From Unio delphinus (Eukaryota; Mollusca; Bivalvia; Unionida; Unionidae), in the NCBI GenBank assembly GCA_029339505.1, contig JAQISU010000179.1, positions 7,842,001 to 7,906,000 on the forward strand: DNA of 64,000 nucleotides. Reading direction: 5' to 3'. The notes beneath the pieces are model-generated. The model did not search any database. It had not been told where the DNA came from and saw nothing but the letters and a program-made list of their open reading frames with translations. This document shows positions 1-64,000 of the stretch, one piece after another (position 1 is the stretch's first letter; every line of letters starts with the position of its first letter). A program made the position numbers and the translations under genes.

Positions 1-34
1 AGGCATACGCTCTAACCACGAGGGCACCGGAGCT
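1..34 (-). mobile_element. SINE family 1, tRNA-like head, cut by window edge
   Basis: Read on the minus strand, this is the first ~34 bases of the same tRNA-derived SINE found complete at 12.3, 34.4 and 41.5 kb. It carries the shared start ctccggtg followed by an A-box-like gtggttagagcg. The element runs off the left edge, so its B box and body are not in view. Confidence 0.8.
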
Positions 35-685
35 GTTTATATACACATATACCATTCTTTTAAAAGGAAGGGAGCACAATCACATTAACAGCTAATTAAA
101 AATAATACATTTGCAAAACTAAAATAAATTATAAAGCTAAATAAACTTTTTAAGTATAAATCAAGATTTTTTTCGTTGGTATTTTTATATCAAGATTTCT
201 TCTTACTCCTCTTCAAACTTTCCTTGATAAGCAAGAAGAAAATATGAACTTATTCCATTTTGTCTTTAATTTAAATATTTAACGGTAATCGCTCAAACAT
301 TTAAAATTTAGGTTTAAAAAACTTCAATTAAACTCATGTGTCCAAATTGTTAAATAAATTGAATATAGTTTCGTACATATTGGTTAAAAAGATGCAATAG
401 AAATTAAATGTAAACACAATGTATGAAAAGTCAGAACATAATATCTCGAAAGATGTATCATAGCGGAATTACTGTTTAAATCCCTATAATTATTTTAAAA
501 TGTGAGGAAATACCTGAATTCGGGGGGGGGGGGGATGTAAAAATAGTCATTCATAATTTTCAAACAAAGATTCATAAATGTATCTAAATCTGTTTTGAAT
601 CAGAATATAGTAGATTTGTCTATTGTTTATGAATCTTTCAGATCTAGTCTTTCGTATCTAAAGACTACCTGAACATATATAATAA
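35..685. other. AT-rich stretch, no gene seen
   Basis: AT-rich single-copy-looking DNA with no recognisable coding or repeat structure apart from a ~13-base G run near 522-534. Confidence 0.6.
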
Positions 686-687
686 CA

Positions 688-1350
688 CTGACAAAAATAA
701 GGCTCTCGTCTCACTTACACTGACAAAATTAAAGGTCTCGTCTCACTTGCACTGACAAAAGTGAGGGTCTCGACTTGTTACTCTAACAAGACTAAGGATA
801 TCGTCTCCATTACTCTGCCAAGACTAAGGGTCTCATCTCACTTGTACTGACAAAACTAATGGTCTCGTCTCACTTACACTGACAAAACTAAAGGTCTTGT
901 CTTACTTACAAAGACAAAAGTAAGTGTTTCATCTCACTTACACTGACAAAACTATGGGTCTTGACTCACACTTAAAAGACTAAGAACCTCGACTCACTTG
1001 TACTGACAAAACAAAGGGTCTCGTCTCACTTACTTTGAAGAGACAAAACATCTCGTTTCACACTGAAAAAACCAAGGATCTCTTATCACACTGACAAGAC
1101 TAAGGGTATCGTCTCACTTATACTGACGTCTCGTCTCACTTACTTTGACAAGACTATGGATCTCGTCTCACTCACTTACACAGAGAAATCTAAGGGTCTC
1201 GTCTAAATTACACTGACAAGAAAAAGCGTCTCGTCTCACGCTGAAAAGAACTAAGGATCTCGTCTCACACTGATAAGACTAAGGGTCTCGTCTCACTTAT
1301 ACTGACAACTAAGGATCTCGTCTCAATTTCACCGACAAAAGCTGCCGTCT
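688..1350. repeat. Degenerate ~32-36-bp minisatellite
   Basis: About 18-20 diverged units built on actgacaaaactaaggg followed by tctcgtctcactta. Units differ by substitutions and small indels, and some are truncated, for example near 1120-1135. The heavy divergence suggests an old array that is no longer being homogenised. No open frame runs through it. Confidence 0.85.
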
Positions 1351-2632
1351 CACCTATTCACAATTGAAACCGGTAGATTTAGTAGTGTTCCTAGGAATGG
1401 AACATTTGGATATGTTTATTTGTGATAAAAATGGGGTCGAGGCAGAATAATGCTTGTAACAGATATAATTTCATACGATCCTCATTCAATGGTATATTTG
1501 GGAACAGATTTAAACAATCATGTTCAAACGTGTTTCGCTGATGAATTGAACTTGTAAGAAAACTATATATAATTTAGCATTTGAAATGAGAGAGTAGTGT
1601 AAGTCATCGGATCCTATCCTAGACTTGAATTTTAAATAGCACTTTATTTAAAATCATGTTTGATTATTTAATGATTATTTATAAATTTCTTTCCTATTCA
1701 CGATAATGTTTATGTTGTACACAAATGAACATGTAATATTTCAAGGTAAATATAGCTTATGTATCTGCGATTTAATAGAGTCACTGGATCGTGAATGCTT
1801 GGAGAAAAAAAATTATTTAAAAAAAAAAGATTTAAAAAGTAAAACATTAAAGAGGATCAGGTGTGCTGAATACATTTATATGCAGACATGTATTATTTAT
1901 CTAATATGTGTTCTTTTTTGTTAGTTAGTATTTTATTACTTGAATCAAATGTATTTCGGAACTTTTCATTACCGTGTCACACAAGGGCCGATTGCTTGAT
2001 AAATATGCGAGTAGAAAAGGCAAACATGGGTGTACCTAGATGAAATCTCATGCTCAACCTAAGTTGGTGTTTTTACGCACTTACACTCTTAACTTAACAA
2101 AATTAAGAATATAGATTACTTTAAAATCTTCTTTAAATTACTTGACTTACAATAGTCATGTACAAAGAAATCTTGCCATTTATATGACTACTGTAACTGT
2201 GAAACTATATACCTTGACTTTATTCACCATGATTTTATACAAAGTTGCTGTACCCAGAGAGCGGCATTTTTTACTCAATTAAATTGATATTATTGTCTAA
2301 CCAAAATTTAACTTTCTAGCTTTAAAGAAATTAAGATATACTTAATTATAGATTTTTAATGCTTTGTTCACGTGTGAAAAACAATGTGATTTTTTTTATT
2401 GTTGTGGGACTAAGGATACCTAAATGTACCATAACCATATCTTTACATATAAAGTAGCCTCCCTTATTTGTGTAAAGTTAAATGCGTCTGTTTTTTATTT
2501 AATATTTGTTAACTGAAAATATACAACTGCAGAACCATCAAAACTCATTAGATCAACTTCATCATCCTACATATGTGCATTTTGACGCTTTTAAATGTGT
2601 AGAAGTAAAGCAAACAAATGTTTCTTCGGATT
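1351..2632. other. No recognisable feature
   Basis: AT-rich sequence. A 72-codon open frame at 1706-1924 is lysine- and isoleucine-rich, resembles nothing I know, and is of a length expected by chance here. Confidence 0.5.
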
Positions 2633-2633
2633 G

Positions 2634-2942
<309 letters not shown>

Positions 2943-3370
2943 CAAATTTTACATCTATAAGAATTAAGAAAAACCATACGTCATTATATATGTTTTGGAA
3001 AGACATTTATTCCTTAATAACACATGATAATGTTTTCTAAAATTTTAATGTATATACAATAAAGATTGTACATACTTAGGTAATGCACTTTTAGAGTGCA
3101 TGAAAATGATATCTTAAATGCATTGGTTTTAAAATTGTAAAATTAACATGAAAACAGTTGCTAAGGAAATAAATAGAAAGTTTTTTTTTTAAATTCATCA
3201 GATCTAAAAGGATCATATAGTATTTAAATTATTTAAATTGTATAATCACATCAAATATATGATTTCATTGAATAATAGGGTTTCATGGACCAATATTTTC
3301 TTTTAATATGTATTATGTCAGATTTTTTGCGTATGTGCGTGCGTGTGTTACCCATTTGTTTTCTTGTTCG

Positions 3371-3672
3371 TCAGTTGGCGAGTAGCTACAGCTTCTGCCT
3401 TGGATGCGGAAGGTCGAGGGGTTCGATCCCCGGCCGAGTCAGATCAAAGACTTTTTAAAACATGGCACTAACAGCTGCCGCGCTTGGCGCTCAGCATCAA
3501 GAGAATAGTGTTAGGACTTGTGTCTGGATAATGCGACTGGTTGGGAATTGATGCTACATGTCTGCGGCATGATGTCACAGGGCTAGACATCACTATATCT
3601 ACCACACTGCAGACATCGTAGCGATATAATTGAAAACGTTTTAAAACTACGTTAAAAATAGAAAATCAAACA
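3371..3672 (+). mobile_element. SINE family 1, full-length diverged copy
   Basis: A tRNA-derived head carries a good B box (ggttcgatcccc, about 3420-3431) and a degraded A-box region. A body shared with the other copies follows: actaacagctgc, cttggcgctcagcat, gtgttaggact, ctgcggcatgatg, gacatcactat and ctgcagacatcgtagcgat. The 3' end gttaaaaat merges into a short CA-rich tail. The A box region is the most altered of the full copies, so this one is probably inactive. Confidence 0.9.
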
Positions 3673-3679
3673 CACACAC

Positions 3680-4129
3680 AGAATGACACACACACACAAA
3701 CTATGAATATATTATTATAGTTCAGATATGATGCTACTGCTTCACATTAAGATCAACTCTCATACTAGTTTTATGTCAAAGTGATGAACCTCTAAATAAA
3801 AATGTGTAGTGCATTTTGTAGTTTGGACATGTAAACTTGTTTATGTAAACATGTTTACACAAATGTTACTTGGAATCGCCATTAATATGGGTATGGATTT
3901 TCTATGCATTGATAAATGCTTTGTTAAGCTACCAGCTATTGTAAACACTGTATATATTATATTTAACATCGGGTCTATTTTCATGTGAGCTGTATTCATT
4001 CTAATTATGCACTTTAAAGCATCTTTATATTTATAAAAGTTGTCCTCAGTGTGTCTTTTCTTTAGGTTCCACGTCGACTTCAAATGTTTGTGACATATTT
4101 CATATTTACATATTTACCTGAAATATTTT
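3680..4129. other. No recognisable feature
   Basis: AT-rich sequence with an 80-codon minus-strand open frame (3841-4083) that shows no recognisable motif. Confidence 0.5.
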
Positions 4130-4500
4130 CTAATATCACTGGCAGTGTAATAAGCAGCAGCATTGCCTAACATCACTGGCAGTGTAATAAGCAGTAGCAT
4201 TACCTAATATCACTGGCAATGTAATAAGCAGCAGCATTGCCTAACATCACTGGCAGTGTAATAAACAGCAGCATTACCTAATATCACTGGCAGTGTAATA
4301 AGCAGCAGCATTGCCTAACATCACGGGCAGTGTAATAAGCAGAGCATTGCCTAATATCACTGGCAGTGCCATAAACAGCAATATTGTCTAACATCACTGG
4401 CAGTGTAATAAGCAGCAGGATTGCCTAACACCAGTAGTCAGTAATAGCAGTAGCACCGCCTAACGTCATTGTCAGTGTAATAAGCATATTGTCTGACTAT
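4130..4500. repeat. 37-bp minisatellite with dimeric order
   Basis: About nine to ten units of a 37-bp repeat (core cactggcagtgtaataagc, then agcagcattgcctaa). Units starting taatatcac and taacatcac alternate for most of the array, giving a 74-bp higher-order unit. The right end decays near 4430-4490 before a C run and a short CA tract. Confidence 0.9.
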
Positions 4501-4637
4501 CCCCCCCACACACACACACCTCAGTTATATCACTCTTAGCTGTCTTCCTTCCTTTATCGCTTTTCTCCTGTGGTGTATCTGACAATTGTTATCCTGGAAC
4601 TTATAAAATAAGAAATCTTTGAAAAGGACTTTTGGGT

Positions 4638-4639
4638 TG

Positions 4640-4686
<47 letters not shown>
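4638..4686. repeat. (TTA)n microsatellite
   Basis: About 16 TTA units. Microsatellites of this motif follow L2/CR1-like LINE 3' ends elsewhere in this window (50.1 kb), but no LINE 3' sequence is recognisable next to this one. Confidence 0.95.
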
Positions 4687-4687
<1 letters not shown>

Positions 4688-4689
4688 CA

Positions 4690-5950
4690 TAACGACTATT
4701 TAGCCTAATTTAGCGAAGAAAATAATGTATAGCAAGAAAGAAAGAGAGAGAAACAGAGGGAGACAGATACAGACAGATACAAACAGACAGACATACAAAC
4801 TGAGACAGATAGTTTTACTGATATGACCTTAAGAAATGCAATACTTGATGCGTCTAAAAACAAGTCTTATTATTGAACCATAAAGTGGAGAGAAACTGAC
4901 CTGACAAATATCACAACTGAGCAACAGAGAATTTATTTTTGCATTATGGACCTTTGTTTACATTAAATCAAAACGTTACAGAACCAGTTAAGTATTTCTT
5001 GTTGTAATAAGCACACACATATAATGAAAGACTGCATTAACCAGGACATCAATCAGAAAATGTTTAGCGAGGAAAGAACCTACGGATAAATTGAAAATAA
5101 AAACAGATGCACACAAAATGTATGCATGTTTTGAATCTGATGCACATGTACATACTCAGAACAACAGATTAAAATCTATTTCCTTCCAGACTAGTGAAAG
5201 CTTGATTAAACAGTTAGTAAATTAATAATATAGGTAAAACTAAATTAAAGAACCCCATAATATGATTATATGTGGTGTTCGAAATTACGGAAAGACAATA
5301 TTTGCCCTAGATTTGATTCAAGCAGAATATAAAAAGTTTTGAAATTTATTGTATTGATCTGTTCAACCTTATGTACTTTTAAGACTTAGAGTACAACTTT
5401 TTTTTCTCTCGAGAAAACATAATATATCCTGATGCAACATTAGACAAATTATGCAATAATTGATAAATGAAGATCGGCAAACTAATACATTGCTTGCATT
5501 ATATGATTTAGAATGATGAATTTAGCTGATGTAAAAGCGATAGAATATTGAGAAGTCGATAAAACGACAGTACCAAACCAAGCATAACTAGCAGTCAGGG
5601 GAAGATAATACGGGATTATCTTTGTGGATAATAGTACACAAGCTGTTATTAAAAATCTTCACGTAATATTTCATAATAGTTTGTTATTTAAATGATCAGA
5701 GTGGATGAAAGAATGTTTTAACAAACATACAATCAGTAAGAATCGATAGTATAGATAAAAAGTTCAACAGTTCAACGAAAACAAAAGCAATAATCTTTAC
5801 ATGTGGCTTGATATCTTTTTTTAATAAAAAGCAAAAGATTAATAATTAATAATTAATAATTAATGTAAATTCTATAATTTATAGTCTAACTTTCAATTTT
5901 GCATACACATCATTTGGACTGGTCCAAACTTCACCCACAATGGATTAAAG
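4690..5950. other. No recognisable gene
   Basis: AT-rich DNA with small purine-rich and AATT-type simple repeats (4735-4810; 5838-5865). No gene or dispersed repeat recognised. Confidence 0.5.
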
Positions 5951-5954
5951 GCCA

Positions 5955-6285
5955 TTTCATTCTTTCTGCTTCTACCACCCTCCTCCTAGTTGAAAAGAAA
6001 TACCGACTGAATCTCTCTTTTTGGAGCATTTTCCTAGCTTCCGGGAGTATGTAGATTACATATGTGGCAACGTGATTATTCTTGGAGATTTCAGCTCTCA
6101 CTTTGATTGTTCTGAAAATTGATGCGCATTTAAACTTGACTCTTTTCGCATTTTCAACATGAAACAAAACTTCAGCCACCCACCCATCACCAGAGTCACA
6201 CTAGTCTTCATTGGTGTCCCACGAACTTGCAACATATCATCTCTGGATTATGTGCCATCGCAACATACCAGTCTGTAATCCTCCG
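5955..6285 (+). mobile_element. L2/CR1-like LINE, endonuclease fragment (decayed)
   Basis: The plus strand reads as part of an apurinic-type (EEP) endonuclease of a non-LTR retrotransposon. It shows a YxPPPS-like stretch, then a segment reading EYVDYICGNVIILGDFSSHFD, the hallmark GDFNxHxD strand of L2/CR1-type LINEs, and then a degraded SLDYV near the expected LDW/LDY strand. At least two in-frame stops are present (after PPPS and after SEN). Both ends of the ORF2 frame are missing. The matching RT section of the same kind of element, in the same orientation, lies at 10.81-11.89 kb, so the two may be halves of one element split by the Gypsy insertion. Confidence 0.75.
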
Positions 6286-6433
6286 TCTATCTTCTACCAG
6301 GAGAAACATCTGTATGATAAATAAAATCCAAGTAATGCATAATAGCTAAGGAAACTAAACAAAACGTAGTTACTTTGTATAGTAGGACAAGCTGACAAGT
6401 CTAACCTTGTGACGTATACACCTGTACAAGTAA

Positions 6434-7720
6434 GGTCCGTTGAGACGAGGGCAATGAAGCGAAGGTCAGAGTCAAAGCCGCTAAGACACACGACTTTTCC
6501 CAATGACAATTTGCTACCTTGCGAGTTGAGGAAACTTCAAGAGGAAGATCTGCCTCTCAATTAGGTACTCAGGTACGCAAAAGATGGGTCCATACGGAAA
6601 TTGCCGGACGGCACGGTAAAATTCGCGACGAAACGCGGTATTGTGTATCGGTAAACCAGGAAAGGGACGGATAAGTTTAAACAAGTTGTTCGGCCCATAG
6701 TGAGCGAGCAAAAGTGCTTAGGCTGGCACACGAGGGTCTACTTGAAAGTCATATGGGCGTGGCGAAGACCAGAGATAGGTTCGTAAGGGAATTCTTCTGG
6801 CCAAGTGTGTACGGGAATGTTAGTAGGTTTTGTTTGTCGTGTGACAAGTGTCAGCTGGTGGCACCTAAGACCTCCCATTGCCCTGTGCCACTAGGAACCA
6901 TCCTACTGATTAACGGGGGTGGCGATGGACCTATTAGGTCGGATAAAGCCTGGGGCAGAAGGTGTTAATCGTTTTGTACTAACGATAGTCGATTACGCCA
7001 AATGTGGCCTTATAAAACATTGACTCAGTCACAGTCGATGAGGCCTTGTTAGGAGTTTGGCCTAGAGTTGGGTTCCTAGAATAGATACTAATTGACCAGG
7101 GACGCAGTTATGAACCAGGTGATGGAAGAGGTAAACATAATACTATTCATGAGACATCTGACAACTACCCGCAGTGCAATGGTTTGGTGGAGCGTTTCAA
7201 TGTTACATTGAAATTGGCTCTAAGAAGCTCTGGGAAGATCAACCCAGGGATTGGCATCGATACCTTCCTTCGTTATGTTTTGCGTATCGAGAAGTAACAT
7301 AGGCTAGTTTAGGCTTTTCGCCTTTTGAGTTAGTCAATGGAAGAGATGGTTAGGGAACCATGACTGCATTAAGTAATCATGGACGGATGAACAAGCATCC
7401 GAGTAAGTGCGAATAACATACCAATATGTTGTTGATCTTCGCAACAAGCTGGAAGGAATTTCTAAAAATGGCTCAGAAGAATTTCGTCGAAGCAAGTGGG
7501 CGTCAAGCCAAATATTACAATGAAAAGACGAAGGAACGTCACTTCGAGGTGGGTGACAAGATGTTTTTGCTGCTGTTAGAGCACAATTAACGCCAAGTCT
7601 AATGGAGGAGACCATTCGTGATAACGGAGAAAAAGGGTGGGCATAACTAGCGTATTAGGAAGGAGAAAAGGATAGACTGTACCACGAAAATCTCCTGAAA
7701 TGTTACCGTGAAAGAGAGAC
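6434..7720 (+). pseudogene. Integrase region of Gypsy relic
   Basis: The zinc-binding domain is intact in the frame 6714-6968: HEGLLESH, then about 29 residues later CLSCDKC, which completes HHCC. The catalytic core follows with first Asp in LTIVDYAKCG (~6990), second Asp in a degraded TDQG stretch (~7092), and catalytic Glu in CNGLVERFN (~7165-7190). Downstream, SLGFSPFELVNGR and a C-terminal FEVGDKMFLLL, typical of chromoviral/Gmr1-like integrases, are visible. In-frame stops and frameshifts occur between about 7020 and 7350 and again near 7590, so it is inactive. Confidence 0.85.
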
Positions 7721-7739
7721 AGCTACAGAATTCGCGGTT

Positions 7740-8480
7740 GCTACTGTTGTGATGGAAGAACCCGACGACAACGGAGGAGAGGCGGAAGTACTCCCTAGTT
7801 GTTTTTTGACGAGGGAAGAAACATACGTCGACATTGTCCTTGACGAGACGATAGCATTGGAGCGACGTAAGAAAGTTGAGTTGTTACTCCATGACTACTC
7901 AAGCTAATTGACAGAAAGACCTGGCAAGACGAAGTTGAAGAAGTTCACCCACAAGTTACTAAATGAGAAGCCGGTGAAGTTGAAACCATATACGCTACAC
8001 TATGCAAAATTATAAACTGTCCGAAATTAAATTCAAGATATGATAGACTTTGGAGTTAAAGAACCAACAGAGTTGGCGTGTAGCTCTGCCTGTTGTGTTG
8101 GTACAGAAGAAGGACGGTACACAGATTTTGCGTAGATTACGGGAAGTTAAACAGGATCACGGAATTCCAGGAAGAACTGTTACCTGATCCTAAGTCAATA
8201 TTTGCCTGAAAATCGGTCTATCGAAGGGATACTGGCAAATTCCAGTTTGAAAGGAAGACAGAGCGAAACTTTCCATCGCAACGCCAGATGAAACCTAACA
8301 ATGGGTAGTCATGTCATTCGGGGTCCAGAATGTGCTGAGTGGCGAAATATTACTTGAACCGTTAAGGGGAACTGGAGTTTCAAAACTTCATGGACGATTT
8401 TGTTGAAAAACGTTTTAGAGCAACTTCGACAAACGGGACTGACCGCACAGCTATCTACGTGCATTGCAGGATTTAGGAAA
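7740..8480 (+). pseudogene. Reverse transcriptase region of Gypsy relic
   Basis: The linker KKVELLLHDYSS and PGKTKLKKFTHKL leads into an RT start (MIDFGVKEPTE, matching the usual M-x-x-x-G-V/I-x-x-P). A degraded KKDG stretch follows near 8105-8120. The active-site motif FMDDF (F/YxDD) is at about 8386-8402. Several frameshifts and stops separate these blocks. The RT lies directly downstream of integrase on the same strand with no intervening LTR, which supports a genuine IN-RT order over two adjacent copies. Confidence 0.8.
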
Positions 8481-9165
8481 TAACCTACCTAGCCCATACT
8501 CTCAGCGAAGACACGTTAACGCCAGATAGTTTAAAGGTCGACCAACTTTGGGACGCAATACAACCGACCACTAAGGTGGAAGTTCTATCTTTCTTATGAC
8601 TGGCAAGGTATTGTTGTAGATATGTTGCTAACTTGAGCGCTATTGGTAGCCCATTAGCTGGCTTGACTCGGAAAAAGGCCCCGACGAGAATTAAATGGAA
8701 AGACGCATGTGAACTTGCATAGAAGACGTTAAAGGACAAACTGACATCATAAGCGTTAATGAAATTGGCTGATAGATTTTGTCTTGCGTCCTGACGCTTG
8801 TGATAGAGGGTTAAGGGCAGCGCTATTACAAGAGCATCACCGAAACTTATCCCCAGTTGCATACAGTATTAGGAAATTGTCAACTTCAGAACACAATTAT
8901 CTAGTCAATGAGAAAGAATGCTTGGAAATTATCTTTGTGATATCTAAATTCCAATGTTACCTGTATGGACGAAACTTTATTTTAGAAACTGGCCGCTAAC
9001 CACTGGCCTGTTTAGCTCATGCCAACTGGATGAGTAATGAGAATGTCATTATTTCTACAGCAGTACTATGTCCAGGTTCGGTATATTAAGGGTGACGAGA
9101 ATGTAGGGGCTGACTGCTTAAGTAGACTAGGGACGTTTGTAGTGAAGGGTTCACCTGAGGACCTG
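8480..9165 (+). pseudogene. RT thumb and RNase H region of Gypsy relic
   Basis: A connection stretch (GSPLAGLTRKKAPTRIKWKD) leads into RNase H: LRPDACDRGLRAALLQEH, LSPVAYSIRKLS, NYLVNEKECLEI and CYLYGRNFILETGR. The first catalytic Asp (in DAC) and the Glu of KECL are kept. The usual TDH is ETGR here, so a catalytic Asp is lost. The end is recognisable as YIKGDENVGADCLSRLG at ~9080-9132 across a frameshift. The frame 8784-8999 is open. Confidence 0.8.
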
Positions 9166-9224
9166 TAAATGTATCAGGTTAGAATTCAGAAATTTGGAGT
9201 GTAAAACTCCTGATTGTGCTCTTC

Positions 9225-9242
9225 GGGGGTGGGGGGGGGGGT
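9225..9242 (+). other. Polypurine tract of Gypsy relic
   Basis: A near-pure G run (gggggtgggggggggggg type) just after the RNase H end and immediately before a tgtttctg start. This is the expected position of plus-strand priming next to a 3' LTR. Confidence 0.65.
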
Positions 9243-10650
9243 TGTTTCTGTCGATCTAAGAAAAGCACATTTATTTGGGTCAGACAACAAATAATTATAC
9301 TTATCTGAACAGGTACTTTTTAAATCGTTATACTGCAATGATTTATAATGTTTAGTCGGATTAATAAGTGATTTTTAATAAAGCCTTCGTTTTTTAACCG
9401 TTTCAGACAAGGCTAGCGGGAAAGGTTAAGTTCGATTGTATATCGAAACTGTCAGAAATTATATGTTCTAGAACCGTAGAAGTCAGGCTGACCGCAAATG
9501 TTGGCGCCTAGTTATAAAAGGTGTTAGATATATGTAATCCTGATTGGTTACGTTTAATAAGGAGCGTGTTTCCCACACGAAATTTCCTTAGTCTTAAATA
9601 AGACCCATCAAAAAAAATCTAATCAGTCTATATTTTTCTTACAAGAGTCAAAGTAACGAAAACTCTGAGAGTATATTTAGAAGAAATACTCTCGTAAAAT
9701 GTTTGTAAAATGGACCTAATGTCTGGAAAGTCAACGGACACAATTCAGGGGTTGAAGCATGTAATGCGTGAAGGCACATGGTATCTACGTCAGTCTCGTG
9801 TAATTCGGTGATGCCAATGTAATGATTTGCTTGAATTTGTTTGCTGATATTTGCACGAATTTATTTGTTTAAATTCTTTGAGTAATTGTCTTGATACTAG
9901 CATAAATGTGTTGAGTTTATCTATTTGAACCTGTACAATACTCTTCTTCATATAAGTTTTACAAATTGTTTGAATTTGTCGTTATTTTTTTAGGAATTTG
10001 GTATTTTAAAATTGTATGCATTACTTTAGTTCATATGAGTTACGAGAATCCGTTCTTAGATGATTTCATGTTTGTTAAAGACTTAATTGTTTGTATTCAA
10101 TGAAAATAGCGGAGTTAAGCCAGTAAATGAATTCCAATCATTCATTTGTGTTATTGAGACTGTTATGTCTCGTGTAGTGGTAATGTGAGTCAATGATACA
10201 TTAGCCATTAGGATGTACATTTATCTTTTGAAACTATGTTTGTTTATTGTCAGCCACAATTGGCTTTAACGGAGAGCCGTTGGTATCTGTTTGAATTCCG
10301 ACAGGACGATATCTGACATAACAAGAGGTGAGTTATGATCTATTCCCAGTATGATGTCTGACAGAAGATTTAGGTTGCTTCCCTGTATATTTTGGAAGGA
10401 GAGATTGCTCCACTTACGTACCTACGTATCCTAGTATTTATGTGTCAATGTACCGACGTATCCACATACCTACTTATCCAAGTATCTACGTACTTACTTA
10501 TCCACCTACCAACAACAAGTTGGAGGACCGAAAGAGAGTTGAGACAGAAGGGAAAATGGAGAAGAGACAATGGGGAAAGGACCTAGAGGAACAATCACAG
10601 TGAATTTGGAGTGGACTTGAATTTAAGAGGTCATTAAGTTGTAAAATGAA
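9243..10650 (+). mobile_element. Probable 3' LTR of the Gypsy relic, right end uncertain
   Basis: Begins with TG directly after the polypurine tract. A TATA-like ttataaaagg is at about 9513. Purine-rich sequence at 10505-10605 resembles in composition the distal part of the solo LTR at 43.2-45.1 kb. No matching 5' LTR is present, so the right end, placed somewhere between 10.3 and 10.8 kb, cannot be fixed from this sequence. Confidence 0.45.
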
Positions 10651-10809
10651 AATGACTTCGATTGTTCGCTCGATTTAATGATGAACCAAATATATCATTT
10701 AAAACAGATCGAATATTATTACAAATATTTTTGTGCTTGAAATTCCGTGAAAGTTTTATTTAAAAAGAGGTGTATCTTCCTAATGTAATGCATTATCACA
10801 GCTGTGTAT

Positions 10810-11890
10810 GTAATTGATTAAATTGGGTTTATTATATACGAAGTATGTTAAGAAACATACACTTGAATCTAATGATATAAAGAACTACCTCCCTGTTGAT
10901 AACCTCACATTCATTTCCAAATTCTTAGAACGAGTTTTTCTGTCACTACTTGTATGTCATCTAAATTCAAATAGTCCGCTAATAGTTCCTCTCCGTAGTT
11001 TTGAAACTGACCTGAGAGTAGTTAACTACCTTCCGTCTCCTTTGGATAGCGGAAAGATTAGAGTCATGGCAATCTTTGAATTGTCTGCGGCATTGGACAC
11101 AATAGACCATGATATATTATTAAACTGTCTCCACAATGTATTTGGTATTCACAACACAGCCTTACTATGTATGGTTCAAGACGTTCGTAGCCAACAGTAA
11201 GTACATTCTGTGCGTAAATGTAAATCATTCCACATCAGTGATCTATGTTTTGGTGCTCCACAAAGCTCTTTTATGGACCAGATCTCTTTATTCTATACAC
11301 TCGGCCGCTGTCAAGTGTCATAGAACGACATCTGATGCCTCGCCAAATGTACGCTGATGACACACAAATATACAAACTGAGTTGCCCAACTGAAGGTGAC
11401 GCTACCATCCTTGGTGTAGATGAAAAGACTTTCACTTTCATATTTATTTGCATCAAGCATTAAGTATCAGCAATGCCAATATTAAATATATACAGTCAGT
11501 CTCGACAACACGCTCTCATTACACCAACATTTGATGAACTTATGCAAGGCTGCTTATCTGGAGTTGAGACGCATTAGCTATATTCGCCGTTTTATTTCGG
11601 TTGATACCATTCAAACACTTGTGTGTTCATTACTACTTTCAAGACTATACTATTGGAATTCGCTAATATCTGGTTTGTCTCGGTATCTACTAAAGAAACT
11701 TTAAAAAGTTCCAAACTCAGCTACTCGGATTATAATAACAGTACGAATAACTTAATACACCTCTCCTTGATCTGTAACCAACTCTGGCTACCTGTTAAAT
11801 CTAGAATCAAACACAAAAATCGGTTCACTATGTTATATTTTGTTGATTGGCTCCATGACCTAATTAAATTCATTTTTGGTGGTTCATAAT
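10810..11890 (+). mobile_element. L2/CR1-like LINE, RT fragment (decayed)
   Basis: Non-LTR RT blocks are readable in order across three frames: NYLPVDNLTFISKFLERV (RT motif 1), LRVVNYLPSPLDSGKI, ELSAALDTIDHDILL (motif A, DLSAAFDTIDH in intact relatives), and after a frameshift LFILYTRPLSSV and QMYADDTQIYK (the YADD active site, ~11347-11373). The C-terminal ELRRISYIRRFISVDT and SRLYYWNSLISGLSRYLL follow to about 11740. The family matches the copy at 48.6 kb. Premature stops and frameshifts make it a pseudogene. Confidence 0.88.
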
Positions 11891-12305
11891 TTGAGTGCTA
11901 GAATGATCTAATTAAATTCATATTTGGTGTTTCATAACAAGTTCTCTTTATACATGGCTACTTTTAGTTTATTTTTAAATCTTGTCAGATGACTGTGATG
12001 GTCATTGTTTTCATGTTTAATAGTGTGTCATATGCCAATGTCACAGTAAAGTAGTATAAATAACTGAAAACGCCTGCACAAATTATAACTCACTTTTATA
12101 TCATTCTAAGCTTGGTGACATGCCCCCCTCCCTGCTGCAACAGGAAACAGCATTGCATTAGTTACGGCATACAAAAGGCGCAACTAAAGTGACTTGAGTT
12201 AGACCACAACCTACATTCCTTCCGAAATTATTTTTTCTTTGCGAGATAATCCAGTCCGTCCACTGATATTTCATGATACAGAGATTATCTTAGCTAGCCA
12301 TATGG
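11891..12305. other. LINE 3' remnant or unique DNA
   Basis: Two imperfect copies of aattaaattcat followed by ttggtg and ttcataa occur near 11860-11938. Nothing else is recognisable before the SINE. Confidence 0.4.
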
Positions 12306-12594
12306 ACCGCTCCGGTGGCCTAATGGTTAGAGCGTCCGCCTTGGATGCAGGGGGTTGCGAGTTAGAACCCAAGGCCGAGCCATATCAAAGTACCAACAGC
12401 AGTCTCGCTAGGAGCTCAGCACTAGGAAGCTAGTGTTAGGACTAGTCGGCCTAGTGCCAGAATAATGTGACCTGGTGGGACACGATGATAAACGTCTGCG
12501 GCATGATACCTTAGTACTAAACATCCCTATAAACTGCCGCACTGCAGACATCGTAGCGATATGACTGAAAAATTGTTTAAGCTGTTTTTAAAAA

Positions 12595-12597
<3 letters not shown>
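12306..12597 (+). mobile_element. SINE family 1, full-length copy
   Basis: The tRNA-like head has a clear A box (tggcctaatgg) in gctccggtggcctaatgg and a decayed B box (agttagaaccc). The family body follows, with gctcagcact, gtgttaggact, ggtgggaca, gtctgcggcatgat, ctgcagacatcgtagcgat and a 3' end gaaaaattgtttaagc. A (CT)n(CA)n microsatellite starts right at its tail. Confidence 0.93.
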
Positions 12598-12679
<82 letters not shown>

Positions 12680-12695
12680 ATACACACACACAGAT
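12598..12695. repeat. (CT)n(CA)n microsatellite at SINE tail
   Basis: About 25 CT units then about 14 CA units plus CATACA variants, continuous with the 3' end of the SINE. Open frames across it are repeat translations. Confidence 0.97.
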
Positions 12696-13335
12696 CGCCC
12701 TATGAACCCAGAAATGCTTAATAATGACAAGACAATGATAATACCATAAAATCCTACCTTGAAAATACTTCACACCTGTCCGTTATGAAAATCTTTTTGT
12801 TTCAAATAGGTTAAGTTGCCTAATATTTTTACTTTTTGACAAAATATATTATTCTCTTTCCAAGCAATGGTGTACACAGCTAGGAAACTTGATGGTGAGA
12901 TCATACTAGTTATTAAGTGGTACACACAATTTAGCCTTACCAAAATTAACATTCGGCTATAATTATATTTTCTTGTGATGTGTTTCAATCAGAGAAAGCA
13001 TATAATAAATGATCGTTACAAGAAGTTTTCCGATGAAATCTGGAATGTTGATGATGTTTTAAATGTACACTTGATAAAACTTGCGTTATAATAACAAGTT
13101 TATCTCACTATATCTTTTATTCTTACAAGCAACGACGTTTAATTAAAACCTGCAATCACAGAAGGAAATGTAATATACGGAAATAAAAATGCCCCTGAAA
13201 TTTATATATGTAATTATACAATGTTCACCTGATTAACGGCATGACCTTCATAAACCGTGCGAAATTCTAAATTTTCCAACCGATCACCGTTAAGATCATT
13301 AGTTGCACACAAAAAACTATTTTCAGATTGATCAC
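12696..13335. other. No recognisable feature
   Basis: AT-rich DNA without supported genes. A 72-codon minus-strand frame (12770-12988) has no recognisable motif. Confidence 0.5.
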
Positions 13336-13745
13336 CGGTCGGCGAGAATGTCATATTCGATCACTGGTATGTCAGAAAGTAGTAAACAGTTTAATATCAC
13401 TGGTCCGCGAGAAAGTCATATTCTATTGAAATTACAAGTCTGCAAGATGGTCATATTCTATTGAAATTACAAGTCTGCGAGAAAGTCATATTCTATTGAA
13501 ATTACAAGTCTGCAAGATGGTCATATTTTATTGAAATTAGAAGTCTGCGAGAAAGTCATATTCTATTGAAATTACAAGTCTGCAAGATGGTCATATTTTA
13601 TTGAAATTAGAAGTCTGCGAGAAAATCATATTCTATTGAAATTACAAGTCTGCAAGATGGTCATATTCTATTAAAATTAGAAGTCTGCGAGAAAGTCATA
13701 TTCTATTGAAACTACAGGCTTGCGAGAAAGTCGTATTATGTTGAA
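13336..13745. repeat. 35-bp minisatellite with alternating unit types
   Basis: Ten clear units of 35 bp (core gtcatattctattgaaatta) preceded by degenerate ones. Type A contains tgcaagatgg and type B tgcgagaaag. From 13408 the order is B A B A B A B A B B, so the working repeat is a ~70-bp dimer. Confidence 0.93.
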
Positions 13746-14544
13746 AATATCATTATAAACAATCTTACATGCTTTTGAAGTATATTACAAAATTAGTATA
13801 CAGTACACAGTTATAACTATGTTATTTGATTAACAAGATGAAATGATTTGCATGTTACATATGCAATGGGTTATAAATTCACAAAAGCAGCCGTTTCAAA
13901 GTACGCCTGTGCCTTATCTTTTACTAGTATAAATGCGTCATAAATTTGCTATTAGAGATTAAATAAACTTTCAGTTGGCACTTGAAACAGATAATATCTT
14001 ATTTCAAACTGGTTACACAATCTAATGTTGTAAATATTTAAGTGTATGCTTGGCTTAATTAACTAATTTGTGCAGGTTTTATGAAGGAAAATAAAAACTT
14101 TCAATAAACCCATGACTGTCACGTTGGCAATAACCATATGGGCAAACATTAAATTCAGAGAAGATAATCATAGAAAGTATGCATGTAGAATTTGTGAGGG
14201 ACGACATTTTACCTTGAAAACAGATTACGCTGATGCGCGAAAGATTGAAAAAGACAGCTGGAATTCGTTCAAGGTCAAAGTGTAATCATCTCTGATATTT
14301 TTAAGATATATTTTCTCCAAGAGTGTCATCAGAATGTACCAAATATAGTCATAATCTTCTACCCGCTTGCCCGAGATACCACTAACATCAAGTCTCTTCC
14401 TTTGGCCTTATTCTTTCCTTGACGATGAGTGTGTGCGCTTCTATCTGGAAATACTTTTCTGCTACGATACTAAGCATCCGAGGAACAAAAATATCACAGT
14501 TCGCAACTGTAATGTATGTTCGAAAGTCTCCAATAACATACATC
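13746..14544. other. No recognisable feature
   Basis: AT-rich unique DNA. Overlapping 62-codon frames on both strands at 14367-14576 are not recognisable. Confidence 0.5.
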
Positions 14545-15452
14545 TCTATGTATAGAACATAGGATCTATAATACATCCCTGATTAGGCCGTATGTATAGA
14601 ACATAGGATGTATAATACATCCCTGATTAGGCCGTATGTATAGAACATAGGATCTATAATACATTCCTGATTAGGCCGTATGTATAGAACATAGGATATA
14701 TAATACATCCCTGATACATCTCTATGTATATAACATAGGATATATAATACATCCCTGATACATCTCTATGTATATAACATAGGATATATAATACATCCCT
14801 GATTAGGCTATATGTATAGAACATAGGATATATAATACATCCCTGATTAGGCTATATGTATAAAACATAGGATCTATAATACATCCCTGATTAGGCTATA
14901 TGTATAGAACATAGGATATAAAATACATCCCTGATTAGGCTATATGTATAGAACATAGGATATATAATACATCCCAGATTAGGCCGTATGTATATAACAT
15001 AGGATATATAATACATCCCTGATTAGGCTATATGTATAGAATATAGGATCTATAATACATCCCTGATTAGGCTATATGTATAGAACATAGGATCTATAAT
15101 ACATCCCTGATTAGGCTATATGTATAGAACATAGGATATATAATACATCCCTGATACATCTCTATGTATATAACATAGGATATATAATACATCCCTGATT
15201 AGGCCGTATGTATATAACATAGGATATATAATACATCCCTGATTAGGCCGTATGTATATAACATAGGATATATAATACATTCCTGATTAGGCTATATGTA
15301 TAGAACATAGGATCTATAATACATCCCTGATTAGACTATATGTATAGAACATAGGATATATAATGCATCCATATATATATATATACCAAAGGATCTATAT
15401 AATACATCCTGATTGGGGTATATGTATTTAACATTGGATATATAAGATAAGA
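14545..15452. repeat. ~42-bp minisatellite, left part
   Basis: About 21 units of gtatagaacataggat followed by ctataatacatccctgat and taggcc/ta. Some shorter units carry acatctctatgtata instead. The last units before 15450 change to the gattggggtatatgta type, which is the type found to the right of the LINE at 20.27 kb, so both belong to one array. Confidence 0.93.
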
Positions 15453-15534
15453 TAAGAATTCTTTATTTCAAAGTCCATACCTCTAAATTAAAAAATAAAG
15501 TTTTATAAAAAACAAGAACATTTTAAACATAAAA

Positions 15535-15535
<1 letters not shown>

Positions 15536-15589
<54 letters not shown>
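15536..15589. repeat. (AT)n in LINE 3' untranslated region
   Basis: About 26 TA units inside the 3' UTR of the minus-strand LINE. Confidence 0.95.
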
Positions 15590-15590
<1 letters not shown>

Positions 15591-15688
15591 CAACATCTAC
15601 AACCTGCATTATTAATAATAAAAATTAAATGACACATTTAAAGAGTAATTTTTTCCATCTAATAATAATATGAGAATTTACACGAATG

Positions 15689-17974
<2,286 letters not shown>

Positions 17975-17992
17975 GTTTAAGAGTTCATTAGT

Positions 17993-18739
17993 TCATGAAT
18001 CAAATTTGGGAAGCAATTTAGTCTTGATAGTCATTAAAGTAGGACGATGGTCGGACCCTACTAGGGTGTGAAGTATTCTCATATCACTTATAGCGGAATG
18101 AGCAGACTGTGTAGAGGCACAATGATCCAACCAAGACATTATATTGTGTGCATCACTGACGTAAGTAAAATTAGTTGTGTGGTCTACAATTAGTTTTAAG
18201 TCCGATATGATATAACCATATTCGTCAGAAAATAGGCGAAGCTCATTTCCAAAGGAAGTGGATTTGAGCGTATTAGCATTCCAATCTCCTACTACATAAG
18301 TATTTAGCGCATTAACATTTTCTACAACAGAATTAATTTTGCCCAAATAATCTACAAATTCTCCAAAATTTTCCGCAAGATTGCAAGGTAAATATGTATT
18401 TATAAAAAGCAAGGAGGAATCCCCCGTATGGATAGAAATACCTATTAATCTGGGATCATGGAAATGTTGTACTTTGATAATACTTGCGAGAGATCTACGA
18501 TAAAGTACCCCGACACCTCCATAAGGTCTACCGGTATGAATATCGCTAGAAGATTTAATCGGCGATTCCCCTGATCCAAAGAACTCGTCGTGTACGGATG
18601 AGAGACAGTCTAACTCACTGTCTAGAAGCCACAATTCTTGTAGGAAACAAATATCGGAAATATCACATAAAGCTCTTACATTTTGTATATTTCTTGTTAA
18701 TAAACGACAGTTATAGAAAGAAATGCGTAAAGAATCCAT
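17993..18739 (-). pseudogene. LINE ORF2 endonuclease domain (open, 248 codons)
   Basis: An open frame with the EEP endonuclease motifs in order: N in FYNCRLL (~residue 10), E in FLQELWL (~34), GRPYGGVGVLYRRS (~71), VVGDWNAN (~147), SWLDHCA (~204) and the terminal SDHRPT (~229). These are the metal- and DNA-binding positions that nick the target site for target-primed reverse transcription. The variant GDWNAN replaces the common GDFN. It starts at ATG 18739, just downstream of ORF1 in the minus direction. The domain is well kept compared with the RT, so decay is probably not very old. Confidence 0.9.
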
Positions 18740-18749
18740 TATGTATATT

Positions 18750-20185
18750 TGAGTCTAACAATGGTTCCATTCCGACTTTGATAGAAGTCTCTAACTAAAG
18801 TGTTTCTTGGCCACGCATCTACGTTCATCATCGCTTTGTGCGTAGGGTTATCGCATGTGATTTTGAAGCTGGCATTGTATTAAATGTCGTTTTTTAGTTT
18901 TTCCACCTGAGTGGGCTTAACTCCAGAGTAATGCTCAAAATGTGAAGAAATGTCCGATTCCTGCGTTTCGGGGGCAAGTCATGTCACGAATATGCATCGC
19001 TGTCGCATTGGACACACTGTACGCAAATTTGAAGAAGCTGCCTTTCCTATTATTACACTTCCACGCCTTCTTGGAAACTGGTGTGTGGATTGGACATTCA
19101 TAAACTTATTAAGCTGTCGTTGATGCAGATGTATGCCCGATGTTTTATGTATAAATGCGGCCACAGAAGGGTCATTGTTCCGCAGAGATCTTGCAACTTT
19201 AGCAAAAGTTTTGTCGTTTTCCAAATCCTCGTCTTGAGCGATGGTGTCTTCTGAACATGCGACCATTTTTAATGCGGTTGTGCTGTGGTTTAATTCACCA
19301 TCATCAGATATATTATTCTCCTGACTTTCTGCAGTTGTATTCCATAAAGCAGAGCAGATCTTATTTGCACTAAATTGAATCTCTTGGTTGATTGAATCCG
19401 TGTATTGCACATCTTTGCGCGCGAAACTAGTAACGGTTTTTTCTTTTGAACGACTGGGATCAGGACCATTCCTCGTTGACCTACATGGTTGGCCTTTCAG
19501 CTCGTGACTTTTTTATACTGTAGCCTCCGATAGCAGATGAATTCTCAGTGAGAACAATGTCAGACTGAACTGTGTTCGAATTGTCAACATGGGGAGGTAA
19601 TGTACTTTTGACTGTCGAACATGGCTGGGTTTGATCGCATAATCGTTGCATTGCACATCACGTCTCCGCCTGCACTGACTTAAGTATGTCCACCGAATGT
19701 TTCACATTTTCCATGTCCTTCAATAAAATTTACATGTCCACATAATTGTAAGATACCGGTGGCAACTTTGAAAGATCCAAAGCGCAAAAACTAGGTATGT
19801 CATTGGGATCTGTGGACAGAAATAGATTCAATATATCTTTCATATTATTTATAGATTTATCCATACCTTTCCTCTTTATCATTCTCTCAACTGTTGGTAC
19901 CACTGAGAACAGGGTCCGTTTTGCAGTCTCAATGTCACTGTCACAATATGTATCCACACACAGCTTCACAATATAATCATATAGCAATGTGTTCGTTTTG
20001 TTTTGTACAAAACAAAGAAGTTCATTCACCATTATTGTCGAGCTAATAGCTAACCGCTGTCGTTGGTAATCTGCCGCCATACTTACAGGGCTTCTCGCCA
20101 CTCAAGGAAATCTTTCCAGTTCACATTTCGTACAAAGGAATAAATCTCCCTGACACAAATGACCAGTAGAGGTTCCACAATCTTC
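18750..20185 (-). pseudogene. LINE ORF1, zinc-finger and nucleic-acid-binding type (broken)
   Basis: Starts with a small Cys-rich zinc-binding motif (MQCEDCG, HLCQGDLFLC, TKCELERF), then a stop at about 20103 before VARSPVSMAADYQRQR. Open pieces at 20101-19730 and 19410-18979 cover a helical middle region and a basic stretch (QFPRRRGS). The C-terminal part (CIFVT then LAPETQESDISSHFEHYSG, and later DAWPRNTLVRDFY) looks like the compact RNA-binding domain at the end of ORF1 proteins of related LINEs. It would bind the element's RNA in a ribonucleoprotein. The order and position directly upstream of ORF2 support the call. Stops break it. Confidence 0.7.
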
Positions 20186-20262
20186 ACACTGCATGTCGTA
20201 ATCCTTTTTTAACCAAATATCTCTGTAATTTTTAACCAAAAGTCTCTGTAATTCGACAGATT

Positions 20263-20880
20263 TTTTTATAATATATCCTGATTGGGGTATATGTATATAA
20301 CATTAGATACATAATATATCCTAATTTTGGTATATGTATATAACATAGGATATATAATACATCTTGATTGGGGTATATGTATATAACACAGGATATATAA
20401 TATATCCTGATTGGGGTATATGTATATAACACAGGATATATATATAATACATCCTGATTGGGGTATATGTATATAACATAGGATATATAATACATCCTGA
20501 TTGGGGTAGATGTATATATCAAATAATTAATAATATATCCGAATCGTGGTATATGTATATAATATAGGTTCTATAATACATTCTAATCGGGGTATATAAA
20601 TATAACATAGGATCGATAATACATCCTAATCAGAATGTGTGAATATAACATATACGATAGACAATAAATCATAATCGATTATATGTTTTTATAACATAGA
20701 ATCGATAATACCTCCTGATCGGAGTGTGAGAATATAACATGATCGATAATGCATGTATGTGTTTTTTTTGTAGAGTCGATAATACATAATAATCTGTGAT
20801 AAGTGTATATCTTATAGAGTCGATAATGCATCGTAATCGGGGTATGTGAATAAAATATAGGGTCTATAATACACAACTTT
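20263..20880. repeat. ~42-bp minisatellite, right part
   Basis: Units of cctgattggggtatatgt then atataacataggatatataa, decaying to the right into forms with gatcgataatacatcc. It continues the array at 14.55-15.45 kb beyond the LINE. Tyr/Ile/Pro-rich open frames on the minus strand are repeat translations. Confidence 0.9.
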
Positions 20881-20904
20881 GTGCAAGTGTGGCCTAAGCT
20901 TGTA

Positions 20905-22245
20905 TCAAAATGTGTGTGATGAACTATCCAAATTTAAAATTACCGATGACACAATGATGATTTATCCAAATTTAACATTACCGATGACACAATGATGACC
21001 TATGCAAATGTAACATTATCGATGACACAATGATGACCTATGCAAATGTAACATTACCGATGACACAATGATGACCTATGCAAATGTAACATTACCGATG
21101 ACACAATGATCACCTATGCAAATTTAACATTATCGATGAGACAATGATAACCTATGCAAATGTAACATTACCGATGACACAATGATGACCTATGCAAATG
21201 TAACATTACCGATGAGACAATGATGACCTATGCAAATGTAACATTACCGATGACACAATGATCACCTATGCAAATTTAACATTATCGATGAGACAATGAT
21301 GACCTATGCAAATGTAACAAAACCGATGAGACAATGATGACCTTTGCAAATTTAACATTATCGATGAGACAATGATGACCTATGCAAATGTAACATTACC
21401 GATGACACAATGATGACCTATGCAAATTTAACATTAGCGATGAGACAATGATGACCTATGCAAATGTAACATTACCGATGAGACAATGATGACCTATGCA
21501 AATTTAACATTACCGATGACACAATGATGACCTATGCAAATGTAACATTACCGATGAGACAATGATGACCTATGCAAATTTAACATTAGCGATGACACAA
21601 TGATGACCTATGCAAATTTAACATTAGCAGTGAGACAATGATGACCTATGCAAATGTAACATTACCAATGACACAATGATGACCTATGCAAATTTAACAT
21701 TAGCGATGAGACAATGATGACCTATGCAAATGTAGCATTACCGATGACACAATGATGACCTATGCAAATGTAACATTATCGATGACACAATGATGACCTA
21801 TGCAAATGTAACATTAGCGATGACACAATGATGACCTATGCAAATGTAACATTACCGATGACACAATGATGACCAATCCAAATTTAACATTACCGATGAG
21901 ACAATGATGACCTATGCAAATGTAACATTACCGATGACTCAATGATGACCTATGCAAATGTAACATTACCGATGACACAATGATGACCTATGCAAATGTA
22001 ACATTAGCGATGAGACAATGATGACCTATGCAAATGTAACATTACCGATGAGACAATGATGACCTATGCAAATGTAACATTACCGATGACACAATGATGA
22101 CCTATGCAAATGTAACATTACCGATGACACAATGATGACTTATGAAAATATAACATTACCGATGACACAATGATGACCTATGCAAATGTAACATTAGCGA
22201 TGAGACAATGATGACCTTTGCAAATATAACATTAGCGATGATACA
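20905..22245. repeat. 38-bp minisatellite carrying octamer motif ATGCAAAT
   Basis: About 35 units of 38 bp (acaatgatgacctatgcaaa then tgtaacattaccgatgac). Units vary at aaatgta/aaattta, accgatg/agcgatg/atcgatg and gacac/gagac. Edge units are more diverged, with tatcc instead of tatgc on the left. Most units contain a perfect ATGCAAAT, the POU-factor octamer. Confidence 0.96.
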
Positions 22246-22249
22246 ATGA

Positions 22250-22800
22250 TGGACATGGAAGCACAAACATAAGGGCAAGGAGCGGAGAAAGATCTTGTCA
22301 ACCACCTCCACCCCTCCAATTTCGCCTCTAAAGATTATTTGGCCTACTTCGTAAAGCTTGAACCTTAATATTAAGCTGACCTCAACCCACCAAAATAATT
22401 CTGCTATCGTACGAGGGCTTGTAGAAACTTTCAGCATTGCAACCATTTTAGAGACCATAACCACAATTAAATTCACTAATGTTGTGCTCAATACTCATTT
22501 TACAAATTTACAACGATATTTATGTGGACCATGACTCAGGGTGATTGTTACGGCGAGAGACGGGGTAGATTGTTTAAAAAATAGGAAGAATATAAATGAA
22601 TGCTGTGTTTTGTGGGATTATCTTCTCAAAATCATGAATTTTGTGTACAACATAATTCACGTATTTACAAAATATTAAAAATGAATACGGATAATTTCGG
22701 CTCCACACTATTCATGTACAATGCTTAAATTATCGCTGGGGGGAAAGGAAACTTTACCGTGTTAAAAATACAAGACAAACATTTAATGGTGACCATATTT
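22250..22800. other. No recognised gene
   Basis: A 111-codon minus-strand frame (22156-22491) overlaps the end of the 38-bp array, so its C-terminal part is repeat-derived. The unique part has no recognisable motif. Confidence 0.5.
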
Positions 22801-22804
22801 ACAG

Positions 22805-23135
22805 GGTTAACAACGTTAGCTAACTAGACATGGATTCCAGTGTTCCATCGGGGCTTCGTATTCTCATCATCAACAACGTTATCTAACTAGACTTCCGTTA
22901 CAGGGTTCCATCGGGGCTTCATATTCTCATCATCAACAACGTTAGCTAACTAGACATGGATTCCAGTGTTCCATCCGGGTTTCGTCTTCTCATCATCAAC
23001 AACGTTATCTAACTAGACTTCCGTTACAGGGTTCCATCGGGGCTTCGGCTTCTCATCATTAACAACGTTACCTGACTAGACGTCAGTTCCAATGTTAAAT
23101 CAGGGCTTCGTTTTCTCACCATCAACAACGTTGTC
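22805..23135. repeat. ~63-bp tandem repeat with A-B-A-B order
   Basis: Five units with core tctcatcatcaacaacgtta. Type A has gctaactagacatggattcc, type B tctaactagacttccgttac. Order is A B A B then a diverged unit. Confidence 0.9.
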
Positions 23136-23139
23136 GAGC

Positions 23140-24175
23140 TATAAAAGAAAAAGAAAGAAAAAAAAGTGCTATGATTGCGAAACCACACCTATGCTTTTTT
23201 TTTCTCTCAAAAAAATGATAGTTCCGACGAAGAGACTCCGTACTTGTAAAATAGGAATAGTTGTAGTCGTTGCTGGGTTAAATGCGAAAGATACAATGCC
23301 TACTACCGAATACAAAAAGGATCAAACTAATTTAAACTGTTATGAAAATAAACATGGTAATGGAACCTGACAGAGACAGCGCACGTATTCAAATTACTAT
23401 TTATTACACAAATATCTGTAGTTTCCAACTTCCGTATCTGCAAGAACTCCTTTCTTTATAATAAATGTGTTAAATACAGAAAACAAGATATTAAATGTGT
23501 TCCATCAAAGTTTCGCACATGAATAAGTACATTCAGTATTTCTAAGATTAAAATTAAATGTAGATGGAATAAACTCATACCTAATAACATAGCTGCATTT
23601 AATTAAAGGTGACCAGTAATATAGACGAACTAGGCGGTTGTCTAAAAACGCCATGTTAAATGGGGCGACAAATGTGACGATAAATTAGGCGTTAGGGGTA
23701 GGGACCGATTGCATGATTTGCTTAGCGCGCTAGGGCCGCCCCCAATGTGTTTAATAAATACACAACCTTATATACAATTAAAGGCTACGATGAATATTCT
23801 TCATACAAACACTCAATCACGTATACAAAAGTAAGATGCAGTATCGTATTTTATCAAACCATTATTTTCTTTTATATAAAAACACAATTGAACACAAAAG
23901 CGCAAACAACGAAGGAAAACTTGATATCTAAATGTATGTGAAGTAGTTTACGAAAAATACTTCAGACAAGCTAGAGTGACAGAAATAAAAGAATAGCTTT
24001 CTTAATGATGGGAAGGAAAAATATCGTTGTGTAGGCATAACAGATTTATCGCGTCATCACCACTATACATACACAATGCTAAGAAATCATTTAGCCAAAT
24101 AATGTTCGAATTCTTTCAGCGCAGAAGAAAAATTATCAGATCACAAAAGAGTTTGGTATTTCTGCTAATACGTAT
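23140..24175. other. No recognisable feature
   Basis: AT-rich DNA; short open frames (23092-23370, 23747-23941) without recognisable motifs. Confidence 0.5.
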
Positions 24176-24590
24176 GTTTTGTGCTCAAAACTCGAGTATG
24201 AATTTTCCAGATGTACAGCACGTGTTGCATGGGATAACGAGACACTTGACATAAAATGAAAGAAACATATTTATCTCACTATCGTCAAATGAAAATTAAA
24301 TTTTAGATTATCGTGATGGTGAAAAGACTTCTGTGTAGGCCAAAAGTCCGAACAACACCAAATTATAAGCGGAAACAGATACACCTGGAACGTATCAATA
24401 AATACCTCTACGCCGGGTTCGTAAATTGTGCGTAAACGCTACTCAGTTTGGACCATTAAAATCAACTACTTCGTACCCACTTGCTTCAAATAAGTCTTTA
24501 TGCGGTTTCAAAACCCAACTCACGAAGTTCAGTCTGAGTGCTTTCCAAACCTCTCTAGATATATTTACAAACCGCTATGATATTTGATGC
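24176..24590 (+). repeat. Unclassified ~400-bp dispersed repeat, copy 1
   Basis: Aligns by eye over its length with 29751-30150. Shared blocks include ttttgtgctc, ttatctcact, gatggtgaa, ccaaaagtc, gcggaaacaga, aaattgtgcgt, cagtttggacca, taaaatc and actactt, and ggtttcaaaac. I see no terminal inverted repeats, tRNA boxes or coding motif. It could be an LTR, a SINE without a recognised head or a non-autonomous DNA element. Confidence 0.75.
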
Positions 24591-24682
24591 TTTGTATGGT
24601 TCATGATGTTTGTGATGACCATTTATTTTCAATTCAATACAACACTGTATAATGTATTTTGGATAGGGTACATGTATACATG

Positions 24683-24808
<126 letters not shown>

Positions 24809-24809
24809 G

Positions 24810-25490
24810 TGGTTCTTATGACACAAAGAACGGTGTTGTATTTTAATACCCTAATAATTAAAGTGGTCGTCTAACCGTCAATAACTAGGTTTGCCGCTAC
24901 ATTTCCACTGTAAAACTTCAAAAAGATTTGTCGAAATGTCATTATTTATCATTTTCTTTCAATTGTATGCCACACCTGCAACAATAAGGCAGTAAAACTA
25001 AAAGTTATTTCTGTAACATTTGTGCAAAAATTCATAGCAAAAAGTGTAAATGCTTTAAATTTGTTTCAAGTAATAATAAAAATACACAGATGAGAATATT
25101 GTGTTACCATATCATTGATGATTACAGATTAAAATAATAAAAATAATATTAAAAAACAATGGAGGAAGGGTTTACTGTAAAATGTGACGCAGATTATCGC
25201 TGTATAGGAAGTACTTACTAAAACAATGACTCAATGACTACAACTAAAATAAAGAGGTAAAAAATAATATATAAACAAAATTCCTTAAATAAAAATTCAT
25301 ATAAGAAGTTTACATTTTTGTATCATTGTTATATCATATGCGAAACTTTCCACAATAATGCAAATTGAACAGAAGTGTCTTGACCATAAAAATATATTTA
25401 ATTCATATTTAGATGACATTTATCATGCCAGCAATTTGATTTAGATTTATAAAGAACGTGTAGACAATATTGTTATTAATAATTATCATT
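24810..25490. other. No recognisable feature
   Basis: Strongly AT-rich; nothing supported. Confidence 0.5.
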
Positions 25491-25494
25491 ATTG

Positions 25495-25601
25495 TTATCA
25501 ATAGCAGTAGTAGTAGCAGCATCAGTAGTAGTAATAGTAGCAGTAGTAGTAGTAGTAGTAGCAATAGTAGTAGTAGTAGTAGTAGCAATATTAGTAATAG
25601 C

Positions 25602-25656
<55 letters not shown>
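25495..25656. repeat. (TAG)n-rich trinucleotide tract
   Basis: Imperfect TAG/CAG repeats. The poly-Ser, poly-Val and poly-Thr open frames across it are repeat translations. The serine frame continues 30 codons past the repeat (to 25742) with an RKRKRQ stretch, but nothing shows it is expressed. Confidence 0.93.
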
Positions 25657-25744
25657 TCAGTGCTAAGACTGCTGCCAGTACTGATGTATCCAGGAAAAGG
25701 AAGCGTCAAGTGAAAGAGGTTCCGACTTCATCAGCTTTGTGAGA

Positions 25745-27875
25745 AAATCAGCGAGACGCAAAGGCAGTATACTGGAGGAAGAACCATATTGATAACAGTG
25801 CAAGATTTAGAAATGAAAGCAGATGTAAAATGAACAGCTCAAGTTCTCAAAGAACAACTGCGATACCAACTTCAGGACTGATAATATACTATAATCAGAC
25901 GGTACCAAGTAGACGGTTTTGACAGTGCCATGGGAGGATAGACTAAAATTTTACGAGAAGACATTTGTCAAATATTAGCCACTCATCCATTTTGTTTCTT
26001 TTTCCATTTTGTTTCTTTTTTGTCAGCAGAGTGGATGGAAGACCTGGATTCTACCAGTGCAAATAGGATGACGTAACTTTGCTGCAAAAACCTTTTAGAT
26101 GTATTCTAAGAATTATCGGGATTACAGTAATTCAGCTATCGATGTTGGTAAAGAGGCAAAGAAAATCTTATATAAGATTTTGCGAAGGGTAATGGAGCGA
26201 TGGGAAAGCGAATCAGTTCCGGGCTGAGACTCATCAATTCGGCCGGTGCACTCCTGGAGTGTGTTGTGGGTCACCACCGACAGTGGAAAGAACTATTTTA
26301 GTATGTCACTGCTGTTGCAAATAGAGTACAAATAAGTGTAAAAGTCTCATAAACATATACATTAAATTTCTTTATTTCAAAATCTAATTAAATTTCTTAA
26401 TTTTAAAGTTATAATTATAAGTTTCAGCCATTATACAGTTACATTTTTTTTTGCATTCATTTTTGTTCTAGTAAACATATTTTCGTTTGAAAATATTAAT
26501 TATTACTTTACTCCTGCAAGTATACGTATATGGTTCTTTCTCTCATCTATAAAAATTATAAATAAATATAATAATAAAAATAATAACAATGTCTAAATTA
26601 TTCCTTCTCTTAAATGCTGTCAAAGCACTGAAATTTTAAATGATACCCAATTATGAATTTTGCAGAATTATTATAAAGCAATTTATTTATTCAAACTCTG
26701 TATTATTTTCGAATGTCTGACAAGTGATAACAAATGTTAAAGTAGATTCTTCTTAGATTACATTTTTTTTTGCAGATAAATGTGGCACTCTAGTTTCGTT
26801 CCTTTTATTTTAATTTGACTGATTATAGTGGTTGATATCTTGTATGTTGTATACAGTATAGATCATCCGAATTCTATTTTACCTGCACGAGCATCCTCAT
26901 CACATTCGTTCACTTTACTATGCAAATTAGGCAGATCCGTTTACTGAAAATAGCATTTCTTGAGCATTGCACTCGCTGTGGACGACTTTATTTTTCCAAA
27001 CTTGCCTGATAAAATATTGTTAGGTTCGAAATGTGTCAAATTTGAAGGAACATAATAATACTCAGATGATCGTAATCGAGTCAGAAACATATTTTCAAAG
27101 ACAGGAGTTATGGTACGATTCATAATGGACTTCAGGTACAATGATACGTTAGAACCCCCACTTATGAATTGATATCGATATAAGATTTATCTGCATGATG
27201 TTATCGCTTCATTAAAATGTGCAATGTTGCACCGTGCAAATCTTTCCGGAATACATACATTTACAGTACCCTTCAGATTCTTACCTGTATTTAGTGACAG
27301 CCATACTTAGCACAAAATCAAACATTCCCACAGGACATAACGGTTATGATATTCCAAGCGGATTTACAAGTAGTTAAATATAGATTTTGATTCATGATTA
27401 CTGTGTACATACTGAAACAGACGGTAACTCATGAAACCCGAGAAATACCGGTCAGTATCTAAAATGTACACCGATATGTAGAGGACAGGTGTGTCTGCTA
27501 ATTGTTCCTCTTTTTTATGAATAGGTACTATCATGACCAAAAATTGTCCATCAGCATCAACACAGATTTTGGGGTTTGATTTATCTGACAATAACGGAAG
27601 AAAACTAAAACCCATTCAGATCATTTATACGTTCAGTTCCGACTATTTCAGTGAGGGGCGTCGTCTTTTAGAATGTGATTATACATACCTTGAAATGGTG
27701 GTTACTCGCTTTATTTGGATTCTCGAACATACATATGAATTAGGACGTTTATTATTTACACACTCCGACAAACAAAAGCCAATGTTAAAACATGAACATT
27801 TTTGGACGAGGTCAACGAATCTGTGATCAAGTGTGATCCAGTACAAACTGAATTGAATTTTAAAAAAACGTACTA
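25745..27875. other. No recognised gene; three unassigned open frames
   Basis: Unassigned frames lie at 26941-27141 (minus), 27364-27615 (minus, 83 codons) and 27533-27826 (plus, 97 codons). The last two overlap. Their composition is protein-like but I recognise no family, and no splice context stands out. Confidence 0.4.
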
Positions 27876-27877
27876 CC

Positions 27878-27885
27878 CTCTATCG
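27878..27885. repeat. Left 8-bp target-site duplication (ctctatcg)
   Basis: Identical to 28073-28080 and directly abutting the terminal inverted repeat. Eight bases with TA at the centre is the pattern of hAT insertions. Confidence 0.92.
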
Positions 27886-28072
27886 CAGCGGTTCTCAACC
27901 TTTCTAGTGCCGCGACCCTTTTAATGCAATTCCAAATGTTGTGGCGACCCAACCGTAAAGTTATTTTCGTTCATAACTGTAAAAATGTATATTTCCGATG
28001 GTCGTAAGCGACCCCTGGCAAATCGTTGTTCGACCCTTGACGGGGTCGCGACCCACAGGTTGAGAACCGCTG
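27886..28072. mobile_element. SPIN-like hAT non-autonomous element (MITE), 187 bp
   Basis: Begins cagcggttctcaacc and ends with its exact complement ggttgagaaccgctg. It is flanked by a perfect 8-bp duplication, so it moved by hAT-type cut-and-paste. The subterminal sequence (gtgccgcgaccc and ttgtggcgacccaacc on the left; tccgatggtcgtaagcgaccc and gacggggtcgcgacccac on the right) matches what I know of SPIN elements. Those are hAT transposons shared by horizontal transfer among tetrapods, triatomine bugs and a pond snail. It encodes no transposase and depends on an autonomous element elsewhere. The SPIN assignment is from memory of the family; the hAT assignment is seen directly. Confidence 0.88.
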
Positions 28073-28080
28073 CTCTATCG
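28073..28080. repeat. Right 8-bp target-site duplication (ctctatcg)
   Basis: Perfect copy of 27878-27885, immediately outside the right terminal inverted repeat. Confidence 0.92.
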
Positions 28081-28365
28081 TAACGATTCGACCCGATTCG
28101 CTCTTTTTTATTGACCTAGTTTAATACCCGGCCACCATTGTAAAACACAAAAACGTTCAATAATGCATGTCTACTAGTTTATCAATATAAAATCGTAGAG
28201 CATCATGAGCGAATAAAGTTCGGTTGAACAATTTAGTTAAACATTTTAGAACCGCAACTTAACATGTTATATACGAGGAGTAAACGTACCTACATGACCA
28301 CATAAACATACACTATATAATCACTCACAAATTTAATATAATATACCTTCAATTCCAAACGTCTC

Positions 28366-28554
<189 letters not shown>

Positions 28555-28559
28555 GGAGG

Positions 28560-29290
28560 TGAGTGTGTGTGCAATTGTCAGATATCAGATATAACTGCAA
28601 ATAAGGTTTCCACTTGAATTTGCTAAATCATTTCAAATGAAGAACACAATAACAGGAATAATGTAATATTTTATATGGTTATGTCACGACAAATTCCAAA
28701 CTGAATTGCTTCATTAGCATCTATGTGACTCGTCATGTTTTACTTGATAACCTCTTTTGGTCAACAACAGTGCTAAGTAGATATTATTTCCTTGTTATGT
28801 TGGATACCATCATTAAAAACGTTTGAATAAGACACCATTTGAGACAACATATTTTAGCACGAGCAAACCGTTACAAGTGCAAACCTGAAATCAGCAGCAT
28901 TGCAACAGATTTAATCAAGAGCAAATCGTCTCAAGTGCAAAGTTGAAAAAAAGAAACCTTGCAACAGATTTAAATAGTTTTGACTGCACCTAAAAAAGAT
29001 AACATTAAAGATAAGTGTATTTTCATTTTTTCCGTAAAACTGAGCTTCAAATAACCATGTCTTCGGAATGCAAGCTTCGATCTTTTCTCAGTCGGTAACT
29101 ATGGACGTAAAATAGGCATTAAAGCTTGGTACCGTCCAATGTATGTCGCTCTGAATCTTTTGGTATTCTGGTAAAAATGAAACTTCTCGCCACTAGGATA
29201 ACAGTATTGTACGAAAAAACGACAGACAGCGCTCCACATTCCTGCCATAAGTCCGATTCTGATTCTGATTTATAGGGAATCATTAGTCAT
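28560..29290. other. No recognisable feature
   Basis: AT-rich DNA. The only local pattern is a weak duplication of a sequence beginning gcaaa, followed by cgt and caagtgcaaa (28860-28950). Confidence 0.5.
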
Positions 29291-29295
29291 TACAA

Positions 29296-29641
29296 TGTAT
29301 GTATGTATGTATGTATGTATGTATGTATGTATGTATGTATGTATGTATGTATGTATGTATGTATGTATGTATGTATGTATGTATGTATGTATGTATGTAT
29401 GTATGTATGTATGTGTGAGAAAGCTTGCCAGTAGCTTCTCGTGGGTCGGTGGTTCTTTCCGGGATTTGTCCGGTTTCTTCCTCCACCATTAAAACTGGCC
29501 GCCATGTATAGCCTATATTGTGCTGAAAAATGGCGTTCAACCATAAAAACAAAAACATGTATGTATGTATGTATGTATGTATGTATGTATGTATGTATGT
29601 ATGTATGTATGTATGTATGTATGTATGTATGTATGTATGCA
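29296..29641. repeat. (ATGT)n microsatellite split by a SINE fragment
   Basis: (GTAT)n at 29296-29413 and again at 29556-29640, the second merging into (GCAT)n and GT/GC-rich variants to about 29745. A piece of SINE family 2 sits between the two tracts. Confidence 0.95.
29414..29556 (+). mobile_element. SINE family 2, 3' fragment
   Basis: Matches the 3' half of the SINE at 63467-63712: gagaaagcttgc, agtagcttctcgtgggtcgg, cttcctcca, gccgccatgtatagcct and tgtgctgaaaaatg. The tRNA-like head is missing and both edges are microsatellite. Confidence 0.88.
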
Positions 29642-29750
29642 TGCATGCATGCATGCATGCATGCATGCATGTGTGCATGCATGCGTGCATGCGTGCATGT
29701 GTGTGTGTGTGTGCGCGCGTGTTTTTACGTGCGTGCGTGCGTATATATGC

Positions 29751-30150
29751 TTTTTGTGCTCGATACCAATATCTGAACTTTCTAGAATTACAACACGTAT
29801 TTGCGTATGACAACGAATATTTGTTATCAATATTGAATTATCTCACTGCCATTAAAATATAATTTAAATTTTTGTGTATGCTGATGGTGAAGAGACTTTA
29901 GCATACGCCAAAAGTCTACGATATCAAATTATGAGCGGAAACAGACGCACGTGGAATCCATCAATAAAGAGCGCTCCGCTGGACTTTTAAATTGTGCGTG
30001 AAAGCCTCCCAGTTTGGACCAATAAAATCGACTACTTTGTACTCATTTACTTCAATAATTCTGTATGTGGTTTCAAAACGCAGCTCTTTTCACGCGATCT
30101 GAAAGCATTTTCAAGTATCTGTATATTTATTAACATATTACTGGTACTAT
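29751..30150 (+). repeat. Unclassified ~400-bp dispersed repeat, copy 2
   Basis: Same orientation as copy 1 at 24176-24590, with similarity throughout and small indels. Like copy 1 it lies beside a long microsatellite, but on the other side: here the microsatellite precedes the repeat, in copy 1 it follows. Confidence 0.75.
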
Positions 30151-30154
30151 TTTG

Positions 30155-31085
30155 GAGTTGTTAAAGACAAAATTAGTGTCAAGAAAATGTGGCTTAGCAA
30201 CATTCTCTAGTTCGAGAAAGGCACGCTTATTCATTGCCAACAGGAATGCATGACATCAAACAAGTTCCACAAATGTGTTGTCACAGTATTTAGAATCATA
30301 AAACTTGTTGACGTTCGGAGAAAAGACCTGTAAACGTAAAAGAAAGTGCCAATAAGTTGGAATAAAGTTGAAAAAAGGGCATACCTAAACGAATGTTTCG
30401 GACATGAAACAGACGCTTGGGGCATAACACAACAAGATATATTGCAGACATGTCGGAATAAAGTTGCATATATAACAAAACACGTTAACATACTGGATTG
30501 AAAAGTTGCTGACACAAGGAAATGCACAGACATAGCAATGCCGAATTTTATTGCAGAATGGCCTCAGTGCCGACGCGCGCTTTCACGCGCGCATGTTTGT
30601 GTATGTGTGTGTGTTTCTCGTGAAATTGTGTAATTATTCATTTGAGCCATCTAGTAAACAAAACAAAAACAAAAAAATAAAAAATAACTGCAATAGTTTC
30701 AACAGAAACAGTAATAATAGATTGCTTATTTATTAACACTGAGCCAAAGGTTTCTTCTTTCTTCCTTACAGAATAATACCGCTGTCAAGGCCAACAACCA
30801 ACAGGACCATATTTGTTTTTCTTCTTAACAGCTGGCATAGTGTCAGGTAAATAATCTGACGATTCGACCAATGGTTAATTTTACAGATTTCTGTATACAA
30901 TAAAAAGTATTTTCTTTCCATTACAATTTAATGATTATGCAAGTTTGGCTTACAATGCAAGTCTGTTTTTATGGTAGGTAAGTATATCTTCCTTTAGAAA
31001 AATGCAAAATAACACCTGTCACTTATTAATTATATTTTGACACAACTTCATTGACAAAGAATATCCAGTTTCATTTAGCTCATGT
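30155..31085. other. No recognised gene
   Basis: A 100-codon minus-strand frame (30231-30533) has no family I recognise. A small GC-rich hairpin-like motif (gcgcgctttcacgcgcgc) lies at about 30575-30592. Confidence 0.45.
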
Positions 31086-31091
31086 TTATAA

Positions 31092-31195
31092 ATTTAGATT
31101 TCGGCATACGAATTAGCAGTATTCGACACTCCCAACGATACAACTAGTTTGAATTAGAATTTCTTATTAAATATGTGAAGTAAGGTACAAAGAAT
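31092..31195 (+). repeat. Left arm of 104-bp inverted repeat
   Basis: Reverse complement of 31882-31985 with one mismatch by my reading (aagg here against aatg when the right arm is reversed) and no gaps. The arms enclose ~690 bp, half of it (AT)n. Confidence 0.92.
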
Positions 31196-31535
31196 GAATA
31201 GTCCCATTAAAAATATATCCAGACATGGTAATTACCTGGTTAATATTGTCGATTACGTGTTACGTCGTTTGCTTTATATTTCAGTTCAACCGTATTTTAT
31301 TTATGCAAGTGTTACAATATTAACAAGTTCTCACAAGTTATTAAAAATCTTCCAAAGAGGAAGTCATACGTAATACAGTACATGGATAACGGCAAACAAA
31401 TAGTGCAATTTATATTACTAGAGAAAACGGAGAGTGTTCCCTTGAAAGATAGAGGTAAAGGCTTTCACCGTAGCACGTGTATTTTTGTGACTGTCAAGCC
31501 TAGGGAGTTAGAATGCTATCTTGATATATATGCCC

Positions 31536-32080
<545 letters not shown>

Positions 32081-32084
32081 ATAG

Positions 32085-32835
32085 CATTATCATTGTTTGC
32101 ACTACATGCACATAGAGAATACTCTCGCATGGTTCATGTGCTAATCATAACGTATATTGCTATATTTGTTTCTAATTCGGGCATGCAGTATATTCAATTT
32201 TCTATCCGCATTTACATAACAGAAACTTCGCGAAGGTGGTCCTAACCTCCATTGTACTTTTACATTTGTTATAAATTCTTTACTAACCAATGGCAGTAAA
32301 AGCTCAGAAAGTAGCGAATTAACAAAACTTACGACGGTCTGCCATGGTAGGTCAGCTGGTTTCCAAATATATATTTTGATAATATGCCCTTTTCGTTTGA
32401 CCAGTTATCATCATCCCTACTTCAAGATGAAATTTTTTTCTAATTTAACAGCCTCATTAACCGTACAGCCATCACAGACGACGCAGACATATTTAAAAAA
32501 GGTCAAATATCCGTGAAATATATTTGTTCAAGATCTTTCTTCAAGTGACCTTTTCTTTAAGTGTTGCAAAGACATCAATTAATTTATTAATTATTTCAAT
32601 CAAGTTATCAATACCCAATAGCATAAGGAGCTCAAGTAACTCCAATGTCTTAATGATTGTCGACGAATAGTAATAGCTCGTTTTTAAATTTTAATTAGGG
32701 AAAGCTGGTTCTAATTTACGCGAAACCAGCAGTGCAGGCAGTGATTTTGGCTTAATATCGATGGTATGTACGTCTGTATAATTATTAGTATTCTATTTCA
32801 AAATTATTCTTATCAGCTATCGTTTCTTTTAAATA
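32085..32835. other. No recognisable feature
   Basis: AT-rich unique DNA. Confidence 0.5.
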
Positions 32836-32837
32836 AA

Positions 32838-32872
32838 GATAATAAATAAATAAATAAATAAATAAATAAAGA
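32838..32872. repeat. (AAAT)n microsatellite at LINE end
   Basis: About 8 AAAT units at the point where the minus-strand LINE similarity stops. It may be the expanded tail of a truncated copy. Confidence 0.9.
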
Positions 32873-32874
32873 TC

Positions 32875-33825
32875 ATCACTTATGTTGTTAATGAATATAC
32901 AAAATAATAACGGGGCTAATACAGATCTCTGCGGGGCTCATGCTGTATTGTATCAAGTTGTAAATTCATCCGTAAAGACAGTTTGCTATCTGCTAGCTAA
33001 AGAGTCTATAATCTAGTCAGAGAAAGGGACAGCAACGCTAAAGCTCTTTATTCCTAGTATTTTGTGCCAAACATGGCCACATTCTTTAGAAATATCAAAG
33101 AAGACCAAATAATATCTTCCTTTGTATCAAGAGAAATTGATATGCATTATAATATAACTCTCTGAGCTGAAAACTTTGTTGTTACATCTATAAAAAAAAA
33201 CAACGAGTGTGACTAAGTGATTGTACAGATGTCTAAACACAAGTCTTTCGAACACGTTTCCCGCACTACTTAGTAACGAGATATGTATTAATTCGAAGGA
33301 CCACATGCGACGTTCTTTCTTGTACACGTGTATTGTTTTGTATCAAAATACATATTGTAAAAGCACATATTGGTTTAACTACAGAATTATTAAACATCTG
33401 GTGACTTCATTTGTCTACTCCACTAGCGTTGTGTCTGGGCAAGATTTGAATTACATTACAAATTTCCTGTTTAGTGATTACAAAATTAACCAATTTGTCA
33501 TGTGTTCTAGATTGTAAACATGGTACAGATATTAGTGGCTGCAACATTTGCTATCTATGTGGAGATTGAATTTAAAAAGTTTCATTTCTGGCACCAAAAA
33601 TACAATAGAATTAGAACCATCTGCACTGGTACCCACCAGTGACGGAACCAATAAAGCGATGTTCCCTATTGTACACTATCGAATTAGTCAAAAATCGTCT
33701 CTCCGCCTTTGCTGAAAAGATTGTCGTTGTTATCATATTTTCGGGTAAAATTTTCGTTGTTTACTTATTTTAATTATTGACCTCTTTATTTTGCGTATTT
33801 AAATATTCTCCAGTGGCATGCACCG

Positions 33826-33858
<33 letters not shown>

Positions 33859-34400
33859 AGCTAACTACCTGATGTGGTCGCGTTTTCTGCTAAATGTATC
33901 CATTTTTCTAACAGTTACAGTCCGAAATGGAATACACTCTTTATCTAATTTGATATAAGTTGAAGAAAAAGCATTTTAAAAGCTATGGTTCTATCCCAAC
34001 AGTTCTCTAATTTAGTTGGCACATCGATTCCTACAATTAAAGTATTACATTTGTCTGCATGGCCTTGCAATAGCCACAGATGTTTCATACGTATTGCACT
34101 ATGGAGGTGCAGGAAACTGTTCTGCGCAGTTATAATGGTTGCAAGTTGCTTGACGATGTTATTCAGCGAGCAAGTTTAATCATTAAAATCACTACAAATG
34201 ATAATGCTAACAGAAATGTATGATGCATGTTCAAGGTCGACATTAAATTAATTATATTATAGTAAAGATGTAGAGGTTGGGTGGTAGACTAAAAGATAGT
34301 TAAAACCTTTAGCAAATTTTTCTATTCGCGCAAACTTGTTTACTTGAAATATAGGCTACTACTCTCCTTCATGGTTAGTTTCAAGCATACCTAATTTGCT
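32875..34400 (-). mobile_element. Third LINE family: endonuclease-RT relic
   Basis: On the minus strand, pieces of a LINE ORF2 read in order: an endonuclease-like YxPPN stretch near 34.3 kb, CIPFRTVTVRKMDTFSRKRDHIR (post-endonuclease linker, ~33.93 kb; in intact relatives the motif is IPxKTVTVRxxDKPW), ITKQEICNVIQILPRHNASGVDK (~33.45 kb, RT region 0) and ISLLSSAGNVFERLVFRHLYNHL (RT motif 1, ~33.25 kb). VFFDISKECGHVWHK (motif A, ~33.10 kb, usually FDISKAFDRVWH) and a degraded GVPQGS-like block near 32.93 kb follow. Frameshifts, stops and an internal T29 run break it. Family motifs differ from the 15.5-20.3 kb LINE and from the L2/CR1-like copies. Confidence 0.8.
33826..33854. repeat. Poly(T) run of 29
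   Basis: Uninterrupted T29 inside the third LINE relic. It could be the tail of a small minus-strand retroposon, but no body is recognisable beside it. Confidence 0.9.
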
Positions 34401-34445
34401 TATTATAGCCTTCAGTCCGTACAAATTATTGCCATAAATACCATT

Positions 34446-34747
34446 AACAGCTCCGGTGGTCTAGTGGTTCAGCGTCCGCCGCGGAAGCGAGAGGTCGTGG
34501 GTTCGATACCCGGTTGAGTCATAACAAAGGCTTACAAAAATGGTACTAACAGCTGCCTCGCTTGGCGCTCAGCATTAGGAGGTTAGTGTTAGGACTGGTC
34601 GGCTTGGTGTCAGGATAGTGTGACTGGGTGGGACATTATGCTACATGTCTGCGGCATGATGCCCCACTGCTAGACATCACTATAAACTGCCTCACTGCAG
34701 ATATCGTGAGTGAAAAATTGTTAAAGCTACGTTAAAAATCCCAATTA

Positions 34748-34748
<1 letters not shown>
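34446..34748 (+). mobile_element. SINE family 1, best-preserved copy
   Basis: A box (tggtctagtgg) and B box (ggttcgatacc) of RNA polymerase III promoters are both intact in the tRNA-like head. The family body is complete: actaacagctgcctcgcttg, gctcagcatt, gtgttaggactggtcgg, gactgggtgggacat, ctacatgtctgcggcatgat, actataaactgcctcactgc and agctacgttaaaaatcc. The tail merges with a long (AT)n. It lacks the tagcgat part of the 3' motif (cagatatcgtgagtgaa). This is the copy to use as family reference. Confidence 0.95.

Positions 34749-34832
<84 letters not shown>
34749..34832. repeat. (AT)n at SINE tail
   Basis: About 41 AT units directly following the A-rich 3' end of the SINE. Confidence 0.97.
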
Positions 34833-34836
<4 letters not shown>

Positions 34837-34839
34837 TTT

Positions 34840-37800
34840 TAGGATTCTGTCAGTAATAGCAATTGCGTCAATATCATAACAAAAATAGTCGAAACATAAT
34901 ATATCTTATGCAGAATAAATCGTATGCTTAAATGAAAGAATAATAACATTTCTTTGTTCCCCTACTCAAGTGAGTTAGAACTATTATTATTAGAAATTAT
35001 ATGAATTAAAAATGACCAACTTCATCCTTTCTGCAAAAATTGCCATTAAAGGACGAATAAAACAAATAGTCATTATCGTATGGTTTGGAAACAAGTCACG
35101 CATGTTATTTAATACCAGACTCCATCAATTTAAACGAGATCCCATGTAACGTAGAAAAACTCTGTTCGATAGATGATGATAACAATATGACTAAACTTAA
35201 ATCATTTTCATTTTTGCCTTCGAGTAAATGTCAGTAAAAAACATCTAATTTATTCACACAACAAGTTAACACCTACACGAAAAACATAATTTCTCAAAAG
35301 TTGTTGGAAGCTCAGATCAACATTTACTCCCAATAAATCTACAATGTTTTTGTTGCCGAGCCTTTCTAGTTCTCGTGCACTGCAAGTCGGGTTTCTTTAG
35401 TTAACTAAAAAGCGATATGTTGTTTAGTCGTATGTTATAAAAATGCATTCGTCTTACTTCCAACAGCAAATCCAGATGAACACAGTATTTTCTAAACCAT
35501 AGGTTAACATATGCAAACTGTTTTCTGAAAAAATACATCTCAACAAAATCCTTGAAAGTAATTGTATGCACTCTTGAGCGCTAAACGTACTGTATGTGCC
35601 CTTCATCGTACACCTGACACCAAATAAAAGGGTAGATCGCAAGCCAAAATGTTTAATAGTTTTAATCTCAAATAAGTAATTCACCCATTTTAATGAATAA
35701 TGTTGAGAATAAATAATTTTCACGGTGTTAATAAAAAATTCAAAGCCCCCAAAGCTGAACGATATGTGGAAATTCACTGACCAATAGACACGAGAACAGA
35801 ATGCGGAAATGGCGTGTTTCTTATGTCTTCACATTACTTAATATCAGCAATCTGCTTTGTTTATTCAGCTTCTGTATCAAGGAACACTCGGCTGGATTCC
35901 AATTAATTATTCTTACTGCAACCACACGGGATCTATCTAAGTCCGATTTTGAATGTTTATTCAGATTTTGAAATTGCCATTCTTTATTACACTGTATTAA
36001 AAAGCCATGCAGGATAAATTATAAATGAAGAATCACTGAGCGCAGATACACGTATTTAATTGCCAAAACCCGTGCAAGCCTAGTGCATATGTGATGCTTT
36101 CCATTTGGTATATCTGATATTTAACTACATTCTGGATTGATATTAGCAGAGACAATGCAGGTGCAGGATAAGGGATTTTATATACTCACTCTAGTGATAA
36201 ATAATTTGGAAGTAACAAAAATACAGAAAACCTTTCATATCTACAAAGTCACTAAACGACGGCTGCATTGACATGGAATAATGTGATTTCCGTTGTATGT
36301 GAAGGTTTCACGCTGAGAATTGTCTTTGAAGTATGTTTATTCATTGGTCCCAAACAAAATCACAGTTTCTATAAATAAAGCATTGGTCATCAGGTCAATA
36401 AAGCATTGGTCATCAGGTCAATAAAGCATTGGTCATCAGGTCATTAGTCATGAAATAGCTGACTCGTGTACGTAATAGTTTGTTCTAGAATTGATCAAGT
36501 TCTGATATAATCTGTCTTTGTTATTCGTTGTGCTAGGCCTTTATCCTGGTCCGTTGTTAGATAAATCCCTAAGGAAGTTGTTTGTATTGACTTACATGGA
36601 GTGTATCTTGCGACTGCATTATGAAACCTCATCGAAGCCTCTCCAAAAAACTTATTTGAAATTTGTATTCACTCAGTCGGTCAATCAATTGATCGGATTA
36701 AAAAGTCAGGTAATGAACGTATTACACATTTATGGTCCATTCATATTTAGAACCAGACAAATGAAACAAATGACCTAAATCTGAAAATATAAATTCTAAT
36801 CAATTAGCTAAATCAGAAATAGAATACATTCTGGGTAAGCTGAAGTTCCATAACGGAATAATGCAAACAAAATAAAAGGCGAACAAACATAATGTATATA
36901 TATAACATTAATGAATTGTCTGTACGACCCATCCATTCAGCCTCACAAATTCAATATTAAGTAATTACGCAAAAAACATTTTGTATGATTAGTAATTGAT
37001 ACAGGTGTTCCAAAACACAAGGCGATATTTTCATACAATTTGTGCTTACGATTCAGATTTGTGGAACCTTCTGGCTAGCTGTTAATGCATGACAAAAATA
37101 TTGTTTTTAATCAGGAACTTAGGTTTGAATCAATGAATCGATTTAGTGCTTGTCGATTTGTTCTTAGTAAAATAGTTGGCAATTGACACAGGAAAGAACT
37201 CGTCAAACCTAAAAAAAAATATGCAAAGCTAATCGTAGTTATAACTGTTGTTTTCTTACTGTAATTTTTTTTTACTGTGTTGTGTATTGTTTTCACCTCA
37301 ATCTAGAAATCATCTTTTAAAGTATTTTGAAGAGTCTATCATCACCTGACAAATTATAATTACTAATAACTTGGTATCAAGCCTTAAAATTACAATTTGA
37401 TCAGGATTTCTCTATTGTCTGTTAAGTGATCGTCGTCCCTAACATTTTGCTATCGCATTTGTCCCGATAAGTTAAAATGTTTTTGTTGCATCATTTGTTA
37501 AAGCCACACCTTTTACATTTTCAGTTCGATGTAGACTAACCGACGACAAAGTCATAAAACACCTGCACGCAATCAATACCTCCGTAACCTCTAGGTTTGT
37601 AACATTTGTGAAATGGATTGATGTATATTCAGAAGTCTTATGGAATCAGCTTAATAAAATGCACTGTCCAAATTGAAATAGTCTGATTTGTAGTTTGACG
37701 TGTGGTGATACTTTCAAAATCTAAATCAATGACATGTGTGGCTTTCAAGTGATGGTATTTTCTTAATTTGATAACCGATCCAACTTCTGGCATGATATTT

Positions 37801-38175
37801 ATAGATTTATCTAACCTATAAAATACACCTTTAAGATCTGAACGTTCCTGGTGAATTTAATAAATCAAACACATTCTTTTACAGAAATATGTTTTGTTCA
37901 TATTATCCAAATATTTTGATGCTACTTATTTTTTAGATTTTGTGTGGGGAAAGATATACTGGAAATAAATTTTAATCGGGTTAAGACAGTCTTCGTCTTC
38001 TTCTTTCGCATGGTTTTGAAGCTGTACATTTTCTGAAATAAAAATGTTGTCATAAGTATTCTCCAACTATTAGATTTTACATAGTATGTATGTATACTAG
38101 GATGACTAGTATTTTACTTATTCGATCCGTCATTCGAAAAACTCGCTTTTCTACGTTTTATCTAGCTTGTTTATG
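34840..38175. other. 3.3 kb with no recognised gene
   Basis: AT-rich DNA. Open frames at 35454-35777 (minus, 107 codons) and 36518-36778 (plus, 86 codons) have no recognisable motif. A 23-bp triplication lies at 36374-36442. This is the longest stretch without a recognised transposon. Confidence 0.5.
36374..36442. repeat. 23-bp perfect triplication
   Basis: Three exact copies of a 23-bp unit, aataaagcattggtca then tcaggtc, with no variation. Confidence 0.95.
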
Positions 38176-38179
38176 ATTT

Positions 38180-39088
38180 AGTACCAAGACATTTTGTCAG
38201 CTTCATATAAGTAGCAGTCATATTCGATATTATTAGACTATTTCAGTACCAAGACATTTTGTCAACTTCATATAAGTAGAAGTCATATTCGATATTATTA
38301 GACTATATCAGTACCAAGACATTTTGTCAACTTCATATAAGTAGAAGTCATATTCGATATTATTAGACTATATCAGTACCAAGACATTTTGTCAACTTCA
38401 TATAAGTAGAAGTCATATTCGATATTATTAGACTATATCAGTACCAAGACATTTTGTCAACTTCATATAAGTAGAAGTCATATTCGATATTATTAGACTA
38501 TATCAGTACCAAGACATTTTGTCAACTTCATATAAGTAGAAGTCATATTTGATATTATTAGACTATATCAGTACCAAGACATTTTGTCAACTTCATATAA
38601 GTAGAAGTCATATTCGATATTATTAGACTATATCAGTACCAAGACATTTTGTCAACTTCATATAAGTAGAAGTCATATTCGATATTATTAGACTATATCA
38701 GTACCAAGACATTTTGTCAACTTCATGTAAGTAGCAGTCATATTCGATATTATTAGACTATATCAGTACCAAGACATTTTGTCAACTTCATATAAGTAGC
38801 AGTCATATTCGATATTATTAGACTATATCAGTACCAAGACATTTTGTCAACTTCATGTAAGTAGCAGTCATATTCGATATTATTAGACTATTTCAGTACC
38901 AAGACATTTTGTCAACTTCATATAAGTAGCAGTCATATTCGATATTATTAGACTATATCAGTACCAAGACATTTTGTCAACTTCATATAAGTAGCAGTCA
39001 TATTCGATATTATTAGACTATATCAGTACCAAGACATTTTGTCAACTTCATATAAGTAGCAGTCATATTCGATATTATTAGACTATTT
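38180..39088. repeat. 65-bp satellite-like array, 14 near-identical units
   Basis: Fourteen units of 65 bp (cagtaccaagacattttgtc ... gatattattagactatat) with very few differences. Units 2-8 carry agtagaagtc; unit 1 and units 9-14 carry agtagcagtc. Units 9 and 11 have catgtaag, and units 1, 11 and 14 end tatttc. Variants are grouped in blocks, which points to recent block duplication. Confidence 0.97.
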
Positions 39089-39089
39089 C

Positions 39090-39590
39090 AGTAGCAAGGT
39101 ACAGCTCTGACACGGTTTCATCTCCACGCCACTGAAAATCCAGCATTAAGGAAAGTGGTCCAGTTATATATTGCTTTGAGTTTTGTTTTGTATGGGGGTT
39201 GGGGTTATGCAGTTTTAATGAAAGTGGTCCAGCGATGATTAAATGTCTAGTGGAAGAGCTGGCATTTGAATCAATCGGTCAATTTTGCGTGGGTAGTGTC
39301 AACTTCACAAAAAGCCCTTTCTATTTTTGAATTGAAATCGTGATCCATAAATAAAATTTTATACTTTCTGTAGTGGTCAATGGGAGTTATGCATGCTAAT
39401 TGATCAGTTAATCAGATTAGTTTTTATGCGTTGCACGTGTGCAATGGCTTACCAAGAAAATAATCTAACGAAATGAATTTTGAGTGGTGTTCAGAGTCTT
39501 CATTAGACTTGTACGCAAAGTGGTCCAACTGTTCTCTCGTATAAGAGTATGAAGATGCTATGATTTCCATGCGGTAATCCAGCTATCGTC
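39090..39590. other. No recognised gene
   Basis: Unique DNA in which gaaagtggtccag or gtggtcca recurs several times (39151, 39221, 39520) with irregular spacing; possibly a very old tandem repeat. Confidence 0.4.
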
Positions 39591-39591
39591 T

Positions 39592-39594
<3 letters not shown>

Positions 39595-39659
<65 letters not shown>

Positions 39660-39700
39660 CACACACACGCATGCACGCACGAACGCACGCACACACACAA
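39595..39700. repeat. (GA)n and CA/CG-rich microsatellite
   Basis: About 31 GA units, then ACAC and GCACGCA variants. Confidence 0.96.
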
Positions 39701-39981
39701 TTAGAATATATGTATATATGGAGCTAGACAGAAAGACAACAAACATTTAAACATGCATTAGAACATGTCCTGGATCTTTGTAATTTGTTTCATTCTCCTT
39801 AAGTATTGTATGAAAAATATAAATTATGTTTTATCTGATGTGTGTAGATAAACGTCAAACGTCATTACTTCATACCAGAAGAAAAAGTTAAATATTTTTT
39901 TTAATTTTTTAAAATCGACAAATCTACTTTCTTTATTTTCTTTATTGTTATTTCCTAAGGCAACTAGTGTTAATTTACTTT

Positions 39982-39984
<3 letters not shown>

Positions 39985-40080
<96 letters not shown>

Positions 40081-40081
40081 A
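39985..40081. repeat. (AAT)n(AAG)n microsatellite
   Basis: About 22 AAT units then about 10 AAG units. Confidence 0.96.
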
Positions 40082-40089
40082 ATGCTTTA

Positions 40090-41138
40090 TTTACAGGGTG
40101 GACTCGTTTTGTCAAGGACTATTTTCTGTTGAGTTCCTATTAGATCATTTCATGTAAATAAATACATATTGTTTACGTTATTGTATTGTAACTTACTTGT
40201 GAGTGATATTTATGATGTTCGATTCGAAGACGTCCGATTGTGGATGAATGTGGATATATTGATCCACGTCTAATTGAGGTCATTCAATTGCTAATGTACG
40301 AGCCATTGTGGATGTACTTCTTATTGTAACATGTGAATCCAATTGAAGAACCTTTTCATAATTGCACCCTAAATTAGAAGAAGAATTTTTTTTATTCAAA
40401 CTGAGATACTGAAAAAGAAGGCATAGAAATTAATGAATACGATAACTGAATGCAGTTGCGGGTATATTTATTTTACGAGTATCTCTATAATAGCAGTTTT
40501 GACATATAACGCCGACTGAATGATTTTAATACAGCTACTCAGTCTTTTCATCTATGAATTATAGTTCTAAGGGATAGCCTTGGTATATTCCTTGAAGCGC
40601 GGAAAAGAAAAAGAATCAAGCATCATAACCTTTGCTGGACCATTAATCTTCAAAACAATAACTAAATAACAATGCCGTTTTTTAATTTCAAGAATATTCA
40701 ACATGTGAATGAACCTACCCTGTTACTAGCTGTGTTAAATTTCACTCAGAGTTGTAGTGTTAGCTAATAGCTGTTACTAGAGGTATTCTACAGGTATGTA
40801 AGGGAGAATATTTGGGCATTCTAGGAAGAAAAGAATGCATTGAACCGAAAAGAGTAATTTATTTTTTCTTTTTTTTTATGTGTTTACCACTATTAAATTC
40901 GCTAATATAAATTACATTATTTCAAGTTATTTAAGATATTTGCGATAACAGCTCTTTGTATATTAAACAGATAAAACGTCATAAGGAAAATTCGAGTCCT
41001 CTCGATTCGAACCGGATTCTTATCAGCAAGTACTAATCAAGAACTAATATTATATTTACGTTCGTGAAAGTTCAAGAGAAAAATGTAGGTCATTTTTAAC
41101 ACGAATGAAATCCGGATACGTGTTTTCGTTTTTGTCTT
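40090..41138. other. No recognisable feature
   Basis: AT-rich DNA with a short degenerate repeat of gtggatgt or ccaattg-like pieces at 40230-40350. Confidence 0.45.
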
Positions 41139-41261
<123 letters not shown>

Positions 41262-41454
41262 GTCCGTTTATTACACGCCTCAAAACAGTAAATGATTCTT
41301 GACATTAGGTGGTTAGGTATTTTTAGAGAATCATGTTCCATGCAATAACATGTCCCTGTTATTACTAATGTCACAACCCGTTCCTCATCTATTTCCAGGC
41401 ACCGGGTTCATGCAACAGCACTAATAAAGGCATCATGACTGGTTATTTTGTTTG

Positions 41455-41766
41455 TTTGATTAGAATTTTTAATGTAGCTTTAACAATTTTTCAGTCATAT
41501 CGCTACAATGTCTGCAGTCTGGAAGTTTATAGTGATGTCTAGCATTGGAGCATCATGTCGCAGACATGTAGCATGATGTCCCACCCAGTCACATTATCCT
41601 GACACCAGGCCGACCAGTCCTAACACTAACCTCTTAATGCTGTGTGCCAAGAGGGGCAGCTGTTAGTACCATTTTTGTAAGTCTTTGGTATTACTTGGCC
41701 TGGGATCGAAATTACGATCTCTAGCTTCCGCGGCGGACGCTCTAACCACTAGGCCACTGGAGCGGT
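41455..41766 (-). mobile_element. SINE family 1, full-length minus-strand copy
   Basis: On the minus strand: start ccgctccagtggcctagtgg with a good A box, a decayed B box (atttcgatccc), then the full body to gctacattaaaaattctaat and a tail of attaatcaaacaaac type. The body motif tctgcgacatgatg is kept apart from single substitutions. The 5' end is at about 41766. Confidence 0.93.
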
Positions 41767-41769
41767 TAA

Positions 41770-42820
41770 CATAATGCCTGGCATAAAATAAACCCGTGTG
41801 ATGAATACATATTGCTAGATTTAACTGGCTGAGGAAGCTTCCAACCTTCACTGAGTGTGACACTAATCTGCGATTAATCTTTCTATATCCAGGCAGATCA
41901 ACACTGTTCATTCAGAATGGTCATCAACTAAGTAACAGAAAAGCAAAATCATAACGTTTTGCAAAAATTAAGCAATAAATTTGAGTATAAAAGTTATAAA
42001 TGAAAATGTAAGAGGAACTTAGAGTATAATGAATTGAATCCAAAATAATGGTCATAAAATTCCATGAAAATCCAAAAGAATGAAACGGTCCGGAAATGTA
42101 TTGACCCACCAAGAATCGTGACATTGTCAACATGGAGCTTCCATAGTTCCTTTAAATAATTCACAATAATTCCAGAAATAATAGTACAGTCAAAAGAATG
42201 ATCACAAGTTTCCTCTCAAATAATATCTACGTAAAACATAAAATACGTCCTCAGACTTACAACAGGAACACAATAAATGAGATTGCTAAATAGGAATGAA
42301 TCTGATTGATCAGTTCTCTCCCGTATATACACTTTCCGTTACGACTATCTCACAACATACTCTATGTCACATATCTTTCAACTAATTTATTCCGAAATTT
42401 CATATTCGTGTGACCAAACCCAACCAACGTTAAGCTACTGAAATATCATAGAACCCTCCAAATCCTACAAGCCAATGAGAAATTAACCCAAAGGCGCCAT
42501 TACCACACCTTAGTATCTCTTAGCAGATACCTTAAAAGTGTACGCTCTTAATATTTCTAAAACACCCTATTTACGTAGACAAAAGCTGACTAAATATAAT
42601 TTGTACAATTTACAGCCACGAATCAGATTTAAGGAAGTTAAATAAAATATGTACCAGGAGTTACCAAAATATAGATATACATAACAGTGGCACCTTATAC
42701 ATCCTGTTGAAAATAATTGTTCCTCTTTGAAGAGTTTATTGTCAAAATTGCGGAGACATAGCTTAAATATAATTGCTAATCCATGCACGATTTTATCGTA
42801 TCCTTACAAACATTTTATAT
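41770..42820. other. No recognisable gene
   Basis: AT-rich unique DNA; minus-strand frames of 69-73 codons without recognisable motifs. Confidence 0.5.
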
Positions 42821-42821
42821 G

Positions 42822-42935
42822 TCACTATAAACTGCCTCACTGCAGACATCGTAGCGATATGACTAAAAAAATTGTTAAAGCTAAGTTAAAAATCCTAATC
42901 AAACAAACAAACAAACAAACACAAACAAACAAACA
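42822..42935 (+). mobile_element. SINE family 1, 3' fragment with (CAAA)n tail
   Basis: Only the last ~75 bp of the SINE (actataaactgcctcactgc to gctaagttaaaaatccta) is present. A tail of aatcaaacaaacaaacaaac type expands into (CAAA)n. It looks like 5' truncation, which is unusual for SINEs but normal for LINE-mobilised sequences. Confidence 0.9.
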
Positions 42936-43016
42936 TATTATAAACTCACACATAATGGCCACCATTTAAATTGCAGAACGAAAGCAAATCGCAAGAGAAA
43001 TCCTTAGTGTTGCTAT

Positions 43017-43245
43017 TATGTGCAAATGAACAGTATATAACATTGCCATAGCTATGCAAATGAACAGTACATAACATTGTCATAGCTATGCAAATGAACA
43101 GTACATAACATTGCCATAGCTATGCAAATGAACAGTACATAACATTGCCATAGCTATGCAAATGAACAGTACATAACATTGTCATAGCTATGCAAATGAA
43201 CAGTACATAACATTGTCATAGCTATGCAAATGAACAGTACATAAC
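43017..43245. repeat. 34-bp minisatellite, left part, with octamer motif
   Basis: Seven units of 34 bp (agctatgcaaatgaacagta then cataacattgccat). Each unit except the first carries a perfect ATGCAAAT. The array stops abruptly at the insertion at 43246 and resumes at 45090. Confidence 0.95.
43241..43245. repeat. Left 5-bp target duplication (ataac)
   Basis: Same five bases as 45090-45094, on the other side of the inserted LTR; together they account for one ataac of the minisatellite unit. Confidence 0.88.
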
Positions 43246-45089
<1,844 letters not shown>

Positions 45090-45188
45090 ATAACATTGTC
45101 ATAGCTATGCAAATGAACAGTACATAACATTGCCATAGCTATGCAAATGAACAGTACATAGCATTGCCATAGCTATGCAAATGAAACT
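45090..45188. repeat. 34-bp minisatellite, right part
   Basis: About three further units of the array interrupted at 43245, starting in the middle of a unit exactly where the left part stopped (with ataac repeated). Confidence 0.95.
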
Positions 45189-45194
45189 AAACCC

Positions 45195-46590
45195 GTTTAA
45201 CTCAAGGTGTATTCTTTAATCTTGAAACGTACATGGAAAATATCAATGTGGAATGAATGTTGATAACAAGAATGAAGAAAGTATTTATATTTAGTGGGTA
45301 AACCAATTGAACCGTTATAGCAAATCCTGTTATACGGTGAATACAACCAATTGAAACCCACACAGACAAAAACAAAATCTAATTTGTGGATTCTCAAAAG
45401 TTAAAACGTTTTATAGTTTTCTTAACCAGGTATAAAACACAACAATTTCTTCAATGGCAGTTATTCAACTTCACCCAATAATTTAGCAGTCAAAAACGTT
45501 TTTCATAAATCAAGTCATATATTTTTTTTTATTTTAAAAGCATGAATTCACAAACTAAAACTAAAGTATATTTTATATTACATGCTGGTAATAAGAGTTA
45601 TCTGTGCACATCAAATATCATTAATTAGTAAGCAAATGCAAGTGTTGGCGTCAGCAAAACTTATGATTTATGAATATGAACAATTATCAATGGATAGGAA
45701 GTATTTTTCTGATTCAGTGACTTGTTATAACTGAAAAGGTATGGCTTGAATTTTTTAAGAGGAATAGATTAACTAATTAGTTTAATTTAAAACAAAGAAC
45801 AGAGCAAAATTAACAGACAATTTGAACAAAAGATTACAAGTTCGAGGTAGGATTACTTAAATGATTTGGATAAAGCTTTTTCACTTCATTTGTGCATTCG
45901 TTCAAACTTTCATTTCAAAAGTCCTGTGCAACCTTGTATTTTTTTAATGACTGCATGGTAAGCCGATTGCTTAGAATAATTATACCTTGTTTTGACATGG
46001 TAAATATCATTTATAATGGACATAAGTATCAGAGAGCAAATTTGGTCAGCTGGTAGTTCTGTTTAGTGTTTGTTGGTTTTGGTTTTAGCAAAAGTGTAAC
46101 GTATTATTGGCTATATCATGGGGGGGGGGGGGGAGATGAGTGTCTTTTCCAAACAACAAGGACAACTGACACTGACAGGGTATCGAAATACTCGACCCAC
46201 CGATTACAAGTAGTTTTACCAACTGAACTGCTCCTATTTCCGGTTCAAGTAAATCGAACTTTGTGAGTGAAAAAACATGAACCAAGCAAACAAGAAAATA
46301 TACAACTCCTTACAAGCACGAAGAAGCACAACAAGGTGTAAAACATCTTAGCCCAATTCATAGCTGCAATACATACAATCCTATCGGTAATAATCCGAAA
46401 CAACAGTTTCCTTCTTCTTTCGATATAAAGGTCAAAGGTTATAAAGTTTATGATGGTTATAATTATGTTGCAAATAACTCAGGATGTAAGCTTGTTAGAG
46501 ATATGAAAGTAACATAGCTCTCATGCTAAATGAGTATAATAGACACACATTATCTAATTTTCAACAAGGAATACGTGTACAGAAAATAGA
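45195..46590. other. No recognised gene
   Basis: AT-rich unique DNA with a G run at about 46120-46132. The 66-codon frames on both strands across the G run are not recognisable. Confidence 0.5.
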
Positions 46591-46599
46591 GAAAAGCGA

Positions 46600-46662
46600 A
46601 GACGCACAAAGACGTGCAAGTATACGTGCAAGACGTGCACGTGCAAGACGTGCAAGTTCCAA
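46600..46662. repeat. Short (acgtgcaag)n repeat
   Basis: About five imperfect copies of a 9-11-bp unit, acgtgcaag. The Arg/Ala-rich open frame at 46523-46726 is largely its translation. Confidence 0.8.
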
Positions 46663-46669
46663 ACGATCA

Positions 46670-47900
46670 AATGAAATCTGTAATCTTCTACTTCTTTTCT
46701 TTTTTAAAATAGTACAATATTATTAATGCTGATCAGATAAAGCATGTTCGATAACTCTGTACTTATAGTGTATAATATTCACATAGGAGAATCAGTCAGG
46801 ACGGATTAATCGATGTATTTGAGACATGTAGATATGCAACAGAAAAGAAAAAAGACATTAATTTAACTGACAAATTAAGATATTTGAAATCAAAAGTATT
46901 ACAGGGGTTTTGCGACTCCACTGTCTTATCATAAGAAAGAGACGAAGTTAAACTTCGAAATGATTTAATTGTTTAAGTTAAAAAGATTATTTAAGTGGAA
47001 ATTACCGTATTATAAATTAAATCCAAATTATAAATTAAACCCAAAATAATCCGAAGAAAATCCTCTTCCTCAAAGATGCCGATGTGTCAACAGTCTTGTT
47101 GTAGCACAAATGTCCAGAACTTCTTTCAATAAATTCACAGTAGCACCAGAATAATAATTTATTTATAAAATTATAAGTACAATTAAAAAATCTTTTTTGG
47201 GCGCCTTACTTCCAATGGCAAAGCTTGAGAGAAAATATTCCTCTCTAACATTTTCCTTGTTTACTTCGTTATTCAGTATGACAATATCCAAAATTAAAAT
47301 AACCACTTATTTGTAGAAATATTTTTAATAATATGGCAAATGACTCGTGTTTTGACCTTCCTTTTGTACTCTACTTAAACAGCTGTCTTGAAACAAATGC
47401 AGCACTATTAAGAAAACCACAATGAAACTTCACTGTTATGCATCGGTGTTGTTACACATACAACAAGGGCAAATTTATTAAATATGTCCAGCTTTACATT
47501 ACCTGAACAAGGTAGCTGATATTGCATCCTCGTGCAGTTCATTAAAAAAATCATTAACATTTTCCTCCGAGTTCTTCTGGAGAATTGCTAAGCAGTGAGG
47601 AATGTTTACTAGATTAGGATAGGCATTTTCCTACATTGACTTATCAAGCAGATGTGATTCGGCCTTTTCCGGAAAAGTTACTTGCACTAAAACGTCATAT
47701 CATTTCATTCAAAAATGCAAATTAGAGTGTATATGTGAAATATCGTATCGTTCTGTGAGTTTGAACGTATGGATAATGTACTGGATTATGTCTGAAATGT
47801 ATAAATATGGAGGAAATATCTCGATACTCAAATTTCAACGTTACTGACGGAACCCAATTACCAGCTCCATCTTGCCACTAAAGCTGTTTTTTTCTGTTTT
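46670..47900. other. No recognisable feature
   Basis: AT-rich unique DNA; only a small duplication of attataaattaaa (about 47010-47045). Confidence 0.5.
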
Positions 47901-47905
47901 CATGA

Positions 47906-48090
47906 ATTGTAGAATAAATCGTAGTCATTCCAATCGTGACCTATTTACTGACTCGTAGGATAAATCGTAGCCATTGCAATCGTTACCTATTTACTGACTT
48001 GCAGGATAAACTGTAGCCATTGAAATCGTGACCTATTTACTGACTCGTAGGATAAACCGTAGCCATTGCAATCGTGACTTATTTACATAT
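47906..48090. repeat. 46-bp tandem repeat, four units
   Basis: Units of gtaggataaatcgtagccat then tgcaatcgtgacctatttactgactc, with a few substitutions each. Confidence 0.93.
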
Positions 48091-48094
48091 CTAA

Positions 48095-48560
48095 CGAGAA
48101 ATAGAAATTAAATAGAAACGACCAGGTACAAGTGATCATAAGTCTCTTCAAGTAAAGACATTATTTGTACGGCTTCGCAAAGCTATTAAATTGTAGTTAT
48201 CGTTTCCCGTGTAATCATTCGCCGATCGCGTGCATAGATTCATGGTTACCATGACAACTACAGGGAGCATTATTCACTTTATTTTGTTTCCTTTATTCTC
48301 GAACTTCATATAAGAACAACTAAGTCAGCGCTTGTTTAGAATAAAATCGAATAAAATATTTAAAATAATATGTTGGGTTTTATTTTTTTATCAGAATTTA
48401 TAATCAAAGACTTATTAGAAACATTAAAAACGATAATATGGAATTACATGATAATGTAGTTCATATAAGAATCAATAAAATATTTAGGATGGATACTAAT
48501 TGCTAATACTTCTGCTGTTATGTCTATTAATAGAACCAAACTAATACATGGCATCTAAGC
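48095..48560. other. No recognisable feature
   Basis: AT-rich unique DNA. Confidence 0.5.
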
Positions 48561-48569
48561 GAACCTAAC

Positions 48570-50180
<1,611 letters not shown>

Positions 50181-50189
50181 TTGAAAGAT

Positions 50190-51125
50190 GATGAGATCAA
50201 AATGGACGAGATTTGTTCACCCAAAAACGTGGAGAAAAAAAATTGCATTCGTGTTTTGTCATGGGAAAGAACTCGTTCGAACAGGCTCATGAACAAATCT
50301 CATCCTTACGAACTCGAAATATCCTTTCGTCATTTCTTCCTTCGCCTAAGGACAAAACACGTATTCTGTTTTGTGTATGTATATATCACTTATAAGCACG
50401 TGAGATTGGCAATGTCTAGAGTCCAAACCTTAAAAATATAAAAAAAATAAAAAAAAATAATTAAAAGAAACATCTGATTTATAACAGTGCCATCAATTAT
50501 GTTTTCCTAAATGCATTAAGATTAATTTGATGTTATCACGTAGAGACAAGCAACTGCCTCTACCTTCTGGTGACGATGTAAGGCGGATCGGCAAGAATTC
50601 ATAGTACGCTTCCAACACATGAAAACAATTAGACATGTGTACCTCTAGACAAAATGACAATCTCCATCATAGAAAATTTCAAATAACACAGTCATGTAAT
50701 TTTTTGGAAAAATAATTTGAAGTATTGTACTTATTCCAATGGTAAAGGTGATTATTTGCAAATCACACCTTAGTACAGCCAGATTTAATTATATCTGATA
50801 ATTTGGTAAAGCCTCGCGGGAAAACTGCTTAATTGCATAACACAATCTTCCGATCATCATTAGCTGTTTCTGTACAAGACATTACAAACAGTCAGCCGTT
50901 GCAAGCAAGCTGTATTTATACAACACCGCTGCTGTGTTACCTAGATGTGCAAGTCAACTAAGAAAAATATATACGTTCTCTTAATAAGTTCAACTCATTA
51001 CAATTTGCTGTGGAATTATACAAACCTGATCTACGCGTAAATATTCTGAATTCAGGACTTCTAAAATTAAAAATCTGCAAATGTTGTCGAGAGAAAACTG
51101 ACATTTAATATAACAATTTTTAAAA
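50190..51125. other. No recognised gene
   Basis: Unique DNA. The plus-strand frame 49962-50441 is mostly microsatellite; its distal 60 codons show no family I know. Confidence 0.5.
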
Positions 51126-51368
51126 CTTCTATACCGCTTCGGTGAACTAGTGGTTAGAGCGTCCGCCTCGGATGCGAGAAGTCGCGGTTCGATCTACCTC
51201 CGAGTCATACCAAAGACATAAAAATGGTACTAACAGCTGCCTCGCTTGGTGCTCATCGTTAAGAGGTTTCTGCTAGGACTGGTCTGCCTGGTGTCAGGAT
51301 AATGTGACTGGGTGGGACATCATGTTACATCATGTTACATGATGTCCCACCCAGTCACACACACACAC
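51126..51368 (+). mobile_element. SINE family 1 with fold-back 3' end
   Basis: The head (ccgcttcggtgaactagtgg; B-box-like gcggttcgatctacc) and first half of the body are normal up to gtgactgggtgggacatcat. The sequence then turns back: 51337-51359 is the exact reverse complement of 51303-51325, with an 11-bp loop. The usual 3' half is absent, and a CA tract follows. Confidence 0.9.
51303..51359. repeat. Perfect 23-bp inverted repeat in SINE
   Basis: Arms 51303-51325 and 51337-51359 around an 11-base spacer (tacatcatgtt); the spacer itself repeats catgttacat from the left arm. Confidence 0.95.
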
Positions 51369-51371
51369 AAA

Positions 51372-52580
51372 GTATATATTTTTTTTAACAAAATTAATAA
51401 AAGATGAAGATTTTCAATAAACGTTCAACCTAAGTGACGTTTCAAATATTTTTAAAGTGGCACAAGTTTAGAAATAAGTATGTAGATTAATTAATAAAAT
51501 TTGTATGTTTTAAAAAAGTCAGTTTATGGTCCAACAGCTTTAATAAGTTTCTTGCAATGAATCATGAACAGTACGAGAAAAATGTATTCTTGGCTTCGGA
51601 TTGTGCGAGTGTCTTATAATGAGAAATATCAGCCAGTATAGTGGGCATAATTTCTTCGAGTGTCCATTACGAATATGAAATATTGTTATTTCACGTTGCA
51701 ATCACCAAATTCCCTACCGAGACAGATGTAATTCCGAAACAATGTTATTAAAAAGATATGCCAACGGTATAAATAATACCGGTAATAATTGTCGCAAAGT
51801 TACAAAATTCATCTAACAATTCCATTTCTGGGGTTTATTTATTAGAATTGTTGTTACAAGTAATAGTTCTAGGAATCTCAGTGGACATATAAAGCTAATA
51901 GCCAGGCTATTTACGAGGTGAGCTTAAACCTACGTCAACTAAATAACAGAATAGGACTGGTTATTTACGGTCTGCCAATAAATGCATTTGATTATATTTG
52001 ACTTTCGCGCTGAATCATAAATGATTCATAACGACGTTTCTGCTGCTGGATAATGATAAATTGAAGAGATAATTCTCCCTCATAAATCAGAAAACAACCA
52101 GTTATTTTTATGTAATGCTTACACAATTGATTAAGCACGAACTGTATTTAACGATATTTGTTGTCAATGGGATTAGAATCTCACATAACACTGATTGGAT
52201 CCACTTTTGCACGGATTTTATTTGAGACTTTCACGGTCAGGGGAAAATGAAAGCTATTTGTGAAATAAAAGACGATTTTATGGTCAAACAATTTTTACTT
52301 GATATTATTTAGAAAATACTATGTATATATTTGTTCTTATCGACAATTAGCAAAGAGATACGCAGACATATTAAGAGATTTAAAAAAGCTTTTTTTTTTT
52401 TTATATTCAACTTCACTTTACGTCGTTCAATATTGAGTTCCCGATTTTTTTAAACATTTTCTAGGAATGATATCGCGTGAATTAATTTTACGATAGCTTT
52501 ATATATTTCTATAGGACGACATACATATGAAACCTATTGTGCTACACATTTTTAAATTGTTTCATATTCTGTGTTAAGAC
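51372..52580. other. No recognisable feature
   Basis: AT-rich unique DNA. Confidence 0.5.
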
Positions 52581-52584
52581 TGTA

Positions 52585-52585
<1 letters not shown>

Positions 52586-52637
<52 letters not shown>

Positions 52638-52658
52638 TACATACATACATACATACAT

Positions 52659-52748
<90 letters not shown>
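52586..52748. repeat. (CA)n(CATA)n(AT)n microsatellite
   Basis: About 24 CA units, about 8 CATA units, then about 40 AT units. Confidence 0.97.
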
Positions 52749-52750
<2 letters not shown>

Positions 52751-52974
52751 TGGTCTGCTAATCAAGTGTTGTGGTACTAAATCTGGCCCTATAGTTTTAC
52801 ACTCTATAAACACTGACATTTAATTGGAACCATGTAGCGTATTTGTGTATACGTACATGCTATCTGTATGGCTGCGAAAGAATGGATCGGTGATAATAAG
52901 TATGATGCTGACGACAACAACATGTTCGAAGATGTTAAAATTTATATCTTATTTTAATCATTTTAGGTTAAAAC

Positions 52975-52975
<1 letters not shown>

Positions 52976-53055
<80 letters not shown>
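52976..53055. repeat. (CT)n microsatellite
   Basis: About 40 CT units. The 169-codon plus-strand frame 52824-53333 spans it; its middle is a Ser-Leu repeat translation and the flanks show no recognised motif. Confidence 0.97.
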
Positions 53056-53057
<2 letters not shown>

Positions 53058-53755
53058 AAGAGCTCACTTGTTGGAGCGTCAGTCTCGTGTACAAGGATAG
53101 CGTATTCGATACTCGCCAAGGACATCCTGAGAAGACTGCCTCTGTTTGTCCTTGGAAAAGTATCAAATACCCATCTTCTCGGCATGTTGAATGTGCCGTT
53201 CAAAACCAACTTATTAATCAACCCTCTCCCTTTCTCTGCACGGCATGTGTTCAGTCCGGGTTGGTATTATCACAAATATGTCAAGAAAAGGCCAAATGAG
53301 ATATGTGCGAATTTTAGTACTAACGCCATTTAAACAATCGATGCCGTTTTAAAGGATAATTTTATAATCTTTTTCAACTCTGTTGATTTTGTCTTTATTG
53401 TGTGATTACATATGCAAAAGGATGGCTAATACATTACTGGTCTATACATTGTAATAACGTAAATAATAAGTAATTGATAAGATATATATACAAATATACA
53501 AATCAAATACTGTATAGATCCAGCATCATGAAATACCAATCAAACCTCAGATGCTTAAGTTCAATAAATATTATGAAGACGACTGGTCACGTGCAAGCAT
53601 TCTGAAGTGAAGCATTTCGATCGTTTTCCGTTCATAGTATACAGTCTAGATAATTGTTTTTTTAAGACATATTGATAAATGATATTTATAATGTTGAAAT
53701 TAAACTCTATATGTATTCAAAACACTGCAGTCCTATCCTCATTCGAGTTTTATTC

Positions 53756-53797
53756 GCACGCACGCACGCACACACACATACATACAAACATACATAT

Positions 53798-53852
<55 letters not shown>
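53756..53852. repeat. CA/CG-rich and (AT)n microsatellite
   Basis: ACGC and ACAC units, CATACA variants, then about 18 AT units. Confidence 0.95.
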
Positions 53853-53856
<4 letters not shown>

Positions 53857-54335
53857 ATAGACAATTAACCGGCAACATTGTACAGACAATAACTATCCTT
53901 GAGTTTCATACCATTGTACAATTTAATATAACATAGTACTACTAACATGTGTTATGTATACTTAATTTAATCGTTTGTTTGATAGCATTACATTTTATTA
54001 TATGCTATTGTAATGTAACAATGTTTGCTGGACTTGACCTTGTCCAAATTGGAGTTCATTTGAGCTTGACCTGTTTTCAAGACATTGAAATAAAAACTTG
54101 TATCTCGCTTATGTCAACAACTAATAACAGCTTCATTGTTTTATATGTGTATGAGCTTAACATCAGGATGTTTAATGCAAAAAAGAGCAACACTGTTGAT
54201 TTGGGTTTTGGAGTTTCCTAAGTAAATTTTACAAGTTTTGTGTTGTAAGAAAACATGGCTCCTTGGATCATTGTAGACAATTTTCATTAGGTAACGTTTT
54301 CTTTTTTGATACAAAATATTATCGTGAGATGAAGT

Positions 54336-54338
<3 letters not shown>

Positions 54339-54406
<68 letters not shown>
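54339..54406. repeat. (CT)n microsatellite
   Basis: About 34 CT units. Confidence 0.97.
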
Positions 54407-54411
<5 letters not shown>

Positions 54412-54984
54412 GGGCTATATTTATATACTTCCAATTATTGAATGCAAGTGATTTTTTTTTCTCTGGAAGCACAAAAGTGCTCTGATAAAATTCTTGAATA
54501 AAAACATTCAATGTAATTTTTAATATATTCAAATTTGGAATTATATTACTATGATTCAACAAAAGACTGTTAACACATCAGCACTCCATAAACTATAATG
54601 GACGCGTCATCGCCTTCGGGTTTTGATCTATTCTGGACTTGTACGGAGCTTTATTCGGGATTTTATATTATTAGGACTAGTGTTTGCAATTTCTTTAATT
54701 ATTTTGGGATTTAATTCGCAATATTGTAAGTTCTGTTCTCTCATTTTCACTATGTATTCTAGGGAAATAAATTATTTGCTAAACTTTACAAAACTTGTTG
54801 TCTTTCACTCTTTTCTGTTACTTATTTTTGGAGTTTAGACTCGGAACACATTATGTTAATCAATTTAGATGCTGACCCAAAAGAGAAATAAGAGTTGATT
54901 AAAAGTACTATCAAAAATAGGATCTTCAGTTTTAAATGGCGGGCTTGAATATGTGGATGTCGAAGAGGCTGCTAAAAGAGGAAT

Positions 54985-55140
54985 TAACAACACTTACTAA
55001 TTAGCTTTCATGATTCGCTACCGAAAGATTGTGGGTTCTAATCCTCAAGCTGGGATTACGCCCGAGTCCGCAATGCAGTGTCTTTGGGCATATCACGTCA
55101 TTCCAAATACATGTACACTAAACAACCCACGTAATAAACA
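54985..55140 (+). mobile_element. Possible old SINE remnant
   Basis: A B-box-like gggttctaatcc at about 55033 is followed by cgcccgagtc and gcaatgcagtgtctttgggc. The latter resembles a core found in several ancient animal SINEs (gcaatgca...gtctttgggcaagacac). No clear A box or tail. It differs from SINE families 1 and 2. Confidence 0.4.
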
Positions 55141-55384
55141 CCAGAAACAATCACTAAGGAACTTTTTTAACACAAGTTCTAAAGGAACATTTTATTGTTC
55201 AAAAGGCAGAGTATGGAAATAATCATAACAAGAAAATAAAAGTTGGATATAGTAACCGATGATGCTAAGGAGGTGAAATAGGAAAAGAGGAGGAAAAAGA
55301 TTTACATAGTTCGTTGTCAGACATCAAGCTACGGTAAATATTAAAATGATAAGGTTGTAAATGTGGAGTATCAAGGAAAGAAAT

Positions 55385-55510
55385 ACCAATTTTCTGTCTT
55401 CGATTACATGTTTTCAACAGATGGAATAAATCCTCACATTACTTTCAAACATGAACCCATCTGAAACGATGTCCTACTTTAACTTTAACGAGCCTTATGG
55501 ACCCTTGAAA
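55385..55510 (+). repeat. Unclassified ~125-bp low-copy repeat, copy 1
   Basis: Similar by eye to 58250-58378: accaattttctgtctt, gattaca, aacagat and gaataaatcc, cccatctgaaacgatg against cccatttggaccgatg, then cctac, ttaact and cctta/ctcatg. It opens the 70-codon frame 55451-55663. Confidence 0.75.
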
Positions 55511-55561
55511 TGTTTAGAAATTGGAAAACTAATCAAGCTGTACGTTCCTCCATCAAATACA

Positions 55562-55775
55562 TTGTCTGATCACTTACCATTATGTTATCTTTCTAATACT
55601 CCGAATCCTGGCCTTCATGAGAGCGATAATAGACCATGGGAAGCAACTCTTACACTGAACTAACGTTGCCTGATCACATTACCATTAGGGTATCTGTCTG
55701 ATGCATCCAAATCCATCAATTCATGAGAGCGATAATAGACAAAGGGAGGAAACTCTTACAGTTAACTCTCCTTTC
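55562..55775. repeat. ~106-bp tandem duplication
   Basis: Two copies starting tgtctgatcacttaccatta and tgcctgatcacattaccatt. Both contain catgagagcgataatagac and gaaactcttaca or the gcaactcttaca equivalent. Confidence 0.88.
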
Positions 55776-55779
55776 TACC

Positions 55780-57290
55780 GATAACCGGCTTCTTCGTTGA
55801 ATGATGTGACCGTAGACCTCCAGGAATCCAGTTAATCTGTATTTACGCTCACCATTCCACTTTTCTATTAAAGTGATATAGCATGTCAAAATGATGTTTC
55901 ATATGGTGCACGCAACATTATTTTCTGGCTTCTGGTGAATGCATTCATATTTTTGTAATTATATTACAGTACGTTCACTACTTCTACATGACAAATTGCA
56001 GACCTCCAACATCGCAATAGGAAATTACTTTTATCTTCTAAGAACGCACCTGACAAAGCTGTCCAGTGGGAAACAGCGCGAAACTTATCAACATATTTAT
56101 ATTATTAGTAACTGTCAACATGTACGTAAGCATGTATTTCAAGATCATGTACGAAATTTCAACTAAAGATAATCACCAGTGTATGGCCATTAATAACATT
56201 TACAGAAATTATAGACATATACACTACTATATAGCATGTACAGGTTGTTTCTCTTCTGCATTAAAGAGACGACAACCAGGTAGAAGTGCACACGTTTTAA
56301 GGCGGTGGCGCATGAACACGGACACATATGCAGGTACAAATGCTCGGTGGCGCACACACATAATGTGTATGCATTTTGGTTGGAAATACTTGGTCGAACG
56401 TCTTGAACGTGCTTGAAAGATCGTAAAACAAGCCTGTTCCACTAAATAGGAGTAAGAATTTACAATCATATATCACATGTCCAGATCGTCGACTTGTGGC
56501 GTTGTAGAGATATCCACTCCAACCCTCATGCAGATGCATAAATAGCGCCAGAACATACTGAGTTCATATATACAATAGAATCGTTGATTTGTCACATGGA
56601 TTATGACGAGATGCCTTTTGCACGAATATGAAGACACAAAACCAGCTGCAGAACATAACAGTGTCCGTGAATATAGTAAAAGCAACATGCGAATCTAATT
56701 AATCTAATTAATCATTTCATTCGGATACGAATAATAATTCAACAGTCTTTGTCTTGGATATGCCGAGGACTACTCGCATGATACGTGAGTGCTTACAGTC
56801 AAATATAACCAAACCTCAGAGCAATGAAGGTCAAATTTGTTCCCCGCCCGTGAGGAGTGAAAGTGTGGAAAATATAATTTAACTCGTCTGTACATGAAAA
56901 TATTTTTTTTTAAAAGCTAGCCAGATGTAAAGGTTTGCAATTTAACTGATAGAGTCGGCCTAACTGACCAAACAGCAACAGCCGGAAAGACCACGATGCA
57001 TATGTCGTCTTTCATTCCGACTGCCAACCAACCAACCGGCCCAGCCCATATGAACGAGCTATGTACTTATATGAGCAATTACATGGGTCAGTAGTCATCT
57101 TATTTCCGAATGACAAGTCGTCTGGCCGTTAACGGCTTCCAAACAGCATCGGTGTCTTACGCCAAATAGACCACATATTAAGCGAAGCGGCCGACCGTTC
57201 GAACTTCATAGATCTATTTTGCCGAACTAAACCGACCGACCCCGACCGATAATGATATTTATTAGGTAAATTTAGTCTGCTTCATTTCCA
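55780..57290. other. No recognised gene
   Basis: Less AT-rich than its surroundings. Overlapping frames on both strands at 56066-56688 show no family I know. A short gaccgaccgt or cgaccgacc pattern lies at 57190-57250, just before the candidate exon. Confidence 0.45.
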
Positions 57291-57291
57291 G

Positions 57292-57780
57292 ATGAAGATG
57301 GATATTACGTTCGTTTTACAGTACGACGCGACGAACATGCGATCGGTCTTGAAATGTCCGACGCGTCCTTCTATATACCAATGTATAAGGCATCACGCAC
57401 TTAACTTAACTTTACATATGGTTTTTGTATATACTATAACATTTCCACGCCTTGCCATTCCGACCCAGCTTAAACACATAGGTCATCATGACATAAACAT
57501 CCTTACTCATTTCATTATGAGGTGGATACTCAATGTACAACATTCGGACCTTGTACCTCCTCAACATTTTGTCCACCTAGCCATGGAGCCCGTAATACAT
57601 ATCAACTTTACGTCTTTCTCCCAAACGCATCAGTTTTATCTTTCATATGTTGGAGAGGGCATCAATCAAGACTCTGACGTTGGACCTTCAATAAAAGCTA
57701 AACAACGTCATATCTCAGTTCAAGACGCCTTTCGAGGAGAGAAGACTCCGTTCCAGGACGGCATACTGGACACACATTCA
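57292..57780 (+). CDS. Candidate coding exon, unknown protein
   Basis: I do not recognise the protein. The stretch is open for 163 codons. Immediately before it is a good splice acceptor (ctgcttcatttccag) and immediately after it a consensus donor start (gtaagt). The length between them, 489 bp, is divisible by three, so both junctions are phase 0. The frame stays open for seven codons past the donor before a stop at 57802. The product is rich in His, Thr and Ile, with no transmembrane run, signal peptide or cysteine motif. Residues ~86-130 (LVPPQHFVHLAMEPV) recur in a broken copy ~306 bp downstream. The ATG at the exon start may be an internal Met or, alternatively, the start of a single-exon relic. 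It could also be part of an unrecognised transposon. Confidence 0.35.
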
Positions 57781-57975
57781 GTAAGTCTGGTTTTTGGTTC
57801 ATGACATTAATTTCTCTCATTCCTGATTCAAAGCGGAAAATGTAAAAAGTCGGACCTAATCCCTTCTCAACATTTTGTCAATCTAACTATGGAACTCTTA
57901 ATGCCTATCAGATTAGAGTTGTTCTCTCAAATGCATCGAAAATATACCCCAAGTGCTGGAGAAGGTATGACAAAA
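57545..57975 (+). repeat. Diverged tandem duplication, ~306-bp period
   Basis: 57545-57670 and 57851-57975 align: tcggacct, tctcaacattttgtc, ctatggaa or ccatggag, tctc and aaatgcat or aaacgcat, ggaga. The two copies also agree at the protein level (SDLVPPQHFVHLAMEP against SDLIPSQHFVNLTMEL). Copy 2 hits a stop after ~43 codons. Confidence 0.75.
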
Positions 57976-58249
57976 GACGTTGTTTAGGAGATGAAATTTC
58001 TTGTCTTGTCCTGCTCTCTGCGGTAGTGGACCCGTTGCCAGTTTATTGGATCGTGGAACACACAACTGGGCTTTGCGAGTCATGGGTACGAGAACGCTCT
58101 TCATATCACCCTTTTGGGAATGAATTCTATTCTCAATACCTTCCACATCTGGATGGAACGCATCCATGCAAACACACTCCTAAAAATATCGGACAATTCG
58201 TTTGAGGTGAAGTACCTCGGCAAAGGTGTGAGGAGAGAGGGAAGATTAT

Positions 58250-58378
58250 CACCAATTTTCTGTCTTTGATTACAATTTTTAAACAGATAGAATAAATCCC
58301 CATTTTTCTTTCCAACATAAAACCCATTTGGACCGATGGCCTACATTAACTGTAATAAACCTCATGAACCCTTCTTCT
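58250..58378 (+). repeat. Unclassified ~125-bp low-copy repeat, copy 2
   Basis: Counterpart of 55385-55510, same orientation, 2.9 kb apart. Confidence 0.75.
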
Positions 58379-58581
58379 TCTTTGGTGTTTCCAATGTCAG
58401 GTAACATTTGTTGTCAGTCACATTTGTGGCCGGCTCATTGATCTGTACGACTAATTGTTAACGAAAGGACAACTACTTCCCTCCATGAACCATCCGACGA
58501 GGCATGTGTCCTATGGGTCCGTCCAATGCTGTACCTTCATTATCCGGTCCCATGCATGAAGCATTCAGCTGAAAGGTAACG

Positions 58582-58716
<135 letters not shown>

Positions 58717-58819
58717 ACAAGTCATAACATCCTCCGCTCATCTCAAGCAGTCCAAATTGCCACTATTCCATCTATTCCAGAAAAATTCCCCCATTACTCT
58801 CGGCTCTTTTCATTTCTAG

Positions 58820-58860
58820 GCTAAGATCGCAACAGCTGAAGATCCTTCTCCTGCTTTCAA
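58820..58860 (+). CDS. Possible 41-bp exon downstream of the candidate exon
   Basis: Preceded by a pyrimidine-rich acceptor (ctctcggctcttttcatttctag) and followed by gtaagt. In phase 0, as left by the exon ending at 57780, it reads AKIATAEDPSPAF plus two bases. An open 41 bp proves nothing by itself; the support is only the paired splice signals. Confidence 0.2.
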
Positions 58861-58864
58861 GTAA

Positions 58865-60055
58865 GTGTCATTGCGTAAGGGTAGAAACAAATCTTTTGGG
58901 GCCAGTAGTACCTCCACAAGCAGTAACCATACTAAATTCAGGAAATCGCATCCTTTGACCGAGACATGAAAATGCCAGTTTAGCTGGATTCACCTGGGGT
59001 AACTTCTGATAGTGAGAGAAATAATTAAATGCAGAATCCCACAGTGAACTCCCTTGCACGTGAATAAGTAAGTTGCATTTTGCTGAGCTAAGCTAACGTT
59101 AAGCTGAGTTAATTCTTTTAGAAATTATTATTCTAAGGAGCGAAACATGTATATGTAGGTGTTCGTCGTTTTCTCATCCTCTTAGCTATTGTTCTAATGT
59201 AATGTGATCGCGTAATGTAACGGGTTCCAAATGTATTCCTAATGATTTTCTGTATTATATTGATGTGTCAACAATACAGACGTATCACAATGATTTAATT
59301 CCAGAATGTCTTTTAAATGAATTCACAGTAAGCTCGTGACATCTATGATTCCAAAATAATCTGAATGTTTTCAACACTGTAATTCCAACGAATGATTAAA
59401 TTAAAATCCATCCTCTAGATGAATAAATTCCAATATTAGTGTTAATAATAAAAATGCCTAATTTAACGTAATAATTATATGATATGGATTACTATTACGC
59501 AGCAAACTGCGTCTCACATTCATAGTCTCATCAAAACAAACAAATTCGCTAATACAAAACTGACTAATCACAAATTAATCCAGCAAAGCCTTTCCAAATT
59601 CATGTCATTGTATTGTTTACTTTAACAACAGTCCAACTCAGCCTTGGAACTTTATGAATGAATCTATGCACCTGATACATGTATAATTCATCTTTAAAGT
59701 TTGAACTTGATATTGATAAGATATTTAGTATTTAAAATATGTTTGGTAAATAACAGTTGCAAACTAAAATTATCAATGATATTATGCTTACTATTGAAAT
59801 ATTAGGTAAAATATAAATGAGTCACAATTATAAAAGATATTTTCAACCAGATGTTTATTAAACAAAACGTTCATTGGTCGCTCAATGGATTTATAAATCC
59901 ACCCAGATTGTTCAGTAGTGCGGTTTGTTAATAACCAGTAACTCGATTTATTTGTGTACATATCTTCGCATTCATTATTTAAAAAAAGAAGATTCCTTAT
60001 TGTTGCCACAGTCAATATTTGTTATACTTTCCATCGGCTTAAGAAAACTCAACAT
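58865..60055. other. No recognised gene
   Basis: A 63-codon minus-strand frame at 58868-59059 has balanced composition but no family I know. The rest is AT-rich unique DNA. Confidence 0.45.
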
Positions 60056-60059
60056 ACTT

Positions 60060-60177
60060 TGAAGATATCTCTAAATCATATGTCGAGATATCTCTAAATC
60101 ATATGTCGAGATATCTCTAAATCATATGTCGAGATATCTCTAAATCATATGTCGAGATATCTCTAAATCATATGTCG
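60060..60177. repeat. 23-bp tandem repeat, five identical units
   Basis: Five units of gagatatctctaaatcatat then gtc, identical apart from the first bases. Each unit contains the perfect palindrome gagatatctc. Confidence 0.96.
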
Positions 60178-60327
60178 TTGGTATAAATACTCACAATTGC
60201 ATGTAATCGATTTTCTTTCAGACTGCACTCCCCTCATTTCGTTTTTACCCGTGCTTGAATGTTCTGGTATTTTTTTCATTGCATCTGCTTCTTCAATTTG
60301 TAAGCAGACACTTTACAGAACCTTTGT

Positions 60328-60548
60328 AAAAATTAACATGGTTTGGTTGATTCCTTGACACGATTTGTCAAAAATTTGTCAAAAATTAACATGGTTTGGT
60401 TGATTCCTTGACATGATTTGTCAAAAGTTAACATGGTTTGGTTGATTCCTTGACATGATTTGTAAAAAAATTCAGCATGGTTTGCTTAATTCTTTGACAT
60501 GATTTGTCAAAAATTAACATGGTTTCACAATTCTTTGGCATGATTTAT
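60328..60548. repeat. ~41-bp tandem repeat, five units
   Basis: Units of aattaacatggtttggttga then ttccttgacatgatttgtcaaa; the last two have diverged. The first contains a small extra tttgtcaaaaa duplication. Confidence 0.93.
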
Positions 60549-60549
60549 G

Positions 60550-62100
60550 GACAGTTTTATACCAAATGTTTATATTCCATGTTCAAATCTTTTAGCAAAA
60601 TTAGTATGTCCTGCAGCTTTTTTGTTTTAAAAAACAGTAACTCAGATTTGTTTCATATACTTTATTCGCTGCGAGACAGTCATTCATTTGGAAATCCTTT
60701 GTCAAATTTTCCATTGAAATATCTTTATAATGTGCATTCACTGCACTGCATTCAACACATTACAATTAATATGTCGCAAATGGGATTAAATTTCCTCATA
60801 TGAAACAAGAAATCAATTTTTTTTACAAAAATATTTATGTGAATATGGGTGGAATACGTTGGATGGGAATTTTAAAAATGTTGGCTAGAGTGTCACAAGG
60901 AACCTAGAATTAATGACTAGTGCCCAGTGCGATAGATAACACTACCCATTATATCCAGTTTCACCGTGACATTTTCTAAATATTGCTGTCGCCCATGACA
61001 AGGGAGTAGTCACTATATATTTTAGCACAATAATTTAAATCGAAAAAAAGTGAAAACAACGTTTCATTTGTTGAAATTGAATTATTTGACGTCATTACAT
61101 GCTTCTTAAATTTGTTTAAATTAAAGTAACTACGTCATCAAGAGTATTAGTTTTCCGTTGTTGAAACAAGTTCTTAACGTAGGGGTACTGTTTCTTCTCG
61201 GAAGACAAAAAATTCATTGACATTATTAGAGTTTTTCTTTAATTCACGTGGTATGACTATGTTTTCATACATGTTATGTAATGTCAACTTGTCATTTTCA
61301 AGCTTAACCTTTTGTTCTCACTTTATGGCCACTTTCGTGTTGAGGTGCACTACAACACCACAACATATATACATCTAACCCTGTTTTCTAGAAGCAAGTT
61401 TTCTACCTTTCAAGTACCATAAATAAAGGTAGCCAATTTATGACTTTTACATTATTTGGCAGCATCTTCAAATGTAGAAAGAACAATTGCCATAAGCATT
61501 ATGGCGTTGATATATTTTAATAATTACCTATGTTCTCTTCTTCTTCTTCTTTTTTCTAAAAGAAGGGAACGGGACTCTTTGGCAAGCGTGAATTTTGTTT
61601 CAACGACGACTATACATGAGTATTTTCAAGGTGATGCTGTTAAACATGTTATCCAATACGCGAACTCAATGATCTCCTCGTGTTACATACCGTACGTATC
61701 CGCGTATAAGTCGAGTTAAACTGCGAACAACGAAGATCCTGATCTGCCTTCTCATCATGAATACATACGGTAATTCATAGTGATGACCAGGGTGTTATTA
61801 TCAAAATATTTATTTTCGGTTGTCAAATAAATTATAAAGCACCGAAGGCTTAATTCAAACGTCCCTTGACCGATGTAATTGTGGTGAAATATTGATTGTA
61901 ATATGGAATAAATTAATTGAAGTTCTTTCGTATGTCATATTTCTGGGCATACACATTTGAACTTTTCACTGTTGAGACACCCACATGTCCTTTGTTTGAA
62001 TCCTTTTTTGCAAAATGTTTTTGTGTTGAGGCTTTTATGAATTAATCAGAATGGAAGAGTACTAAAACGATTTAAACGTCAGTAAAAATTGATAGAATAT
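60550..62100. other. No recognised gene
   Basis: AT-rich unique DNA. Frames 60504-60803 (starting in the repeat) and 61456-61719 show no family I recognise. Confidence 0.5.
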
Positions 62101-62104
62101 AAAC

Positions 62105-62106
<2 letters not shown>

Positions 62107-62139
<33 letters not shown>

Positions 62140-62164
62140 CGCGCGCATGCGTGCGTGTGTGTGT
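62107..62164. repeat. (GT)n microsatellite
   Basis: About 15 GT units, then GC-rich variants and another short GT run, lying close to the 3' tail side of the minus-strand SINE. Confidence 0.95.
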
Positions 62165-62187
62165 TATTTTCATTTTTAACGTATCTT

Positions 62188-62466
62188 TTAAAATAGTTCA
62201 GTCATATCACAACGATGTCTGCAGTGTGGTACGTAATAGCTATGTCCAGCACTGGAGCATCATGCCGCAGACACGTAGCATCATGTCCCACCAGGTCACA
62301 TTATCCTGACATCGTGCCAACCAGTCCTAACGCTAACCTCTTAAAGCCGAACACCAAGCGAAACAGCTTGTAGTACCATTTTTCAAAGTCTTTGTGAATG
62401 ACTCAGCCAGGGTTCGAACCCACAACCTCCCGCATCTGAGGCGGATGCTCCACCAATAAGAGCGGT
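62188..62466 (-). mobile_element. SINE family 1, minus-strand copy
   Basis: On the minus strand the head starts ccgctcttattggtggagca, with a decayed A box and an intact B box (gggttcgaaccc). The body runs through gctgtttcgcttggtgttcg, gttaggactggttgg, gtgggacatgatgctacgtg, tctgcggcatgatgct and ctgcagacatcgttgtgat to its 3' end next to a GT tract. Confidence 0.92.
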
Positions 62467-62794
62467 AAAATATACGACCAAGAAGGTCCAGAATGAAAAG
62501 ATGGAATCCGACTAAATGTGATTTTGACCTGGGGTTGACAGTTTTTAGTCTAATGGTGGTGGTTGGTTTGAAGTCTGTTCTACGCCATCGCTGTCGATAG
62601 ATGCAATTTCGCTTGACAGCCTCCAGTTATGACAAGAAGAATTATTTGTATAGAATATAGAGTCATACTAAACCTGTTCCTGTTTAATTAATATTAATAA
62701 TTAATTAATAAGTACTTTTCGACTTTATGCTTAAGACCCCTAATTGTACGGCCTTTAACTTTATTTTGCTACTTTCTTCATAGTAAAATATATC

Positions 62795-62798
<4 letters not shown>

Positions 62799-62850
<52 letters not shown>

Positions 62851-62941
62851 TACATACATACATACATACATACATACATACATACATACATACATACATA
62901 CATACATACATACATACGTAAGTACGTACATACATACATAC
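62799..62941. repeat. (CA)n(CATA)n microsatellite
   Basis: About 23 CA units then about 23 CATA units with one GTAAGTACG interruption. Confidence 0.97.
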
Positions 62942-63466
62942 ATGGGGAATTGCATTAACCCGTTTTAAACTCACCTTTATTTCATATTTCCTCGTTACAT
63001 CTATAACAGTTCTGAATTCATATAATTTTTACTTTCAAATTCATTGAAAACAATTATATCGTGTATTTTTCTGAGTTTCCACTTTACACTAAGTTTGCGT
63101 ATTTAGAGTAAAGAGACCTCGAGAGACACGATAGGCAGTGGCAAACGATGATGGCCCAAAGCGATTTTGGAACCCAAGACATATGGTGCCTTCGCTTATA
63201 GTGTCCAAAGACCTCTAGCGCCCGTGACAACTACTCTACCCCACCCCCATTAATACGCTACTAGCAATATGTGAACACTTAGTTAAGGTCTGTGTGTTAT
63301 ATGACGATGAAATATTAACATTTTCCTTAATAAGGAAAGGTAATACATAAGTCAGCTTTAATCAAACTAAACTTAAAAAGGTTTGTACTATGCTTAGTGA
63401 AGTAAAGATGCATTATATCTTAACTACACTCTGATTCACAAGTTTACAAAAGTGCAGGGGTAGGTG

Positions 63467-63712
63467 GGGTGGCGAGTGGCCGAGTGATCTAAAGCGCTCG
63501 CCGTTACTGATCACTGCTGTCTAACATTTGCCTGCTTGGGTTCGAGTCTTGGGATTGGCCAATATGGATACGTGAGAAAGCTTGCTAGTAGCTTCTCGTG
63601 GGTCGGTAGTTCTTTTCAGGGTTTTCCAGGCTTCTTCCTCCATCCATTTATACTTGCCGCCATGTATAGCCTAACTTGTGCTGAAAAATGTCGTTAAACC
63701 CTATAAAAACAA
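63467..63712 (+). mobile_element. SINE family 2, complete copy
   Basis: The head resembles a class II (Leu/Ser-type) tRNA: gcgagtggccgagtgatcta with an A-box region, a long variable part, then a B box gggttcgagtc. The body contains gagaaagcttgctagtagct, tctcgtgggtcggtagttct, cttcctcc, gccgccatgtatagcc and tgtgctgaaaaatgtcgtta, ending aaccctataaaaacaac. The A and B boxes look usable. It is unrelated to family 1 in head and body. Confidence 0.88.
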
Positions 63713-63779
63713 CAAATGTTCAGTCATTAAAGACGGATTTGACCAAGTAAAAATAAATATTTAGATACATTAAAATTTC

Positions 63780-63912
63780 TCAATTACATTTGTGGGATAC
63801 GAGCCTTAAATGATACATTTGGTGAAAGAGTCTTAAATGCTTCATTTGCTGGGTACAGGTCTTACATGATTCATTTGTGATATACGAGTATCAAACGATA
63901 CATTTGCTCTTT
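63780..63912. repeat. ~32-bp degenerate tandem repeat
   Basis: About four units of catttgtgggatacgagcct then taaatgata, each with several substitutions. Confidence 0.8.
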
Positions 63913-64000
63913 AAATTTAAATTTTAATTTTAATTTAAATTTCTATTTAGACATTCATCACGTTATTTCTATTTCGTTAGGCACACATGAGGTTTAATGT

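Follow-up and report, generated by a model that had tools for sequence, protein, structure and literature searches.

SPIN (SPACE INVADERS) is a DNA transposon often cited as an example of movement across animal phyla. Its insertions are flanked by 8-bp target site duplications (TSDs) with a central TA, of the form nnnTAnnn; its terminal inverted repeats (TIRs) begin with CAGCGGTTCTCAACC, and its non-autonomous form, SPIN_NA, is approximately 310 bp long. Xenopus is a SPIN host, and the element is reportedly present in Lymnaea as well. Hosts in print include vespertilionid bats, rodents and a galago relative (in passages of PMC5857283) and squamates (in passages of PMC11008031). Gilbert et al. 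(2010), as cited in a passage of PMC11614815, described the transfer of SPIN, OC1, hAT1 and ET between vertebrates and Rhodnius prolixus. For Biomphalaria glabrata, passages of PMC5440852 describe a SPIN-like hAT with approximately 1,000 copies, and report that the DNA transposons in that assembly include no intact transposase.

Here we describe a short element that is very probably a deletion-derived, non-autonomous SPIN hAT in a unionid nuclear genome, mobilized in trans, horizontally acquired and recently amplified. The mussel elements resemble tetrapod SPIN and its SPIN_NA MITEs in the TIR, in the 8-bp nnnTAnnn duplication and in the transposase. They differ from them in that the mussel transposases form a fully supported group of their own beside the tetrapod clade, and in that the commonest mussel form seen measures 187 bp, having arisen through a larger internal deletion than that of the approximately 310-bp SPIN_NA. 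Going by the description in the passages of PMC5440852, the element of B. glabrata likewise occurs at high copy number in a freshwater mollusc host; no intact transposase is reported there, whereas the mussel, a bivalve, has a SPIN copy with an open frame. The case of R. prolixus, according to the passage of PMC11614815, is also one in which horizontal transfer has left an invertebrate and vertebrates with SPIN in common, but Rhodnius is a blood-feeding insect, and the mussel would need a different route.

The window, by which we mean the whole 64-kb stretch of DNA that was analysed, contains one copy of the 187-bp non-autonomous element (MITE), at 27886–28072 on the plus strand. It lies between two exact copies of the octamer CTCTATCG (27878–27885 on the left and 28073–28080 on the right, both unstranded), which fits nnnTAnnn. 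The left TIR, CAGCGGTTCTCAACCT, occupies 27886–27901 (plus strand) and the right TIR 28057–28072 (minus strand). The two are perfect over 16 bp, and the pairing reads 17 since a flanking G and C chance to pair. They carry the CAGCGGTTCTCAACC motif, and identical ends are found on transposase-bearing elements of the same genome. A first-pass annotation, made from the letters of the window, had called this insertion a SPIN-like hAT MITE in a probable mollusc, with TIRs perfect over at least 15 bases and identical 8-bp duplications on both sides, and both of these boundary features held on measurement. The short TIR core is not decisive on its own, since its 11 bases, allowing at most one mismatch, are expected by chance approximately 0.55 times per window and were found at least twice in 10 of 100 shuffles. 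The full 187-bp element, unlike this core, is decisive. No second terminal core with at most one mismatch occurs elsewhere within the 64-kb window, and an Rfam scan of the window gave no match.

The first-pass annotation had also asked for a count of copies in the host genome and for a search for an autonomous SPIN transposase. The assembly searched comprises 2.505 Gb in 1246 contigs. The first 33 bases of the element occur in it 460 times with at most three mismatches (201 forward, 259 reverse), and the reversed 33-base control occurs 0 times. When 40 of 507 first-look candidates were scored, all 40, the window copy among them, aligned along all 187 bases at 98–100%. Thirty loci that reproduce the 33 bases without a mismatch were fetched; they comprise 24 elements of 186–189 bp, four of 316–331 bp, a single element of 1266 bp and the terminal part of one transposase-bearing element. 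The 1266-bp element (L020, 268–1533) is SPIN-ended and has an exact TSD, and its middle contains a degenerate repeat of GGGGCGACTTCTCC; it is a further non-autonomous SPIN form.

Target site duplications were tallied over 47 loci. These remained from 52 SPIN loci examined after the removal of two segmental duplicates and of three loci that have no recognised end pair in the stretch (L034, L045 and L057, the first and last of which are fragments of elements already represented by L044 and L056). The two copies of the octamer are identical at 36 loci, and differ by one base at seven, by two at two, by five at one and by six at one. TA stands at positions 4–5 in 35 of the 36 identical duplications, which thus have the nnnTAnnn form of SPIN target sites; the frequency of TA in the window is 0.10. 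Three loci (L017, L018 and L021, of which contig C8 carries two and C14 the third) have identical 600-bp joined flanks and are a single insertion copied along with its surroundings, either in a recent duplication or within a bigger repeat that carries the SPIN element. They were counted as one locus in the tally and as three in the divergence means.

The same genome also contains longer, coding SPIN elements. One of them (L043, which is the same element as L044) is 2597 bp long, has a frameshifted transposase and is flanked by octamers alike at 6 of 8 bases. Its second frame matches PF05699, the C-terminal domain of hAT transposases, narrowly above the cut-off (22.5 against 21.4 bits), while its first transposase frame matched no Pfam family at 0.001 and had no match in a PDB sequence search. 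A genome search with this first frame gave 97 matches (94 scored of 4682 candidates); among the candidates scored, and leaving the query aside, SPIN-type matches lie at 89–97%, with one at 78%, and all remaining matches at 47% or less. Eleven more loci (L046–L056) have both ends, measure 2259–2598 bp and carry an identical 8-bp TSD in each case, which fits nnnTAnnn in 10 of the 11, the exception being L056. Of these, L046 is 2597 bp long, stands between perfect copies of ATATAGGA, and has a frame of 615 codons without a break, 602 of them from a methionine. The search for an autonomous transposase thus ends in a copy that combines an unbroken frame with a perfect TSD. L052 was considered as an older lineage (78% protein identity, 8 stops) and rejected; because its first ~220 codons agree with those of the other copies and both termini have undergone rearrangement, it is treated as a damaged copy.

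How the short element relates to the long ones is visible when it is aligned with 12 of them (L044 and L046–L056). Its left arm, element positions 1–97 (27886–27982, plus strand), aligns to the transposase-3' end at 93–99%, and its right arm, element positions 96–187 (27981–28072, plus strand), aligns to the transposase-5' end at 92–100%, both in 11 of the 12 copies; the rearranged L052 matches the 187-bp element only in part. Because the two arms align to opposite ends of the ~2.6-kb elements, the window element is the product of an internal deletion, and at the deletion junction the arms overlap by approximately 2 bp. It has what defines a MITE: its many copies are homogeneous, and both its ends recur on a coding element within this genome.

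The non-autonomous copies also resemble vertebrate SPIN_NA in internal sequence. Against a SPIN_NA yardstick that was drawn from no database and set down after the mussel copies had been viewed, which makes the similarity a lead and no independent record, the four 316–331-bp copies are 91–93% alike over 300–301 aligned bases (26–40 gap columns), and a 187-bp copy is 89% alike over 186 aligned bases (126 gap columns), with a score of 116 against −126 for the best of 100 shuffles. Likeness to vertebrates is also seen 5' of the presumed start codon of the transposase, where the mussel DNA YCYIIFSLANQP and the predicted pit-viper protein YCYILFSLANHP are alike at 10 of 12 positions, though this stretch may itself be coding.

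To place these elements in their host, we used a tyrosinase frame of 719 residues on contig C14. It matches Sinanodonta woodiana at 92% and Potamilus streckersoni at 84%, over 99% of its length, and the remaining rows (45 in all) lie at 64% or less, mostly over approximately one third of the query. Judged by this gene, the host is a unionid and stands closer to Sinanodonta, and the probable mollusc of the first-pass annotation is thus a bivalve and not a snail. The tyrosinase also overturns an initial assignment of the host to an octopus, which had been based on genome size and simple-sequence repeats.

The first transposase frame was then compared with 5.8 billion proteins (scored: the 7974 candidates with the most shared words; 2807 matches, 120 of them listed). 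Among the best 120 of the 2807, full-length matches fall from 89% to approximately 74% and then drop to 58% or less. The names in the upper range of these 120 are those of reptiles (snakes, geckos and an anole), frogs, bats (vespertilionids and others), a slow loris, rodents and an ascidian, and a scorpion joins them with a partial match; at 56% or less come crustaceans, a sea spider and an aphid, and mollusc names are absent from the 120. Annotators have named the related proteins ZBED8-, ZBED5-, FAM200- or SCAND3-like, and SPIN appears in none of the names among the matches listed. The L046 transposase is 75–86% identical to 21 vertebrate rows. Eleven of these, from ten genera (Protobothrops, Rana, Rhinophrynus, Bufo, Pantherophis, Myotis, Eptesicus, Sphaerodactylus, Nycticebus and Crotalus), reach 82–86% over 583–602 aligned residues; nearest to L046 among the matches listed are three entries without an organism name, at 88–89%. 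The hosts of the nearest named proteins agree with the SPIN hosts given in the passages of PMC5857283 and PMC11008031. Arm matches of 92–97 bp and this level of transposase identity together sustain the earlier assignment of the window element to SPIN.

A tree of 37 rows, 34 picked from the 120 listed and three from the mussel, places the mussel rows in one group (100/100) within a SPIN clade that also holds the vertebrate rows (100/100). Next to the mussel group stands a clade (100/99) made up of 19 rows from vertebrates and a single unnamed one, and the branch joining the two is weak (87/63). The branch that unites the mussel with the other vertebrates (98/93) leaves out Rana and Rhinophrynus. 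An AU test of a single vertebrate clade against mussel plus outgroup gave p = 0.083, which is no strict rejection. Given this value and the weak joining branch, the tree favours, short of proof, a nesting of the mussel transposases among vertebrate SPIN sequences.

Horizontal arrival of SPIN in the mussel lineage is the best explanation of these comparisons, for three reasons. First, the transposases of mussel and viper are 85.5% identical, whereas the tyrosinase of the mussel and those of other bivalves are at most 64% alike, a host yardstick of one gene that excludes the two nearest (unionid) rows. Second, likeness extends outside the presumed coding frame. Third, the divergence among copies is low. 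The alternative is that SPIN was inherited vertically from an ancestor shared by molluscs and vertebrates, two lineages that diverged more than 500 million years ago, and was retained by selection. SPIN-clade proteins do occur in several phyla (chordates including the ascidian, the mussel and, by a partial match, a scorpion), and the AU test does not strictly reject a single vertebrate clade that excludes the mussel. However, the identity to the 21 vertebrate rows is implausible for a transposon after such a time, the likeness just 5' of the presumed start codon is equally implausible under long vertical descent, and the transposase copies are only approximately 3% apart. We thus regard vertical inheritance as very unlikely.

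Under horizontal acquisition, SPIN would have entered the mussel lineage from outside rather than by descent from a mollusc–vertebrate ancestor, and would have amplified recently, after its arrival; there is strong support for both steps. The SPIN transposase of full-length copies would bind the common ends in trans, excise the short element and insert it at nnnTAnnn sites, and repair of the staggered cut would then duplicate 8 bp. Divergence among the copies bears on when this happened. In the 187-bp class, 32 copies differ from their consensus by a mean of 1.9% at all sites and 1.5% outside CpG, and for 24 copies with unmismatched ends the mean is 2.2% once the first 33 columns and CpG sites are excluded; as both sets were recovered through similarity, they are skewed to young copies. 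The eleven transposase elements that remain when L052 is omitted differ pairwise by 2.1–4.5%, with a mean of 3.0% (0.030, against 0.116 with L052, a value that reflects the wrong orientation of that copy). Transposase copies so close to one another point to a recent burst. With an assumed neutral rate of 1–5 x 10^-9 per site per year, the amplification would be of the order of 3–20 million years old.

A second alternative, which the first-pass annotation had itself named as fatal to its call, is that the element belongs to another Buster-type hAT family and shares only its termini with SPIN. Other hATs with similar termini and mostly nnnTAnnn TSDs are indeed present in the same genome (L058–L064, L066 and L072). 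Yet among eight such non-SPIN elements compared, five match the window element over the last 30 bp only (87–90%) and three not at all, whereas SPIN-type elements match it over 97 and 92 bp on the two sides in 11 of 12 copies. In addition, the L046 transposase is only 41–42% identical to those of two of the other mussel hAT families (L058 and L064). As far as sequence comparison can tell, the arm matches have already refuted an affinity restricted to the termini, and we give it hardly any credence. One of these other families, L058–L063 (~2.5 kb), is like SPIN in its short TIRs and nnnTAnnn TSDs; it differs in a transposase identity of 45% to P0001 and in matching the MITE over the terminal 30 bp only (five copies compared). 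These six loci make up a second Buster-type hAT family, with elements of 2503–2522 bp, stop-free frames of 635–672 codons and an identical 8-bp TSD in five of the six, and the family is apparently young.

That the SPIN elements are contaminating vertebrate or cobiont DNA is next to inconceivable: foreign contigs do exist in the assembly (C871, apparently of ciliate mitochondrial type, and C445, with a second COX1 without TGA codons), but SPIN copies are scattered across many multi-megabase contigs and the window insertion is internal to a contig of 17.5 Mb. The 43.6-Mb contig C14 carries three of the SPIN ends listed as well as the mussel tyrosinase gene, so that contamination is no explanation for those ends, and the first-pass annotation's proviso of a vertebrate contig is answered by a unionid one. 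The two foreign contigs are observations in their own right. C871 (L012, G000:C871:1-10000 of a 36.2-kb contig) is a foreign eukaryote's mitochondrial contig, with a COX1 frame of ~670 residues that contains in-frame TGA codons and, within the first 10 kb read, tandem repeats over the first ~1.8 kb. It resembles linear ciliate mitochondrial DNA; relatives of its COX1 stand at 55–67% among 120 matches listed, and its source is perhaps a mantle-cavity ciliate of the mussel. C445, a contig of 191.5 kb, carries the second COX1 at 76315–77646 (L009) in a stop-free frame of 607 codons, and is perhaps a bacterial cobiont or contaminant. The COX1 search of the assembly found no host mitochondrion.

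Unionid glochidia are larvae parasitic on fish or amphibians, and the adults are filter feeders. Larval parasitism in the Unionida is mentioned in passages of PMC10294476. Glochidia on fish or amphibians would be a plausible route of transfer. A fuller scenario, in which SPIN entered unionids in a recent, independent invasion, established a transposase system that is complete and possibly still competent, and moved via larvae parasitic on fish or amphibians, is one that we put forward as speculative and rather unlikely; if it were true, freshwater mussels would carry elements between invertebrates and the vertebrates of aquatic habitats. Larval hosts vary among many unionid species, which can be screened, and how SPIN crosses between hosts thus becomes testable.

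SPIN is already known from molluscs, and we rate the bivalve as a host of a new class, in which the range of SPIN forms is unusually complete. The mussel, whose full-length copies include one that has an unbroken transposase frame, adds a SPIN host of a different mollusc class and way of life. Among the matches listed in open-licence PubMed Central, there was no report of SPIN in a bivalve; the word is absent from the main text of a bivalve transposon survey (PMC10294476), and six SPIN sequence strings had no occurrence in the papers searched. Passages of a snail–parasite transfer paper of 2026 (PMC13155389) concern other elements. No relatives emerged when viral_contigs was scanned with the 33-bp end, with 40 bp of internal SPIN sequence and with the transposase, or when genome_contigs was scanned with 30 bp of internal sequence.

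The window contains other repeats besides the SPIN copy. Four minisatellite arrays lie at 13403–13746 (35-bp unit, 10 copies), 14547–15445 (44 bp, 21 copies), 20917–22251 (38 bp, 35 copies) and 38180–39098 (65 bp, 14 copies). Two retroelement remnants are also present, one at 6681–6968 on the plus strand with an integrase zinc-binding domain (PF17921), and one at 17993–18754 on the minus strand with an endonuclease/exonuclease domain frame (PF03372, PF14529).
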